This document shows, one piece after another, positions 1 to 64,000 of a DNA stretch of 64,000 nucleotides. The stretch's first letter is position 1. Each line of letters opens with the position of its first letter. A program made the translations under genes and the position numbers. The DNA comes from Sedimentisphaerales bacterium (GTDB lineage Bacteria > Planctomycetota > Phycisphaerae > Sedimentisphaerales > SM23-30), in assembly GCA_028281535.1 (NCBI GenBank), contig JANQJS010000048.1, positions 1 to 64,000 on the forward strand, read 5' to 3'. A model generated the notes under the pieces. The model did not search any database. It saw only the letters and a list, made by a program, of their open reading frames with translations, and was not told the DNA's origin.

Positions 1-76
1 CCAGCCATATCCAATTAAATAATACACTCAATTTACTTACCAAAAAGCACTCGTAGCTTAGTAAAATTACCAATCT

Positions 77-193
77 GCTTACCAAAATGGTCGATTTGGT
101 AAGCGCCGAGCACGTTTTACTAAGTAAATCGCTCGATCTGTTGAGCAAATCCCTCAATTTGCCTAGTAAACAGAATAATCTGCTAAGCAGATT
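77..193. repeat. Cluster of short inverted repeats at window start
   Basis: Two perfect hairpins are visible: GCTTACCAAA (77-86) with TTTGGTAAGC (95-104), and AATCTGC (177-183) with GCAGATT (187-193). Between and before them are variants of the same words (CTTAGTAAA, CTTACCAAA, CTAGTAAAC), as if a short unit had been copied and decayed. No protein-like frame crosses the region. The function is unknown. Confidence 0.5.
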
Positions 194-336
194 TGACTTT
201 TGGGTTAGCGCAGGCCTAAAATAAAATAGACGGTCGGTGGCACTGCCACCTTTATTCTTGGATCCAAATAGAAACCACTTTGTGGTTGTCCGCAATGCGC
301 TTAATCGTAAGCGTAACATCGAGATAACAGGGAGGA

Positions 337-414
337 CAGACGTTCGTCTGCTTAAGCTCTTTGGACTAGCTAGTAACTCGGCACCCGCTGTCGCCTACTT
401 GATAGCGAGACATG
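337..414 (+). repeat. Interspersed palindromic element, copy 1 (degenerate)
   Basis: It begins with the palindrome CAGACGTTCGTCTG (337-350) and ends in GCGAGACATGA near 414, the two hallmarks of the family. The middle (AGCTC, TAACTCGGCACCCGCTG) is a diverged form of the block seen at 1144, 18007 and 18726. A separate 10-bp hairpin, GGTGGGTAGA/TCTACCCACC, follows at 430-451. The 1-600 stretch has no convincing gene. Confidence 0.6.
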
Positions 415-612
415 AACGTTTAATCAATCGGTGGGTAGATTTCTACCCACCCTACCAAACTACCCCACATAATTACAAGACAATATTTACGGATCTCCAC
501 AACGCAATGATTCCGTAAATTTTCAAAAGAATTTATGTATCCACTTAATAGGTAAAGATACTAAAATAGCTTTCATACAAAATAAATAGATTAATAACCT
601 TTGGCTAAAACG

Positions 613-954
613 ATGAAACGACAAATTAATTTATATACACTAATCTCATATTATTCGAATGACTTTGTGCCTTATGCTACGGCCATAACATACTTTATTG
701 GTAGTTTTATCGTACATAGTATTACGAATTATTATATAATAATCATCACTTATGGTTTTCAAGGCTGGCAAGAAGGATTGCGTATAACCAATAGTAAACA
801 AGGCATCGTATCTAACGGTGACGAAATAAATACGTTTTTGTACATGGCTTTATTTTGGTCACAATTACTCTTTTTCACTTTTATGTCATTTATCTTTTTT
901 GCCTATTTAAATATGCTACTAAAACAAAAAACTATATTTGACGAAGATGAATGA
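613..954 (+). CDS. Small two-TM membrane protein, unknown
   Basis: A 113-residue reading frame if the ATG at 613 is used (MKRQINLYT); an upstream TTG at 601 is in frame but has no better ribosome site. Two long hydrophobic stretches, roughly residues 18-48 and 75-100, predict two membrane helices with a polar segment between them (about residues 50-72) and an acidic C-terminus ending in DEDE. I do not recognise a family. Base composition is AT-rich like its neighbours up to the stop codon, where GC-rich sequence of an unrelated fragment starts. It may be a truncated protein, since the composition changes abruptly at its 3' end. Confidence 0.45.
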   Translation: MKRQINLYTLISYYSNDFVPYATAITYFIGSFIVHSITNYYIIIITYGFQGWQEGLRITNSKQGIVSNGDEINTFLYMALFWSQLLFFTFMSFIFFAYLNMLLKQKTIFDEDE

Positions 955-1147
955 CAGTGCCTACCAGGTGCAATGGTTCAGCGACGCAGGGCTCACCCAG
1001 CAGGTCGGCGATATGACCGTCACCGCCAGCGAACTGACCGCCACGGGATTAACTCTCGGCCAACAATACTGGTTCAGAATACGAGCCACAAGAGCCGGAC
1101 AACAAGGCCCCTGGTCCGACCCCGCCACAAGAGTCGCCAATATCTGA
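938..1147 (+). pseudogene. C-terminal fragment of a fibronectin type III-like protein
   Basis: This frame encodes about 65 residues resembling the C-terminal half of an FN3 domain: a YQVQWFSD strand, then the LTLGQQYWFRIRATRAGQQGPWSD signature with the conserved Tyr/Trp and Arg. No upstream half and no good start exist; the frame opens inside the 3' end of the preceding gene. It is clearly richer in G+C than the flanking DNA, suggesting a remnant of a large surface protein from elsewhere or from a GC-richer ancestor. Its TGA stop lies in the palindrome of the adjoining interspersed repeat. Confidence 0.5.
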
Positions 1148-1228
1148 CGTTCGTCAGCTTAAACACGCCGCGACCGTTCGGATAGTAACCCGCTCCCGTT
1201 GTTCGCTGCGTTTCCAGCGAGACATGAC
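1144..1228 (+). repeat. Interspersed palindromic element, copy 2
   Basis: The palindrome CTGACGTTCGTCAG (1144-1157) is followed by CGCCGCGACCGTTC, TAACCCGCTCCCGTTGTTCG and CAGCGAGACATGAC. The TGA of the FN3 fragment is part of the palindrome. Confidence 0.75.
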
Positions 1229-1235
1229 ACCCAAG

Positions 1236-1274
1236 AAACAAGCTTGATTGAATCATTTTGATCAAGCTTGTTTT
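1236..1274. terminator. Bidirectional terminator hairpin
   Basis: A perfect 13-bp stem, AAACAAGCTTGAT (1236-1248) and ATCAAGCTTGTTT (1261-1273), with a 12-nt loop and T runs on both sides. It sits just 3' of the leftward gene ending at 1288 and could also stop rightward transcription. Confidence 0.7.
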
Positions 1275-1287
1275 AGTGATATTATTT

Positions 1288-1719
1288 TTATAACAACTCA
1301 CTTTTTTCACATTTATCTAATATGTATGCATGACCGATTAATGGACAAAATACAATATTAACAAAAATTAAACCCAGACCACAATAAAACCATATATCTG
1401 ACTGGACAAATGATAATAACCACCACACGATTATGCTAATCAGAATAGCCAATAAAGCACACAATACACCTATAATAATAATAGTTTTTCTAGTGAACAC
1501 TTTATTACTTAATGCTTTTAAATACATTTCCTTATCATCTTTACTAATATAGACCAGATACTCAACACTTAAACCGATAACCAAAACCGGGGCTACCACT
1601 AAATTTTGTAAGATAGTGTACATTTCGAAACCATTAACAGAAAAATCATAGATGGTTTTTACTGTTAATATAATCAAATAAGTAAAAACATAAGATAAGT
1701 ACATCAAATACATAATCAT
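1288..1719 (-). CDS. Four-TM membrane protein, unknown
   Basis: This 143-residue protein is mostly hydrophobic, with about four predicted helices (residues 1-20, 37-58, 77-102 and 107-130) separated by short charged loops such as SKDDKEMYLKALSNK. I see no enzymatic motif and no named family. It starts at an ATG 41 bp downstream of the larger membrane protein on the same strand, so the two probably form an operon that ends at the hairpin at 1236-1274. Composition matches the neighbours. It could be a subunit or immunity-like partner of the upstream gene, but nothing in the sequence shows this. Confidence 0.55.
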   Translation of the reverse strand: MIMYLMYLSYVFTYLIILTVKTIYDFSVNGFEMYTILQNLVVAPVLVIGLSVEYLVYISKDDKEMYLKALSNKVFTRKTIIIIGVLCALLAILISIIVWWLLSFVQSDIWFYCGLGLIFVNIVFCPLIGHAYILDKCEKSELL

Positions 1720-1760
1720 ATCAGCCTGTTAAAGGAATTAAAGATTGGGGATTAGGATCC

Positions 1761-2621
1761 TTATCTAATATAAGCAGAAATCAACAATTCATAAATAATA
1801 TCATATACATAGAGCCCTAAAACCAATGCAATTAAATACACCTTTCTCTCATAGATTTCATTTCGTGCTGGAATATCATCTGGTGGAAGTTTTAATTCTT
1901 TGAGATCCTTTCTTACGATATATACTTCACTAATAACATAGAGAAAAATAGGAAAAGTACTTAACAACAAAGCCAATGATAACCGTAAGACTTTTGTTTC
2001 TTGAATATGATTAATATCCTGCCCTGCCATAGATAAATATATATAGCATATACCAACAAATAAACTCGATAATAACAACAAGGCAATTTTAATCTTATAT
2101 TGCAAAATTCGCTGAAGACCATGCCAACATACGATTGATGTTTTAAAATAGCTATTGAACTTCTTTTCTGAATAGACATGGTCCATACCCCGTGAATCCA
2201 ATTCCTTTTTGAGCTCTAATAGAAGTTGAGGGAATTTCATAATTGCCATCGGAAGTAATATTTTCTGGCCATTTGCAATAAGAGTCATAGCCCCACCTAA
2301 ATAAGGTATATGATAAAACACCAAACGCTCAATCTTCTCATATGGAATACGAATCTCCTGATGTTTGTTCACATAACAAAAACTTCCTTCTTCAAGTTTA
2401 ATAGATACATAAGAAATCCTATTATATGTATAACTTATAAAGATTCCAAAAAGAGTTAATGTTAATACAACCCCAACAGAACTCCAGAATTCATAAGGTG
2501 ATAATTGATTATAATCTAGGACAATGACAGACAACATCAATAAGACCATAATACCCATCAAGCATGGCACCCAATACTTGCCCTTTTGCATAAACGGATA
2601 ATAATGATATTCCTGACTCAT
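1761..2621 (-). CDS. Membrane protein with PH-like soluble segment
   Basis: The 286-residue protein begins with two membrane helices (about 17-36 and 45-64). A soluble beta-rich stretch of about 100 residues (SIKLEEGSFCYVNKHQEIRI, then IPYEKIERLVFY) recalls bacterial PH-like domains found after paired helices. About three further helices follow (175-195, 210-232, 258-283). No catalytic motif is seen. The PH-like reading is a pattern judgement only. It lies first in a leftward pair with the four-TM protein. The 346 bp upstream (2622-2967) hold only repeat DNA. Confidence 0.6.
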   Translation of the reverse strand: MSQEYHYYPFMQKGKYWVPCLMGIMVLLMLSVIVLDYNQLSPYEFWSSVGVVLTLTLFGIFISYTYNRISYVSIKLEEGSFCYVNKHQEIRIPYEKIERLVFYHIPYLGGAMTLIANGQKILLPMAIMKFPQLLLELKKELDSRGMDHVYSEKKFNSYFKTSIVCWHGLQRILQYKIKIALLLLSSLFVGICYIYLSMAGQDINHIQETKVLRLSLALLLSTFPIFLYVISEVYIVRKDLKELKLPPDDIPARNEIYERKVYLIALVLGLYVYDIIYELLISAYIR

Positions 2622-2789
2622 CTTCTGACCTTATTACTAAATGTACAACAACCAATTGTCGCTTTTGAAACTATTTTAACAACATAAATTTAAAAGAATA
2701 TTTATGTAACCAGCTTCTAAGCTGAACAAATAGGGTTTAGTGCCTTTATCTTCGCGAGTTTCGTGTACTTCGTGGTTCAACATAAAGAC

Positions 2790-2816
2790 ATGGATTCCCG
2801 CCTTCGCGGGAATGAC
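2790..2816. repeat. REP-like hairpin
   Basis: The segment contains the palindrome ATTCCCGCCTTCGCGGGAAT, a short hairpin of a type common in bacterial intergenic DNA. It stands next to, but apart from, the longer interspersed element at 2868-2972. Confidence 0.55.
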
Positions 2817-2867
2817 AAAGCAGAAACTTTCTCAAGAGATTGTATGCATCGTGATAAGAAACACATT

Positions 2868-2972
2868 GTCAGGCATGGCCTGACCTACCAATCATGTCTC
2901 GCTAATAGAGCAGCGAACAACGGGAGCGGATTACTTTACAAAACCAAAGAGCTTAAAGTGACGAACGTCACT
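2868..2972 (-). repeat. Interspersed palindromic element, copy 3, abutting guaA stop
   Basis: Read on the minus strand it starts with AGTGACGTTCGTCACT (2972-2957), then CTCCCGTTGTTCGCTGC, GCGAGACATGAT and finally GTCAGGCCATGCCTGAC (2884-2868). The guaA TGA (2970-2968) is embedded in the first palindrome, so the element begins exactly at the gene's end. Confidence 0.75.
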
Positions 2973-4515
2973 CCCATTCGATGGTTGCTGGGGGTTTGCT
3001 TGAGATGTCGTAGACGACTCGGTTGACGCCTTTGACTTCGTTGATGATTCGAGTGGAGATTCTTCCTAGTACGTCATATGGAATATGTACCCAGTCGGCG
3101 GTCATGAAGTCTGTTGTTTCTACGGCACGTACGGCGATGCAATGTTCGTAGCTTCGGTCATCGCCCATCACACCTACAGAGCCGATGGGAAGAAGGACGG
3201 CGAGTGCTTGTCCGATTTGTCGGTAAAGTCCAGCCGCTTCGATTTCTTCGATGACGATTTCGTCGGCGTTACGAAGAATTTCCAAACGATCCTTTGTAAT
3301 TTCGCCACAGATGCGAACAGCAAGACCAGGACCTGGGAATGGATGTCGCCAGACGAGATGTTCGGGGATACCTAAGTGTTCACCGAGAACGCGAACTTCA
3401 TCTTTGAATAAGTCACGCAGCGGTTCGACTAATTCAAAGCCCAATTCTTCAGGTAGTCCTCCGACATTATGATGGAGCTTGATGTTGGCGGCAGGGTTAC
3501 CGTCTTTTTGTCCTGACTCGATGACGTCGGGATAGAGGGTGCCTTGAGCGAGAAATTTTGCATCTGGGATGTCATCAAGCTGTGACTTAAAAGCTTCGAT
3601 GAATTCACTACCAATAATGATTCTCTTTTGCTGAGGATCTGTAACCCCGGCCAACCTCGTGAGGAATTGTTCGGACCAATCCACCACGCGCAGATCAATG
3701 TGAAAGTGATCACGGAAGGTTGATTCGACATTGTCTCGTTCTCCTTTACGCAAGAGACCATTATCTACAAAAATACAAACCAGCTGATCGCCGATGGCCT
3801 TGTGCAGCAGTGCCGCGACGACCGAAGAATCGACGCCACCGCTCAACCCGCAAATGACTTTAGCATCCCCCACCTGCTCACGGATCACCTGGCATTGTTC
3901 ATCTACAAAATGCCCCATCTGCCAGTCACCTTTACACTGGCAAATGTCATACAAAAAGTTCTGGAAGATCTGCTTGCCGCATGGCGTATGCGTCACTTCC
4001 GGATGAAATTGTACACCAAAAAAGGCTTTGGATCTATGCTTAACTGCCGCGAATGGGCAAGTACCCGTTTTTCCTAACGAAATAAACTCGTCTGGTAATT
4101 CATTGACCTGATCGCCATGACTCATCCAGACGATTTTTTCGCCAGACAAGTTCGCCAAAAGCGTTTTGTCATCACCATTAAGGCTCAATTTGGTTGAACC
4201 ATATTCCCTGGAATCGGCGGTAGCAACCTTAGCTCCGAGGATATTGCAACCGATTTGCATACCATAACAAATCCCCAAAACCGGCACACCTAAATCAAAA
4301 ATATTGGGATCGCATTTGGGTGCCCCATCCTCATAAACACTGCGTGGGCCGCCACTGAGGATAATCCCCTTGAGATTCATTTTGCGAAGCTCATCGAGTG
4401 AAATGCTATGTGAGACAATCACACTATAAACATGATGTTCACGCACACGCCGTGCGATGAGTTGACCATATTGACTACCAAAATCCAAAATTGCAATCGT
4501 TTCTTCCGAGCTCAC
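2968..4515 (-). CDS. guaA: GMP synthase (glutamine-hydrolysing)
   Basis: GuaA converts XMP to GMP using glutamine and ATP, the last step of GMP synthesis in the cytoplasm. The 515 residues match the usual length. The N-terminal class I amidotransferase domain shows the nucleophile in GICYGMQ and the His-Glu pair in FHPEVTHT. The ATP pyrophosphatase domain has the P-loop SGGVDSSV, and the C-terminal dimerisation domain ends in the typical IEWE. It follows guaB and a small lipoprotein gene on the same strand, so it is probably cotranscribed with them. The stop codon is supplied by an interspersed repeat palindrome. Identification is secure. Confidence 0.97.
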
Positions 4516-4587
4516 AGACTCACCTTTCGTTTGTTTTCACAAGCGGTCGAGCAAGCTGAAGTAATTGTGAGTTCGTTCGATCGATCG

Positions 4588-5091
4588 CTATTTTTCATAA
4601 TCCTGATATTGATAAACGGAGGGCATCTCAAAGCCAGGTTCAGCAAATTCAAGTCCGCCTCGGCTAACGCCATTGGCAAACGGTGAATCCTTGGCTATCG
4701 ATAAAGGTAAAGCCGCGACATTACCCAGATAAGCTGCCGGAGCGACAAAGGCTGCCGCCATGTCTTCCATGGTCATTTGATCATAGACGTTATCGCCTCC
4801 TTTGGACTCATAGGGCCCAACGAGATATAACGTTTCATGCTCAACGCCCACGTTATCAAAATAAACAATACTTTCATCCCAACCACGAGAGGCAATGCCA
4901 GGAATAAAAAGCTCATCAGCATTCTTCTTACTCGTTTTGGGGGTTTCTTTTTTACTGGGGGTTAAAAATGATAACCAGCTTTTGTCAGATGAATTCGTAC
5001 TACATCCAATCACAAGGCCAAAAGCACTCGTCATCACAAATAGCAGCGTGGTCAGTGGTGAAACCGACCCATACATTCGATAACGCTTCAT
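4588..5091 (-). CDS. Putative lipoprotein between guaB and guaA
   Basis: A 167-residue protein with an N-terminal hydrophobic segment and a lipobox (LVIGC at about residues 26-30), predicting export and lipid attachment. A Lys/Ser/Thr-rich linker (SKKETPKTSKKN) follows. The remaining ~115 residues have no motif I recognise; the segment VYFDNVGVEHETLYLVGPYES is distinctive. Its start is 2 bp downstream of the guaB stop, and guaA starts 72 bp after its own stop, so translation and transcription are probably linked to GMP synthesis. Why a surface lipoprotein would sit there is unknown. A planctomycete-specific family is possible. Confidence 0.75.
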   Translation of the reverse strand: MKRYRMYGSVSPLTTLLFVMTSAFGLVIGCSTNSSDKSWLSFLTPSKKETPKTSKKNADELFIPGIASRGWDESIVYFDNVGVEHETLYLVGPYESKGGDNVYDQMTMEDMAAAFVAPAAYLGNVAALPLSIAKDSPFANGVSRGGLEFAEPGFEMPSVYQYQDYEK

Positions 5092-5093
5092 GA

Positions 5094-6566
5094 TTAAATC
5101 TCCATTGGTTCAGTTGTCGTCTGATAGTTCGGAGCTTCCTGTGTAATGGAAATATCATGAGGATGGCCTTCCACAATGGAAGATGAAGAGACACGTAAAA
5201 ATCCGCTCTCTTTTCGCAGGCCTTCGATGTTCTTTGTACCGCAGTAACCCATACCTGCCCGAAGTCCGCCTACCAACTGATAGACATATTCAGACAATGG
5301 ACCGCGATACGGCACGCGCCCTTCCACACCTTCGGGAACGAGCTTACCTGTATCGACTTTGGACGATTGTCCGTAGCGTTCTGCCGATCCTGTGACCATT
5401 GCTCCTAATGATCCCATGCCACGATATTCCTTAAAACGTCTGCCTTTATAAATCACCATTTTGCCAGGAGCTTCATCGAGCCCAGCAAAGAGTGATCCGA
5501 GCATCACGGTGGATGCCCCGGCGGCAATTGCCTTGGTAATATCACCACTATGGCGAATACCACCGTCGGCTATTATAGGTATATCGTACTTATCGGCCTC
5601 GGAACTACAGTCCATGATCGCAGTTATTTGAGGAACGCCCACGCCGCTGACAACACGGGTGGTACAAATGGCACCTGGACCGATGCCAACACGGATACCA
5701 TCGACCCCAGCCTCGATCAAATCACGGGCTCCATCGGCGGTAGCGACGTTTCCTGCGATAATATCGATTTTGAAGTTTTTGCGTACTTCACGCACGGTTT
5801 CCAGGACATTTTCAGAGTGACCATGAGCAGAATCGATCATAATCAGGTCAACATCCTGCTTTATCAGGTTTTCTACTCGTTCAAAGTCGAAAATTCCTAC
5901 TGAAGCCCCTACTCGCAGGCGGCCTCGAGCATCTTTACTGGCATTGGGATATTGGTGCTGACGTTCAATGTCACGCATCGTAATCAAACCAGCCAATTCG
6001 CCGTTGCCATTGGTCAGGAGTAATTTTTCGACTTTGTGTTTATTTAGAATCGCTTCAGCCTCGGCCAGAGTCGTTTCTGGAGGAGCTGTCAGCAAATTTT
6101 TCGACATGCAATCTTCGATTTTTTGATCAAAATCTTCGAGAAATTTCAGATCGCGACGGGTCAAAATCCCTACTAGTTTCTTATTATCACCAACAATTGG
6201 TACGCCCGAAATGTTCTGCTCACGCATCAAATCGCGAGCCTTACTCACAGGATCACCAGGGCCTAAGGTAACCGGATCCTGAATCACACCATTTTCGCTA
6301 CGTTTGACTTTTTCGACTTCGCGGCACTGATTTTCTATGCTGAGATTTTTGTGGATCACACCAATCCCGCCCTCTTGCGCGAGCGCAATAGCCAGAGATG
6401 AGGTCGTAACCGTGTCCATGGGCGAGGAAATAAAGGGCAGATTGATACTGATATTGCGGGTCAAGCGACCACGCGTGTCTGCATCCTTGGGTAAAAAGTC
6501 ACTGCGTCGAGGGACCAAAAGTACGTCGTCAAAAGTAATACCTTCTCCGATAATTTTTGAGCTCAT
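5094..6566 (-). CDS. guaB: IMP dehydrogenase
   Basis: GuaB oxidises IMP to XMP with NAD+, the committed step to GMP. The 490 residues have the standard order: start of the barrel ([17 protein letters not shown]), a CBS pair at about 95-205 ([21 protein letters not shown] and a second copy), then the second part of the barrel. The catalytic loop reads GPGAICTTR, with the active Cys; Ala replaces the Ser more often seen before Ile. The flap RGMGSLGAM and the K+-site region are present. It is the first gene of guaB-lipoprotein-guaA and has a promoter-like sequence about 65-90 bp upstream. Confidence 0.97.
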
Positions 6567-6628
6567 GGATATATCTCACTGGCAATAGGTTAGTTACGGG
6601 AGTTGCCGCTTATTTAATTAAGCGCCCA

Positions 6629-6657
6629 ATCCTACCGCGCCCTACTAATATGGTCAA
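6629..6657 (-). promoter_or_regulatory. Candidate sigma-70 promoter of guaB
   Basis: On the minus strand TTGACC (6657-6652) and TAGGAT (6634-6629) are 17 bp apart. The bases just downstream are GC-rich (TGGGCGC), a discriminator type associated with stringent control in other bacteria. A short inverted repeat (CGCTTA/TAAGCG) follows in the leader. I saw no purine riboswitch. Confidence 0.45.
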
Positions 6658-6776
6658 GCAAATTATAAATATTGTAGAACCAAGTAGATATTTGATTATA
6701 ATAAATTTGAAGTTGGGAACCCACAAAGAACCACTCCCTTTGATATGCAAAATCTATATTAAGACAAGAGCGAAAA

Positions 6777-8405
6777 ATGACAAAAATAAATCTATTTAAC
6801 CAAATTAATAAAAGCACACACCTTGTGATAATTGTACTTTTGGTAATTCAATATACTTCCGTTTTCGCACAATATGGTGGAGGTAATGGCGACCCAAATT
6901 CTCCATATTTAATTTATAACCCCACACAAATGAATGCCATTGGAGCCGATCCAAATGACTGGAACAAATCCTTTAAACTTATGACAAACATCGATCTTGC
7001 ACAGTATTCTGGAACCCAATTCAACAAAATTGGCACATCATCCAGCTTACCATTCTCAGGTGTATTTGATGGAAATGGCCATTCTATCACAAACTTTAAC
7101 TATGTAGTAACTAGCTCTACGAATATTGGATTATTTGGATATGTTAAAGGAATTAATGCTGAAATCAAAAACATTCAACTCGTAGATCCAAACATCTTAG
7201 CGATATCTACTGAATTTAGTGGATCATTAATTGGCCTGCTTAGAGACGGTACTGTTGATAATTGTAATATAATTGGAGGAAAAGTTTCTGGAGTTGATTG
7301 GGTTGGAGGAATGATAGGCTTAAGCTATAATGGTAAGATTTCAAATTGCAGCAGCAGCGCACTTGTTACGGGAGAAGGTGCTGTAGGAGGCCTAATTGGT
7401 ATGTGCGATCAATCTGGTGAACATTTATTTGAAAACTGCTCTAGCACTGGAGACGTAATCGGTAATCATACCATAGGTGGATTAACTGGATTTTCTAATA
7501 GCAACATTACTAATTGTTACAGCACGGGAAACATCACTGGACACACCCATTCTGTAGGTGGATTAGTCGGATACTACGACAATAATTTTAATAAGATTAT
7601 CAATAGCTACAGCACAGGAAATATAAGCGGAACAAATAACATAGGCGGTCTGATAGGACTACTTGAACATGGTAATATTGATAGTTGCTATAGCACCTCA
7701 AATATAAATGGCATGAACTCTATAGGAGGCTTAGTCGGTCAAAATCAAGTCGGAACAATATCTAACTCATATAGCATTAGTAACATTTCTGGAAACCAAT
7801 ACGTTGGAGGTATTATAGGATTTCAGAACGAATCAAGCTCAAATTGCTATCACAAAGGAACCGTTACTGGAAATACTTCGGTAGGCGGATTATTTGGAGC
7901 AGTTGCAGGAGCTATAACTAATTGCTATAGCTCTACCACTGTATCTGGCAATACAGAAACCGGCGCTATTTGTGGTAAAGACCTTTCTGGTACATATAAT
8001 GCAATATTTTGGGATAATCAAATTAATTCAGCACTAACAGGATTTGGAAATATTTCAGATCCAAATGAAGTAATCGGAATATCAACACAAGCTATGCTCA
8101 TATCACATAATTTTATTGATGCGGGTTGGGATTTTACTAATGAAAGCAATAATGGCACTGATGATATCTGGAGGCTGTGCACTGATGGGACTAGTACTCC
8201 ACGTTTCGCCTGGGAATTTCTCGAAGGTGATTTTAATTGCCCTGATGGTGTCAACATCATCGACTTTAGTATACTTGAAAGTAAATGGCTGTTAACTAAT
8301 TGCAATGAAAGTAACAATTTTTGTATGGGTACAGATATTAACCATTCAGGTATTGTAGATTCTGTAGATTACTTTCTATTTTTGGAAAATTGGTTAATCA
8401 ATTAG
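6777..8405 (+). CDS. Secreted GLUG-repeat protein with dockerin-like C-terminus
   Basis: A 542-residue exported protein. Residues 1-31 form a signal peptide ending near VFAQYG. From about residue 45 to 440 it is built of repeats of the GLUG type: units such as GGLVGYY, INSYSTGNISG and IGGLIGL recur about every 25-30 residues, roughly ten times, predicting a beta-helix or solenoid. The C-terminal 60 residues carry two dockerin-like Ca-binding segments (GDFNCPDGVNIIDFSILESKW and TDINHSGIVDSVDYFLFLENW). Such tails are common on secreted proteins of Phycisphaerae-type planctomycetes. A role in surface adhesion or polysaccharide binding is inference. It stands alone, opposite to guaB. Confidence 0.85.
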   Translation: MTKINLFNQINKSTHLVIIVLLVIQYTSVFAQYGGGNGDPNSPYLIYNPTQMNAIGADPNDWNKSFKLMTNIDLAQYSGTQFNKIGTSSSLPFSGVFDGNGHSITNFNYVVTSSTNIGLFGYVKGINAEIKNIQLVDPNILAISTEFSGSLIGLLRDGTVDNCNIIGGKVSGVDWVGGMIGLSYNGKISNCSSSALVTGEGAVGGLIGMCDQSGEHLFENCSSTGDVIGNHTIGGLTGFSNSNITNCYSTGNITGHTHSVGGLVGYYDNNFNKIINSYSTGNISGTNNIGGLIGLLEHGNIDSCYSTSNINGMNSIGGLVGQNQVGTISNSYSISNISGNQYVGGIIGFQNESSSNCYHKGTVTGNTSVGGLFGAVAGAITNCYSSTTVSGNTETGAICGKDLSGTYNAIFWDNQINSALTGFGNISDPNEVIGISTQAMLISHNFIDAGWDFTNESNNGTDDIWRLCTDGTSTPRFAWEFLEGDFNCPDGVNIIDFSILESKWLLTNCNESNNFCMGTDINHSGIVDSVDYFLFLENWLIN

Positions 8406-8769
8406 TTTATCGGCTAACATACTATTCAAATAGTATCAAGACTATGATTTAAATTTTTGACTGAGCATTAGCAGCACAACAAGAATCATCGATCAGAAAC
8501 TTAACGACACCCGATCCATTCTCGTTATTTTAGAAACAACACAATATCCAACACCCTCGATGCTAACTAGTATAACCGACCAATTTATAAATCGAATAAA
8601 CTTCTTCCTATTCATATTGACTAAGCATAGCTATCCAACGCATTAACTAGACATTTTATTTCTTCGTATTCACGAATCAATTCTGGTAACTTGCGTATCA
8701 TTTGTAAGTTTATTAAAATATTCCTCGTTCAAACAATTATACTACACCCCTAGAAGAAAGGATAACGAT
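8406..8769. other. Gene-free stretch
   Basis: These 364 bp are AT-rich and show no frame, tRNA or strong hairpin. The last 20 bp supply the ribosome site (AGAAAGGAT) of the next small gene. I see nothing else. Confidence 0.5.
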
Positions 8770-8955
8770 ATGAATGTTAAAATTGTGAATGACACATTTC
8801 CCTCAGGTTTGGAACAACATATAAATGATGCTTTGAAAGTCATTTCTGAAGAAGGCAAAAAAGTGATTGATGTAAAATTAAGTGAATCACAGTCCTATTG
8901 CGAAGATTTGCGCACAAAATACACCAGCTATACGGCGTGCATTATGTATGAATGA
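8770..8955 (+). CDS. Small Cse60-like protein
   Basis: A 61-residue protein preceded by a good ribosome site (AGAAAGGATAACGAT before ATG). The pattern is that of the small Cse60 family first seen in Bacillus sporulation: an N-terminal strand (VKIVNDTF), an amphipathic helix (LEQHINDALKVISEEGKK), a strand VIDVKLSES and a terminal strand YTACIMYE ending just before the stop. No enzymatic residue is evident and its role outside sporulators is unknown. It stands alone, with a gene remnant downstream. The assignment rests on pattern memory, not alignment. Confidence 0.6.
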   Translation: MNVKIVNDTFPSGLEQHINDALKVISEEGKKVIDVKLSESQSYCEDLRTKYTSYTACIMYE

Positions 8956-9078
8956 TTCTTTTTTATAGCAAATACAATAATTTATTTGTAATCGACGCCG
9001 CCGCGAGATATAGTATGTGTACGTAAGATTTATTTTTCTGTTATTTAAACCCAAATTCTAGCTAACAGGAGAAGACCG

Positions 9079-9249
9079 ATGGATCTATCCCGCAGGAAGT
9101 TTATTCACTCTAACCCCTCAACGTCTCTATCCCTAGCTAAATTAAGTATGATAGCACCATCTCGCGATGATATGACCAGACTTGCTATAGAAAAAACTAC
9201 CTGCAAGTTTTCTATAATGAACTGCTTGATGAATTTACACAAAGATTAG
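9079..9249 (+). pseudogene. Remnant of a Tat-exported protein
   Basis: A 56-codon frame with a ribosome site (AGGAGAAG) begins MDLSRRKFIHS, a textbook twin-arginine signal start, followed by SLSLAKLSMIAPS, which looks like a Tat signal h-region spoiled by polar substitutions. The frame then loses coherence and stops. It precedes an intact gene with its own Tat signal (9352), so it is probably the decayed 5' end of a related exported protein. A functional small protein cannot be excluded. Confidence 0.4.
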
Positions 9250-9351
9250 ATATCGAGTAGAAAAACGACTCGTTAAATAAACAACCCCATACTAGTGTGT
9301 GCGTAGTACTGAGATATTGATAATTCTTATAAAATTAATGAGGAAGCTAAA

Positions 9352-10314
9352 ATGAATCATAGTACACGACGTCAGTTTATGACATACACAGCAGGTTCAG
9401 CATTAACTTTAGCAGCATCGCCCTACTTAACATCACTTAAGGCCGCTGCGGGACAATATCATATCCCTTTAGGCGGGCCGGTTGATGAAGAAGACGAAAT
9501 AGATCCTGAACGTTGGGCAAAAGCACTTAGCAAACTTGGCTACCGAGCAGCTTATTGGCCAGTGGAAGAAGATGAATCCGATGATCTCATCATGGCCTAC
9601 AAAGAATCTGCACAGAAAGAACGCATTATTATCGGTGAAGTTGGCGCCTGGAGCAATCCAATCAGTCCGGACACCAAACAACAAAAAGAAGCCATTGCTT
9701 ATTGTCAGAAACAACTCACCCTGGCAGATCGAATTGACGCAAATTGCTGCGTTAATATCGCGGGCTCTCGCAAGGCTGACACTATGGGCGATGCACACCC
9801 TGATAATCTGACAAGCGACACATTTGATTTAATCGTTGAAGTCATTCGAAAAATTATCGATGGCGTCAAACCGAAACGCACCTTCTATGCACTCGAAACC
9901 ATGCCCTGGGTTTTTCCAGACTCTATCGATTCCTATGTCAAACTTATCAAAGCCATTGACCGAAAACAATTTGCGGCTCATTTTGACCCCGTCAACCTGG
10001 TCAATTCACCCGAACGATATTTTACGAATGGCAAGATGATCAAATATGGTTTTGAAAAGCTTGGCCCCTATATTAAAAGTTGCCATGCGAAAGATATTGT
10101 GCAAAAAGATGGTTTCCCAATCTATCTACAAGAATGCCAGCCCGGAAAAGGCAAACTGGACTATAAAGTATTTCTCAAAGAACTAAGCAAACTCAAAAAC
10201 GTTCCTTTAATCTTGGAACATTTAGAAAGTCTGGAAGAATACAAAGCAGGAGCAACTTATATCCGAAAAATTGCAAAACAGCAAAACATCGGTATCTCTC
10301 AACCAAAAAACTAG
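9352..10314 (+). CDS. Tat-exported sugar phosphate isomerase/epimerase-like TIM barrel
   Basis: A 320-residue protein. The start NHSTRRQFMTYTAG is a twin-arginine signal with a hydrophobic region to about residue 32, predicting folded export. The rest resembles the xylose isomerase-like TIM-barrel family: the metal-ligand pattern ALETMPWVF near residue 184, FAAHFDPVNLV (about 208) and SCHAKDI (about 245), and the late Glu in LILEHLES (about 287). The substrate is unknown; relatives act on sugars or sugar acids. A ribosome site (GAGGAAG) supports the ATG. It is monocistronic, with a decayed Tat-signal frame just upstream. Confidence 0.85.
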   Translation: MNHSTRRQFMTYTAGSALTLAASPYLTSLKAAAGQYHIPLGGPVDEEDEIDPERWAKALSKLGYRAAYWPVEEDESDDLIMAYKESAQKERIIIGEVGAWSNPISPDTKQQKEAIAYCQKQLTLADRIDANCCVNIAGSRKADTMGDAHPDNLTSDTFDLIVEVIRKIIDGVKPKRTFYALETMPWVFPDSIDSYVKLIKAIDRKQFAAHFDPVNLVNSPERYFTNGKMIKYGFEKLGPYIKSCHAKDIVQKDGFPIYLQECQPGKGKLDYKVFLKELSKLKNVPLILEHLESLEEYKAGATYIRKIAKQQNIGISQPKN

Positions 10315-10409
10315 TTTATATACTTTTTGCAAGCATCGTTTACTGTTTTACCAAAAGTGAAGTGCCGAGCTCCTTGCTAAATAATCGCAACGAAAAATGG
10401 CAAACGCTA

Positions 10410-11516
10410 CTAGTTGGCAATATCCCGCATCATCGTCTCAAGTGCGTCGCTGTTGGGTGAATGCTCCATCGCTACAGTTTTCTTGATCACTTCTTCTTTA
10501 TATAGACGACACAGTGATTGATTAAAGCAATGCATATGATCATGACCTTGTGCAATCACCTCAGCGATTTTCGGTTGATCTTCAGGATCGAGGATATATT
10601 TACTTATCGCAGGATTGTTAATCAATACCTCTGTGGCTGGAACGCGACCTGAACCGTCACGATTCGGAAGGAGCATTTGGTTCATGATCGCAACCAAATT
10701 GTTACTCAGGTTGGAACGAACGCCTTGTTTTTCATCTTCAGGAAAAAAGTTTAAAATTCGATCCAATGTTGCAGTCGCTGTTGCTGTATGAAGTGTTGTA
10801 AGGACTAAGTGACCTGTTTCAGCCGAAGCAATGGCACTACGTACGGTATCAATATCTCGCATTTCACCAACCAGAATAATATCAGGATCTTCACGCACCA
10901 CCGCCTTGAGGGCCATCTTAAAGGTCGAATAATCTTCCCCCAGCTCCCTTTGGTTGATCAAAGAACGCTTAGGCGTAAACACATATTCCACGGGATCTTC
11001 GATCGTCACAATATGTTTCATCTCGGTCGAATTGATTCGATCAATCATACAAGCCAGCGTCGTGGATTTACCACTGCCTGTTTCCCCTCCAATGATGATA
11101 ATCCCTTTGGGACGCAGATGAACAATTTCACCATAGATATCTGGCAAGTTAATATCTTTATAGGATGGCACAACCGGATTGATTCGACGCATACAACAGG
11201 ATAATTTTCCCGCAGAGCGAAACAACTGCACTCGATAACGGGAGGTGAGCTTATCTTTACGCACATCATTGGTTTCGTATGAAAAATCAGCACTACCATC
11301 TTCTTCATAGCGAGTCATTACACGTTCTTTTTTATCAGCAAAACAAGGGGACAACAGCTTCATCATTTGATCATTATTTAAAATGGGATCTTCCAGTGTT
11401 CGCAATCCTTCCGGCATACGAATATAGGTATGGCTACCCGTTTTAAAATGAATATCTGATGCACCATGTTGTTCGACCGCTTTGAAATACTCGATAATTT
11501 TTGGATGTTGTGACAT
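10410..11516 (-). CDS. pilT: PilT-type retraction ATPase
   Basis: A 368-residue hexameric secretion-type ATPase. Visible are Walker A GGETGSGKST (about 141-150), the Asp box FTIEDP-like segment VTIEDPVEY, Walker B IILVGEMRD, and the His box HLVLTTLHTATATATLDR, followed by the AIMNQMLLP region typical of PilT. The N-terminal domain (ASDIHFKTGSH) is the PilT-type PAS-like part, and there is no long GspE-like N-terminus. PilT depolymerises type IV pilin to retract pili. No other pilus genes are in the window. A close paralogue such as PilU is possible. Confidence 0.88.
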   Translation of the reverse strand: MSQHPKIIEYFKAVEQHGASDIHFKTGSHTYIRMPEGLRTLEDPILNNDQMMKLLSPCFADKKERVMTRYEEDGSADFSYETNDVRKDKLTSRYRVQLFRSAGKLSCCMRRINPVVPSYKDINLPDIYGEIVHLRPKGIIIIGGETGSGKSTTLACMIDRINSTEMKHIVTIEDPVEYVFTPKRSLINQRELGEDYSTFKMALKAVVREDPDIILVGEMRDIDTVRSAIASAETGHLVLTTLHTATATATLDRILNFFPEDEKQGVRSNLSNNLVAIMNQMLLPNRDGSGRVPATEVLINNPAISKYILDPEDQPKIAEVIAQGHDHMHCFNQSLCRLYKEEVIKKTVAMEHSPNSDALETMMRDIAN

Positions 11517-11698
11517 GGCATATTTCCTATCTGTTCCGTTTCTATCAGAAATGACTTAAGGAACATTATAGACCAAACCATCAACATCTGCAAGCAACAA
11601 GATAAAATTATCTCATGATGTTATTTAAACGCATTGTTACAGAACAACTAATTCTAAAGATTAAAATAAACTTTCAGTTTAAGTAACAATCAAAAGAA

Positions 11699-12139
11699 TT
11701 AATGATGCATCACAACTTTGGGCATATGATAGCGAATGAGTTGTGCGACTTCTTCCATATCATGGTTTTCCAGGTAGTCAATAAATACCGGCCAGGGTGG
11801 AATATTACTTCGATAAGGATGATCGCAGTGACCATTGAACATGCCGCCACCTGGATCTCTGCTAAGACCGCCACCGGGACCAAGATAAAGTCCTCCCTCT
11901 GGATCATGTGACAATCCACCGCCATGACCATGATAAAGACCACCACCTGGATCTGGCGACAGCCCGCCGCCTGGACCAACATAAAGACCACCTCCGGGAT
12001 CTTTGCTGAGTCCACCATTGAGGCCATTGCTGGCACCTCCATGCGGCCCCGTATACATTCCACCGCCTTCACCTGTGAATAATCCGCCGCCTGGACCACT
12101 ATATTGATCTCGTGGCCATGTGTTACGATGTGACATCAT
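11699..12139 (-). CDS. Octapeptide-repeat glycine-rich protein
   Basis: A 146-residue protein. Residues 15-102 are eleven consecutive 8-residue units of the form (G/D)PGGG(L/M)(Y/S/F)x. Units 4-11 mostly alternate GGGLS-xD and GGGLY-xG, giving a 16-residue super-period. A 44-residue C-terminal part follows (NIPPWPVFIDYLENHDMEEV), which looks like a small helical domain. No signal peptide is seen. A perfect ribosome site (AAGGAGG) lies 3 nt from the first ATG and 6 nt from the second, so translation may start at 12136. The function is unknown; a turn-rich or collagen-like fold and protein contacts are possible. Confidence 0.7.
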   Translation of the reverse strand: MMSHRNTWPRDQYSGPGGGLFTGEGGGMYTGPHGGASNGLNGGLSKDPGGGLYVGPGGGLSPDPGGGLYHGHGGGLSHDPEGGLYLGPGGGLSRDPGGGMFNGHCDHPYRSNIPPWPVFIDYLENHDMEEVAQLIRYHMPKVVMHH

Positions 12140-12246
12140 GCACCTCCTTTGCCTCGTAAGGCAAGATAAGATGTTTAGCCATTAGACCTGAGCCTATACT
12201 AAAGTATACCACATCTTTGATGAGGTGCACAAAATATCACGAGAAA

Positions 12247-13041
12247 TTACGAGCAACACTTGCGACGAAGCACGGCTATCCCACCTAAAGATAATAATGA
12301 TAATGTTACAGGTTCAGGAATCGTATAGGTTTCAATGATCACATTATCAACAGCCATCTGGGTTAACGATGAGTTTTTTAGTGAAGCCAAAGTGATAGCC
12401 TGAAAATCCATACCTGGATTAAATTCAAAATCAAGGACTGTTTGGTACCAATTATAATCTATCTCAGTTGTGATAGAACCAAATGGATCAAGATAAAGGT
12501 CTTCGTGCGTCGGTCCATTATATGAAGGGTCCGACGTTTCATAATCCAACTCGATCCAAAAAGTGTCAGGCAAATCATTGGAGACCATGGGACGCCAGGT
12601 AACTTGCATATGAACGAATGTTTGCGAATTAAGATGCTGCGTAATAATATTATTTAAATCCCATGATCCGGCACTTACATCTGTTAATACACCAAATCGT
12701 CCAATCCAAACATCCGCATAATTTGAGGGCGTTGGCCAGGAGAGAACTGAAAATAATTGCGATGAAAAATGGGTCGCTTGGGCAGGTGCAGGATCAAACC
12801 CTTCAGCATATTCTAACAAAGGATCAGTAAATCCAGCGGGACCAGACACGAACCACGAGGTATCAGGTACATCGTAACGGCTATCAGCATGACTGGTATC
12901 TACCACATTTGTATCATAGGACCACTGTGAGTAAGTCGACCCCGGTAAATTTCGAAAACTTGCAGGTGATAAATCAACCCCCTGAACATGAATAGCACAA
13001 CAAAAAATAACACCCAGACCACATAACAATCTCTCTCTCAT
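12247..13041 (-). CDS. PEP-CTERM sorted exoprotein
   Basis: This 264-residue protein has an N-terminal signal (LLCGLGVIFCCAIHVQG) and ends with the tripartite PEP-CTERM tail: IPEPVTLSL, a hydrophobic stretch LLSLGGIAVL and a basic end RRKCCS. Such tails are recognised by exosortase, whose gene is not in the window. The body is beta-rich, with a segment like a lectin or carbohydrate-binding jelly roll (FNPGMDFQAITLASL, MAVDNVIIETY). It is monocistronic. The likely site is the outer surface; the ligand is unknown. Confidence 0.82.
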   Translation of the reverse strand: MRERLLCGLGVIFCCAIHVQGVDLSPASFRNLPGSTYSQWSYDTNVVDTSHADSRYDVPDTSWFVSGPAGFTDPLLEYAEGFDPAPAQATHFSSQLFSVLSWPTPSNYADVWIGRFGVLTDVSAGSWDLNNIITQHLNSQTFVHMQVTWRPMVSNDLPDTFWIELDYETSDPSYNGPTHEDLYLDPFGSITTEIDYNWYQTVLDFEFNPGMDFQAITLASLKNSSLTQMAVDNVIIETYTIPEPVTLSLLSLGGIAVLRRKCCS

Positions 13042-13292
13042 CTCTTTAATCTCCTCTGTTTTTTTGACACGACCTAAATAGTGGCAAGAGCTCTCTTCCT
13101 CTCTAACCTAGCCATTCAAAAACACTTATAATTGAATTACCCGAACACGTTTATCGTGATATTTGCATTGTATCTGATCTGGCCAATAGGTCAATCAGAA
13201 TTTCGGATTTGACGCCATGGGGGCCTCTTGTTTTTGTCACCTTTTTCAGATAAAATATTGGTACTCAGTAAACCCCTAAATCGGAGCCAATA

Positions 13293-14993
13293 ATGACTTC
13301 AAATCGACGCCAATTACCCATCGTTTTTTTAATACTTTGCATTGCTATAATTTTTTCAAGTTTCACTCCCCTGCTAAGTGCAAATGATAACGTGATTGGT
13401 AACTGGAAATTAAACATGAACCGTGGCGACCGCAGCATGCCTATTCAAATTTCCATTAAACAAAATGAAGCGGGACAATTAACAGGTACATTAAAATCGG
13501 CTAAAGGAAACCGCCCATTGCAAAACATCCGTTTTGCGAATGGCATATTACAATTTGAGGACTTGCGAGAACGTAATGGATTTACCACCAAAAACAGTTT
13601 TCATGGAACCATTGTGAATGACCAAATTGAAGGGACCATCAAAAACCATCGTGGTAACACATCCATTTCAGGCCAAAGAAGCATGGTCGATCCTGATGCC
13701 CTGAGGGCGATTCTGGGCGAATGGGAAATGACAATGACCTTTGGTGATCGTGATTTTGAAGCACTCATCATTATTCGATTAAATAATGAAAATGAACTCG
13801 TGGGCATGTGGGAAACTGAGCGAGGTAACCAGAACTTGAGTGATGTTTCTTTTGAAGATGGTGTTTTACGATTTGCTCGCGTGCGTGAACGAAATGGAGA
13901 AACACGTCGTTCCCTATTCGAAGGAAAGATCGAAAATAAGGAACTCAAAGGCACACTATCATCAAGGCGAGGAACACTCGATGCTATTGGACATAAAATC
14001 CAAAACTTTGAAGATAATGAAATGGATGAATTGGCTGGCAAATGGCTGGTTGAAATGCATATTGAAGAGGAAAATGAAACGTTTGCCTTTGTGATGTCCA
14101 TCGAAGAAGAGGATGGTAAGTTTGATGTCTACTGGGACAGTGAAGCATTTGGCAAAAGCAAAATCAATAAAATGTCATTTGATGGCAGCAAATTCGAATT
14201 TACTCGCCGAGAAAATGATGGCGAGGAATCATTTGAAATTTCTTTAATCGGAGAATACAAAGATGAACAACTCATCGGTGTCGTCGAGGGTCCCTGGGGT
14301 ACGTTTAATGCTAAAGGCACTCGCATGGAAGATGATGACGAAATGGAGTTTGGCGAAGAGGACGAAAACGACCCAGTTGTTCAGTTGATACGAAAAGTTA
14401 AGAGTGGCGAACTATCCGGTGAGCAAGCCTGGGATCAATGGTACCAGCTCATGGATGAAATTAAACAGGCTCCTGAAGCCCAAGAAGACGAAGAAACAAT
14501 GAACCTCGTAAATAGCACTTTTGAGATGTCAGAAGCAATCAAAAAGAAAGATCTCACCAAAGAACAAGCTTGGGATAATCTTTTGAAGATTCTAGCGGTA
14601 CTTAGAGAAGGTGACGAAGAGGAAGTTAAAAACGAACGATTCAGCGAATTAAGGCCAGCAGGAGAAGAGACCATCCAGAAATCTGCCATTGGCACTTGGG
14701 ATATTTATATCGAAAATACCACCGGTGGTATAGATCAAAAGACACTAACGATCCGCAAGGATCTTACGGCAACCTTAACGACCCAAGCAGGCGAATCGCA
14801 AGAAGTAAAGATCCAAATCGAATCCAGTTCATTCGTGTTCAATTTCAAAATGAAAGATAATGCTGGCGTTGAACATTCGGTTGAATTTGTCGCCCGAATG
14901 AAAGGCAGTGATTTCTTTACTGGTGAACATGAAACGCCAGATCGCTTTAATTTTGAATTTGAAGGTATCAAACGGGAAAATAATTCCGGTTGA
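13293..14993 (+). CDS. Secreted protein with four tandem beta-barrel-like repeats
   Basis: A 566-residue exported protein with signal peptide 1-30 (ending near LLSA). Four related ~95-residue modules are visible, beginning IGNWKLNMN (about 35), LGEWEMTMT (141), LAGKWLVEM (247) and IGTWDIYIE (468). Each has a GxW opening and alternating strands; the first two end in GTIKNHRGN and GTLSSRRGT. Modules 3 and 4 are separated by an acidic helical linker (345-460) with two copies of GE(Q)AWDQ/KEQAWDN. The GxW start recalls lipocalin-like barrels. No enzyme motif is seen. A ribosome site (CGGAGCC) supports the ATG. Confidence 0.75.
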   Translation: MTSNRRQLPIVFLILCIAIIFSSFTPLLSANDNVIGNWKLNMNRGDRSMPIQISIKQNEAGQLTGTLKSAKGNRPLQNIRFANGILQFEDLRERNGFTTKNSFHGTIVNDQIEGTIKNHRGNTSISGQRSMVDPDALRAILGEWEMTMTFGDRDFEALIIIRLNNENELVGMWETERGNQNLSDVSFEDGVLRFARVRERNGETRRSLFEGKIENKELKGTLSSRRGTLDAIGHKIQNFEDNEMDELAGKWLVEMHIEEENETFAFVMSIEEEDGKFDVYWDSEAFGKSKINKMSFDGSKFEFTRRENDGEESFEISLIGEYKDEQLIGVVEGPWGTFNAKGTRMEDDDEMEFGEEDENDPVVQLIRKVKSGELSGEQAWDQWYQLMDEIKQAPEAQEDEETMNLVNSTFEMSEAIKKKDLTKEQAWDNLLKILAVLREGDEEEVKNERFSELRPAGEETIQKSAIGTWDIYIENTTGGIDQKTLTIRKDLTATLTTQAGESQEVKIQIESSSFVFNFKMKDNAGVEHSVEFVARMKGSDFFTGEHETPDRFNFEFEGIKRENNSG

Positions 14994-15101
14994 TCTGAAC
15001 CCTTTTAAAATATCATTCTACTTGATACATTCGCAATAATTTGCGATAATAGTTTTAATCAGTCTCTTAATACTTCACATCTAAACACAGGAGACAAGAA
15101 T

Positions 15102-15572
15102 ATGATTAAGATGAATCACATCCTATACCCTACCGATTTTTCGGAACATAGTCGCAGTGCGCTTCCCTATGCACTCAAAATGGCTCAGGAATTTGATTCG
15201 ACGCTTCACTGCCTGCATGTCGTAGATGAGGCCTATCAACATCTGGTTAGCAGCGGCGATTATCTGGGAGCTCATGTGGAGATTACCGAAGATTTCTGGG
15301 AACCTTCTTTAAAAAAACTGGGTGAGTTTACTGAAGAACATATCAAAGGACATGTTGATAAAATAGTCTCACATCAAGTTACTGGCCGACCTTTTTTGGA
15401 AATTATTCGCTACGCACAAGAGCATACAATTAATATGATCGTGATTGCAACCCATGGCCACAGCGGCCTGGCGACCATGCTTCTTGGCAGCGTCACTGAA
15501 AAAGTGGTTCGCAAAGCCCCTTGTCCAGTACTTACAATTCGTGTTCCGGGCCACAAATTTGTGATGCCTTAA
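15102..15572 (+). CDS. Universal stress protein UspA family
   Basis: A single-domain 156-residue UspA protein. It opens with ILYPTDFSEHSRSALPYAL and has the ATP-binding pattern GHSGLATMLLGSVTEKVVRKAPCPVL near residues 125-150 (G-2x-G-9x-G-(S/T)), so ATP binding is likely. Such proteins respond to starvation and oxidative or respiratory stress. A ribosome site (ACAGGAGAC) lies upstream. It is monocistronic, between two secreted-protein genes. Confidence 0.9.
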   Translation: MIKMNHILYPTDFSEHSRSALPYALKMAQEFDSTLHCLHVVDEAYQHLVSSGDYLGAHVEITEDFWEPSLKKLGEFTEEHIKGHVDKIVSHQVTGRPFLEIIRYAQEHTINMIVIATHGHSGLATMLLGSVTEKVVRKAPCPVLTIRVPGHKFVMP

Positions 15573-15675
15573 TTTTATTGAAATACATTTTGATTTCCTA
15601 TAAAATGATGTCCTGTCGAATTTCCCTTCACAGGGTCGGTTAGAATTCAAAATCAACTAAAGTATTGGAGAAAGT

Positions 15676-17328
15676 ATGTGTCGCTATAACCATTGGGGCA
15701 GATCTCTTGTATTATCCATTTGCATTGTATCTATCTCGTTGGCGACACAACCACAACAGGGAGAATTTGGTGGTGGCGAATTATATTCGAATCAGTCCCC
15801 TTGCCTGACACAAGCTGATCATGATCATGCCGCAGCATGTGTAACGATGTATGAAGAAAACTTTGGCCCGATCTCCAGCAATCAACTATTTGCTCCATTG
15901 CTGGCTCCTGATCTATTTACATTTTATCCTATGGGAGGCAGGTTCAATAAAGATAATTTTGTCACCAACTTTGTTGACCTCAATAGCGGCCCTGGCATTT
16001 TAGATTATACTTGCAATAACATCACTTACGATGGGCATGATGCTCAAGATGTTGCCTTACGAAGTTTTGGAGAACAGTTAGTAGGAGTACCTATTTTTGC
16101 CGCACTTGATGGCACGGTCATTGGCACACAAGATGGTTATGACGACATGAACACGCAAGCACTGGGCCAGCCCTCCAATTATGTCATTATCGATCATGGC
16201 AATGGACGCGTTTGTTATTATTGGCATATGCGAAAAAATAGCGTTGCTGTTTCTGTGGGGCAACAAGTCAAGGCAGGTGAACAAATTGGCCTGGTTGGAT
16301 CAAGCGGCAATAGTACAGGACCTCACCTGCACTTCGCAACCTATGACAATGGAAATGTTTTTGAACCCTTTGCAGGCCCGTGCCGCTCTGGCTCGAGTGG
16401 TTTTGCATTACAACCGACTTTTAATTCTTCGCTATATGTTTATGATTTTGGTGTCAATAATAGTACACTGAATGGCTTTACACCACCATTTGAATTTCCA
16501 CGCGAAGTACAAATTATGTACAACGAAAACCCGGCTTATTTTTGGATGATATTGCCACAACTTCCTGCCTTTAGTAATTGGCAAATACAGTTGCGCCGCC
16601 CGAACAATACGATAGCAACAACATTTGGTAATTCATTTGGCAATCCTAATGAATACCATTGGTCCTGGTGGTGGTTTAGTGTGAATCACAATGCAAATTT
16701 AAGTATGTTAGGTGAATGGGATTTTGTGTTTTATGTCAATGGTCAAAAAATCATTGACGCCCCATTTATTATGACGAATAATTTCAATCCAAATTTTAAT
16801 CGGCCCCCTAATCCCATTACCGTTGCATTTGATCCGGCAATGCCAACGTCCAATGATGTTCTTACTTGCAATGTGAATACCTCTTTGATTTATGACGATC
16901 CTGATTATGATCTTCTTAGCTACATCTATGTTTGGAAAGTCAATGGCGTTATTGTACGTCAAATTGAAAGTGCCGCACATTCTGATATGCTCGCTTGCCA
17001 GACAGCCAGTCCCGGGGATACGATTACTTGTGAAGTAACACCCAGCGATGGTACCTCGCAAGGTCCCATGGCAAGTGTTACAGCTTTGGCCAATTGTCCC
17101 TATTCATTATTGGGCGACATTGATCAAAATTGTAAAGTGGATCTGAATGATTTTGTCAGCCTCTCTGATTTGTGGCTAGACATAAATGCTCCATGCCCAC
17201 CAGCAGATTGGCCGGAAGACCTGAATAATGATTGCATTGTGAATGTTGAGGATCTTAAGTTACTCATTTCCAATTGGCTTACCAATTGCTTAGCAACTCC
17301 TGGCCATCCATCTTGCATTGAACTTTAA
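15676..17328 (+). CDS. Secreted M23-type peptidase with dockerin-like tail
   Basis: A 550-residue exported protein with signal peptide 1-24. An M23 (LytM-like) domain covers about residues 110-235: GHDAQD for the first zinc ligands, ALDGTVIG and VIIDHGNGRVCYYWHM, and the diagnostic GPHLHFATY near 215. It is likely a zinc endopeptidase acting on cell wall or extracellular peptide links. A middle beta-sandwich region follows (about 250-475), then two dockerin-like segments (LGDIDQNCKVDLNDFVSLSD and DLNNDCIVNVEDLKLLISNW). One His-Asp spacing is unusual, so activity is not certain. Confidence 0.85.
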   Translation: MCRYNHWGRSLVLSICIVSISLATQPQQGEFGGGELYSNQSPCLTQADHDHAAACVTMYEENFGPISSNQLFAPLLAPDLFTFYPMGGRFNKDNFVTNFVDLNSGPGILDYTCNNITYDGHDAQDVALRSFGEQLVGVPIFAALDGTVIGTQDGYDDMNTQALGQPSNYVIIDHGNGRVCYYWHMRKNSVAVSVGQQVKAGEQIGLVGSSGNSTGPHLHFATYDNGNVFEPFAGPCRSGSSGFALQPTFNSSLYVYDFGVNNSTLNGFTPPFEFPREVQIMYNENPAYFWMILPQLPAFSNWQIQLRRPNNTIATTFGNSFGNPNEYHWSWWWFSVNHNANLSMLGEWDFVFYVNGQKIIDAPFIMTNNFNPNFNRPPNPITVAFDPAMPTSNDVLTCNVNTSLIYDDPDYDLLSYIYVWKVNGVIVRQIESAAHSDMLACQTASPGDTITCEVTPSDGTSQGPMASVTALANCPYSLLGDIDQNCKVDLNDFVSLSDLWLDINAPCPPADWPEDLNNDCIVNVEDLKLLISNWLTNCLATPGHPSCIEL

Positions 17329-17380
17329 ATTGTCGATTTTAACCTTTGCTATAACAGGTTTTATCACAGCATTTATTTTA

Positions 17381-17410
17381 TTGAACAATTCACTTAAATT
17401 AACGTAAAAT
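17381..17410 (+). promoter_or_regulatory. Promoter of msrB, implying a leaderless mRNA
   Basis: TTGAAC (17381-17386) and TAAAAT (17405-17410) with an 18-bp spacer. The ATG of msrB is at 17416, so a start site 6-7 bp after the -10 box would fall on or next to the start codon. There is no room for a usual ribosome site. Confidence 0.5.
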
Positions 17411-17415
17411 AAGGT

Positions 17416-18006
17416 ATGAAAGACACACACCGTAAAACCTTATTATTTTCGTTACTGATATGTACCAGCGTTATATTCATCGCGGTCTCATGTAATAGAA
17501 GCTCTTACCAGCAGTCGGAGAAAAATTCAATGACTCAGGAACAGATTGACAATACACCAACCGAACTGATTTCAATTACTGATTACGAAACAGGTAAAAC
17601 GGAATCTTTACCTAAGGTCCTCAAAACTGATGATCAATGGCGAGAGTTACTCAGTTCACAGGAATATTATGTGGCTCGTCAAAGTGGTACAGAGCGTGCC
17701 TTTACGGGCGAATATTATGATCACAAAGGAAAAGGTGTTTATCAATGTGTTGGCTGTAAAACAGATCTCTATCCAAGTGAAACCAAATTTAATTCAGGAA
17801 CAGGCTGGCCTAGTTTTTACGCACCTGTTGCTGACAATAATATAAAAACTATTTCAGATACGTCTCATGGCATGACACGAACAGAATTGCTTTGTGCACG
17901 TTGTGATAGCCATTTGGGTCATGTCTTTAACGATGGCCCAGCCCCGACGGGGATGAGACATTGCATCAACTCAGCCTCACTTAAATTTGTTGAAACCGAA
18001 AAATAG
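17416..18006 (+). CDS. msrB: Peptide-methionine (R)-S-oxide reductase, lipoprotein form
   Basis: MsrB reduces methionine-R-sulfoxide in proteins. The 196 residues start with a lipoprotein signal (IFIAVSC, Cys at about 26), so the enzyme is probably anchored outside the cytoplasm. The catalytic domain (about 65-190) shows the zinc pairs CVGC and CARC, the FNSGTGWPSF signature, HLGHVFNDGP and the catalytic Cys in RHCINSASL. No fused MsrA is present. Its TAG stop is immediately followed by an interspersed repeat. Confidence 0.93.
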   Translation: MKDTHRKTLLFSLLICTSVIFIAVSCNRSSYQQSEKNSMTQEQIDNTPTELISITDYETGKTESLPKVLKTDDQWRELLSSQEYYVARQSGTERAFTGEYYDHKGKGVYQCVGCKTDLYPSETKFNSGTGWPSFYAPVADNNIKTISDTSHGMTRTELLCARCDSHLGHVFNDGPAPTGMRHCINSASLKFVETEK

Positions 18007-18090
18007 CACAGGCATTCGCCTGCTTTAACGCCGCGATCATTCTTTAAGTAACCCGTTCACGCTGTTCACTATTTTCCAGACGAGACATGT
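18007..18090 (+). repeat. Interspersed palindromic element, copy 4, after msrB stop
   Basis: CAGGCATTCGCCTG (18009-18022) is followed by TTTAACGCCGCGATCATTC, TAACCCGTTCACGCTGTTC and CGAGACATG (18081-18089). It starts right after the msrB stop codon. A TGACATACTGACAAGGC motif follows at 18117-18133; the same or its reverse complement lies near 26114, 28180 and 29294. Confidence 0.75.
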
Positions 18091-18152
18091 AGTGTAAACA
18101 ACCCCTCTTACAAGTCTGACATACTGACAAGGCTTTTGTTATTGATTATATC

Positions 18153-18195
18153 GGATGGCAGCCTCATCTTGATTTATCAAGATGGAGATAATGCC
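18153..18195. repeat. Second repeat family (GGATGGCAGCCTCA), copy 1
   Basis: GGATGGCAGCCTCA is followed at once by the hairpin CATCTTGAT/ATCAAGATG. Other copies, with different hairpins, are at 28098 and 29209. Confidence 0.6.
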
Positions 18196-18376
18196 TTTCG
18201 CCTACGTCATTACTAACTCAAACTAGTTAAGTTAAGGCTACCACACAATAGTCATTGTTAATGTACAACAACCCCACCAACTACTCTCCTAACCATTTAT
18301 CTTTAAAGGATCTCTAAAGCCTCTAATAGGGCCGATAACATCGGTTGTAAGATTTTGAAAAAAAACGAACTCTTTC

Positions 18377-18404
18377 TTGACATAAAGGTAAAGTATTGTA
18401 TACT
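18377..18404 (+). promoter_or_regulatory. Strong sigma-70-like promoter of an orphan transcript
   Basis: A perfect TTGACA (18377-18382) and TATACT (18399-18404) with a 16-bp spacer, in a gene-free region and followed about 290 bp later by a strong terminator. Confidence 0.65.
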
Positions 18405-18410
18405 AAATAT

Positions 18411-18722
18411 ACGATAAGAGTAATGGAACAAGTAAATAGGAGAATCTGATGAGAAGAAGAATCAGAACAGGTTAGGGAAACGTGCCGTGAATAGATTTTT
18501 ATAACTTTAACAGGAGAACTGTTTGAACGAATCATAGGCATAAAACATTCAAGCAATGGTGGTTTTTGGAAATTTAGCATCATTAGCAAAACGCATAAGC
18601 CGTAAAACAAACGTAACCCACTTATTAAAAGTGGTTGGGACAAAACATAGTCAATAAATGGATGACATGCTAAAACCAAAATGACACCAACAAGGGCCCG
18701 AGCAACATTGCGGGCCCTTTTG
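18411..18722 (+). ncRNA. Candidate small RNA or micro-peptide transcript
   Basis: A ~310-nt unit is defined by a consensus promoter upstream and a rho-independent terminator at its end. It contains a possible micro-ORF with a good ribosome site (AGGAG before an 8-codon frame MRRRIRTG near 18449) and a 33-codon frame at 18556-18657 without one. It matches none of tmRNA, SRP RNA or RNase P by the conserved words I know. It may be a regulatory RNA, a leader-peptide unit or a very small protein gene. Confidence 0.4.
18692..18721 (+). terminator. Rho-independent terminator
   Basis: AAGGGCCCG (18692-18700) pairs with CGGGCCCTT (18711-18719) over a 10-nt loop, followed by TTTT. It ends the orphan transcription unit. 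Confidence 0.8.
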
Positions 18723-18725
18723 CAT

Positions 18726-18810
18726 GCAGGCGTTCGCCTGCTTTAAATTCGCCGCGACCATTCCTAATTAAACCCGCTCCCGTTGTTCACTACTTCCTAT
18801 CGAGACATGA
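18726..18810 (+). repeat. Interspersed palindromic element, copy 5
   Basis: The most regular copy: GCAGGCGTTCGCCTGC (18726-18741), TTTAAATTCGCCGCGACC, ACCCGCTCCCGTTGTTCAC and CGAGACATGA (18801-18810). It starts 5 bp after the T run of the preceding terminator. Confidence 0.8.
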
Positions 18811-18859
18811 AGCATAATTAACTTTCCGCCCTACATGACTGACATGTGTATTATATATC

Positions 18860-19609
18860 TTATTCAGCAAAATAAGGATCTTGTTCTTGGAGACGTTTCG
18901 TTTCTTTATTCTGCAGGAAGCTCATTGGCACCATAAATGTGAAAAAGCTTAACAATAAAATCCAATTCCCCGTATTGTAATTAATGTTGTGAGAAAAATC
19001 TGGGATATAAGATTTACAAAAACTCCACATCCATTCAATAAACGTTGGTAATGTTTCTAATGTATAGACGCTATGTATTTGCCCACCACTTGGGACAAAA
19101 AATCCATATGCCGCACCTCCTGTTGAAATGATACCAGCCGCTACACCACCCGACGCGACTGGTGCTAAAGCACATCCACCATAGGCAACACCTAAGAGAG
19201 ATGCAACAACACCTCCCCATGAGAATAGTAATGCTAAAGCCAAACCACCCCAACTAAACAAACCAATAGAAATAGCACCCAATGTAAATACCCCGTAGGC
19301 CTGACCACCAAAAGCAAATATACCAACCGCTTTTGGGCCAATCGCTATAAAGCCTCTAGCGGTGCCATGAGTACGAATATCTATCCAGGCATTGTGAGGT
19401 CTTAACGCATAACCAACCGTTCGCGGATGACCATGATCCTCAATGGCTTTAGAAACGGCCTCTTCATATTGTAAGCCCGCCTTCTGCAACTCCTCGATTT
19501 TTATGCATAAATGATCCTCAAGCTCATGTCGAATGCCTGTTGCTTTTTCTTCTGCACAGTTGGCGTAAACCATAACACGATCCAGATATTTGTTTAATTT
19601 GTCGCTCAT
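18860..19609 (-). CDS. PadR-linked membrane protein, paralogue 2
   Basis: A 249-residue paralogue of the gene just upstream. An N-terminal helical domain (NKYLDRVMVYANCAEEKAT, with EDHLCIKIEELQKAG and the conserved DHGHPRTVGYAL) resembles the HAAS/permease-prefix type found next to PadR regulators. A central region (about 85-170) of short Gly-Ala repeats (FAFGGQAYGVFTLGAISIG) could form a compact hydrophobic repeat fold or helices. A C-terminal membrane helix (about 212-232) ends in a basic, Gln-rich tail. It is the third gene in a leftward PadR operon, 36 bp after its paralogue. Function unknown. Confidence 0.7.
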   Translation of the reverse strand: MSDKLNKYLDRVMVYANCAEEKATGIRHELEDHLCIKIEELQKAGLQYEEAVSKAIEDHGHPRTVGYALRPHNAWIDIRTHGTARGFIAIGPKAVGIFAFGGQAYGVFTLGAISIGLFSWGGLALALLFSWGGVVASLLGVAYGGCALAPVASGGVAAGIISTGGAAYGFFVPSGGQIHSVYTLETLPTFIEWMWSFCKSYIPDFSHNINYNTGNWILLLSFFTFMVPMSFLQNKETKRLQEQDPYFAE

Positions 19610-19645
19610 TATGCCTCTCCAGCCGTACGAATTTGATTCTGCATT

Positions 19646-20398
19646 TTACTCTGCCAAATAAGGATCTTGCTTCTGGATACGATTCATTTCTTTTTTCTGC
19701 AAATAGAGCATTGGAAATAACAAGAACAAAAAGACAAACACCAATATCTTATTTGCGCTGATGTATTGATTTACATCTGTAAAATCCATAATGAATGACT
19801 CAGAATAGCTCCATATCCACTTAAGAAATGATGGCAACGTTTCTAACGTATACAAACTATGTACTTGTCCGCCGCCTGGCACATAGAGTCCATAGGCAAC
19901 CCCACCTGTAGAAATGATTCCAGCAGCAAAGCCCCCTACAGCAATAGGAGCTAAGGCAAATCCGCCATAAGCGACACCTAACATCGTTGCAGCGAAACCA
20001 CCCCAAGCGAAAAGTAACGAGAGAGCAAAACCACCGAAACTGATCAGGCCAACAGAAAAACCACCAAAGGCAAAAATACCGTAAGCTTGACCTCCCATAG
20101 CAACCACACCGACGGCTTTAGGACCAACAGCGATAAAACCACGTGCCGTGCCATGAGAACGCACATCCAACCAAGTATTTTTGGGACGTAATCCATAGCC
20201 GACCGTACGCGGATGACCATGATCATCGATGGCTTTATAAATAGCATCTTCTTTGGTGAAGCCTTCTTTCTGAAGATCTTCTATTTTTTTATGCAAATGA
20301 TCTTCCAGCTCAGTGCGAATATCCGACACTTTATTCTCTTTGCAATTGGCATAGACCATGACACGATCCAGATACTTGTTTAATACATAGCTCATCAT
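19646..20398 (-). CDS. PadR-linked membrane protein, paralogue 1
   Basis: A 250-residue protein built like its downstream copy: an N-terminal HAAS-like segment (residues 1-70, with IDDHGHPRTVGYGLRPKNTW), a Gly-rich repeat region of the form GGFAxGxIS/GGxAYG (about 85-170), and a C-terminal membrane helix (about 213-232) followed by KKEMNRIQKQDPYLAE. The tandem paralogues likely arose by duplication. The start at ATG 20398 (or the next ATG) has a GGAGATGC ribosome site. Gene order after padR suggests regulation by that protein. Confidence 0.7.
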   Translation of the reverse strand: MMSYVLNKYLDRVMVYANCKENKVSDIRTELEDHLHKKIEDLQKEGFTKEDAIYKAIDDHGHPRTVGYGLRPKNTWLDVRSHGTARGFIAVGPKAVGVVAMGGQAYGIFAFGGFSVGLISFGGFALSLLFAWGGFAATMLGVAYGGFALAPIAVGGFAAGIISTGGVAYGLYVPGGGQVHSLYTLETLPSFLKWIWSYSESFIMDFTDVNQYISANKILVFVFLFLLFPMLYLQKKEMNRIQKQDPYLAE

Positions 20399-20412
20399 GC
20401 ATCTCCTATTAA

Positions 20413-20766
20413 TTACGCATTTTGCGGCTTGTGATTTGTCTCAACCGGTCCTAGAAATAATTCCATAGTTTTTGAGAGCGTTTGCCATTGCTGCTCTTTA
20501 CTTTCCAGCATCTTTCGCCCTTTGGGAGTCACTCGATAATATTTTCGTTTACGCCCGCTGTCTGATTGACGCCAAGTCGAGGCGATCAGTTTTTTTTCTT
20601 CCATGCGATGCAGCACAGGATAAACAGTCCCTTCGCCCATATTTAGCAGCCCCTGGGCCTTTTCATTCAAATCCTGCACAATGGCATAACCATAGCTAGG
20701 GCCTTGATTTAAAATGACCAGAAGAAATGTTTCCACATTGCCGTCGAGTGTTTGTTTTTTTAGCAT
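20413..20766 (-). CDS. PadR family transcriptional regulator
   Basis: A 117-residue winged-helix repressor of the PadR type. It opens with ETFLLVILNQGPSYGYAI, then shows the recognition region EGTVYPVLHRMEEKKLI and the wing SGRKRKYYRVTPKGRKML, with a short C-terminal dimerisation helix. It is the first gene of a leftward operon with two paralogous membrane proteins, as is usual for PadR regulators that control membrane genes. A perfect palindrome 39 bp upstream is the likely autoregulatory operator. The ligand is unknown. Confidence 0.9.
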   Translation of the reverse strand: MLKKQTLDGNVETFLLVILNQGPSYGYAIVQDLNEKAQGLLNMGEGTVYPVLHRMEEKKLIASTWRQSDSGRKRKYYRVTPKGRKMLESKEQQWQTLSKTMELFLGPVETNHKPQNA

Positions 20767-20804
20767 CTCGATTATCCTTTATCGAATGACCTGACGAAAA
20801 CCAG

Positions 20805-20827
20805 TATACCTTATAGAATAAGGTATA
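20805..20827. promoter_or_regulatory. Likely PadR operator palindrome
   Basis: TATACCTTAT (20805-20814), AGA, ATAAGGTATA (20818-20827): a perfect 10-bp inverted repeat upstream of padR. Its arms contain TATA-like words, so binding would block the promoter. Confidence 0.65.
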
Positions 20828-21067
20828 TATACTTTACAGCGCAAACCATATAGTGTCAAATATATTTATTAAAAATATTGTGCATAACAATGAGATTCTT
20901 TTATATCCACAAGATACACCCCTCAAACATCCAGCCAATAATATCATCCCTTTCTTTCTTGCAATTTTTTATATTCAAACTACGATACAAAAACGAATAT
21001 GCATCCGTCGTGTATAGTCGAGATTTTTCGGGATTTTTATTATTTTTTATTACGGAGGTCTTGTCTC

Positions 21068-24000
21068 ATGAAATCATGGAAAAGAGTGTCATTTTACAAC
21101 TTTTTGCTTCTCATTTTATTACAAGCATTTACGTATGGTAATAACATATACTACGTTGCAACCACAGGAAATGATTCTAATTCAGGTGGCTCAACAGATC
21201 CATTTGCGACAATTCAAAAAGGAATCGATACAGCAATCAGCGGCGATACTGTTATTGTTAACCCAGGAACCTATCAAGAATCATTAAACTTTAACGGAAA
21301 AAATATTACTGTCACCTCTACAGATATTTATGACTGGCAAGGTATAATAGCCAATACAATCATTGATCCTGCAGGATCCGTATCGGCAGTTACATTTAAC
21401 TCAGGTGAAAACAACACTGCAATACTGAGTGGTTTTACGATCAAGGAGGGACTTAATGGTGTTTATTGCGATAACAATTCAGATCCAACGATAACGAATT
21501 GTGCTATTGAGTCTCATTCCAACTCGGGTATTGAATATACGAACAATAGCAATCCTGTTATAAACAATGGCTACATTCATAGTTGCGGGTATGGCGTTAA
21601 AGCAAGTGGTGTTTCAAATACAACGCTAAAGAATTTAGTAATCTATAACAATGAATATGGGATTTATTTCAATAATAGTGGACTCATTGCCAACGTCATC
21701 CATTGCACTTTAAGTAATAATAACATAGGCATTCACAATACATCAGGTACGATTGCAATAATCAATTCTATTCTCTGGAACACAACAGACGATTTGTATA
21801 ATTGTTCTGCAACTTACAGTTGTATCTCTAAGCAAGAGGATTCAAGTGGTATTGGAAATATTAATTCAATCCCTTCATTCGATGTGAATGCTAATAATTT
21901 TACTTTAGCCAATAATTCCCCTTGTATCGATTCTGCGAATGGCCTGGTGGGGACGCCAACCGATCTTCTTGGCTTTCCCAGGCTGGATGACACAAAAATA
22001 GATACAGGAGCGGGATCACCAACCTACGCAGATATGGGAGCATTCGAATATTTTTCTATCAATGTATCCGAAATAAAATTTAATCATAATTTAGATAATA
22101 GTGATACAGATGCTATCGATATGAGGGATCGACAATTTCCTGAAACGGGACCTGTTGAGACGTTCGATTGGTCAACTTCAACACCCAACTCCCATGCCGC
22201 TTATGTTATCAATTCATCAGTCGATATTAAGGCAAATTTCTCTTGTTCCTGGAACAACAGTGTCAATTTAGTCATAGGTGCAACAACCGTTAGCAATGAT
22301 GTTTTTGCAACCCCTAATGATAAGCCGGCATCAATATCAGGCAGCTCAAGCCCTTTTATTAACTTTGACTTAACACCAACGATACCCGGCATTATCACTA
22401 AACGTGAAATCCAATGGCAATGGAATATCAAACCAGAAAATGGTGGCAGTACCGTTAATTTGAATACAACAGGCACACATAACATGTATACGGTTTTTAA
22501 TGAGCCTCCTGATTTGCATGTTAATACTGTGGGCACACAAATTAATCCAAGTCTTGAAATTTTAAGCCTTGCCTGCCATTGGACAGATGGATCAAATACA
22601 AAACGACAGGCTTGTGAAAAAATAATGGATAATGGAATTGCAAAACACTATTTTTACGAAGCAGGCAGTTGTGCTGGGCAAACCGAATCATTCCGTTATC
22701 TTGTGAATACTTTGGGGGTTGATACATTAACCAAAGTAATGGATACAAGTAATGTTCCATCAGGATTACCAAGAGAAAACTATACTATCAGGGCCAAAGC
22801 TATTGCTGGCGGTATAATCAATCCTTTCTATTCATTAATTCTTCCTATCAAACAACCCTTTAATAGTCACACATGGGCACAAGCATTAGTAGAGCCTAAT
22901 GGAGGCGGAGCCTTACAATATAATAATTATTGTCCAACATTCGGTTTGTCTGGATATGGTGTTATGAATTCAGATAGTTTTATAGAAGCAAGAGTTTTTT
23001 CAGATTATTACTCATTTGAAAGTTCTTCGCATATTCCTCTTAAAGAAATCACTAATTTATACCAATGGAGAAGCCCAAATGGATTGCCCATCGTTGAAGA
23101 TTTTGAAGATGCACTAAATGGTCTTTCTTGGTCAAGTAGCTCTGGCGTAGAAAACGGTGAATATCTTCTTGAAAACGAAGAAACTCTTTCAACATATTAC
23201 TGGAGTGCATGTAGTTTTCCACTACCTGATTACCAAGGTTTCCCACTAATTGATGGAGGCACTTCAGCATTTTGTAATGGAGAATTCCCAAGAATTGGTG
23301 GTCAAAAAACAACGATTGGTTGGCGTAGAATCCATGTCAAATATACTCGCAGAACAGAAAATTTTAATGGGAATGGGACTGATAAATTTTATGTTGAAGT
23401 ATTAAACAAAGCACCTGATTTGGTCTCGGACTTTAATAACTCGATACACTGGACGATTATTGAAACGATCGAAACGAATGAAAACAGTACCACTGTAGAT
23501 ATATTATGTCCTGAAGTGATCGACAACAACCCAGATTTTATCTTAAGATTTAGAGCAGACCTTGAATCTTCTGGAGCTAAAGCGATTGTAGAGCATGTGG
23601 AAGTGTATGGCGAAGATTGGTGCGGCCTTCCATTTGGTGGTGATGGTTTTGAAGGTGGAAGTTTTGATTTTGGTGGTATCAGCCATGGTAATTGGAAACA
23701 TGCTGGAGCCTCCATCAATTGCATCCAAACCTGTCCAGGAACAACGGTTGATTTAAATGGAAATTATTACGATGTTACACTAGAGCAGGATGGTTACATT
23801 GAAAAATCCATCTCGACAGAAGGCTGGGGAGATCTTGTGCTTGAATATAGTCGAGAATTATTTGTCAATGACGCAAATGCTTCTTTAATTGTTGAGTTTT
23901 GTGACGGCCCATGCGATCAAACAACCCCCTTCTTAATGGAAGAAATTAAAAATAACCATCCTGACCCAACCTACAGTGCAGGTATTATCAAAAGACCCAT

Positions 24001-24541
24001 AGGATGGCAAGCATACGACAATCCTAACTTCACGTTTAGAATTCGCATGAATGGTAATGATGCTGCAGACAAAGCATATATTGATGATATCATGATTACC
24101 GGCCAACCTCTTGCCCATAGTTATGAAGATAATAATTTAGAAGTTGATGGCAAAAAATCATGGCTATCCATTTTACAACAACATGGCGACATTAACGGCG
24201 ACGGGAAAGTGGATAATATCGATTTAAATCTATTTATAGCAGCACCATTTAATTCACAAGAAGGTGATCCTGGCTATAATGTTAATGCAGATTTAAATCA
24301 TGATGGCTTTATTACGGGTGGTGACTCTGGTGTTTTATTAAATACACTAAATTGTGATATTAATGAAGATGGCTATATCAACTGCGATGATGTAGATTTA
24401 ATTGCAGCAGCATTTAATACGGTTCCAGGCGATCCTAATTATAATCCAGACGCCGATCTAAATGGAGATAATGCTGTAACAGGTGGCGATGTTGCCATTT
24501 TGGTAACATTGTTGAACAACCTAGGAGTAACCTGTCCATAA
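21068..24541 (+). CDS. Large secreted beta-helix protein with dockerin-like tail
   Basis: The ATG at 21068 is chosen because it has a GGAGG ribosome site and gives a clean signal peptide (KSWKRVSFYNFLLLILLQAF); the frame is open upstream to 20999. The 1157-residue product has a right-handed beta-helix region near the start (YYVATTGNDSNSGGSTDPFA, AISGDTVIVNPGTYQE, then NNxxGIxxxNxS repeats), of the type found in polysaccharide-active or adhesive proteins. Beta-sandwich parts follow (about 330-990). The C-terminus has dockerin-like repeats: HGDINGDGKVDNIDLNLF, ADLNHDGFITGGD, CDINEDGYINCDDVDLI and ADLNGDNAVTGGD. No catalytic residues are assigned. Confidence 0.85.
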   Translation: MKSWKRVSFYNFLLLILLQAFTYGNNIYYVATTGNDSNSGGSTDPFATIQKGIDTAISGDTVIVNPGTYQESLNFNGKNITVTSTDIYDWQGIIANTIIDPAGSVSAVTFNSGENNTAILSGFTIKEGLNGVYCDNNSDPTITNCAIESHSNSGIEYTNNSNPVINNGYIHSCGYGVKASGVSNTTLKNLVIYNNEYGIYFNNSGLIANVIHCTLSNNNIGIHNTSGTIAIINSILWNTTDDLYNCSATYSCISKQEDSSGIGNINSIPSFDVNANNFTLANNSPCIDSANGLVGTPTDLLGFPRLDDTKIDTGAGSPTYADMGAFEYFSINVSEIKFNHNLDNSDTDAIDMRDRQFPETGPVETFDWSTSTPNSHAAYVINSSVDIKANFSCSWNNSVNLVIGATTVSNDVFATPNDKPASISGSSSPFINFDLTPTIPGIITKREIQWQWNIKPENGGSTVNLNTTGTHNMYTVFNEPPDLHVNTVGTQINPSLEILSLACHWTDGSNTKRQACEKIMDNGIAKHYFYEAGSCAGQTESFRYLVNTLGVDTLTKVMDTSNVPSGLPRENYTIRAKAIAGGIINPFYSLILPIKQPFNSHTWAQALVEPNGGGALQYNNYCPTFGLSGYGVMNSDSFIEARVFSDYYSFESSSHIPLKEITNLYQWRSPNGLPIVEDFEDALNGLSWSSSSGVENGEYLLENEETLSTYYWSACSFPLPDYQGFPLIDGGTSAFCNGEFPRIGGQKTTIGWRRIHVKYTRRTENFNGNGTDKFYVEVLNKAPDLVSDFNNSIHWTIIETIETNENSTTVDILCPEVIDNNPDFILRFRADLESSGAKAIVEHVEVYGEDWCGLPFGGDGFEGGSFDFGGISHGNWKHAGASINCIQTCPGTTVDLNGNYYDVTLEQDGYIEKSISTEGWGDLVLEYSRELFVNDANASLIVEFCDGPCDQTTPFLMEEIKNNHPDPTYSAGIIKRPIGWQAYDNPNFTFRIRMNGNDAADKAYIDDIMITGQPLAHSYEDNNLEVDGKKSWLSILQQHGDINGDGKVDNIDLNLFIAAPFNSQEGDPGYNVNADLNHDGFITGGDSGVLLNTLNCDINEDGYINCDDVDLIAAAFNTVPGDPNYNPDADLNGDNAVTGGDVAILVTLLNNLGVTCP

Positions 24542-24564
24542 ATTACATATAATGAGATGATTAG

Positions 24565-24599
24565 GGGTATATCAGTATAAACAGACTGATATACCCTTT
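24565..24599. terminator. Convergent terminator hairpin
   Basis: GGGTATATCAGT (24565-24576) pairs with ACTGATATACCC (24585-24596) over an 8-nt loop, with TTT after it. It lies between two convergent genes and overlaps neither. Confidence 0.7.
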
Positions 24600-24601
24600 A
24601 G

Positions 24602-25828
24602 TTATCGCAAATCATAGCAAACGAGTTTACCTTCAGAATTTCTCGCGAGTAGGCGATTGTGAGAAAGCGTTGGTACAGTCCAGCAAGTGCCCTCCAGGAC
24701 TTTCATACGCGAGATTTCCTTATAACCTTTATGGGAAGCATTGATTAAAATGATTTCGCCTTCATTCATGATGAAGAGTTTGTCATCTGCCATCATCATG
24801 CCACCGCCTATGAAGCCTGATTTTTCCCAAACGGTTTTTCCTGTTTCAAAATTGACACACATCAACGTCATATCATCTTCGAATCCGCCAGTAAAACCAT
24901 ATAGATGACCTTCATGTAAAATACTGGGATTAAAGTGAACTCTGAACTGCCTGCTTTCCCAAAGTTTTTTGGGTTTGTCTAATTTATAATCAATCAGTGC
25001 ACTGCGTTTGCCACCACCTGACGATGCAAAGACTTTCCCATCATGGACCAAAGGATCAACACAATTGACTTCCCAGCGATTTTTCCAGCGTTGTTGCCAA
25101 AGAGAATCTCCTGTTTGACTATCAACGCCTGAAACGAAATGGGCACTAAATATAGCTAAGTGTGTTTTTCCATTCTGCTCGTAGCTAACTGGCGTTGCAT
25201 AACCGCTCGGTCCATCTTTACCTTTCCAGATGGTTTCACCTGTGAACTTATTGAGAGCCATGCCATGACGACCAACATTAATAATAAGCTTTTCATCCAA
25301 CACCAAGGGCGAACCTGAAAATCCCCATTTGGGTTTTTTAATTTTCAGATCGTTGGCGAGATGTTTTTGCCAAATGATTTTACCATCGTTTACCGACCAG
25401 CAGGTAAGTTCACCTTGTTTACTTTGTGTGTAAAGCCGATCACCATCAACGGTGGGGGTTGCGTTAGGACCGCCTTCATATTCTTCAGGATCGAGCGGAT
25501 TGGGATAACTTTTTTGCCAGAGCAATTTTCCCGTTTCAAAGTCGATCGCGTAGACGGAATCCTTATCATCAGAATTACCCATTGTGAAGACTTTGCCATT
25601 GGAGGTGACAATGGATGAAAAACCAGTACCGACATTTTGCTCCCAAAGCTTTTTGGGAGCTTTAGTTTTCCAATCGGAATTCCAGCCGGTTTCTGCTGAA
25701 ATACCGTTATAGCTTGGCCCTCGCCAATTGGGCCAATCGACTGCTTGTAAATCGCTCAAAACCAAAACAAACGACAACATAATACAAGACAACAACTTAC
25801 AACAAACATAGATCATTCTTGATTGCAT
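24602..25828 (-). CDS. Secreted PQQ-like beta-propeller protein
   Basis: A 408-residue exported protein (signal 1-29, ending near LQAVDW). It starts with WPNWRGPSYNGISAETGW, the usual opening of planctomycete PQQ-like propellers, and has recurring blade motifs such as VYAIDFETGKLLWQKSYPN, ALNKFTGETIWKGK and MCVNFETGKTVWEKSG. The propeller fold is secure. Whether it binds PQQ or is an outer-membrane assembly or structural protein is unclear; the absence of neighbouring dehydrogenase parts argues against an enzyme. Confidence 0.88.
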   Translation of the reverse strand: MQSRMIYVCCKLLSCIMLSFVLVLSDLQAVDWPNWRGPSYNGISAETGWNSDWKTKAPKKLWEQNVGTGFSSIVTSNGKVFTMGNSDDKDSVYAIDFETGKLLWQKSYPNPLDPEEYEGGPNATPTVDGDRLYTQSKQGELTCWSVNDGKIIWQKHLANDLKIKKPKWGFSGSPLVLDEKLIINVGRHGMALNKFTGETIWKGKDGPSGYATPVSYEQNGKTHLAIFSAHFVSGVDSQTGDSLWQQRWKNRWEVNCVDPLVHDGKVFASSGGGKRSALIDYKLDKPKKLWESRQFRVHFNPSILHEGHLYGFTGGFEDDMTLMCVNFETGKTVWEKSGFIGGGMMMADDKLFIMNEGEIILINASHKGYKEISRMKVLEGTCWTVPTLSHNRLLARNSEGKLVCYDLR

Positions 25829-25929
25829 GGAGCAACTCCTTTTATCTAAAGTAGAACGTGCGAGATCTTAAAATATACGCTTCAAATGCAAAATCGTTTG
25901 TCAGGCTTCCCCTGATTTCTGAGACATTT

Positions 25930-26037
25930 CAGACGTGCGCCTGTTTAAGTTCGCCTCGGTGACATTCGCCACTTTATCCCCGCAACCATGCTTTCAGCAA
26001 CCCGCTCCTGCTGGTCGCTGCTTTATTACCGAGACAC
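25930..26037 (+). repeat. Interspersed palindromic element, copy 6 (with insertion)
   Basis: CAGACGTGCGCCTG (25930-25943), TTTAAGTTCGCCTCGGTGAC, AACCCGCTCCTGCTGGTCGC and CCGAGACA near 26037. About 25 bp are inserted in the middle compared with other copies. The linked motif TGACAATACTGACAAGG follows at 26114. The rest of the 25829-26301 gap shows no gene. Confidence 0.65.
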
Positions 26038-26301
26038 AATTTTGCAGGTCAGATATTTACCAACATTTGGTTTTGTAAAAAACTGAAGGTTATAAATATC
26101 CCCCTATATTGCTTTGACAATACTGACAAGGTATAGAGTGGGCTTGTGGACCACACGTATAGACATTTACTGATGTTAGCCATCCGTGTGATACAGCCCC
26201 AACCTACATCACAAATAAAAAATTCACAGGATCGTCAACTAGTTTGTTGACCGGCATATATTATTCGCTGGTATAAAACGATCTGGTAATAAATTCTGAT
26301 T

Positions 26302-27327
26302 CTATCGAGAAAACTTATTATTTCTACGTGAAATCATGACGCTGCCAAGAACTAGCAAGCTTGCAGTAACAGGTTCAGGAATCGGAGTAATCCGACTAAT
26401 ATAATTTGTACTATTGACACGTTCTGCAACATATAGAGCACCATCAGGTCCAAATGTAAAATTAGAAGAACTTTGTCCAAATTTGACGATTTCCCCTTGA
26501 CTGTCTATTCGCCACACACCATAGTTGGTTGAACTAAATGAATCATTTCCATAAACAAATAAGTCTCCATCAAACATCGTACCATAAGGATCCACTTCGA
26601 CATTTCCTGCTCGTCCAATTTGAGTGGTTACTCTGGTTGCAACTCCTGCCTGCGATAATTCGAATAAACCTGAAAGCCCTGGATAATCTTTGAAAGAGGA
26701 TGTAACAAACATCGTATTATTAAAATTGCCAAATAGATCAAAGCTCGCACCGATCGGACTTCCACTGCCCGTTGGTGATGGCCATTGAGAAAAAACGCTT
26801 ACGTTTGCCAAGCTATCCACTGTAAATAAACGATCATGCACCGTTGTGCCAAAATGTAATTTATTACCATAATTACCTGTCCGGTCAATTGCCAAATAAC
26901 GAGGAGCTGATGAATTCAACACACTCGTTCCTAATTGAACAAAATCCGTCACAGAAGGCTGATTGGTATCCACTCGAATTATTTTTGCACCAAAATTAGA
27001 GACGCGAACATTTGCATAGAGATAATCGCCATAATCCGTCCCTCCCGTCCAGACAAGATCTTTTAAGCTATTCAACCCACCATTATTGAATCCACTTGCA
27101 AGTTGCGTAACAGCTTTGTTGGCTTCTGCAACTTTAAAAATGGCACCAGCTCCGCCGTGAAGGGTATAAAGATTTCCAGAGTCATCAAATGTCATCTGTG
27201 TAACACCCGAAGCATTTTGCACAGTTGCAAAAGATTCGATTTGATATCCAGGCTGATAGACTTCATAACCCAATACAACTGGACTGAAAAACAAAACAAA
27301 TATCAAGCATAACTTACCGGTTTTCAT
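26302..27327 (-). CDS. PEP-CTERM exoprotein with propeller-like body
   Basis: This 341-residue exported protein has signal peptide 1-20 and a PEP-CTERM tail (ITPIPEPVTASLLVLGS, then a basic end SRRNNKFSR). The body has repeated strands typical of NHL/SMP-30-like beta-propellers: MTFDDSGNLYTLHGG, LAIDRTGNYGNKLHFG, VEVDPYGTMFDGDLFVYGN and FTFGPDGALYVAERV. It is likely sorted by exosortase to the cell surface. No catalytic residues are evident. Confidence 0.82.
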   Translation of the reverse strand: MKTGKLCLIFVLFFSPVVLGYEVYQPGYQIESFATVQNASGVTQMTFDDSGNLYTLHGGAGAIFKVAEANKAVTQLASGFNNGGLNSLKDLVWTGGTDYGDYLYANVRVSNFGAKIIRVDTNQPSVTDFVQLGTSVLNSSAPRYLAIDRTGNYGNKLHFGTTVHDRLFTVDSLANVSVFSQWPSPTGSGSPIGASFDLFGNFNNTMFVTSSFKDYPGLSGLFELSQAGVATRVTTQIGRAGNVEVDPYGTMFDGDLFVYGNDSFSSTNYGVWRIDSQGEIVKFGQSSSNFTFGPDGALYVAERVNSTNYISRITPIPEPVTASLLVLGSVMISRRNNKFSR

Positions 27328-27907
27328 AATCTGGCTATCTCTTTCTTTAGGAAAAACCTAAATAATGCTATAATTAATTAAAAAATATCCCATTCTACAA
27401 ATTTAATAACGGTTGGAGAACACTGCCCTTGACCATCTCGAACTAGGCTAGCTAGTTTAAACAAAAGATCGGGTAAAGTCAAGAAACGAATCACACAACT
27501 TTAACCGTTTATTTTTAAATGTTTTATATCTTAACAACACCTTTCATCAGAAAATCAGATAGCATAACTAATATCATCTCGGTTAGGATGTTATTCGAAA
27601 ACAAATTAAATATCCCAGATCCACTTAATCATGTACTCGCTCATCCTATGATCCTAGATACAAACTATTCTTTCCTAAAAAGTCCGACAAAGATAATCAT
27701 TCCAGAAAAAATCAAAGTGTAATATCTATTGTTATTAAAAGATCTATCCAATACAGAATCATTTCGATTTTGCTTAAATTGATATTTTAGTCAGATAACT
27801 TTTAAACGAAATGTCCCAGAAACTAAATAATCCTCAACCAACATAACTATCTCGCCAACTCAACAACGACTAACGGTAGCGGGCACCTAAAAGAACAGTC
27901 GCGGCGG
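27328..27907. other. Gene-free stretch upstream of tRNA-Gln terminator
   Basis: About 580 bp with no supported gene. A 67-codon frame at 27519-27722 has no ribosome site and no recognisable pattern. On the minus strand a TATA-rich tract (near 27370) may serve as promoter for the PEP-CTERM gene. Confidence 0.45.
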
Positions 27908-27925
27908 TAAAAGTGCCTTTGGCAC
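27908..27925 (-). terminator. Terminator of tRNA-Gln
   Basis: On the minus strand GTGCC-AAA-GGCAC followed by TTTTA begins directly after the tRNA 3' end. Confidence 0.75.
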
Positions 27926-27996
27926 CTGGGCTATAAGGATTCGAACCTTAACTAAATGAACCAGAATCATTTGTGCTACCATTACACTATAGCCCA
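27926..27996 (-). tRNA. tRNA-Gln (anticodon CTG)
   Basis: A 71-nt cloverleaf: acceptor TGGGCTA/TAGCCCA, D arm GTGT-AATGGTA-GCAC, anticodon arm AATGA-TTCTGGT-TCATT with anticodon CTG, T arm TAAGG-TTCGAAT-CCTTA and discriminator G. CCA is not encoded. The following hairpin is its terminator. Confidence 0.93.
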
Positions 27997-28097
27997 ATGG
28001 AAGTTATTATAATGTAATCTTGATTTTAGGATTTGTAAAGTGGTTTTGTTGGGGGCTTCCTGCCTGATAGCCAGAGGATACATCTCCAAAAATGATT

Positions 28098-28140
28098 GGA
28101 TGGCAGCCTCAACTCAATATATTGAGTTGGGAATAGCGGC
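28098..28140. repeat. Second repeat family, copy 2
   Basis: GGATGGCAGCCTCA is followed by the hairpin AACTCAATATATTGAGTT. It lies with GTTTGTCAGTATTGTCATGG (near 28180) and GTCAGGCAAGGCCTGA (near 28259), modules shared with the other repeat family. Confidence 0.6.
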
Positions 28141-28276
28141 AAAAGTCACCATCCCCTGTTTTATAAATTATATCAGGTTTGTCAGTATTGTCATGGCTTT
28201 GAAAGTAACCAGGCCATACCTGCCAGATAAAACACACAACATGAAGAGAAATACAAATTGTCAGGCAAGGCCTGAT

Positions 28277-29107
28277 CTACTTAACACCATAAAATCGTGC
28301 GCAATTGCTGCCGAGAATTTTATCTTGGGTGGTTTGTGGAAATTGCTTTATGTAGTCGATGACTATGTTCATGATATTGGTATAGTCACCAGCAAGTTGA
28401 CAGACGGGCCAATTAGAACCGATCATCAAGCGGTCTTCGCCAAAAGCTTCGAAGGCGATATCGAGATAAATACGAAAATCGTCGGGCTGCCATTGGTTCC
28501 AATTTGCTAGTTCAGGCAAACCTGACAGTTTACACATCACGTTATCATAGTTGGAGAGTTCAATAAGCTCTTCTCGCCAGGGAGACAACACTTTATCTTT
28601 AATGTTGGGAAAGCCAATATGATCGAGCACAAATGGTTGATTGGGGCATTGTTTGACCAAGCCAATAGCCGCGGGGAGTTGTTCACTGCGATTTAAAAGA
28701 TCATAGGTTAAATTGAAATCCTTTAATTGCTTGATGCCATCAATAAAGTTATCGCGAATGTAAAAGTCAATATCCGGTTCATCTAATACCACATGGCGAA
28801 CACCTGAAAACTTAGAATGAGATGCATAAGTTTCTAATTGTCTAATTAATTCTTTACTGCGAAGATCGACCCAACCAACAATGCCTTTGATAAAATCATT
28901 CTGCTGGGCTAAATCAAGTAGGTAATCATTTTCCTTAAGGATTTGGCGTGCTTCAATTACAATTGTGCCATCAAAGTCAATACTATTGAGTAAGCTTTTA
29001 TGCTCATCAGGCAAATAGTCTCGCTGAAGCAGCGACCAATCGGCATCCATCCAATCCAGTTCAACCGGATCGTAGTTCCAATAGTGATTGTGTGAATCGA
29101 GTTTCAT
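28277..29107 (-). CDS. Amidohydrolase family 2 (fuconolactonase-like)
   Basis: A 276-residue TIM-barrel hydrolase. The N-terminal LDSHNHYWNY is the family's metal-ligand opening. Other landmarks are GWVDLR, SGVRHVV, FVLDHIGFPNI (the conserved His-Gly), MCKLSGLPE and the C-terminal RLMIGSNWPVC with the conserved Ser/Asp-type region. Relatives hydrolyse sugar lactones such as L-fuconolactone or related carboxylates. No sugar-pathway neighbours are present, so the substrate is open. Repeat DNA lies on both sides. Confidence 0.82.
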   Translation of the reverse strand: MKLDSHNHYWNYDPVELDWMDADWSLLQRDYLPDEHKSLLNSIDFDGTIVIEARQILKENDYLLDLAQQNDFIKGIVGWVDLRSKELIRQLETYASHSKFSGVRHVVLDEPDIDFYIRDNFIDGIKQLKDFNLTYDLLNRSEQLPAAIGLVKQCPNQPFVLDHIGFPNIKDKVLSPWREELIELSNYDNVMCKLSGLPELANWNQWQPDDFRIYLDIAFEAFGEDRLMIGSNWPVCQLAGDYTNIMNIVIDYIKQFPQTTQDKILGSNCARFYGVK

Positions 29108-29208
29108 AATAATTGTCTCTGCTGAGAGGAATAAGGATGGGAATTAAAATAACCCCACACAAAAAATTTGTCAAAAAAAATATCAATGATCATTTTGTAA
29201 ATAACTGG

Positions 29209-29275
29209 TTGGCAACCTCAGCTCGACTTGTTGTGACAGGTTCATCTTCGATGAACTTAGGCTGCCACTCGATGT
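29209..29275. repeat. Second repeat family, copy 3 (diverged)
   Basis: GGTTGGCAACCTCAGCTCGAC, in which two bases of the core differ, is followed by the hairpin GTTCATCTTCGATGAAC and GGCTGCCA. CTTGTCAGTTTTGTCAG follows at 29294-29310. Confidence 0.45.
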
Positions 29276-29325
29276 TAGTTAAAATCATTACGTCTTGTCA
29301 GTTTTGTCAGAGCGCGAAAGAAAAA

Positions 29326-32300
29326 TCATTTCGCAGAATAGCTGAATAATTGAGCTTGGATTCTATTGATCATCATTTGATCATTGGCTTGTTGTGCAAG
29401 ACTGAGGGCTATTTTTGATTCTTGGATTGCTTCGGAACGTTTGCCCTGTTTGTTAAAGAGATCGCTCAAGTAAAAATGCAGTTCGGCATCATTCGGTTTG
29501 GTTCTCATGGCAGCGTCCAATTGTCTGCGAGCTCCATCAAAATTGCCTCGCAATGCAAAAATATTACTCAATACAATACGTACCTTGTAATACGTCGGAT
29601 CGATACTTAACGTTTTTTCCAATTGCTGCTGCGCTTTATCCTGCACGCCTTTCATATGATAAGCAATGCCAAGACGAGCATGTATATCAGGATTTTCATA
29701 TATTGTCGTCTTAGCCGCCAATTCAAAATGACGCAGCGCATCATCCTGACGATTGAGCTTACTATAACAAACGCCTAATTGATAATGTCCCGGTGCATGT
29801 TGTGGATCGATCCGAACGGCATTTTCAAAATAATCGACAGCATTCAACGGTTGATTCAACAGCAAGTATGCTTTGCCTAGATCAACGCTAATAAGAACAT
29901 TTTTTGGGTTCAAACGATGTGCCTGCTGCAATGAATTTACCTGTGCTTGCTTAAGTTCTATTGGACTGCTAGCTGACACATTGGCAAACAATAAATAGGA
30001 GCGAGCTCGCGTATCATTTAGATTTCCAAGACGAAGCTGATCAACCTCACTGAGAGTCTTGGGTGCTAACGGTTCAGATAAAATCGTATTGATCGAATCA
30101 AGATTGGCTTGAAGAATATCAACGATTTTGTTTTCATCGGAGCGTTGCTTACGAGCTGTGGAATATTCAAAGGTCGGTTTATCATCACCAAAGAGCGCAG
30201 CATTAAGTGATAATTTCTTTAGAGTTTCAGGACCACACAAGAAACTACTCAATAGATTTTCTTGTTTGCTAAGCCACTGGTCAGGACCACCCCAATAGGA
30301 ATAATTCAAATCCTCTTTCACTTTTGGATTACCAAAAACTGTTTTAATCTGCGATGAGGACAATTTGACAGATTGATCCAATGATCCAATCAAAAGCATT
30401 TCGGTCATGTTATACCAAAGCGTGCTATTGGGAAAAACATGTATAAACGAAGCAATCAGATTATGAAATTCCTCAGGATCCAAAATAGAAATAGGCACAA
30501 ACTGACACACCCAACCATTTGGTTTTAAGCGATCTTTGGTTTGCTGATAAAAATCAACGGTATAAAAGGCCGCGACACCAGGACGAAAGACTTGTCCTAA
30601 TTCCAATGAAATCAAGTCATACTCTTTATCAATATTCGCTAAATAATTACGCCCATCATCGACCATCAATCTTGTTCGCGAGTCGCGCATCCAATCAGAC
30701 TCAAAATGTTTATCCACAAAAGGATAAAGTTTGCTTTCGATATCCACACAATCGAGTGACTCAATATCATACATCAAAAAACGACTGGCCGTTTGTCCGA
30801 CGCCCATGCCCACCACACAAACACTTTTCGGAGCTTTGGTAAATAGCATAGGAATATGCGCCGCCGTGATTTGTTGATTCTTCCCTTCCGAGCCCTGCCA
30901 AAGACGATCAATAGTAAGATGCTTTTCTGATTGGCTTTCCATGACTGCCATGATGGAATTAATCCCTTCATGATAATCAACGACATTGCCATCAACGGCC
31001 AAATAATCTTTGGGAATTTGAATCGGCAACGCTTTGGGCAAGGCAAACCAAATGACCACTGCTATCGATACGCATACACATTTAATAAATAATTTTTTAA
31101 AACTATCTAGTGCAAGCCAACAAAGTATGCCAATCGCGATACTCAACCCACTCATAACCAGTAGTGACACTTGTTGACCCAATTGGGGGATGAAGTAAAA
31201 CCCCATCACTAATGACCCCAGCACACCTCCTGCGGTATTAAATGCAGTCATCCGCCCTACCCGTACACCTGACAAAGCAGGTTGATTAAGCACCATACGT
31301 ATAGCCAATGGAAAAGACATACCTGAAAGAACCGAAGGAATCAAAAAAAGTAAAAAGAAGATCCCCATCGATTTCATTCCTGATTCGGGATGAATCTTAG
31401 CTTGCCAGAATTCAACGGGTTGTAATATTAACGTGAGTACAACGCTCCCTAAAAGTACCTGCAATAAACCAAAATGGATTGCAAGCCGTTTTAAACGATC
31501 GCCAAACAAAGCAATGATAACACTACCGATAACGATCCCTGCCAAGATCGCAGCTAACGTAATCGTATAAGTGTAAACTGTATTGTGAATTAATAGTGAT
31601 AGAAATCGTGTCCAAAGAATTTCATACCCTAAAATGACAAACCCAGACATAAAGAATAGAAGGGAGATAATGGCTGACTGCTTAGCCGGCTCATGAACAT
31701 CATCATTTATTCTCGCCATCGTTTGCTGCCAAGTGTCTTGTGCAATGGGTAATTTTAAAATGACTAATCCAAGACAAAGATTGATCACACCGCAAGACCA
31801 AATACTCACGTTGACACCAATATTTGGAATAAGATAAATACCACACAGTAAGCAACCGATCATTGCACCCAATGTGTTGATGCCATAAAGAAAACCGACG
31901 GGCTTGACAATTTTATCATCGCGTGTGACATATTGACGACAAAACAAAGGAAGTGTCCCACCCATACAGGTTGTAATTGGAAATATTAAGATAAAAATCA
32001 CCAATGCTCTTAAACTGGTCAATGCGGCAAAATTTTCCATGAGCGAAGGATAGAATTGACTATAGATCTTTTCACCTAAACTGAAAAAAGTTGGGCTGAG
32101 CAGTCCTAAAATACCAATTCCAATTTCAAGCTTTCCGCACCACTTTAATGGATTGATATCCCGCGTCGATTGTTTACCAAAATACCAACTACCAAACGCC
32201 AGGCCTAAAAAGAATGTGGCAATCACGGTACTAACGGCAAAACTAGTGGCTCCAAAAAACAAAGAGGATTTGCGTATCCAACAGATTTCATAAATAAGAC

Positions 32301-32424
32301 CAGTTACCCCAGAGAGAAAAAAGCACACTAGTGCAATAAAATCAGATCCTGTCCAGCGGTATTGAACGGCCTTATTTGAACTGGACGTTTTATGCGTTTG
32401 TCTAGATGAGCGTTTTTTTACCAT
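29326..32424 (-). CDS. MFS-like / spermidine synthase-like / TPR fusion protein
   Basis: A 1032-residue inner-membrane protein. Residues about 25-445 hold about 12-14 helices in an MFS-like arrangement (FLSGVTGLIYEICWIRKSSL is a typical start for spermidine synthase-fused transporters). A spermidine synthase/SAM-methyltransferase-like domain follows (about 465-720): VCVVGMGVGQTASRFL for the nucleotide loop, DCVDIES, and VDDGRNYLANIDKEYDLISL. The C-terminal third has about six TPR units (for instance APGHYQLGVCYSKLNRQDDA). Substrate and reaction are unknown; the polyamine signature is incomplete. Confidence 0.82.
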   Translation of the reverse strand: MVKKRSSRQTHKTSSSNKAVQYRWTGSDFIALVCFFLSGVTGLIYEICWIRKSSLFFGATSFAVSTVIATFFLGLAFGSWYFGKQSTRDINPLKWCGKLEIGIGILGLLSPTFFSLGEKIYSQFYPSLMENFAALTSLRALVIFILIFPITTCMGGTLPLFCRQYVTRDDKIVKPVGFLYGINTLGAMIGCLLCGIYLIPNIGVNVSIWSCGVINLCLGLVILKLPIAQDTWQQTMARINDDVHEPAKQSAIISLLFFMSGFVILGYEILWTRFLSLLIHNTVYTYTITLAAILAGIVIGSVIIALFGDRLKRLAIHFGLLQVLLGSVVLTLILQPVEFWQAKIHPESGMKSMGIFFLLFLIPSVLSGMSFPLAIRMVLNQPALSGVRVGRMTAFNTAGGVLGSLVMGFYFIPQLGQQVSLLVMSGLSIAIGILCWLALDSFKKLFIKCVCVSIAVVIWFALPKALPIQIPKDYLAVDGNVVDYHEGINSIMAVMESQSEKHLTIDRLWQGSEGKNQQITAAHIPMLFTKAPKSVCVVGMGVGQTASRFLMYDIESLDCVDIESKLYPFVDKHFESDWMRDSRTRLMVDDGRNYLANIDKEYDLISLELGQVFRPGVAAFYTVDFYQQTKDRLKPNGWVCQFVPISILDPEEFHNLIASFIHVFPNSTLWYNMTEMLLIGSLDQSVKLSSSQIKTVFGNPKVKEDLNYSYWGGPDQWLSKQENLLSSFLCGPETLKKLSLNAALFGDDKPTFEYSTARKQRSDENKIVDILQANLDSINTILSEPLAPKTLSEVDQLRLGNLNDTRARSYLLFANVSASSPIELKQAQVNSLQQAHRLNPKNVLISVDLGKAYLLLNQPLNAVDYFENAVRIDPQHAPGHYQLGVCYSKLNRQDDALRHFELAAKTTIYENPDIHARLGIAYHMKGVQDKAQQQLEKTLSIDPTYYKVRIVLSNIFALRGNFDGARRQLDAAMRTKPNDAELHFYLSDLFNKQGKRSEAIQESKIALSLAQQANDQMMINRIQAQLFSYSAK

Positions 32425-32664
32425 AGAAGGTTGCTACCATTTTGTATTGATTGGGCCGCAAAGATTAGAAACACCATTATTTTGGGTAAGTCATTATTAT
32501 ATCAGGATATAAAAATGATGCAATCGAGATAAAAACCTGCTCTTTTCACTAAAAATACGTGATTTTTAGATTTCAGGTCCTATAATTATTCCCATTTAAC
32601 TTATTGGCAGAATATACCGATGATGGGTACATAGATTATTCCGATTCAAGAAGTAAAGGACCTT

Positions 32665-33111
32665 ATGGCAGATACGATAACATGTGTGGCTATCGGCAGT
32701 GATCATGCCGGTTATGAATATAAAGAAAAGATCATCGAGCATCTCCGCTCAAAAGGAATTGAGGTAAAGGATTTTGGCACCGATTCACCCGAATCCTGCG
32801 ATTATCCTGATTTTATCCACCCAACCGCTCAAGCCGTCGCTAACGGAGAATGCTCTCATGGCATCGTCTTAGGCGGTAGCGGTAACGGTGAAGCCATTGC
32901 AGCCAATAAGGTCAAAGGCGTAAGATGTGCCCTCTGCTGGAATATTGAAACCGCACAACTGGGCAAGCAACATAACAACGCGAATGTCATCTCCATAGGT
33001 GAACGACAAGTCACCGGTGAATTGGCCCTTGAAATCGTCGATGCCTGGCTGGCATCTGACTTTGAAGGCGGTCGGCACCTGAATCGCATCAGTAAAATCG
33101 AATTGGATTGA
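32665..33111 (+). CDS. rpiB: Ribose-5-phosphate isomerase B, actinobacterial type
   Basis: RpiB interconverts ribose-5-phosphate and ribulose-5-phosphate in the pentose phosphate pathway. The 148 residues contain IGSDHAGYEYKEKI, DFGTDSPESCDYPDF and the loop LGGSGNGEAIAANKV followed by RCALCWN and HNNANVISIGER. The GSGNGE form matches the mycobacterial type, in which Glu replaces the catalytic Cys of the E. coli enzyme; allose-phosphate relatives are less likely. It has an AAAGGA ribosome site and is monocistronic. Confidence 0.92.
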   Translation: MADTITCVAIGSDHAGYEYKEKIIEHLRSKGIEVKDFGTDSPESCDYPDFIHPTAQAVANGECSHGIVLGGSGNGEAIAANKVKGVRCALCWNIETAQLGKQHNNANVISIGERQVTGELALEIVDAWLASDFEGGRHLNRISKIELD

Positions 33112-33365
33112 CACACCATTCGGTACCATACTGCCAAGACACATACATTTTGGTAGGTTTCCAGCTCAATCTTCAAGTCACATAAATAACCAACTCCCAA
33201 ACACCAAAATAAATTCCCTGTCAGCAACTTGATCATTACCTCCAGACAACAATCAGTACATCTCATTTGAACAAAGTCACTTACAAACACTCCAACCTCA
33301 AAAACTTTCTCTAGTTAAAAGCCAGTACGCTTCTCTTATATATTTTACCACTCGTTTATGTCTAA

Positions 33366-33383
33366 TTGGCACAGAGCTTGCAA
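33366..33383 (+). promoter_or_regulatory. Sigma-54 promoter of the nitrate assimilation operon
   Basis: TTGGCAC (33366-33372) and TTGCAA (33378-33383) give GG-N10-GC, a near-perfect -24/-12 element. Transcription would start near 33393, about 70 bp before narK. Such promoters need an NtrC-like activator, consistent with nitrogen control. I saw no clear activator site in 33112-33360, which is otherwise empty. Confidence 0.8.
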
Positions 33384-33461
33384 TTACAACAAAAGTGATT
33401 TACAGCGGATTGGTAGTAGTGTAGCAAGCCGTGACAACAATAGAGTATGGAGATCCTAGTA

Positions 33462-34790
33462 ATGAACTTTACCAAAGCCACGAAGATTGAATTGTTCAAT
33501 TTCAAAACCCCATCCATGAGAGCCTTCCACATGACGTGGTTTGCGTTCTTTCTCTGCTTTTTCGGATGGTTTGGCATTGCACCGATGATGGCAATTGTAA
33601 GGGAAGAATTACAACTCACAAAAACTCAGATTGGTAATATTATCATTGCTTCAGTTTCAGTCACAATTCTGGCCAGATTACTGATCGGTTGGATTTGCGA
33701 TAAAGTTGGACCGAGACTGACTTATACCTGGATGTTGATTCTTGGCTCTATACCTGTCATGGGTATCGGCTTTGCCCAAAGCTATGAATCATTTTTATTC
33801 TTTCGCTTATTAATTGGTGTCATTGGAGCATCCTTTGTGATCACACAATATCATACATCAATGATGTTTGCACCCAACTGTGTTGGTACAGCAAACGCAA
33901 CCACAGCCGGCTGGGGAAACCTAGGCGGCGGTGTCACGCAAATGGTCATGCCGCTCATATTAATGGCATTCATCGGGCTTGGTGCTAGCACCTTCTGGAG
34001 CTGGAGACTTGCTATGGTTGTTCCTGGAATCATGATGATTTTTACAGGAATCGCCTATTACAAGCTTACACAAGATACCATAAATGGTAACTATAAAGAA
34101 CTAAAAGAAAAAGGCCTCATTGATAATGCTGCACGAACTAAAGGTGGATTCAAGGCAGCCTGCAAAGATAAACGTGTTTGGGCTCTCTTTGTCATTTATG
34201 GAGCTTGCTTTGGTATCGAATTAACGATCAATGGAATGGCAGCACTCTACTTTGCAGATTACTTTGGTTTAGGCGTCAAAACCGCTGGTTTGGTTGCAGG
34301 CTTGTTTGGACTCATGAATTTATTTGCAAGAACCTTAGGCGGTGTATTCGGTGATAAAGTCGGCATGAAACATGGACTCAAAGGCCGCGTCCTATTTTTA
34401 GGTGCGGTTTTATTAGCCGAAGGCATTGCCTTAATCGTCTTTTCACGAATTGAAGTATTATGGTTAGCCATCCCAACCCTTATTGTATTTAGTTTATTTG
34501 TACAAATGTCAGAAGGGGCAACTTTCTCAATTGTACCTTTTGTCAATGAAAAAGCTCTCGGCAGCGTCGCTGGAATTGTGGGTGCTGGTGGAAATGTGGG
34601 AGCTGTTTTAGCAGGATTTTTACTCAGAGCAGAAGCTGTGACTTGGCCAAATGCTCTATTAATTTTAGGTATTGTCGTAGTTTTAAGTTCTAGCCTGGTC
34701 TTTGCCATTCGCTTTTCAACGGCGGCAGAAGAACAAGCCAAAATTGATTTACAAACACGATTGGCCAATGCAACTGTACAAGCAGCTTAG
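33462..34790 (+). CDS. narK: Nitrate/nitrite transporter, MFS family
   Basis: A 442-residue, 12-helix MFS transporter of the nitrate-nitrite porter family. Characteristic segments are FFLCFFGWFGIAPMMAIV, the loop GWICDKVGPRL, a nitrate signature region (AGWGNLGGGVTQ) and a second one late in the protein (AGIVGAGGNVGAVLAG). I place the start at ATG 33462 because GGAG lies 9 nt upstream; the frame is open to 33447. It is the first gene of the operon with nirB, nirD and nasA, so it most likely imports nitrate for assimilation. Confidence 0.92.
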   Translation: MNFTKATKIELFNFKTPSMRAFHMTWFAFFLCFFGWFGIAPMMAIVREELQLTKTQIGNIIIASVSVTILARLLIGWICDKVGPRLTYTWMLILGSIPVMGIGFAQSYESFLFFRLLIGVIGASFVITQYHTSMMFAPNCVGTANATTAGWGNLGGGVTQMVMPLILMAFIGLGASTFWSWRLAMVVPGIMMIFTGIAYYKLTQDTINGNYKELKEKGLIDNAARTKGGFKAACKDKRVWALFVIYGACFGIELTINGMAALYFADYFGLGVKTAGLVAGLFGLMNLFARTLGGVFGDKVGMKHGLKGRVLFLGAVLLAEGIALIVFSRIEVLWLAIPTLIVFSLFVQMSEGATFSIVPFVNEKALGSVAGIVGAGGNVGAVLAGFLLRAEAVTWPNALLILGIVVVLSSSLVFAIRFSTAAEEQAKIDLQTRLANATVQAA

Positions 34791-34823
34791 TTAACGAAAA
34801 GAGTAAGGGTATACGAGAAAAAA

Positions 34824-37319
34824 ATGATAAGACACAACAAGAAAAACATCGTCGTTATAGGTAATGGAATGGTCGGTTGCAAGTTTTGTGCAAACCTGAT
34901 TGATCAAGATGAGGAGAATCAATTTGAAATCATTACATTTTGTGAAGAACCACGTCCAGCGTATGACCGGGTCCATTTGTCAGAATACTTTTCAGGCAAA
35001 TCTGCCAAGGACCTTGAACTCAAACCGATGGAATGGTATTTTGCCAATGGCATTACTCTCCATTTGGAAGATGCGGTCTCAAAAATCGACCGTGCTAATA
35101 AAACAGTCTTCTCCAAGAAGGGACGCGAGATCGAGTATGATACGCTAATCCTTGCAACAGGCTCTGCCGCCTTTGTCCCTCCTATTCCAGGCGTAGAGAA
35201 AGAAGGCGTATTCGTTTACCGCACAATTGAAGATCTCGACGAGATGATGGCTTATGCCAAAAACTGCAAGTCTGCTACCGTCATTGGTGGAGGCTTACTC
35301 GGACTTGAAGCTGCCAAAGCCACCAAAGATATGGGCCTGGCAACCAGTGTTGTCGAATTTGCTCCGAAACTCATGCCAAGACAACTTGATGATGTTGCGG
35401 CACATCGCCTTTTACAATTGATCGAAGATCAAGATATCAAATGCTACCTCAATCACATCACAACGGCCATTGAAGGTGATGGAAAAGTTGAAAAAATGAC
35501 CTTCAAAGGCAACGACGACTTACAGACCGACATGGTGGTTGTCTCTGCTGGGATTCGCCCACGGGATGAACTGGCTAAAGAGTGCGGCCTTGAAGTCGGT
35601 GATCGCGGTGGCGTAATCGTTGATGACAATTTGCTAACCAGTGATCCTGATATTTATGCCATTGGAGAAGTGGCTTTACATAACAACTTCATTTATGGTC
35701 TGGTGGCTCCAGGATATCAAATGACGGAGGTCGTGGTTGATCAACTTCTAGGTAAAGAAGCAAAATTTACTGGCGCCGATATGAGCACCAAACTCAAACT
35801 GATTGGAACTGACGTAGCCAGCTTTGGCAACTTTGAAGGGACTGACGTTGAACATGACACGGTCGTCATTGATGATCCTAAAAAAGGTGTCTATAAAAAA
35901 CTTGTCATTTCAGAGGATAACAAAAAACTATTAGGCGGTATTCTCGTTGGAGATGCCAGCGCGTATGCCAACTGCCTTATGATGTATCAAAACGGTACCG
36001 ATCTGCCAGAAAACCCCATGGATTTAATTCAATCGGGTGGCGGTTCCAGTGCTGTTCTCGCAATGCCAGATGAAACGCAAATATGTACATGTGAAAATGT
36101 CAGCAAAGGCGATATTCTTCAAGCCATGGAGGAACATGATTGCTGCAATGCAACGGAGATTAAAAACTGTACACGAGCCGGTAGCGGTTGTGGCGGCTGT
36201 GTCCCCATTGTCAATCAATTAGTGAAAGCAAAACTCAAAGCTGATGGCAAAGATGTTAATGAATCAATCTGTGAACATTTTAACTTTGATCGTATAGAAA
36301 TGTTTAACCGTATTAAAGCGGACAAAATAAAAACATTCGAAGATTTGCTCATCAAACATGGCAAAGGCAGTGGTTGCGAAATTTGTAAACCAGCTGCGGC
36401 CTCTATTTTGGCTAGCCTATGGAACGAACCTGTGCATCGTTTCCATAATTTACAAGATACCAACGACCATTTTCTTGCCAACATGCAAAAGAATGGTAGT
36501 TATTCTGTCATCCCTCGCCTTCCTGGCGGTGAAGTAACTGCAGACAAACTTATTGTCATCGGACAAGTTGCCAAAAAATATAACTTATATGTCAAACTCA
36601 CAGGTGGTCAGCGTATTGCCATGCTCGGTGCACGAGTGGATCAATTGCCTGATATTTGGAAAGAACTGCTTGATGCAGGTTTCGAATCTGGCCAAGCCTA
36701 TGGCAAGTCATTGAGAACGATCAAATCCTGTGTAGGACAAAGCTGGTGCCGCTTTGGTGTACAAGATAGCTCAGGCCTCGCAGTGGAAATGGAAAACCGC
36801 TATAAAGGATTGCGATCGCCACACAAATTAAAATCTGCAGTCAGTGGCTGCACACGTGAATGTGCCGAAGCCCGCAGCAAAGACTTTGGTGTAATCGCGA
36901 CTGATAAAGGATGGAATTTATATGTCAGCGGTAATGGTGGTATGCAACCACAACATGGTTTGCTCCTTGCAGCTGATATTGACAAAGAAACGGTGCTTAA
37001 ATATACCGATCGTTTCCTCATGTATTACGTGCGAACCGCAGATAAACTTACACGAACATCCACATGGCTAAACAATCTTGATGGTGGCATTGAACATCTA
37101 AAAGATGTAATCATCAATGATTCTTTAGGTATATGCGATGAACTCGACAAACAAATGGAATATCATATCAATACGTATGAATGTGATTGGCGGGCCGCAC
37201 TGGATAATAAAGAATTTATGAAACGGTTCCGTTCATTTATTAATACCGATGAAACGGATAAAACAATTCAATTTGAAATCAATCGTGAACAAATACAACC
37301 TAAAATGGCAAACGTCTAA
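34824..37319 (+). CDS. nirB: Nitrite reductase (NADH) large subunit
   Basis: NirB reduces nitrite to ammonium with NADH. The 831 residues match the family: FAD/NAD domains (VVIGNGMVGCKFC near the start, ATVIGGGLLGLEAAKA near 155, and DPDIYAIGE), a BFD-like [2Fe-2S] domain (CTCENVSKGDI and CTRAGSGCGGC, about 420-475) and the sulfite/nitrite reductase part. There the siroheme-[4Fe-4S] ligands appear as CVGQSWC and CTREC (about 640-680). The subunit is completed by nirD downstream. Cotranscription with narK is likely, as the gap is 33 bp. Confidence 0.95.
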   Translation: MIRHNKKNIVVIGNGMVGCKFCANLIDQDEENQFEIITFCEEPRPAYDRVHLSEYFSGKSAKDLELKPMEWYFANGITLHLEDAVSKIDRANKTVFSKKGREIEYDTLILATGSAAFVPPIPGVEKEGVFVYRTIEDLDEMMAYAKNCKSATVIGGGLLGLEAAKATKDMGLATSVVEFAPKLMPRQLDDVAAHRLLQLIEDQDIKCYLNHITTAIEGDGKVEKMTFKGNDDLQTDMVVVSAGIRPRDELAKECGLEVGDRGGVIVDDNLLTSDPDIYAIGEVALHNNFIYGLVAPGYQMTEVVVDQLLGKEAKFTGADMSTKLKLIGTDVASFGNFEGTDVEHDTVVIDDPKKGVYKKLVISEDNKKLLGGILVGDASAYANCLMMYQNGTDLPENPMDLIQSGGGSSAVLAMPDETQICTCENVSKGDILQAMEEHDCCNATEIKNCTRAGSGCGGCVPIVNQLVKAKLKADGKDVNESICEHFNFDRIEMFNRIKADKIKTFEDLLIKHGKGSGCEICKPAAASILASLWNEPVHRFHNLQDTNDHFLANMQKNGSYSVIPRLPGGEVTADKLIVIGQVAKKYNLYVKLTGGQRIAMLGARVDQLPDIWKELLDAGFESGQAYGKSLRTIKSCVGQSWCRFGVQDSSGLAVEMENRYKGLRSPHKLKSAVSGCTRECAEARSKDFGVIATDKGWNLYVSGNGGMQPQHGLLLAADIDKETVLKYTDRFLMYYVRTADKLTRTSTWLNNLDGGIEHLKDVIINDSLGICDELDKQMEYHINTYECDWRAALDNKEFMKRFRSFINTDETDKTIQFEINREQIQPKMANV

Positions 37320-37347
37320 TTAGATTTGAAAGTGACTAGGTAAGGGA

Positions 37348-37701
37348 ATGTCAAACACAATGACAACAGACAACTGGATTAAAGTAGCACAGGAAGCAGA
37401 TTTCGCCACCGATGTAGGTGGTTGTATAAAACATCATAACAAACATATTGCGATTTTTAATATTAACAATCGAACTGAATGGTATGCCATTGACAATATT
37501 TGTCCTCATAAAGGACAAAATGTTCTTTCGCGTGGCATCGTTGGTGACACCGATGGTGAACCCAAAGTCGCTTGTCCGCTTCATAAAAATGCGTTTTTAT
37601 TAAAAACCGGTCAGTGTATCAGCGATGAAACAACACCGGGAGTTCGCAGCTATGAAATCAAATGTGAAAATGGTGAAATTTTTATAAATCTAACTACATA
37701 A
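37348..37701 (+). CDS. nirD: Nitrite reductase small subunit, Rieske type
   Basis: A 117-residue Rieske-fold partner of NirB. The cluster motifs are ICPHKG (Cys-Pro-His) at about 51 and ACPLHKNAF (Cys-Pro-Leu-His) at about 77, the positions seen in NirD. Spacing to nirB is 28 bp and to the next gene 18 bp, so it lies inside the operon. Whether it holds a cluster is debatable in some NirD proteins, but here all four ligands are present. Confidence 0.92.
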   Translation: MSNTMTTDNWIKVAQEADFATDVGGCIKHHNKHIAIFNINNRTEWYAIDNICPHKGQNVLSRGIVGDTDGEPKVACPLHKNAFLLKTGQCISDETTPGVRSYEIKCENGEIFINLTT

Positions 37702-37719
37702 ATGAATGATGAGTAAGGC

Positions 37720-38055
37720 ATGGCCGTTCTAAATCAAACATTAAAATGTGACATTAAGTCTTCGGTTAAAGAGCTTTTTGGAGACAAAGATAAATACCAT
37801 AGAATTGACATTGAAGAATTATCAACCATTGTTGTCAATTATGTCTTTGATTCAAGCCCAGCTATCAATGATGCTAATCGTTACCAGGCTTATTACCAAT
37901 TGCTCGGCAAAGCTATTGCTATCGCACAAGGATGGAAACAAAATTGTTCAGAAACAATAAAATTACCATCGCAAACACAAAACAGCATTGAAAACTATAT
38001 AATAAACACCTATGGATTCTACAAACAACCCAGCCATGAACTGTCTGACGAATAA
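37720..38055 (+). CDS. Unknown protein within nitrate operon
   Basis: A 111-residue soluble protein I do not recognise. It has a mixed helix pattern (SVKELFGDKDKYHRIDIEEL, then AYYQLLGKAIAIAQGWKQN) and no cysteine motif beyond two isolated residues (about 10 and 75). It sits between nirD and the iron-sulfur/anchor gene and overlaps the latter by 20-44 nt, so coupling is likely. By position it could be an assembly factor or NarJ-like chaperone for the nitrate reductase, but no sequence sign of that family is visible. Confidence 0.65.
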   Translation: MAVLNQTLKCDIKSSVKELFGDKDKYHRIDIEELSTIVVNYVFDSSPAINDANRYQAYYQLLGKAIAIAQGWKQNCSETIKLPSQTQNSIENYIINTYGFYKQPSHELSDE

Positions 38056-39739
38056 GCTAACAACCTTGGGATCACCTCCCGAGAACAAAAAGCTCTATTC
38101 GATCACAAAACCTTCAGACAAAAAAAATAAACCTGTCGAAAAGCCAGATATTGTTGGATTTCGCACTGACAATCGAGATATGCAAACCCGATTTCACTTC
38201 CGCATGGATTTATGTGTTGGATGCCATGCTTGTGAAGTTGCTTGCGGAGAACAAAATGGCTTGCCGGTAGATACGCAATGGCGACGCGTTGGTGAAATTC
38301 AAACAGGTACTTTTCCTGATACCAAAAGCTATTTTCTTTCCAGTGGTTGCAATCACTGCCTGGATGCCGCCTGCATGAAAGGCTGTCCAGTAGATGCTTA
38401 CCAGGTGAACCACAGAGGCATTGTCGAACATTTGGATGACACTTGCATTGGGTGTGGCTATTGTACTTGGAATTGTCCTTATAGTGTACCTGTATTACAG
38501 ACTGATCGCAAAATTGTCACTAAATGTGATATGTGTACCCATCGCTTGGATGCTGGACTGGACCCCGCATGTGTACAAGCTTGTCCTGCAGGTGCCATAC
38601 AAATTGAACATGTTCCTCTCCAGGAAATTATCGATACGTATCAAACGGATGGCGTCGGACCAGATATGCCATCACCAGACATCACGATGCCATCGACTAA
38701 AATTACGCTTCCCAAAGATATGAAGCCAGAAGATTTTGAAAAAGTCGATCGCGGCTTTGTCAAACCAGAAGAACCCCATACCCCACTGATTATCATGACG
38801 ATTTTAACTCAACTGGGATTCGGTGGCTTCTGTGCAATATTTCTTGTTGACCTGTTTAGAACGCATATAAACCCTTCACTCTATATGGGTGATATTCTCG
38901 GATGGCTTTCACCGACGTTGATGGTCATCATCGGCGGTTCATTAAATGCTTCTACCTTGCATCTCGGAAGACCGATATTTGCTTTTCGTGCGATTAAAAA
39001 CTGGCGAACCTCCTGGCTATCCCGAGAGATCATTGGTTTAACACTCTTTGCCAAAGCGGGACTGGCTTATTCGGCCTTTCTACTTCTGACAGAAGGGCTC
39101 GACATGATCACTCTCGAGGCCAGTCAAGGCAATCTGATTCGAATTTCATTAGGAGCCTTTACGATTATCTCTGGCATCATAGGGATCTATTGTAGTTCAA
39201 AATTATATCGCGTGCCAGCTCGACCAGCATGGGACAGCGTGCGAACTTCCGTGGATTTCTTTGTGACAGGACTTATCCTTGGACCGATCTCGTTTATCTT
39301 TTCTTTAGCTGTTGCAATGTACTTTACCAAAGATTCCCCGGCTCATCTCATGACGATTGCTCAAGTAACGGCTTGGTTTTCTGCCATCAGTTTGTTATTT
39401 ATGGTCATTGAGAAAACCTACTATATTAATAAATGGAAAGAGAGCGACATTCACGAGCTCTCAGCTTGTGCCGATTTAAATCTGAAATACTTTTTTAGAG
39501 CAAGGTCACTCAAAAACGTTTTGGCTGGCCTAACGTTGGTTTCGCTGATCTTCCTATTCCCTATGGGAGAAAATATTGATAAAAGCTATTTATTAATAGC
39601 TTCTGGTATCACATTACTCTTTGCATTAACCTTCTGTACACTCAACCGCTATCTATTCTTTGTCACAGTGGTTCCCAGAAACATTCCAGGTAACTTTATA
39701 ACGTCAGCACACGATGCACTAAATCATCATAAAAAATAA
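38012..39739 (+). CDS. DmsB/DmsC-like fusion: four-cluster ferredoxin and membrane anchor
   Basis: A 575-residue fusion. The N-terminal part (about 50-210) is a DmsB/NrfC-type ferredoxin with 16 Cys in four groups: CVGCHACEVAC, CNHCLDAACMKGC, CIGCGYCTWNC, and CDMC plus CVQAC. The C-terminal part (about 255-560) has about eight helices like the DmsC quinol-oxidising anchor. Next to nasA this implies that the nitrate reductase takes electrons from the quinone pool at the membrane. Start ATG 38012 or 38036 both overlap the previous gene; neither has a clear ribosome site. Confidence 0.85.
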   Translation: MDSTNNPAMNCLTNKLTTLGSPPENKKLYSITKPSDKKNKPVEKPDIVGFRTDNRDMQTRFHFRMDLCVGCHACEVACGEQNGLPVDTQWRRVGEIQTGTFPDTKSYFLSSGCNHCLDAACMKGCPVDAYQVNHRGIVEHLDDTCIGCGYCTWNCPYSVPVLQTDRKIVTKCDMCTHRLDAGLDPACVQACPAGAIQIEHVPLQEIIDTYQTDGVGPDMPSPDITMPSTKITLPKDMKPEDFEKVDRGFVKPEEPHTPLIIMTILTQLGFGGFCAIFLVDLFRTHINPSLYMGDILGWLSPTLMVIIGGSLNASTLHLGRPIFAFRAIKNWRTSWLSREIIGLTLFAKAGLAYSAFLLLTEGLDMITLEASQGNLIRISLGAFTIISGIIGIYCSSKLYRVPARPAWDSVRTSVDFFVTGLILGPISFIFSLAVAMYFTKDSPAHLMTIAQVTAWFSAISLLFMVIEKTYYINKWKESDIHELSACADLNLKYFFRARSLKNVLAGLTLVSLIFLFPMGENIDKSYLLIASGITLLFALTFCTLNRYLFFVTVVPRNIPGNFITSAHDALNHHKK

Positions 39740-39759
39740 AGAGCACCCAAAGGGTCATC

Positions 39760-41946
39760 ATGATTGCAAAACTAAAAACAATGCTCGGTCTGGATATCAA
39801 AGAAAAGGAATATGCTTATGATATCGACCCTGAAATCGGATACCTCTCTGAGAAGAAAATACCTGACAAATGGGTCAAAACCACCTGTGGCTATTGCTCT
39901 GTAGGATGCGGTATGATCGCAGGAGTAAAAGATAATAAAATCATCTCGGTTCGAGGAGATTATGATCATCCCGTCAATCAAGGAAATTTATGCCCTAAAG
40001 GACTCAGTGAACATGAACCACTTACAAGCCCTAACCGAGCCATCACGCCATTAATTAAAGATGAAAATGGTAATCACAAGCCTATCTCCTGGGATGGTGC
40101 GTATGAGCACATGACCCGTAAAGTCGCCGAACTGCAATACAAATATGGCAATGATTGCTTTTCGGTTCTTTCAACAGGACAACTTCTCACCGAAGAATTT
40201 TACACACTGGGTAAACTAGTTCAGCTTGGATTCGGAACCAATAACTATGATGGCAACACAACATTGTGCATGAGTTCAGCCGTTGTCGGCTATAAACAAA
40301 GCTTCGGATCTGATGGCCCCCCAGGTTCCTACAAAGGACTCGAAGAAGCCGATTGTATCTTTTTAATTGGTGCCAATATCGCCGACAATCACCCCATCCT
40401 TTGGAACCATGTATATAAAAATAAAAATTTAAATCTAATTGTCTGCGATCCACGTAAAACGAAAACCGCTATGCTGGCAAAAACCTATTTGCCCATAAAA
40501 CCTCGTAGCGATATCGATCTTTTAAATGGTCTAATTCACCTGGTGATACGACATAATTATGTAGATAAAGCCTATGTCGAAAATCACACCGAAGGTTTTG
40601 ACCAGCTCGCTCAACATGCAGAAAAATATACGCCTAGTTTTGTTTCAGAAAAAACAGGCCTTCCCGTAGAATTGATCATGGAAACGTTTGAGTCCATTGT
40701 TAATTCCAAAAATACCTTTTTTGCCTGGACCATGGGCGTCAACCATAGCACACAAGGATCCGACACTGTTAGCCTGATCAATACCTTAGCGCTGATTACT
40801 GGCAATATCGGTCGAACGGGTGCGGCGCCTATGTCTATTACAGGCCAATGCAATGCAATGGGATCGCGAGAATTCAGTTTTTCATCATCACTGCCAGCTT
40901 ATCGTAAGTTTGAAAATGAACAAGACCGTCTGGACCTGGCAAATTTCTGGAACATTGATCCGAACATCATGCCAACCAAACGAGGTTATAACTATCCGCA
41001 AATTATTGATGCGATTTTAGAAGGAAAACTAAAAGCCCTCTGGGTCATTGCCACAAACCCGATCGTAAGTTTTCCAGATCAAAATCGATTAAAAGAAGCC
41101 TTTTCAAAATTAGACCTGTTAGTTGTTCAAGATGCCTTCCACCCAACTCCAACAGGTGAGATTGCAGATCTGATATTACCTGCGGCAACATGGGGTGAAA
41201 AACAAGGATCATACACAAACAGTGAACGCCGCGTGAGTGTCGCAAACAAAGCGATCGATCCACCCGGTTTAGCAAAATCAGACTTCGAGATTTTTCAGGA
41301 CTTGAGTTTGTGGCTTGGTAAAAAGGAAATGCTCTACCCAGGCTGGACATCCACAGACGATGCCTTTGAAGAAATGCGTAAAATCTCCAAAGGTCGCCTC
41401 TGTGACTACAGTGGAATTACCAAAGAGAAAAAAGCCAATGGTGGTGTACAATGGCCATGCAACGATAAATACCCTGATGGCTGTGACAGCCTTTATTCAG
41501 ATGGCATCTTTCAAACAGAATCAGGAAAAGCGAAACTCCTTTTTACAGAAAGTGAGCCTCTACCAGAAAGCACCTCAAACAGCTTCCGCTTAATTCTAAA
41601 TACAGGCCGCACGGTTGAACATTGGCACACAAGAACCAAAACAGGCAATGTTGAACTTTTAAATAAATTATCACCTGAAGCCTGGGTCGAAGTCAATCCG
41701 CGCACGGCAAAACATAATGGTATTCGCCAGCAAGACAAAGTGTCATTGATCTCTCCACGTGGGCGTATCGACGACATCCTTGTCCGTATTACCGAAACCA
41801 TCCATCCTGACCATGTTTTCATGCCCTTTCACTTTGCTGAAAAATGCATTAATAAACTAACGTTCCCTGCGTTCGATCCGAAATCAGGTGAACCGAACTA
41901 CAAACAATGCGCTGTTCGTATCGAACGGTATGATCCACCAAGTTAA
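39760..41946 (+). CDS. nasA: Assimilatory nitrate reductase catalytic subunit
   Basis: A 728-residue molybdopterin oxidoreductase reducing nitrate to nitrite. The N-terminal [4Fe-4S] ligands are CGYCSVGC and NLCPKG (residues about 44-85). Mo-bisPGD binding regions follow (MSSAVVGYKQSFGSDGPPGS, LIGANIADNHP, WVIATNPIVSFPD) and the C-terminal dinucleotide-binding domain ends with MPFHFAEKCINKLTFPAFDP. The protein lacks a Tat signal, so it is cytoplasmic. Together with the fused ferredoxin-anchor it forms a likely quinol-linked enzyme. It is the last gene of the operon. Confidence 0.9.
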   Translation: MIAKLKTMLGLDIKEKEYAYDIDPEIGYLSEKKIPDKWVKTTCGYCSVGCGMIAGVKDNKIISVRGDYDHPVNQGNLCPKGLSEHEPLTSPNRAITPLIKDENGNHKPISWDGAYEHMTRKVAELQYKYGNDCFSVLSTGQLLTEEFYTLGKLVQLGFGTNNYDGNTTLCMSSAVVGYKQSFGSDGPPGSYKGLEEADCIFLIGANIADNHPILWNHVYKNKNLNLIVCDPRKTKTAMLAKTYLPIKPRSDIDLLNGLIHLVIRHNYVDKAYVENHTEGFDQLAQHAEKYTPSFVSEKTGLPVELIMETFESIVNSKNTFFAWTMGVNHSTQGSDTVSLINTLALITGNIGRTGAAPMSITGQCNAMGSREFSFSSSLPAYRKFENEQDRLDLANFWNIDPNIMPTKRGYNYPQIIDAILEGKLKALWVIATNPIVSFPDQNRLKEAFSKLDLLVVQDAFHPTPTGEIADLILPAATWGEKQGSYTNSERRVSVANKAIDPPGLAKSDFEIFQDLSLWLGKKEMLYPGWTSTDDAFEEMRKISKGRLCDYSGITKEKKANGGVQWPCNDKYPDGCDSLYSDGIFQTESGKAKLLFTESEPLPESTSNSFRLILNTGRTVEHWHTRTKTGNVELLNKLSPEAWVEVNPRTAKHNGIRQQDKVSLISPRGRIDDILVRITETIHPDHVFMPFHFAEKCINKLTFPAFDPKSGEPNYKQCAVRIERYDPPS

Positions 41947-41956
41947 GAACCCTCTA

Positions 41957-41985
41957 TTGGCCTGATAATATTTTTCTGGTATACT
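41957..41985 (+). promoter_or_regulatory. Promoter of the alcohol dehydrogenase gene
   Basis: TTGGCC (41957-41962) and TATACT (41980-41985) with a 17-bp spacer. The ATG at 41996 is about 4 bp from the expected start site, so the mRNA would be essentially leaderless. Confidence 0.4.
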
Positions 41986-41995
41986 TATAGATGCC

Positions 41996-43042
41996 ATGAA
42001 AACAATAGAGCTTACGAGCATTAAAACACTTCAAATCAGCCAGGCACCTACTCCCCAGATAAAAGAGGATACGGATGTGCTTTTAAAAGTGGAATGCGTT
42101 GGTGTCTGCGGCAGTGATATCCATTATTACGAAACAGGCCGAATAGGCTCTCAGATCGTTAATTTTCCTTACCGTATTGGTCATGAATTTTCAGCTACCG
42201 TTGTTGATACCGGTAAATCAGTTACAAGGGTAAAAATTGGCGACCAGGTAGCTGTTGATCCAGCCATGCCCTGCTATCGATGTGACCAGTGCCTGACCGG
42301 TAGAGAAAATACCTGCCGGGAGTTGCTTTTCCTAGGTTGTCCTGGACAAGCCCCTGGTTGTTTATGTGAATATATCGTTATGCCTGAAGGAAGTGTATTC
42401 CCAACCCATGGTAAAATCTCTTTGGAAAAAGCTGCTCTTGTCGAACCGCTATCCATTGGTGTGTATGCACTCAAGCAAGCTCACTTGCAACCAAGCAGTT
42501 CACTTGCCATATTAGGCTCAGGTCCCATCGGCCTTTGCGTACTCATCGCGGCACTTGCACAAGGACATAAAGAAATTTACATGACCGATGTTATTAAAGA
42601 ACGTGTTCAGCTTGCTAACAAAGGTGGCGCTCTCTGGTCAGGAAATCCAAAACAGCAAGATGTGACAAATGAAATCATTGCTCGATCACAAGGAGGTGTC
42701 GATGCCGTCTTTGAATGTGCTGGCCAACAGGAAACACTGGATCAAGCCATTGACATTTTAAAACCTGGCGGCAAATTATCGATCGTAGGAATTCCCCGTG
42801 AAAGCAAATGGTCATTCAGCGTCGATCTCGGCCGTAGGAAAGAAATCACTCTGATCAATGTTAGACGACAAAATCAGTGCATGCAACAAGCCATAGATAT
42901 TATTGCAGAAAACAAAGTGCAAACCGATTTCATGTTAACCCATCAGTTCCCATTTGAAAACACATCCCAGGCATTTAATTGCGTAGCAAATTACCAGGAT
43001 GGCGTAGCTAAAGCAATTATTCACATTAGTAAATCTAAATAA
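41996..43042 (+). CDS. Zinc-dependent alcohol (polyol) dehydrogenase
   Basis: A 348-residue medium-chain dehydrogenase. Catalytic zinc ligands are in GVCGSDIHYYETG and GHEF; the structural zinc site is CYRCDQCLTGRENTC. The NAD-binding fold has LGSGPIGLCVL near residue 173 and DAVFECAGQQ. The GRIG-rich start is closest to sorbitol/xylitol dehydrogenases, which oxidise polyols to ketoses; threonine dehydrogenase is less likely. It may be transcribed by itself from the promoter just upstream. Confidence 0.88.
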   Translation: MKTIELTSIKTLQISQAPTPQIKEDTDVLLKVECVGVCGSDIHYYETGRIGSQIVNFPYRIGHEFSATVVDTGKSVTRVKIGDQVAVDPAMPCYRCDQCLTGRENTCRELLFLGCPGQAPGCLCEYIVMPEGSVFPTHGKISLEKAALVEPLSIGVYALKQAHLQPSSSLAILGSGPIGLCVLIAALAQGHKEIYMTDVIKERVQLANKGGALWSGNPKQQDVTNEIIARSQGGVDAVFECAGQQETLDQAIDILKPGGKLSIVGIPRESKWSFSVDLGRRKEITLINVRRQNQCMQQAIDIIAENKVQTDFMLTHQFPFENTSQAFNCVANYQDGVAKAIIHISKSK

Positions 43043-43324
43043 CCCACCCATTTTCACATCTTCACAAATTAACAGAGGCTGTTCCTATTCAAAATACGAT
43101 ATAGAACATTTCGTATCAATAACAAGAAACTATTAAAGTTCTAAGCAAAAATTAGCACTTGAAACGCAACAATTTAATCGAAAAATCAAAAATTATTTAG
43201 TGGCTTAAATCACCTATGTCCTATAAAATAGCCGCTATTGCAGTTCTATTCCCTTGTTTATCAATAAGTTAAAGAGCTGCCAACATTAGTACGTGACTAT
43301 GACTTTTTTTGCTGAAAATTGCAG

Positions 43325-43352
43325 TTGACAAAGTCTGTGGAAGAGGTAAAAT
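43325..43352 (+). promoter_or_regulatory. Promoter of the C-rich small RNA
   Basis: A perfect TTGACA (43325-43330) and TAAAAT (43347-43352) with a 16-bp spacer; start near 43359. No frame follows. Confidence 0.6.
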
Positions 43353-43358
43353 ATAGAC

Positions 43359-43521
43359 ATGAAAATTGAATAAAGATTTGATCTCGACCGGCCCGATGGT
43401 AACTGGTTTTCCCCTCCTATTCCCCGACCGTCCAGCTGCTATCGGGCAACATTTTAAAATGTTGATTTCGCCGGTTTAACATAAATCAATTAAGTGTCGT
43501 CAATTTGGCGACACTTTTTTT
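43359..43521 (+). ncRNA. Candidate small RNA with C-rich loop
   Basis: The unit is delimited by a consensus promoter and a terminator. Its inferred fold is a three-way junction: ACCGGC (43387-43392) with GCCGGT (43470-43475), CCGAT (43393-43397) with ATCGG (43441-43445), and the palindrome CAACATTTT/AAAATGTTG (43447-43464). Within the second arm CTGG/CCAG (43403, 43432) close a loop containing TTTTCCCCTCCTATTCCCC (43407-43425). CCUCC-type loops in bacterial small RNAs pair with ribosome binding sites. The class is not one I recognise. Confidence 0.6.
43492..43521 (+). terminator. Terminator of the C-rich small RNA
   Basis: AAGTGTCG (43492-43499) with CGACACTT (43509-43516), a 9-nt loop and a run of T. 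The next gene starts about 200 bp downstream. Confidence 0.8.
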
Positions 43522-43719
43522 ATGCGCAGAAAAACACTTCCCCTATTCAGTCCTCTCATTGGTATGACCAAATTCATGATACTTTACATATAAAAATAAT
43601 TATCATCATATTTATGTCCATTATCACAATCTAGAAAATTGACATCTTCACCGCACTGGTTTACAGTGTCTGCCATAAGAGAAAAAAACTAAATGACAAA
43701 ATAAGTTTGGAGATCAAAA

Positions 43720-44271
43720 ATGAAACACATGATACCAATGATGTTAATTCTAGCCATAACATTTACAGTAGGATGTACTACTGTTCCTAAAACAGAAACC
43801 AAACGAAAAATATTGGAAATGGAAGTCCAGGAAGCCATCGAAATCTTTAAACAAACCGATCCTGAACTAAATCACTATTTTAAAAATTCATATGGATATG
43901 CTGTTCTGCCAAAAATTTTCAAAGGTGGATTTTGGGTTGGCGGCGCTCATGGCAAAGGACTTGTCTATAAAAAAGGTCGCATGACAGGCTATTGTGCAAT
44001 GTCTCAGGCCACACTCGGTTTTTCCTTTGGCGGTGAATATTTTAGAGAAATTATTTTCTTTAAAGACAAAGTCGATTTTGAAAAATTCCTGGAAGAAGAA
44101 TACACTTTTTCAGCTCAAGTCTCAGCCGTTGCTCTAGAATCAGGAGCTGCAGCGAAAGCAGACTATAAAGATGGTATGCTGGTCATCGTGCAAACGGACA
44201 AAGGGTTAATGATCGACGCCTCTATTGGCGGACAAAAATTTCGCTATACCCCGAAAAATCTCGTCGATTAA
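43720..44271 (+). CDS. SYLF (Ysc84-like) domain lipoprotein
   Basis: A 183-residue protein with a lipoprotein signal (ITFTVGC, Cys at about 19). The SYLF/Ysc84 family pattern is clear: YGYAVLPKIFKGGFWVGGAHG, then YCAMSQATLGFSFGGEYFREIIFF and VVALESGAAAKADYKDGMLV-like sequence (residues 130-150). The family binds lipid or is outer-membrane associated in bacteria; its precise role is unclear. A GGAG ribosome site is present. It likely forms a pair with the next lipoprotein. Confidence 0.85.
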   Translation: MKHMIPMMLILAITFTVGCTTVPKTETKRKILEMEVQEAIEIFKQTDPELNHYFKNSYGYAVLPKIFKGGFWVGGAHGKGLVYKKGRMTGYCAMSQATLGFSFGGEYFREIIFFKDKVDFEKFLEEEYTFSAQVSAVALESGAAAKADYKDGMLVIVQTDKGLMIDASIGGQKFRYTPKNLVD

Positions 44272-44308
44272 ATAGCAAACTTATTCAATCATATTCAGGA
44301 GAGTCATA

Positions 44309-44932
44309 ATGACAAAATCCTCAAACATAATAGTCTGTTTACTATCTGCAATTACTCTATGTGGTTGCGAAGCTAATCGTATAGCTAAGACAGGATTTAT
44401 TAGTGATTACACCAGGCTGGAAGCACAATCAGATACCAGCTATCAATATCTGCCTGACGATAGTGTATTATCTAAATATGACAAATTTATCGTCGAACCT
44501 GTAAAAGTCTATTTCCACGAAGGCTCAGAAGCAAAAAAAGAGAAAATTTCACGTGATGATGTAAGCAAAATGAAACGGTATATGGAGCATGCCATCAGCA
44601 AGGTCATTTGGAGCCACTATGAAGTCGTGCAAAACCCGGGTCCAAATGTCGCCATTTTAAGAACGGCCATTACGGACTTGAAAAAATCTGAAATCCTCCA
44701 AAACGTCATGCCTCCAACCAAACTGATTGGCACTGGACTCGGTGGCGTCTCACTTGAAGCAGAGCTAATCGATTCAGTAACAGGTAAACAAATCGGAGCC
44801 ATTATTGAATCACAAATTGGTGATCGTTTATCTTTTGATGGATTGAATGAATGGGGAGATGCCAAAAACATTATGGACGACTGGGCCACACGCTTGCAAA
44901 ATCGCCTAGATCGAGCACATGGCTATCAGTAA
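44309..44932 (+). CDS. DUF3313-like lipoprotein
   Basis: A 207-residue lipoprotein (ITLCGC lipobox, Cys about 20). The pattern SKYDKFIVEPVKVYF, then the YMEHAISKVIWSHYEVVQNPGPNVAILRTAITDL core and a glycine-rich VSLEAELIDSVTGKQIGAII strand match the DUF3313 family. That family is often next to SYLF-type or stress-related lipoproteins. A ribosome site (CAGGAGAG) supports the ATG. It probably forms an operon with the SYLF gene 37 bp upstream. Confidence 0.75.
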   Translation: MTKSSNIIVCLLSAITLCGCEANRIAKTGFISDYTRLEAQSDTSYQYLPDDSVLSKYDKFIVEPVKVYFHEGSEAKKEKISRDDVSKMKRYMEHAISKVIWSHYEVVQNPGPNVAILRTAITDLKKSEILQNVMPPTKLIGTGLGGVSLEAELIDSVTGKQIGAIIESQIGDRLSFDGLNEWGDAKNIMDDWATRLQNRLDRAHGYQ

Positions 44933-45168
44933 GATAAGAAAAAGAATAATCACTGGACTGTACCCAAAAATTGTACTCATTTCAAAAGGTCATATTGAGG
45001 ATTTCAAGGTGATGATTAGACAATGATCGAGGCTTGCATGACACCATCGACTGTTGTATAATCAAACAAACAGACCTTTATAAACACATGTGAAATAAAT
45101 ACTTTTTACTCCTATTCAATTTTTAGGGGTGTGGCTAAAATGTATTTCTCTTTATGGAAAAATAATAT

Positions 45169-45981
45169 ATGGAAAATATGGACATATATTTCTCAGGCAA
45201 AAAACTCTATGGCGACGATTTCACAATAGAGCAAATTGAACAATGGTATCTTGACGAAAAGGAAGGATACTCCAGTCTTGTTGAAAAAAAAACCAGCTAT
45301 ACTTACAGTTACCATCGATCTAATCAATATTACGGATTTAAATATCTCAAAGGCCAGCATTTTAAAAGTGCATTAGGCTTTGGCAGCGCCTACGGCGATG
45401 AATTCAAACCAATTGCCTCCCAGATAGACAAACTAACCATTATCGACCCATCTGATCGATTTAAAAAAACAACCATTCATGGCATACCAACGGATTATAT
45501 TCAACCTAACACAAATGGTTTGCTAGATTTTGAAGATAATAGTTTTGACCTAATTACCTGCCTAGGGGTTCTCCATCACATCCCAAATGTCACAACAGTC
45601 GTACAAGAACTTCATCGATGCTTAACGGATGGTGGCTTTGCCTTAATTCGCGAACCTATTGTATCAATGGGAGATTGGAGATACCAAAGAGGAAACTTAA
45701 CCAAAAGAGAAAGAGGAATCCCCTACGATATATTCAGAGAAATAATTCAATCCTCTGGTTTTGAAATTGTCAAAGAAAGTTTTTGTATGTGCCCTCTAAT
45801 TGCCAGACTTTGGGGCAAAATGAATCGCTATGCATATAACAGCCATATAGGAACCTGGCTTGATGCCCAACTGTGCTATCTACTTAAATGGAATAAACGT
45901 TATCACCCTCAAAACACAATCCAAAAAATAAAACCCGCATCAATATATTATGTCTTATCCAAACCAACTCATCCTTCTTAA
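45169..45981 (+). CDS. Class I SAM-dependent methyltransferase
   Basis: A 270-residue protein with a Rossmann methyltransferase core: the glycine loop is modified (LGFGSAYGDEF near 68), then LTIIDPSDRF for the acidic end of strand 2, and SFDLITCLGVLHHIPNVTTVVQELHRCL with the typical post-motif region. The C-terminal half (about 175-265) is specific and unknown. The substrate is open; type 11 methyltransferases of this sort act on lipids, sugars or small molecules. It is monocistronic, just left of the island border. Confidence 0.8.
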   Translation: MENMDIYFSGKKLYGDDFTIEQIEQWYLDEKEGYSSLVEKKTSYTYSYHRSNQYYGFKYLKGQHFKSALGFGSAYGDEFKPIASQIDKLTIIDPSDRFKKTTIHGIPTDYIQPNTNGLLDFEDNSFDLITCLGVLHHIPNVTTVVQELHRCLTDGGFALIREPIVSMGDWRYQRGNLTKRERGIPYDIFREIIQSSGFEIVKESFCMCPLIARLWGKMNRYAYNSHIGTWLDAQLCYLLKWNKRYHPQNTIQKIKPASIYYVLSKPTHPS

Positions 45982-46182
45982 GTTTTTTAGTTAATAATCC
46001 ATACACCACCAAATCATAATGACCTGAGCTCCAGCCCTTGCATTTAAGCAACCATTCATAATTTTTGACCAAGATTCTACAAATTATGTTGCGCATTATG
46101 ACCAAAATCTATAGCATAGCGATTCACCTTATAGAGAAAAATTGAATATTGATAATATGTATAAATTTGTGATGGAAATGAG

Positions 46183-46232
46183 AAAAGCGGGTGATGGGAA
46201 TCGAACCCACACAACCAGCTTGGAAGGCTGGG
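46183..46232 (+). repeat. attL: copy of tRNA-Gly 3' segment
   Basis: A 50-bp copy of 60767-60816 with one mismatch (A for G in ACAC-AACC) and one base slip in the A run at its edge. It corresponds to the 3' end of tRNA-Gly(TCC) as far as the anticodon arm and is the left junction of the island. Confidence 0.85.
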
Positions 46233-46438
46233 AGGCCACTGACATAAACGAGTGCAAACCCAATCATTTAGGATCTGACCCTATTCAACTGACAGCGCCT
46301 GGTACAGCGCACCTTACAAAAAACAACCAATTTGACCCGGATTTAAGCTTATTGCTTCAGCTTTGGCCTAAACTCCCGTCACCGATCAAGGAGAGTATTA
46401 TAATCATTGCAAAAAATACTTTAAAGGGTAAAATTTGA
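46233..46438 (+). other. In-frame alternative integrase C-terminus at left end
   Basis: This open frame continues the reading frame of the att core (KAGDGNRTHTTSLEGW) and ends 68 residues later, with DPDLSLLLQLWPKLPSPIKESI. In the excised circle the integrase gene runs through the core in the same phase, so this would be its C-terminus. It has no start of its own in the island and is probably silent in the integrated state. Confidence 0.6.
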
Positions 46439-46561
46439 TTTTACCGCTATCTCTTTGCTAGAGAAGTGGTTAATACTAATAATCATTAAAACAGGAGTTT
46501 TTAAATTCATATGGGCTAATACCCCCTACTTAAAATTAAATTGACGCGTGTGCGTCAAGTC

Positions 46562-46725
46562 TGCTTTCCGAAATTCTACCACATGAGTCTTAGCGGCTCA
46601 AATCCACAATAGCAGTACTTGAACCGCGCTCCCGATATGGGAGCGTCGGCTGTGTATTGTCTTGTGGACCCTGTGGTAGGGGTTTCGGAAGCAATTATGG
46701 TTCGGCGCTCCTTTTTTATGCGCCT
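46562..46725 (+). ncRNA. Candidate rod-shaped structured RNA (6S-like)
   Basis: A long closing stem pairs 46562-46583 with 46672-46693 (about 20 bp with wobble and one bulge: ACCACA/TGTGGT, CCGAAA/TTTCGG). An asymmetric bubble follows (46584-46602, containing the small hairpin TGAG/CTCA). Then comes a stem TCCACAA/TTGTGGA, and an apical hairpin CGCTCCC/GGGAGCG (46627-46645). A second CGCTCC at 46706-46711 before T6 could pair instead with GGGAGCG. The shape recalls 6S RNA, but the length and sequence do not settle it. Upstream is TTGACG..CGTCAA, an inverted repeat (near 46541-46558). Confidence 0.45.
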
Positions 46726-46768
46726 ATAGATGAGAAACTACGGAAAAAAATTTATAAGGAGAATTAAA

Positions 46769-47164
46769 ATGAATAAACTTCAAAAAGAGCAATTAATATA
46801 TAGTATCATTACCGTTATTGTTGGAATTGCTGTTATACTCTATATTGCCCAATCCAATCTTAGCAGTAAACCCAAAGCAAAACAGGCTAACAAAAACACC
46901 TATAAAGGAAGTAAGCAAGCAGCATGGGAAAGAGCAAAACAATATGTTAAGTTTAATTTAAAATCCCCTGGCAGTGCAGATTTTGGCGGTTTATATGAGC
47001 AAAATTACAAAATCAATGTTTCTGCCAAAGGCTCCGTATATACAGTAAGAGGATGGGTCGATTCTCAAAATGGCTTTGGGGCATTAATACGGACAAATTT
47101 TAAGATTAAATTAGAATATAAAGATGAGGATTGGAAAATTATTTCAGGACCAGAATTTTACTAA
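46769..47164 (+). CDS. Membrane-anchored small protein, unknown
   Basis: The start at ATG 46769 is chosen because AAGGAGAA lies just upstream; the frame is open to 46730. The 131-residue protein has one N-terminal helix (IYSIITVIVGIAVILYIA) and a C-terminal soluble domain with AAWERAKQYVKFNLKSPGS and GWVDSQNGFGALIRTNFKIK. It resembles small exported or anchored proteins whose function is unknown to me. It is the first gene at the left edge of the island and lies directly after the structured RNA. Confidence 0.6.
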   Translation: MNKLQKEQLIYSIITVIVGIAVILYIAQSNLSSKPKAKQANKNTYKGSKQAAWERAKQYVKFNLKSPGSADFGGLYEQNYKINVSAKGSVYTVRGWVDSQNGFGALIRTNFKIKLEYKDEDWKIISGPEFY

Positions 47165-47314
47165 AAATCGCTATTTACATCTAAATTAACTGATATACAT
47201 TAAGTACCATCAGAATAAGCCCTGCTTTAAACATGTTCAGAAATGGTTTTATATGCCAATGCCAGTACTATCACACGCTATGATCACTATAGCCCCTCAA
47301 AAATTGCCCAACAT

Positions 47315-47815
47315 TTAAGAGAAGCCATCGACCATACAATTAAATTCTTCAAGTACATCGACTAATCTACATAATGACTGAGCAGTACGAGGACACACAT
47401 ACTTGTAGCTTGGCACAGAATAAGTATTCCCTGGCTTAACTATATCGCTTACATATGAAGCATACTCACGTAATAGGCTAGTCTCTTGAAGACCAACTGT
47501 TATAACCAAACAAGTGCTGTCTTGGATAATCGCATTACCAGCATTTATCCAGCCTAATATTTTTCTACTGGTAGGAAAATTGAATAAAAGCACCTGAATT
47601 GAGCTATCTTCATTGACTTCAATAATTATAGGGCAGAACCAAGAATAAAGCTCGTTGTTCGCCCCATAGTCACATTGCTTGTCACGATCATCAACTATAA
47701 ACCTATTGCTTTTACTAAGATTCTTTATTCTTTTATCCGCAAAGCCTCCATACTCTTCGAAAAGATGAGATTTAAGTTTAATATTATTTGATTGCGAATT
47801 ATGTTCTGTAGACAT
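47315..47815 (-). CDS. Hypothetical protein downstream of the defence operon
   Basis: A 166-residue soluble protein. I recognise no domain; the segments EEYGGFADKRIKNLSKSNRF, SWFCPIIIEVN and VLLFNFPTSRKILGWINAG look like an alpha-beta fold. It is on the same strand as the defence genes, 213 bp after the UvrD-like gene, and has a plausible ribosome site (AGGGAA). It may be an accessory of that operon or independent cargo. Confidence 0.55.
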   Translation of the reverse strand: MSTEHNSQSNNIKLKSHLFEEYGGFADKRIKNLSKSNRFIVDDRDKQCDYGANNELYSWFCPIIIEVNEDSSIQVLLFNFPTSRKILGWINAGNAIIQDSTCLVITVGLQETSLLREYASYVSDIVKPGNTYSVPSYKYVCPRTAQSLCRLVDVLEEFNCMVDGFS

Positions 47816-48027
47816 AGCTTTTTCCCTAAAATAATAGTAATTTTATTGAAGTAATTATATTAATTTATCAGTTCATTATCCATGGATATATCCTGATCCG
47901 CTTTCTCAATAACTTTCTGAAGAATCTAGTACATTAACTCAGCACTCATAATTAATACTAAATAACCCTACTTCTTACGAATATTTAATATAAATACAAA
48001 TGTTGTATTACATTCAGTATATTCAAT

Positions 48028-49845
48028 CTATTGCGGCAAAAGAATACACGGATCAACTATTGGTGTTAGTATGGTTGTATGACTCTTTGCACGTGTAATA
48101 CTAACACGAAAATTTTGCTTAGCCTGTTCAAGGTTTTGTGATGATGAATTACCAATAACAATGCGTCCAGGATTAGATATAATTCTACGTGATTTATATC
48201 TTGGCCAACCTTCAAAGATTATTACTTCATCAAACTGTTTTCCTTTTGCTTTATGCATATTCATAACTACAACACCAGATTCTGGTTTCCATGCATTAGC
48301 AAAATGTTCCTGAACAAATGAGCGGCGAACTATTTCCAATGCATTCTCATAACATTTTGAATCGCGCCAAGTTTCTGCCAGGGCAGCTCGAAGTTGTGTG
48401 CCACGATCAAGGAGACGTAAATTTCTCGCTTCTTCAGCCACTACTTTTAGTTGTTTACAGACTCCATTTTCAAGCTGATTTCGAATTGCACGCCAATCTT
48501 TGTCAGGGTCACCAGTCAATTCAATTGTACGGACTGATCGGTAAGTTGAAATCATCTTTTGGATTATGCTTCCTTTATCAATTTTCTTTCCTTCAGATCG
48601 TTTTTTTCTAGCTTTTACAAAAGCTGCTTTAATTTTTTCAGACTCTTCTAAATTTCCTTTAGTTGGAGTATCTCCTCCTTTTCCCTCGTAAAAATTACAA
48701 ACAAGCTGTACAAATCGACCAAAATCACCTTTTGCCGCCTTTGGTTGAAGTAAAAACGAAATAATTTCCGCAGCAAGAACTACTGCCTCAATGTCAATAT
48801 TTGCAGAATGTTCGATACTCGTCATTGCATCTTGTTTTGCTCGCAGATAATCTGAAACGGCTCTAGTCATTTTTTTTGTTGGAACTAATATTGCCAATGA
48901 CCAATCACTTTTTCCGCTATCAATTAAACGTTTTCTAGCTTGAAAAACATGTCCCTTAAGAGTTGCAAATGCTTGATTTTGATTTGCATTGAAAGCTGTT
49001 ATAGTAATTCCATCATATTCTTTCTGACTATAGCTCTCTTTCAACATATCATTTGCAAACTGAAGTATTTGTGTCCCAATACTGCGAAAGTTATCATCGC
49101 TCAAATCAAATTGACATGGTTGAAATCCCTGTATGTAGTGATTGATTCGTTCAGGATCAGCACCCATAAACTCATAAATACGCTGTTCAGGGTCTGCAAG
49201 TGCAATAATTTCACTGTTTTCACCTAATGCTTTTACCACATCCCATTGACTTGTATTGGTATCCTGAAATTCATCAAGAATAATATATGGGTATGCATTA
49301 CTGATTAATTTACGAATTTTACTACTTCCTTGAAGTATTTTCCCAGCTATATCTGCAAATAATTCAAAACACACTTTTCCATCTTCATAGGATAAACGTT
49401 CGCGCTCTTCTAATTCTCGCCTTGCCTTTTCTTGTTTTTCTTCATCTGTAATAGTTGAATCATTAGGATAGTCATTTCTTATAGATGCCAATGCAATCGC
49501 TTCCTCAGCTGGTGTGAGAAGTGATATTTTTTTAGGAAGCCCCAATAGATATCCATGTGTTCTGATCAGCCTCCAGAAAAAGGCATGATATGTGTCAACT
49601 ATAATATGTTTTTTCTCTTCTTTACTTAGTGCCTTTGTTTCATCGAGTGCTTCAACAATCCTTGCAACAGATGGCCGAGCAAAACTTAGAAAAATAATTT
49701 TCTGGGAAAGTGTAAGGTTATTAGTTATAATCTCCCCTGCTTTTAATATAGCAATTGTCGTTTTTCCCGAACCTGGGCCTCCTACTATAAGCAAATTTCC
49801 TGTAGCGCTTATAATTTTTTTCTGTTCATTTGAAAGATCAATCAA
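48028..49845 (-). CDS. gajB: UvrD-like helicase, GajB-type
   Basis: An SF1A helicase of 605 residues. Walker A is GGPGSGKTTIAILKA near residue 20, motif II DEFQDTNTSQWDVV, motif III-like ALADPEQRIYEFMGAD, and the C-terminal helicase motifs VVVMNMHKAKGKQFDEVIIF and RVSITRAKS. I place the start at TTG 49845: AGGAGG lies 12 nt upstream and the start overlaps the GajA stop by 8 nt. An upstream GTG (49908) would extend it by 21 residues that look out of family. It follows the OLD nuclease gene as in Gabija systems. The size is somewhat above typical GajB. Confidence 0.82.
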   Translation of the reverse strand: MIDLSNEQKKIISATGNLLIVGGPGSGKTTIAILKAGEIITNNLTLSQKIIFLSFARPSVARIVEALDETKALSKEEKKHIIVDTYHAFFWRLIRTHGYLLGLPKKISLLTPAEEAIALASIRNDYPNDSTITDEEKQEKARRELEERERLSYEDGKVCFELFADIAGKILQGSSKIRKLISNAYPYIILDEFQDTNTSQWDVVKALGENSEIIALADPEQRIYEFMGADPERINHYIQGFQPCQFDLSDDNFRSIGTQILQFANDMLKESYSQKEYDGITITAFNANQNQAFATLKGHVFQARKRLIDSGKSDWSLAILVPTKKMTRAVSDYLRAKQDAMTSIEHSANIDIEAVVLAAEIISFLLQPKAAKGDFGRFVQLVCNFYEGKGGDTPTKGNLEESEKIKAAFVKARKKRSEGKKIDKGSIIQKMISTYRSVRTIELTGDPDKDWRAIRNQLENGVCKQLKVVAEEARNLRLLDRGTQLRAALAETWRDSKCYENALEIVRRSFVQEHFANAWKPESGVVVMNMHKAKGKQFDEVIIFEGWPRYKSRRIISNPGRIVIGNSSSQNLEQAKQNFRVSITRAKSHTTILTPIVDPCILLPQ

Positions 49846-51610
49846 TATCTGAAATATCCTCCTCTGAGTCTTCCTCTTCTCCTTTCTCTTCTTCATTATC
49901 AGGCTCACAAATGCTTTTTAATTTAATACATGTTTTCCTGATCCAATCAGGAATTTCATTTTCTTCACACATGTATAAGAATTCTGCAACAACACCTCCA
50001 CCTTTAGAACGCTTAAAATATTCAAACAAAGCATTTTTAGCGTCAGATTTAGGGTTAGGAAATTTAGATTGTAAATCTGAAGGCCAGTTAATTTCATCGA
50101 GATAACGATCCATCGCCGCTTGAGTGGTATTATTCAACACTAATTTTTCAAGTCCACTTTCGCTATGCATGTATAATTCATCAACTGAGGTCTTAATTTT
50201 TGCTTCACTTGGGGCATCTTGCTTATCACACAGTGCATATACTTGCTTTCCTAGTTGACGATATAAGTTTGCTAAATCAGAAATTTGTGAATCACTACCA
50301 GCATCGATCGTACATATCCCCAGGGCTTCCAATGGAGAATATTTATCTGAATCAATTTCGGATAACCTAAGTGCGACAGTTGGAAAAGCAGATGTCTCTG
50401 TTGCTCCTTCAGCAAGCAAAATTCTTCTTGAAAGTAATCCTTCACAAAAACGGGTCCGAAATTCTCTTTTATAGCGTCGTTGTTTTATACTTCCTGGGAG
50501 TGTGACTGAAGATTGAATTAGATTGCCATCAGTCTGCCTTGTAAGAATAACTGTTTCCTCCAGATCAAATTCTTCTATTACATATGGTGAATGTGAAGTA
50601 AAAAGGGATTGTGTTGATAGTTTTCTTACTTCATGTACTATTCTTTTTTGTGCATAAGGAGGAATCGCTGTTTCAGGCTCCTCCATAGCAAAAACTATGT
50701 TTTGTTTGTCCTGGGCTATTTGTGAAAGCATGGCAAGAACAAGTAAATTTATAGTCCCTGTCCCTTGCCTATAAAAAGGAGCTGCATGGTCACCTTCTCC
50801 GGTCGCAATAAAAGATGTTATCACTTTTCTCAAGTGTTCTCGAGTAAGGTTGGATACTTTTAAATGCGGTGAAACTCCCCACTCTTTAGGAACATATTTC
50901 TTGATTGACTTTTCTATACTTTCGAGAATTCCAGATATCCCTACCTCCGGGTCACTAGCAACTTCATGTTCAGCTATAACATTAATTGTTTTTTCCCACA
51001 TTTGAGGACGAATCTCTTTAATTCGCAAAATGATATCAAGGAGACTTCCACGCTCTAAACTTAATGCACGTGACCCTGTGCGTAATGATCTCAGATATAG
51101 AAACCCACAAATCTGTTTATCTTTTTTCCTGAAATCCTTTCTTTCTCCGTCTTCATCACTTTTTGGAAAATACGTTTGGCCAACAAAATCATCTTCTTCC
51201 TCATCGTAAGAACCGGAGAAAGATACACGCATAGCGGGAATAATATTGTCAGAGTCAACTGTTCCTGGGGGAGGTGACACATGAAGTTCGCTTTTCTCAA
51301 TATCCCACCATTCGATATAATCTATGAAGTGACTTTGCTGCTCTTGATTTAGATTTGTTATTGTTGCTTCAATGTAGATTTCAGGGGCATCCTCTTCATC
51401 TCTCGATTGATACTCTCCGAGATAAAAATCATGCTCATCGATAATGGGTCTTCTATTAAGACGTTCAGGTCCTAAGACTAAATCTAACGCTTCAAAAACC
51501 GTCGACTTTCCAACATTATTATCACCAATTAAAACTACATTGTCAGGAAGAAACAACTCTGCATTTTTGACACCTCTAAAGTTATTAATCATAAGTTTAC
51601 ATATTTTCAA
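49838..51610 (-). CDS. gajA: OLD-family ATPase with TOPRIM nuclease, GajA-type
   Basis: This 590-residue protein has an ABC-type ATPase N-terminus (GDNNVGKSTVFEALDLVLG near residue 32, ATPase signature region and FAMEEPETAIPPYAQKR for Walker B) and a C-terminal TOPRIM domain (LLAEGATETSAFP, then CTIDAGSDSQ and YALCDKQDAP). The order and the neighbouring UvrD-like helicase define a class 2 OLD protein, the GajA subunit of Gabija anti-phage systems, which cuts DNA when nucleotides fall. The start is a TTG with GGAGG 9 nt upstream. The acidic tail (EEKGEEEDSEEDISDID) is unusual. Confidence 0.85.
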   Translation of the reverse strand: MKICKLMINNFRGVKNAELFLPDNVVLIGDNNVGKSTVFEALDLVLGPERLNRRPIIDEHDFYLGEYQSRDEEDAPEIYIEATITNLNQEQQSHFIDYIEWWDIEKSELHVSPPPGTVDSDNIIPAMRVSFSGSYDEEEDDFVGQTYFPKSDEDGERKDFRKKDKQICGFLYLRSLRTGSRALSLERGSLLDIILRIKEIRPQMWEKTINVIAEHEVASDPEVGISGILESIEKSIKKYVPKEWGVSPHLKVSNLTREHLRKVITSFIATGEGDHAAPFYRQGTGTINLLVLAMLSQIAQDKQNIVFAMEEPETAIPPYAQKRIVHEVRKLSTQSLFTSHSPYVIEEFDLEETVILTRQTDGNLIQSSVTLPGSIKQRRYKREFRTRFCEGLLSRRILLAEGATETSAFPTVALRLSEIDSDKYSPLEALGICTIDAGSDSQISDLANLYRQLGKQVYALCDKQDAPSEAKIKTSVDELYMHSESGLEKLVLNNTTQAAMDRYLDEINWPSDLQSKFPNPKSDAKNALFEYFKRSKGGGVVAEFLYMCEENEIPDWIRKTCIKLKSICEPDNEEEKGEEEDSEEDISDID

Positions 51611-51793
51611 ACTTTAGCACCTCCCATTTATATATTTAAAATAAGCATCAGGATTATCGGGTATTCTAATTGGCTTTTGGCCAGACTAAGTAAACCCATG
51701 AATTAAATTGTTCTGGTAGTTTAGCCGAACAATTAGGACCATTATATATATATTTCATAACTATCAAATGTCATACAACTAAATTAATATTTA

Positions 51794-54700
51794 TTATTCA
51801 CTACATATTATATCAAGATTTATGCCTAGGGTTTGCTTTAAATAAGCATCAGCTGCACCTAAAACGACTGACTGGTCACGGGTAATATTATTCTTTAAAA
51901 TACCAGGTTGAACTATTAAAATTTCAGGTCTGACTTCTTTGAATCTATAAGATCGCAAAAGTGTTGTTAAACTAGATGAAGTTCCTACAAGAAAACCTGT
52001 TCTATCTGGGTTATCATGATGGCGTTTTTCCCGATTATGTATGTGTTTAATTAACTCCTTGAATTTACCAGGCCAACGTGCAGATCGAATAGCTTGCGAA
52101 GCTACTTCAACAACATCCTTAACCCTTGCACCTCCTTGAGGACCACCTGAAAACTTGCAATGAACAAGATCAAGGCGTATATAGTCATTTTCTTCTTTAA
52201 AACATATTAGGTCCGCTGCTTCGCCAGTATCATCATCATCATACACTACCGAGTATCCACCATCGATAAAATACTGTGCAGTTTTCCATTGTATGGAATC
52301 TGTTCGCTTCTCACTATTTTTCCAGATTGATTCTTTGGTAATATCAGTTGATGTCCAATTCCAGGATTCAAAACGTGTATTAGGAATTTCTACAGTTCCA
52401 GCATCTTCAGATCGTAATAAAATATTTCCATCTAATTCAGATAGATCAATGAAACGAATAAGAGGAGGGTAATCATTGAAGAAAGCTGATAAATCACCTT
52501 CAGAAGCTCCAATTTTAATCTGAGGTATTGGGTCGCTTAGACATTCGATATCAAATCCTTCTTCTCCCTTGACATTCATTGAGAAACGCCCCAAAGAAAT
52601 ATGCTCTTCGCTAGTTATGATTTCAAATTCAATTTTATTTTCGTCTTGGTTAATTTCAATACAAATAATATCTGTAATAAATATCTCATACTCACATTCA
52701 TTTACTACTAACGACACTTTGTCTTCGGATTGACTTAGAATTTCATTAGGCCAATCTATGCATAGCACACCACAGTCAGGCAATTCAATGGCATATTCAG
52801 GAATTAAGACATTTGCAATTACTGCTCGAGTATCTATGGTAGTATCTATTAATTTTTCACCAATATTATGTGCCCATTTCAAAAAATGCGGTATTGTTCC
52901 AGCAGCTTTAGACCAAACACGACCTTTATATGAACAGCCAATTGTAATCTGCTTGCCATTTTCCCATCCATAACCACTAATATTTGATTTTCTAGAACCT
53001 TTTTTCTCCGTTTCACTTAATGCTTGCTTAACATCTGCACCAGTATACATAGCAAAACTCAAATTTCGTCTTCCATGTTTAGTAACTCCAAGGTTATTAA
53101 AAACTAATCTTCCTATATTACCCAAAGACTTGAACATATCCTCACCGACGATTTGTCTTGTTGCTCCAACAGATTTCGCTAATCCTTCAAAATTTGATGA
53201 TTTGCTTGTTGATGCAACGTATAAAAGCCCAAGCTCTACATCATGATGCAAAACGAAGAGGTGCCACTCAACATGTTTCTCTTCTTTTGTATTTGACCAT
53301 TTTACTCGCTCTGTTAGCCTTGTAATAAAATATAGTGTTTTATTTTCCTCATTTATCCATACTCGAATTATTTCATAACGATCAGAAAGTCCGTTGACAA
53401 ATTTTTTAGGGCGAAATGAATTACATTGATAAAATAGAGTACTAAAAGTTGGGCGAAGGGAATTTTGAGAAATGCCATAAACTTCTTCATCTTTTACTTT
53501 ATAAGGTTTCGAATTTTCAAGAAAATGTATAAACTCTGCATGTTCCTTGGCTGCTGCTGAACTCATTTCACGAAGCAAGATATTCCAATCAGCATCTTCA
53601 CTGTAAAGCCGTTCTAGTGCAGTGGAAATGTTTGGGTTAGCTATGTTAGCAACCACACTTGCGTCACTTAATTTTTCATCGCCATTACGAGTAAAACGAC
53701 CAATGAATTGGAGTAAAACGGCAAGGCTTTGATGCATATCATGAATTGCAGCTATTTTCAGTGCAGGAATATCAACACCTTCGCCTAACATATTAACACA
53801 AACAACTATCTTTGCTTCACCCGATCTTACTTTTTTAACACGCTCATCATTATCTTTAATATTAGAATGTATAAGAATAGGATTTAGATCGGGTGCTTTG
53901 TTGTTATATAGTTCAATTATCTCTTCAGCTCGCTCCTTTGAACTACATCTTGCCATCAATTGATGGGGATGGCCACTCGCAATATCAGATTGTAACTGCT
54001 GTATTGCAGCATCAGCAATTGTTTGATCAGCAATGTCATAATTAAGCTCATGAACAGGAACAAAATTGATTTTCTTGAAATAATTATCTTTTTGTGCAGA
54101 TTTTAGAGGATAGTTATATATAACAGTTCCATCTACAAGCTTACCATCATTACGAAATGGTGTCGCAGTAAATTGAATAACAGGTTTTTTGAGAAACGCA
54201 GATTTAAGATCGCTCCAAGTTTTAGCTGCAACATGATGAGCTTCATCAACAATTAAAACATCAATTATTTTTGCAATTTTACTATGATAGTCGCTGGCAG
54301 TCCCACCTGAAAGAGATGAAACCACCCCAACAACAACATTACAATCACGAAATATTTTAAGATCTTCTTCTGATTTAGGACGCCTTTTAACAACACCAAC
54401 AACTGGATATATTATATTGTGAGGTAATACACCTAAATGTTTCAGCATTCCAAACGTCTCAAATTTTTCAGATATTTGAGTTCTAAGGGCTATACTTGGA
54501 ACAGCCACAAGCAATCTTTTAATTTGATGGGCTGCTGTTATAGCTAACATAGTTTCAGTTTTTCCAGTCCCTGTCGGCATAATAATAGTTGCAGGAGATT
54601 TAGATAAGCTCCAATGAGCCCCTACTGAAAAGAGAGCTCCTAACTGTGGTGGTCGCAATCCCAAATCTTCAGGAGAACGCACAGGTGATTTTTCAGCTCT

Positions 54701-55087
54701 GTAATTCAGCTTATTTTTCCAGCTATTTGTTATATTAGAAAGATATGTAGCCATCCCTAGAGTAGTAATTTTCTCATTCACGTCGTCCAGAAAGCGATGA
54801 GACAGCCATTCATAAGATCCAGGAGAAGATTCATATAAAACCCCATCAATATCTTCAGGCCTTATTATCTTTTTTCTCTTGGTTAATATAATACGTTCAT
54901 CATTATTAAATAACACAAAGCATTCTTTTACTCTAGGTGATATATTAACCTCTCCATGCTCAATAACTTCTAAATTTTCAGAGGCACGTAATAATTGATA
55001 AACATCACCAATACTGTATTTCTTTTGACACATTAGTAGCGCAGGAACTTGTATATGATTTGGAATAGAAGAATTGGCTTCTTGCAC
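51794..55087 (-). CDS. SF2 helicase with C-terminal PD-(D/E)xK-like nuclease
   Basis: A 1097-residue protein. After a ~165-residue N-terminal region comes an SF2 helicase: motif I MPTGTGKTETML, motif II VDEAHHVAAKTW, motif III FTATPFRND, motif V NMLGEGVDIPAL and motif VI QFIGRFTR. Long middle regions (about 530-900) are unassigned. Near 950-990 a nuclease-like pattern is seen: DDTGEAADLICF, then IRLDLVHCKFSGG, with D and (D/E)xK-type residues. The start is a GTG after AAGGGG. It is the first gene of the defence operon, 183 bp before the OLD gene. It is not part of known two-gene Gabija and may be a third component or its own restriction system. Confidence 0.8.
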   Translation of the reverse strand: MQEANSSIPNHIQVPALLMCQKKYSIGDVYQLLRASENLEVIEHGEVNISPRVKECFVLFNNDERIILTKRKKIIRPEDIDGVLYESSPGSYEWLSHRFLDDVNEKITTLGMATYLSNITNSWKNKLNYRAEKSPVRSPEDLGLRPPQLGALFSVGAHWSLSKSPATIIMPTGTGKTETMLAITAAHQIKRLLVAVPSIALRTQISEKFETFGMLKHLGVLPHNIIYPVVGVVKRRPKSEEDLKIFRDCNVVVGVVSSLSGGTASDYHSKIAKIIDVLIVDEAHHVAAKTWSDLKSAFLKKPVIQFTATPFRNDGKLVDGTVIYNYPLKSAQKDNYFKKINFVPVHELNYDIADQTIADAAIQQLQSDIASGHPHQLMARCSSKERAEEIIELYNNKAPDLNPILIHSNIKDNDERVKKVRSGEAKIVVCVNMLGEGVDIPALKIAAIHDMHQSLAVLLQFIGRFTRNGDEKLSDASVVANIANPNISTALERLYSEDADWNILLREMSSAAAKEHAEFIHFLENSKPYKVKDEEVYGISQNSLRPTFSTLFYQCNSFRPKKFVNGLSDRYEIIRVWINEENKTLYFITRLTERVKWSNTKEEKHVEWHLFVLHHDVELGLLYVASTSKSSNFEGLAKSVGATRQIVGEDMFKSLGNIGRLVFNNLGVTKHGRRNLSFAMYTGADVKQALSETEKKGSRKSNISGYGWENGKQITIGCSYKGRVWSKAAGTIPHFLKWAHNIGEKLIDTTIDTRAVIANVLIPEYAIELPDCGVLCIDWPNEILSQSEDKVSLVVNECEYEIFITDIICIEINQDENKIEFEIITSEEHISLGRFSMNVKGEEGFDIECLSDPIPQIKIGASEGDLSAFFNDYPPLIRFIDLSELDGNILLRSEDAGTVEIPNTRFESWNWTSTDITKESIWKNSEKRTDSIQWKTAQYFIDGGYSVVYDDDDTGEAADLICFKEENDYIRLDLVHCKFSGGPQGGARVKDVVEVASQAIRSARWPGKFKELIKHIHNREKRHHDNPDRTGFLVGTSSSLTTLLRSYRFKEVRPEILIVQPGILKNNITRDQSVVLGAADAYLKQTLGINLDIICSE

Positions 55088-55862
55088 TATTTACCCCTTA
55101 AATTGACACAAATTAAAAATATTCCACTAAGCAATACATTATATAAGAAATTATCTAATATAATAATAATAAATAGATATTAGATAATTTTACTTCATCA
55201 ATAATTTATCTTGAGAAACACCTACACTTTCCTCACATATTCCATTACACATCAACACTTTACAGGATATTTACAAATTCCCTTAAACAACGTAATCTGA
55301 AAGTAATATTAGCACCAGATTGACCTGTAATTTAGAGTAAATCCATATGGTTCTATATAATTCTAAATTTCACCTTGATTATTAAAGAAAATACGACTGG
55401 CCTGCACCCCAAAATCTGATCCAGTTTAAATGAGAGTTTAACCTGATATTTGTCATTCTTAAGTAAAAAATACAACCATTACTCCTCAACCTATTTATAT
55501 AATAACATTTTCTTTTTAAAATAATTTAAGGATTTTATTTTTAGACTCACTTCACTTTGATTTACATTTAGGGTGGTAACATGTGAGTACACTAATTCAA
55601 CATTTTTTACTTGAATCCCACTTATAGTATTTCTAATATAAATTTAAGCCGACAGAAAAGTGGCTTGAGTCTTCGAGTTGAACACAACGAAATAGCAACG
55701 TATGCTGTTCATACCGTGGAGGCCAAGGACCATATTCTTAGGGGGCTTCGTAACGCTTCAACGCTCCAATGTTCCAATGATTCAATATTTTAATTTTTGT
55801 TTACCACAAATGGTTTGTGCTAATCGTTTGTATTTATTTCAACAACATGAAAGGATTTTATC
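55088..55862. other. Gene-free AT-rich stretch in the island
   Basis: This 775-bp stretch separates the leftward defence operon from the rightward regulator and must hold both promoters. At 55395-55425 a sequence reading CTGGCCTGCACCCCAAAATC resembles the ends of IS3-family elements; a similar one is at 44951. A frame at 55611-55793 has no support. Confidence 0.5.
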
Positions 55863-56399
55863 ATGAATATTCAAAATGCGAATATTATAAACGCCGTTAT
55901 ATGGAGAAGATCTAATAATATAATTCCAGTATATGCAACTGAGAATACAAATTTATTAGAAGATCTGATTAAACTTCTTAAGAAGATGTTTTCGGTAGAA
56001 GTTGATGATCACATATATGAATTTAATTATTGCTTAAACCACGAAATCGATTCTGTTTCAAAATTTCGCGATCTTAAAATTATTGATTCCTCTTCAGGAT
56101 TATTTAGAGAAATTCGAAATTTTGCTCAGGAGTATGAAGATCATATAGCTTCGCATTCAAATCAATTAATTACAGATGAAAAATGTTTAAAAGTATTGTC
56201 AGAAATCTATAACTCAAATGTTGCTCTGGTGATAGTAGACATTGCTATACAAACCGGGATCAGTGATAAAACTGTTGGCAAGAAAATCAAGGAACTGATT
56301 AATCATAACTTGGTTCATAGGCCAAATGGTAAACGAAAAGGTATCTTAATTACTCAAAAAGGAAAAAATTTAATTGAAAAATATAGGTCGTCATCTTAA
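55863..56399 (+). CDS. Winged-helix regulator-like protein
   Basis: A 178-residue protein. The C-terminal ~70 residues fit a winged helix: IYNSNVALVIVDIAIQTGIS, DKTVGKKIKELINHNLV, then the wing HRPNGKRKGILITQKGKNLIEK. The N-terminal half has two helices and a strand pattern without named homologue, possibly a sensor domain. A ribosome site (AAAGGA) supports the ATG. It is divergent from the defence operon across 775 bp and may regulate the operon or the element's replication genes. Confidence 0.7.
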   Translation: MNIQNANIINAVIWRRSNNIIPVYATENTNLLEDLIKLLKKMFSVEVDDHIYEFNYCLNHEIDSVSKFRDLKIIDSSSGLFREIRNFAQEYEDHIASHSNQLITDEKCLKVLSEIYNSNVALVIVDIAIQTGISDKTVGKKIKELINHNLVHRPNGKRKGILITQKGKNLIEKYRSSS

Positions 56400-56439
56400 T
56401 GCGTGAAAATATACACCTTTAATTTATAGACTTTTAAAG

Positions 56440-56487
56440 AAACACCCCTGAAATTAAGAGTTGAAGCTCGATTCCAGGGGTGTTTTA
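56440..56487 (+). terminator. Rho-independent terminator
   Basis: AACACCCCTG (56441-56450) and CAGGGGTGTT (56475-56484) with a 24-nt loop and TTTT. It ends the winged-helix gene transcript. Confidence 0.75.
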
Positions 56488-56586
56488 TTCACTTTATTAA
56501 TCGCAAAACAGTTACTTCCGACTAAATTCTGCTTAATTCCCTCATCACTACGCACTGTCAATTTTATCAAAAAGTATGCTATATCC

Positions 56587-56778
56587 ATGCTTGATAAAAA
56601 TTATAACAACTCCATGCTAACTCCTGCCGAATTTGCTCGGTTGCTTAATATCAGCCGCCGTACATTTCAAACCTGGCGAGCAGCAGGAAAACTCCCCTCC
56701 CCTGACTTACAAATCGGCAAAGTAATCCGATGGAAAACTGAAACTATTAACGAATGGATAAAAAGTAATCACAAATAA
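56587..56778 (+). CDS. AlpA/excisionase-like DNA-binding protein
   Basis: A 63-residue protein from ATG 56587 (54 from 56614). It is a MerR/AlpA-type helix-turn-helix: TPAEFARLLNISRRTFQTWR, AAGKLPSPDLQIGKVIRWK and TINEWIKS. In P4-like elements such proteins are regulators of the integrase or excisionases. It stands 14 bp before the primase gene, so they are probably cotranscribed. The frame is open upstream to 56461, but that start overlaps a terminator. Confidence 0.8.
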   Translation: MLDKNYNNSMLTPAEFARLLNISRRTFQTWRAAGKLPSPDLQIGKVIRWKTETINEWIKSNHK

Positions 56779-56792
56779 GGAGTATACTATTA

Positions 56793-58973
56793 ATGAAAAA
56801 AAGACCGATACATGTAATTTTAGAAAACTTACAAGGTGTTGAACCTTGTGGAGATGGCTATAAGGCTCTTTGCCCAGCACATCATGACACTAATCCTAGT
56901 TTGAGCATCTGTGAAAGTGAGGGCAGATGGGTCAAAATGTATTGCCATGCCGGATGTCTATATGAAGATATATTAAAAGCAATGGGGATATCTTACAATG
57001 ATCTCTACACTTACAGTAAAAAAGCAAAACCAAAAGCTAAAATAATAGCAACTTATGATTACGTAGATGAAAATGGCAAACTTATATTCCAAGTAGTTCG
57101 CTATGAACCGAAAAATTTTAAACAGCGTCGCCCTGGAGTTAAAAGAAAATGGATTTTTAATCTTCAGGGAGTGAATCGAGTTTTATTTAATCTCCCTAAC
57201 TTAATTGAGGCAAATACCGATGATTATATTTTTGTTGTAGAAGGTGAAAAAGACGTTGAAACATTAAAGCGAAATGGGCTTGTCGCAACAACCTGTTCAG
57301 GTGGTGCAAACAAATGGCATTTAGTAGACTCGAGCCCTCTTCATGGCAAGAAAATCATAATTTTACCAGACAATGACAAAGCAGGTGTAAATCATGCTCA
57401 TAAAATCGCTGCGTCGCTTCATGATCAAGTAAAAGAATTGAAAATTCTCGCCTTGCCAGATCTTCCTGAAAAAGGTGATGTGACGGATTGGTTTAATAGC
57501 GGAGGTATTAAGAGTGATTTGTTAAAACTAGTTGATGAAGCAGAGAACTTTGATTCTTCGACTTTAGAATCGGAAAATTCTAAAGATAAAATATTAACAC
57601 TTGATCCACAAGACCCGTATCCGACCGCTCTCACATTTATTGATAGCTTATTTATGAAAGATGGCTGTAGAACTTTGCATTATTATGCAGGCAGCTTTTA
57701 TTTGTTTGAAAGTAATAGGTATATCGAGATAGAGACAGACCAAATGAATAATATATTGTACAACTTTTTAAGCACTGCGATAACGCCTTATACGGATGAT
57801 GATGGCAACCCTAAACCTTTTAAGCCAAACACATCGAAGATCAACGACATTCTCAATGCATTGAGAGCTATAGTATTAATCACTAAAGACAAGAGGCCTC
57901 CATTATGGCTTACAGAAGGAAATCATCCAGATCCAACTGTCATTTTGCCAACAAAAAGCCTTCTATTAAATCTTAACACTTTTGAGTCAACGCCTTTGAC
58001 TCCCGCCTTTTTTACAATGTGTAGTCTTGATTATGAATATAAGCCAGAATCATCACCTCCTGAAAAATGGATCGAATTTCTAAATTCGCTTTGGCCAGAT
58101 GATCCCGATGCAATTTTGCTATTGCAAGAATGGTTTGGTTATTGCTTAACACCAGATACACGCAGACACAAAATGTTGTTAATCGTCGGGCCACCGAGGT
58201 CGGGCAAAGGCACAATTTCGAGGATTTTATCAGCCTTAGTTGGTGACGGAAATGTCGCTCGCCCGGTCTTAGATGCATTTGGATCAACTTTCGGCTTGTC
58301 AGGATTAATAGGTAAAACTCTTGCGATAATTTCAGACGCCAGACTCGGAGGCCAACAAAATGCTATAAAGGAAAGATTGCTTAATATAAGCGGTGAAGAT
58401 CCAATCACAATTGATCGCAAATACAAAGACCCGATGGAATATAAACTGTTTTGTAGAATAATGATGGCAACAAATGAGCTTCCTGCATTTCGTGAAGATA
58501 GTAGTGCATTGCCTTCAAGATTTCTTGGGCTTAAAATCAACCGTTCCTTCTTAAACAAAGAAGATATTTCCTTAGAAGAAAAGTTGCGAACTGAGCTCCC
58601 AGATATTTTAAATTGGGCAATTGAAGGTTATCGTCGTCTCAAAAAGAATGACCAGTTTACTATACCTCAATCATCAAAAAATCTTCAAGAAGAATTGATT
58701 AAAGTATTTAATCCGATCGCAGTATTTGTTGAAGAGTGTTGTGTCGTTGATAATAACGAATTCGTGTATTGCAAAATGCTTTATCATGAATATGTAGATT
58801 GGTGCAACGAAAATAAATATACGCACCACAGAAGCATCAATCATTTTGGTAAATCACTACAAGCATATTTGCCACAAATAAGAGTTGAACGAGACACAGC
58901 ATTACCAACACGCCCTACAATCTATTATGGCATAGGTCTCAGAAATGATCATAAGGAAGATGATGAATTCTAG
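56793..58973 (+). CDS. P4-type primase-helicase
   Basis: A 726-residue replication protein. The N-terminal zinc ribbon is ALCPAHHDTNPSLSI and YCHAGC, followed by a TOPRIM primase core (FVVEGEKDVETLKR, IILPDNDKAG). The C-terminal SF3 helicase has Walker A VGPPRSGKGTISRIL near 455, AIISDARLGG and MATNELPAF. The architecture equals that of P4 alpha-like or D5-like primases of satellites and plasmids. It suggests that the excised element replicates autonomously. The ribosome site is AAGGAG at 56777-56782. Confidence 0.9.
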   Translation: MKKRPIHVILENLQGVEPCGDGYKALCPAHHDTNPSLSICESEGRWVKMYCHAGCLYEDILKAMGISYNDLYTYSKKAKPKAKIIATYDYVDENGKLIFQVVRYEPKNFKQRRPGVKRKWIFNLQGVNRVLFNLPNLIEANTDDYIFVVEGEKDVETLKRNGLVATTCSGGANKWHLVDSSPLHGKKIIILPDNDKAGVNHAHKIAASLHDQVKELKILALPDLPEKGDVTDWFNSGGIKSDLLKLVDEAENFDSSTLESENSKDKILTLDPQDPYPTALTFIDSLFMKDGCRTLHYYAGSFYLFESNRYIEIETDQMNNILYNFLSTAITPYTDDDGNPKPFKPNTSKINDILNALRAIVLITKDKRPPLWLTEGNHPDPTVILPTKSLLLNLNTFESTPLTPAFFTMCSLDYEYKPESSPPEKWIEFLNSLWPDDPDAILLLQEWFGYCLTPDTRRHKMLLIVGPPRSGKGTISRILSALVGDGNVARPVLDAFGSTFGLSGLIGKTLAIISDARLGGQQNAIKERLLNISGEDPITIDRKYKDPMEYKLFCRIMMATNELPAFREDSSALPSRFLGLKINRSFLNKEDISLEEKLRTELPDILNWAIEGYRRLKKNDQFTIPQSSKNLQEELIKVFNPIAVFVEECCVVDNNEFVYCKMLYHEYVDWCNENKYTHHRSINHFGKSLQAYLPQIRVERDTALPTRPTIYYGIGLRNDHKEDDEF

Positions 58974-58987
58974 TAAAACCACATTTT

Positions 58988-59097
58988 GGTACGTACCGTA
59001 CAAACACTTTTTAACCATTAAATACAATACAAGATAATAGGTTTATAAAAAATAGTAACAGTAGTGGTTAGGCCAGGTTAAGCGTACGGTATGTACT
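58988..59097. other. Candidate origin or recombinase arm sites
   Basis: GGTACGTACCGTAC (58988-59001) and GTACGGTATGTACT (59084-59097) form an inverted repeat with 12 of 14 bases matching, about 80 bp apart. A short direct repeat GGTTAGGCCAGGTTA (59067-59081) lies between. Their position between the primase and integrase genes suits an origin or integrase arm sites. The rest of 58974-59381 shows no gene. Confidence 0.4.
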
Positions 59098-59381
59098 AAA
59101 TCTAGATTACTGTCAAAAAGCAGTAAAATGGTCAGAGCAGCTAATAACATTATACATGCTACCAAACCGGCTTTAATAAATACTGACCACCACGGATGGC
59201 TTAGGGCGTTTTAGGTACGAATTATTAACAACCATAACTTATTGAATAGCGATTACTTACGACACTCATAAGCAGTGTCATTTTTACGTAAATTGTTTTG
59301 CAACAAATAGTTATATGTATTATAATTCACATACGCAATGTATTGTTTGTATTAAAATTGAAACATAGGATTCATCAGATA

Positions 59382-61037
59382 ATGGCAAGTATTTTTAAAC
59401 GCAAATCAAATAGAAATCGAAAAGATAAACCTTGGATGATTTCTTATACTGACGAAAACGGTATTCGCAAAACAATAACCGGCTCTACTGACAAAGCTGT
59501 AACGAAAGAGATAGCTCGCGCGCGAGAAGCTGAAGTTTCACGCCGAAAGCATGGTATTACGAATGCCGCGGATGACCAATATAATCACCAAGGAAGCCGC
59601 CCAATTAATAATCATGTTGATGAGTATATTGGACATTGTAATCATGTGGGAATGTCAGAATGCACCGTTGGCATGAAAATCAAGCATATCAATGAAATGA
59701 TTAATTACACCAAAGCAAATCGGCTTGCAGATGTAGAATCTAATTCTGTAGGAAACTATTTACAAAACCTCAAAGAATCTGGCAAGTCTGCACGTACAGT
59801 CAATCACTATCGATCAGATATCAATGCTTTCGTTAATTGGTGTGTCAAAAAGGGAAGAATCAGAAACAATCCTATCGCTTCAATCCCTAAGCTGAACGAG
59901 CAAGAAGACCGCAGACGCATTAGGCGAGCCCTAACGAACGAAGAACTAACTTATTTTCTCAAAGCAGTATCACAAATAGATAAAAATAATACGGACCTCT
60001 ATCCTCCACGATATCCAATCTATTTTCTCGCTGCAATGACGGGACTTAGAAGAAAAGAATTGAAGCAACTCACATGGAAAGATGTCGATTTTGATAAATC
60101 CTCGATTACGATCAATGCTCAGATAAGTAAAGCTAAACGAGAGGACATCCTTCCCTTACACAAACAGGTTTTAGATACACTTTCAGAGATTAAACCAGTT
60201 AGCTTAAACACAAATTCAAAAATCTTTCAAAACATACCCACGATAGAGACTTTTTACAAAGACCTTACTAGGGCTCGCCGATCCTGGATTAATGAATCTG
60301 CTAATGCGACAGAAAAATTAGAACGTGAAAAATCAGATTTCCTTCGCAAAAAAGATTCTACAGGAAAAGTTGTCGACCTTCACGCCATGCGTACAACATT
60401 GGGAACAAATCTTGCTTTAGAGGGAATTGCTCCCCAAATCGCTCAAAAAATTATGCGGCATAGTGATTACAGAACAACGCTATCACATTACACCATACTA
60501 GGCCTAGCAGACACATCTAAAGCCATTAACAGCCTACCGGAGGTAAACATTAAAAAACAGCAGCAACAAAAGCTGGCAACAGGCACCGAAGGGCGCGCAG
60601 CGCATTTGACAGCGCGCATGCCGCAAAACCCTGCAATTTGCCGCACTGACATGCAACAACCAAACAAAAATAAAACGATAAAACATAAAGGTAATAAAGA
60701 ACAGTATCTGCCTGGAGAGACAAAGGATAGCGCTGAATTGCAAAGTGATGCGCCGACTAAAAAAGAAAAAGCGGGTGATGGGAATCGAACCCACACGACC
60801 AGCTTGGAAGGCTGGGGCTCTACCATTGAGCTACACCCGCATTTTAACAAAATGCAGATCCAGAGAATAGCCGTTTTAAGAGGCTTTGTCAAACACAATT
60901 ATCACCGATTGAATCGCCTCATTTCACGCTCGGTATCGCGTTTCATCTGGTCCTTTTTAAGTTTATCACGCTTATCTGCATGTGACTTACCCGTTGCCAG
61001 CGCAATCTCAATTTTAGCTTTACCGCGATTGAAATAA
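59382..61037 (+). CDS. Tyrosine recombinase (integrase) spanning the attachment site
   Basis: The start is ATG 59382 (ASIFKRKSNRN), as the open frame upstream lacks family resemblance. N-terminal core-binding segment about 70-180 (SECTVGMKIKHINEMINYTK). The catalytic domain has TGLRRKELKQLTWKDV, the beta-hairpin Lys region KAKREDILPLH, DLHAMRTTLGTNLALEG (HxxR), MRHSDYRTT and the nucleophile in LSHYTILG. After residue ~400 a low-complexity tail reads through the tRNA-Gly and antisense to smpB. In the circle this tail would be replaced by that at 46233. The integrated form has 551 residues. Confidence 0.85.
   Translation: MASIFKRKSNRNRKDKPWMISYTDENGIRKTITGSTDKAVTKEIARAREAEVSRRKHGITNAADDQYNHQGSRPINNHVDEYIGHCNHVGMSECTVGMKIKHINEMINYTKANRLADVESNSVGNYLQNLKESGKSARTVNHYRSDINAFVNWCVKKGRIRNNPIASIPKLNEQEDRRRIRRALTNEELTYFLKAVSQIDKNNTDLYPPRYPIYFLAAMTGLRRKELKQLTWKDVDFDKSSITINAQISKAKREDILPLHKQVLDTLSEIKPVSLNTNSKIFQNIPTIETFYKDLTRARRSWINESANATEKLEREKSDFLRKKDSTGKVVDLHAMRTTLGTNLALEGIAPQIAQKIMRHSDYRTTLSHYTILGLADTSKAINSLPEVNIKKQQQQKLATGTEGRAAHLTARMPQNPAICRTDMQQPNKNKTIKHKGNKEQYLPGETKDSAELQSDAPTKKEKAGDGNRTHTTSLEGWGSTIELHPHFNKMQIQRIAVLRGFVKHNYHRLNRLISRSVSRFIWSFLSLSRLSACDLPVASAISILALPRLK
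60767..60816 (+). repeat. attR: 3' part of tRNA-Gly
   Basis: The right copy of the 50-bp repeat, forming the 3' part of the intact tRNA-Gly. The integrase is 5' to it on the plus strand, as usual for tRNA-integrated elements. Confidence 0.85.
60770..60840 (-). tRNA. tRNA-Gly (anticodon TCC)
   Basis: Acceptor GCGGGTG/CACCCGC, D arm GCTC-AATGGTA-GAGC, anticodon arm CCAGC-CTTCCAA-GCTGG with TCC, T arm GTGGG-TTCGATT-CCCAT and discriminator T. It stays intact after integration because the island carries the 3' portion. It lies just after smpB on the same strand. Confidence 0.95.
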
Positions 61038-61396
61038 ATCCGCAAAGGGATCAACGTACAGCGTTTCTGCTTAAGTTTATCCTCGAGCTTTTTGATCTCA
61101 CGCTTATGGGCCAAAAGCTTTCGATTACGAGCAGGTTCATGGTTCATCAGATTGCCATGTGAGTAGACATTAATGTTGCACCCCATCAAGACTAATTCTC
61201 CGCCATGTATGCGAGCATAGGCTTCCTCCAGGCTAGCTTTACCTTCCCGCAAGCTCTTAACCTCAGTACCCACTAAGACCATGCCACATTCAAGTTTTTC
61301 TAAAATTTGGTACTCAAATTTAGCACGTTTATTTTTTATCGTGGGAGAAAATTTATTCGGCTGAGCCTTCGGCTCTTTTTTCTTCTTCTTAGCCAT
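60902..61396 (-). CDS. smpB: SsrA-binding protein
   Basis: SmpB carries tmRNA to stalled ribosomes. The 164 residues have a basic N-terminal extension (AKKKKKEPKAQPNK) and then the OB-fold: FEYQILEKLECGMVLVGTEVKSLREG, ELVLMGCNINVYSHGN and EPARNRKLLAHKREIKKL. The C-terminal basic tail (GKSHADKRDKLKKDQMKRD) is present. tmRNA itself is not seen in the window. The last ~45 codons are also read antisense by the integrase frame. Confidence 0.95.
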   Translation of the reverse strand: MAKKKKKEPKAQPNKFSPTIKNKRAKFEYQILEKLECGMVLVGTEVKSLREGKASLEEAYARIHGGELVLMGCNINVYSHGNLMNHEPARNRKLLAHKREIKKLEDKLKQKRCTLIPLRIYFNRGKAKIEIALATGKSHADKRDKLKKDQMKRDTEREMRRFNR

Positions 61397-61463
61397 GCTC
61401 AGACACTAACTTATCCAGATAGGAGCTCTTGAGGTCACCAGCCATGCAGACAGCCCTGACAAA

Positions 61464-62024
61464 CTAGATCTCAAGAATTTCAGTGGTTTTCGTTTTGACC
61501 ATTTCATCAACTTTGGCGACAAATTTTTTGGTCAAATCTTCGGTTTCTTTTTTATATTCATCTCGATCATCTTCAGTAATCTCTTTACTCTTTTCAGCCT
61601 GCTCATAATGCTTAATGGCATCACGACGAGCATTTCGAACACTCACGCGAGCCTGCTCAGCCATCTGCTTGACCGTCTGAGCCAATTGCTGACGACGCTC
61701 ACCAGAAAGTGGCGGCATATTCAAACGCAATACTTTCCCATCGTTGCTAGGGGTAATTCCCAATGATGAAGCAAGTAATGCTTTTTCAATTTCTTTTAGA
61801 GAAGAGGCATCAAATGGCTTGATCGTAATGCAAGTCGCTTCAGGCGTACTCAAGTTCGCCAGCTGCTTCAATGGGGTTTGCGAGCCATAGTAGTCCACTT
61901 TGATATGATCAACCAAAGCCGTGGACGCCCTTCCGGTACGCACGCCACTATATTCATGCTTGAGAAACTCAATCGCTTTTTCCATTTTTTCTTCAGCGTC
62001 TAATGCAATATCATCTGCCGACAT
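61464..62024 (-). CDS. frr: Ribosome recycling factor
   Basis: Frr, with EF-G, splits terminated ribosomes. The 186 residues fit the family. Domain features are EFLKHEYSGVRTGRASTALV near the start, YYGSQTPLKQLAN, the insertion domain (GKVLRLNMPPLSGERRQQLA) and the long C-terminal helix region (VSVRNARRDAIKHYEQ, then EDLTKKFVAKVDEM). It lies 10 bp after pyrH, in the usual rpsB-tsf-pyrH-frr order. Confidence 0.97.
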   Translation of the reverse strand: MSADDIALDAEEKMEKAIEFLKHEYSGVRTGRASTALVDHIKVDYYGSQTPLKQLANLSTPEATCITIKPFDASSLKEIEKALLASSLGITPSNDGKVLRLNMPPLSGERRQQLAQTVKQMAEQARVSVRNARRDAIKHYEQAEKSKEITEDDRDEYKKETEDLTKKFVAKVDEMVKTKTTEILEI

Positions 62025-62034
62025 CTTTTCACCT

Positions 62035-62763
62035 CTAACTTTGATTAGAAATTAACGTTCCCACAGCTTCGCCCTGTACAACACGACAAACCGTTCCCTG
62101 TTTCATCAAATTACAAACAACCACATCGATATTACTCTGGCGACACATGGCAATGGCAGCCACATCCATAACTTTCAGATCCTGATTAATCACATCCGTA
62201 AACGAAAGCTTCTCATACATCTTAGCAGAGGCATCTTTCATTGGATCAGCATTGTAAACGCCATCCACTTTCGTCGCTTTGACGATAAGATCCGCTTGAA
62301 TTTCAGCAGCACGCAAAGCCGCACACGTATCTGTGGTTAGAAATGGATTTCCCGTTCCGCCAGCCAGTATCACAATGTGCCCACTGGCCAAATACTCGAT
62401 AGCGGATTTATTCTTGAAAGGCTCGCATAGCGAGGTGATCTGAGACGCAGATAAAACTTTGACGGAGGCTCCCTGCGACTCTAAACAATCACCCAACGCT
62501 AAACAATTAATCGCTGTTGCCAGCATTCCCATCTGATCAGCCGTCGCACGCTGGATACCCGTCGATTCACTGATCGCAGACCCACGAAGTAAATTCCCGG
62601 CACCTGTCACAACAGCTACTTGAACTCCCATTTGATGCAATTCTAAAATCTGCTTGGAAAGCACCTCAAGGGATTCACTGGAAATGCCAAACCCGCCAGT
62701 ACCAGAAAGACCTTCACCACTCACTTTTAGTAATACGCGATGATATTTCAGTTGGGTCTCCAT
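62035..62763 (-). CDS. pyrH: UMP kinase
   Basis: PyrH phosphorylates UMP to UDP. The 242 residues have the amino acid kinase fold: LLKVSGEGLSG at the start, VAVVTGAGNLLRG, the DQMGMLATAINCLALGDCL signature, ILAGGTGNPFLTTDTCAALR and VDGVYNADPMKD for nucleotide binding. It lies between tsf and frr in the standard order. Confidence 0.97.
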   Translation of the reverse strand: METQLKYHRVLLKVSGEGLSGTGGFGISSESLEVLSKQILELHQMGVQVAVVTGAGNLLRGSAISESTGIQRATADQMGMLATAINCLALGDCLESQGASVKVLSASQITSLCEPFKNKSAIEYLASGHIVILAGGTGNPFLTTDTCAALRAAEIQADLIVKATKVDGVYNADPMKDASAKMYEKLSFTDVINQDLKVMDVAAIAMCRQSNIDVVVCNLMKQGTVCRVVQGEAVGTLISNQS

Positions 62764-62835
62764 CGTTTGACTGAATACCGGTAATTGACTGGTTAATAAT
62801 TTACATTAAAGGCAAATCAAGTTAACAAAAAGGAC

Positions 62836-63705
62836 TTAACCAATTTGCATACGAGCAAAACGATTCAGAGAAACTTTTGCACCCACTTTTTTGCCAACTT
62901 CATCAATCAGTTGAGTGACAGTTTTGCTGTCATCTTTCACAAAAGGTTGTTCCAAAAGTACAATTTCACCAAACCATTTATTCAATTTACCATCAACGAT
63001 TTTATCGATAATATTTTCAGGCTTACCTTTGACTTGTTCTTTTGCGATATCACGCTCTTTAGCAACCAATTCTGCATCCACATCGTCACGTGTGGTCGCT
63101 TGAGGATTATTGGCTGTAATGTGCATTGCCAAGTCGCTTGCCAGCGTCTTCAAATCTTCAGAAGAAGCAGCATCCGCTGAATCGCTATCCAACTGAATCA
63201 AGGTACCCATTTTATCATTAAAGTGAACATAACTGAAGATCAAGCCATCACCAGCGAGCTGATATTTAGCAAAGTCACCAATCGTCATTTTCTCACCGGT
63301 CTTACTGACCATGTCATTGACAATGCTATCAACGGTTTTGCCACCAGCATCCAACGCACCTAATGCTGCGGCATCTGCGGGTGTATCACCAGAAGCCAAC
63401 AAGGCATCGCAAACAGCCTGGGTTGCAGCGACAAACTCATCGTTCTTTGCCGTAAAATCTGTTTCGCAACAAAGCATGACCATGGCAGCCGTTTTGCCAT
63501 CATCAGAAATTTTACCGAGCACTTTACCTTCATTGGTTTCACGCTCGCCACGCTTTTCCATGACCGCGGCACCTTTTTTACGGAGAAGCTCAACAGCTTT
63601 ATCCATGTCGCCATCGGTTTCAGCCAATGCTTTTTTGCAATCCATCATCGCTTGACCTGAACGGTCACGTAATTCTTTCACCATAGCTGCAGATATAGCG
63701 GCCAT
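62836..63705 (-). CDS. tsf: Elongation factor Ts
   Basis: EF-Ts recharges EF-Tu with GTP. The 289 residues begin with AAISAAMVKELRDRSGQAMM (UBA-like domain), carry the key CCETDFTAKND interaction motif near 80, and have the core and dimerisation regions (AKYQLAGDGLIFSYVHFNDK, LAMHITANNP, ILLEQPFVKDDS-like near 255). It follows rpsB by about 80 bp on the same strand. Confidence 0.96.
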   Translation of the reverse strand: MAAISAAMVKELRDRSGQAMMDCKKALAETDGDMDKAVELLRKKGAAVMEKRGERETNEGKVLGKISDDGKTAAMVMLCCETDFTAKNDEFVAATQAVCDALLASGDTPADAAALGALDAGGKTVDSIVNDMVSKTGEKMTIGDFAKYQLAGDGLIFSYVHFNDKMGTLIQLDSDSADAASSEDLKTLASDLAMHITANNPQATTRDDVDAELVAKERDIAKEQVKGKPENIIDKIVDGKLNKWFGEIVLLEQPFVKDDSKTVTQLIDEVGKKVGAKVSLNRFARMQIG

Positions 63706-63784
63706 AATAACATAAACTCCTCAGTAAATGCGTTAATAACTATGTAGCCCCTGACATAGGGGAAATATATTTAATAAACCAGTG

Positions 63785-64000
63785 CTAGTTGGTTTCGGTT
63801 TGCTTTTCAGCTACTGGCGTCGCAGGTGCTTCTGCTGCTGGAGCGGCAGGAGCCGGAGCAGCATCAACAGGCGCTGGCGCCGGAGCGGCTGCGGTTTTTG
63901 AGATATCAGCAGCCTGTGAGGTTGACACACGACGACTACGTCGCTGTGGTTCACCGGACTGCTCATCCAATGCCTGCTGGATTGCACGACCTTTCTTGCC
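63785..64000 (-). CDS. rpsB: 30S ribosomal protein S2, C-terminal part (cut by window edge)
   Basis: The frame enters at the window end with GKKGRAIQQALDEQ and continues with GEPQRRSRRVSTSQAAD, then an Ala/Pro-rich tail (PAPAPVDAAPAPAAPAAEAP) to the stop at 63785. The ribosomal protein S2 identity rests on its position before tsf and on this family-like terminal helix; the core lies outside the window. The low-complexity C-terminal extension of about 50 residues is unusual among S2 proteins. Confidence 0.75.
   Translation of the reverse strand, partial: GKKGRAIQQALDEQSGEPQRRSRRVSTSQAADISKTAAAPAPAPVDAAPAPAAPAAEAPATPVAEKQTETN

Follow-up and report, generated by a model that had tools for sequence, protein, structure and literature searches.

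A tRNA-Gly-integrated island carrying a canonical two-gene Gabija system next to a probably standalone helicase-nuclease

In a contig of a Sedimentisphaerales bacterium (JANQJS010000048.1, positions 1 to 64,000; the whole analysed stretch of 64,000 nucleotides is called the window here), a gene for a large helicase precedes a gajA-gajB pair on the same strand. This arrangement raises the question whether Gabija has acquired a third component in this lineage, as proposed in the initial annotation, or whether two unrelated cargo genes were placed side by side. The features of the locus are collected in Table 1.

Table 1. Features of the island and their coordinates in the window.
Feature	Position	Strand	Basis or remark
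att-like 50-bp direct repeat, left island end, partial tRNA-Gly copy	46183..46232	.	repeat comparison
gajB, UvrD-like SF1 helicase of Gabija	48028..49908	-	PADLOC PDLC00104, E 1.1e-223
gajA, OLD-type ATPase + TOPRIM nuclease of Gabija	49838..51610	-	PADLOC PDLC00086, E 4.4e-257
1097-aa SF2 (ResIII-type) helicase with C-terminal PD-(D/E)XK-like nuclease	51794..55087	-	standalone family; GTG start
winged-HTH protein, divergent from helicase gene	55863..56399	+	weak profile matches
HTH_17 (excisionase/AlpA-like) protein	56461..56778	+	Pfam
P4-family primase/helicase (TOPRIM + D5-like)	56793..58973	+	TIGR01613, 182 bits, above cut-off; phrog_6088, E 2e-107
tyrosine recombinase/integrase	59298..61037	+	Pfam Phage_integrase, E 8e-16
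att-like 50-bp direct repeat, right island end, inside tRNA-Gly	60767..60816	.	repeat comparison
tRNA-Gly (tcc), integration target, intact	60770..60840	-	tRNA search

The genes are located on a 14.6-kb element that is integrated in tRNA-Gly and flanked by 50-bp direct repeats (98%). The repeats, the tRNA-Gly, the integrase and the P4-family primase confirm that this is a mobile island, as first annotated. The accompanying statement that the island is otherwise limited to genes of replication and integration is almost right; it also contains two HTH genes and a pair of small orphan genes. No methyltransferase, HsdM or HsdS gene was found in the island, and an Rfam search of it returned the tRNA alone plus one sub-threshold match. 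The integrase ORF crosses the att site and the antisense strand of tRNA-Gly, which suggests that host sequence supplied its C-terminal tail upon integration. Between the helicase and the winged-HTH genes lies an AT-rich gap of 775 bp without a long ORF (55088-55862), a 60-bp part of which is 80% identical to one other genome site; an Rfam search of this gap gave no match.

Both Gabija ORFs are intact and overlap each other. GajA combines an OLD-type ATPase with a TOPRIM domain (motifs GDNNVGKS at residue 29, EEPE at 310 and TOPRIM DKQD at 462), and directly downstream GajB shows the motifs of a UvrD-like helicase (GGPGSGKT at 43, LDEFQDT at 211, HKAKGKQF at 552), its conservation beginning at about residue 22. 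The start codon of gajA is TTG, with GGGAGGTG just ahead. Profile scores, motifs and ORF overlap agree with the earlier identification of this pair as GajA and GajB in the Gabija arrangement. The island gajAB is a full and ordinary member of the PDLC00086/PDLC00104 subfamily of PADLOC, and its GajA has low sequence similarity to structurally solved GajA (best E 1.2e-4). Gabija was proposed to target linear DNA without RecBCD protection (PMC12407980, preprint). The Gabija system on the island is an ordinary, canonical two-gene system, for which anti-phage activity is predicted. A natural fusion of the two proteins was observed on a Robbsia andropogonis plasmid (NZ_CP139167.1; L188:8001-11579), where a single 1192-aa ORF comprises GajA in residues 1-589 (E 3e-227) and GajB in residues 608-1187 (E 9e-251).

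The ORF and motifs of the upstream gene bear out its first description as a 1097-residue SF2 helicase with a PD-(D/E)XK-like tail, encoded on the same strand and separated from gajA by 183 bp. The 1097-codon ORF is intact; AAGGGG stands in front of its GTG start, and a homologue (L020) aligns from residue 1. Pfam domains (ResIII, DEAD, Helicase_C) are confined to the N-terminal half, where the SF2 core (approximately residues 140-475) carries PTGTGKT (171), DEAHH (281), TATPF (307) and QFIGRFTR (460). Profile and fold comparisons place this core close to RadD, XPB, Mfd and the motor subunits of restriction systems. For the C-terminal half (~560 residues), Pfam offered no credible family, a sequence search of the PDB found nothing even at E<=1, and a PDB fold search gave no match at E<=0.001. 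The AlphaFold2 model has a pLDDT of 87.5 for the whole protein and of 92.2 for residues 535-1097. Within the tail (approximately residues 930-1097), the nuclease-like motifs GEAADL (955) and VHCKFS (975) make up a PD-(D/E)XK-type motif, E956..D959-x16-H976-x-K978..Q998. In an alignment of 62 proteins Q933, E956, D959, H976, K978, Q998 and W1005 are invariant and the helicase motifs are also kept, and the order of the elements is seen in AlphaFold2 models. The best PD-(D/E)XK fold match was FokI (E 0.19, probability 0.44), in a search whose model included the middle domains. Motif and predicted topology together support the assignment of the tail as a putative PD-(D/E)XK-type nuclease. A weak fold match of the C-terminal half to CENP-L/N was also noted. 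In a viral fold library the beta-rich middle region (residues 535-900) matched, among others, RdgC-like phage proteins, but weakly (E 7e-4 to 2e-2, low TM); profile-profile comparison with seven RdgC proteins yielded a probability of 1%, so the resemblance to RdgC is no more than a lead.

Bacteria and some archaeal MAGs carry relatives of the helicase-nuclease, frequently in the vicinity of defence genes. Plasmid records covering at least 80% of the protein number 54, a scan of GTDB genomes gave at least 560 stretches encoding relatives (the best 80 of these were used), and 17 of 5426 complete E. coli genomes carry the gene, 14 of them at full length. The family tree intermixes phyla, and the nearest relative of the window protein comes from a Hyphomonadaceae MAG (60%). 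The gene occurs solo or, in a tally without control genes, next to defence genes of several kinds: those for type I R-M in Vibrio and E. coli, BREX in Sinorhizobium, CBASS and AbiEii in Roseovarius and, immediately upstream at single loci each, DrmMI, HmaC, type IIG or a DpdF-like gene. No neighbour conserved across the family was found, and matches to ZacC noted among the neighbours did not recur when large upstream genes were rescanned singly. Taken together, the distribution suggests cargo that spreads by horizontal transfer and most likely serves defence. The family is absent from PADLOC-DB 2023, and neither the family nor its accessions are mentioned in the literature searched, which lay outside subscription papers and supplements.

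Two types of neighbourhood stand out. At two E. coli loci (L198:12001-16688 and L016:8363-13062), type I R-M genes are followed by the helicase-nuclease and then by a conserved ~417-aa protein with no Pfam match; a gap of 12 bp to hsdS was seen in E. coli. At five alphaproteobacterial loci (L014, L082, L092, L093, L095), the helicase-nuclease is the last gene after an AddB-like PD-(D/E)XK protein and an AddA-like UvrD-PD-(D/E)XK protein, with domains assigned on L092. A divergent WYL regulator is present in all four loci that reach far enough (L093 is truncated at the left). This arrangement is a genuine candidate for a multi-nuclease operon.

Could the helicase-nuclease be an accessory effector that plugs into varied defence loci, especially methylation-based ones, and that newly joined Gabija here in a real, lineage-specific cooperation? 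Its repeated position beside HsdRMS, BREX, DrmMI, type IIG and Hma genes, and its tight operon with the AddAB-like pair, are what such an effector would show. However, most helicase loci have no such partner, the island is without a methyltransferase, and defence genes generally cluster, so adjacency alone is no proof of function; we consider this reading unlikely. We regard it as similarly improbable that the protein serves mobile elements in DNA repair or plasmid maintenance and has no part in defence. The proximity of its SF2 core to the XPB, RadD and Mfd repair helicases and its presence on plasmids and islands would fit this role, but its patchy occurrence in E. coli, its spread across phyla against taxonomy and the frequent adjacency of defence genes speak against it.

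In the 183-bp gap between the helicase gene and gajA, no terminator-like or promoter-like site was found on the coding strand. Given the common strand and the short distance, co-transcription and local interaction are possible. The helicase gene may therefore share a transcript with gajAB, but its function is probably independent of them. Co-occurrence was missing in both directions. The GajA of the window was found near none of 93 helicase loci from about 17 phyla (eight plasmid loci, the best 80 of at least 560 from GTDB and five from the window's phylum), in a sequence search limited to the window's GajA subfamily and with short flanks at some loci. In tblastn against the 88 plasmid and GTDB loci, which would miss distant Gabija variants (~20% identity), the window itself was the sole match; the five further loci belong to genomes without the window's GajA subfamily. 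Conversely, GajB accompanies GajA in all 18 other loci of this subfamily (from Alpha-, Beta- and Gammaproteobacteria, Bacillota, Actinomycetota and the window's own phylum), and the helicase was present in the flanks of none of the 18, even at E<=1. When whole plasmids or genomes were searched, G427 alone had both, on different contigs: the helicase was detected in this one of the 18 GajA records, and the window's GajA subfamily in one of 34 helicase-bearing genomes. Among 392 genomes of the window's phylum, three have GajA and six have the helicase, and a single one (G000) has both. A scan of viral contigs with GajA alone gave no match.

From this survey it follows that the conjunction of helicase and GajA in the window is local, and the claim of an extended or new three-gene system is abandoned: within the GajA subfamily searched, the helicase family occurs almost always without GajA and GajB, and the upstream helicase is no conserved component of Gabija. 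A role of the helicase-nuclease as a third subunit of Gabija, feeding or processing DNA for GajAB, is highly improbable despite the common strand, the short gap and the presence of two further DNA-processing enzymes in this operon, because the two are not co-conserved in either direction, gajAB of the same subfamily is complete elsewhere as a two-gene unit (once as the single fused ORF), and Gabija is known to form a GajA4:GajB4 complex (PMC10822852).

The best explanation of the locus, to which we assign a probability of roughly 80%, is a tRNA-Gly-integrated, P4-primase-type island with two independent cargoes in tandem, canonical gajAB and, standing on its own, an ATP-dependent SF2 helicase-nuclease. 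The latter probably acts on its own, driven by ATP, in defence. The ResIII/XPB/RadD-like motor would bind invading DNA and translocate along it, the beta-rich N-terminal and middle regions would select the substrate, possibly by ends, forks or modification state, and the C-terminal E..D..HxK centre would cleave the DNA as in type I/III R subunits, SauUSI or Hna. One may speculate that two co-resident DNA-processing defences could add cover. More tentatively, and with some doubt on our side, the 1097-aa family might be a widespread, undescribed single-gene anti-phage system that unites a RadD/XPB-like motor, an uncharacterised beta-rich middle and an HxK-type nuclease in one chain, and that also serves R-M, BREX and AddAB-like operons as a swappable effector module. 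With the false lead of a three-gene Gabija removed, this unnamed family, whose C-terminal half is without a significant Pfam or PDB relative, is the sole notable part of the locus, and it is readily testable as a single gene.

Several known systems combine a helicase with a nuclease. Hachiman (HamAB) is such an anti-phage module (PMC12278908). The 1097-aa protein would likewise combine both activities; in Hachiman, however, they are divided between two proteins, HamA and HamB. No HamA or HamB profile is among the 20 PADLOC families that were listed for the 1097-aa protein, and it has neither the HamA partner nor the HamB profile of a Hachiman member. An identity as type I R subunit was rejected on the hsdR profile TIGR00348 (20.7 bits against a cut-off of 284.6) and the missing HsdM/S genes. 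In SauUSI and the type I and III motor subunits, as in this protein, a ResIII-type motor powered by ATP is coupled to a nuclease (profile match to SauUSI 7clg; fold matches to 7clg, EcoR124I HsdR and LlaBIII), but here the nuclease is C-terminal with an HxK motif, and the protein needs neither a methyltransferase nor a specificity partner. Hna, like the 1097-aa protein, is a single chain with an N-terminal SF2 helicase and a C-terminal PD-(D/E)XK nuclease (PMC13381803). Hna is DinG/XPD-like and has 845 aa (PMC13381803), whereas the protein described here has 1097 aa, a ResIII/RadD/XPB-like core and, separating this core from the nuclease, ~450 additional residues; length and helicase class rule out that the two are identical. 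Although it lacks tested membership features of each of these systems, the helicase-nuclease may, by analogy, work like Hna or like ATP-dependent restriction motors.
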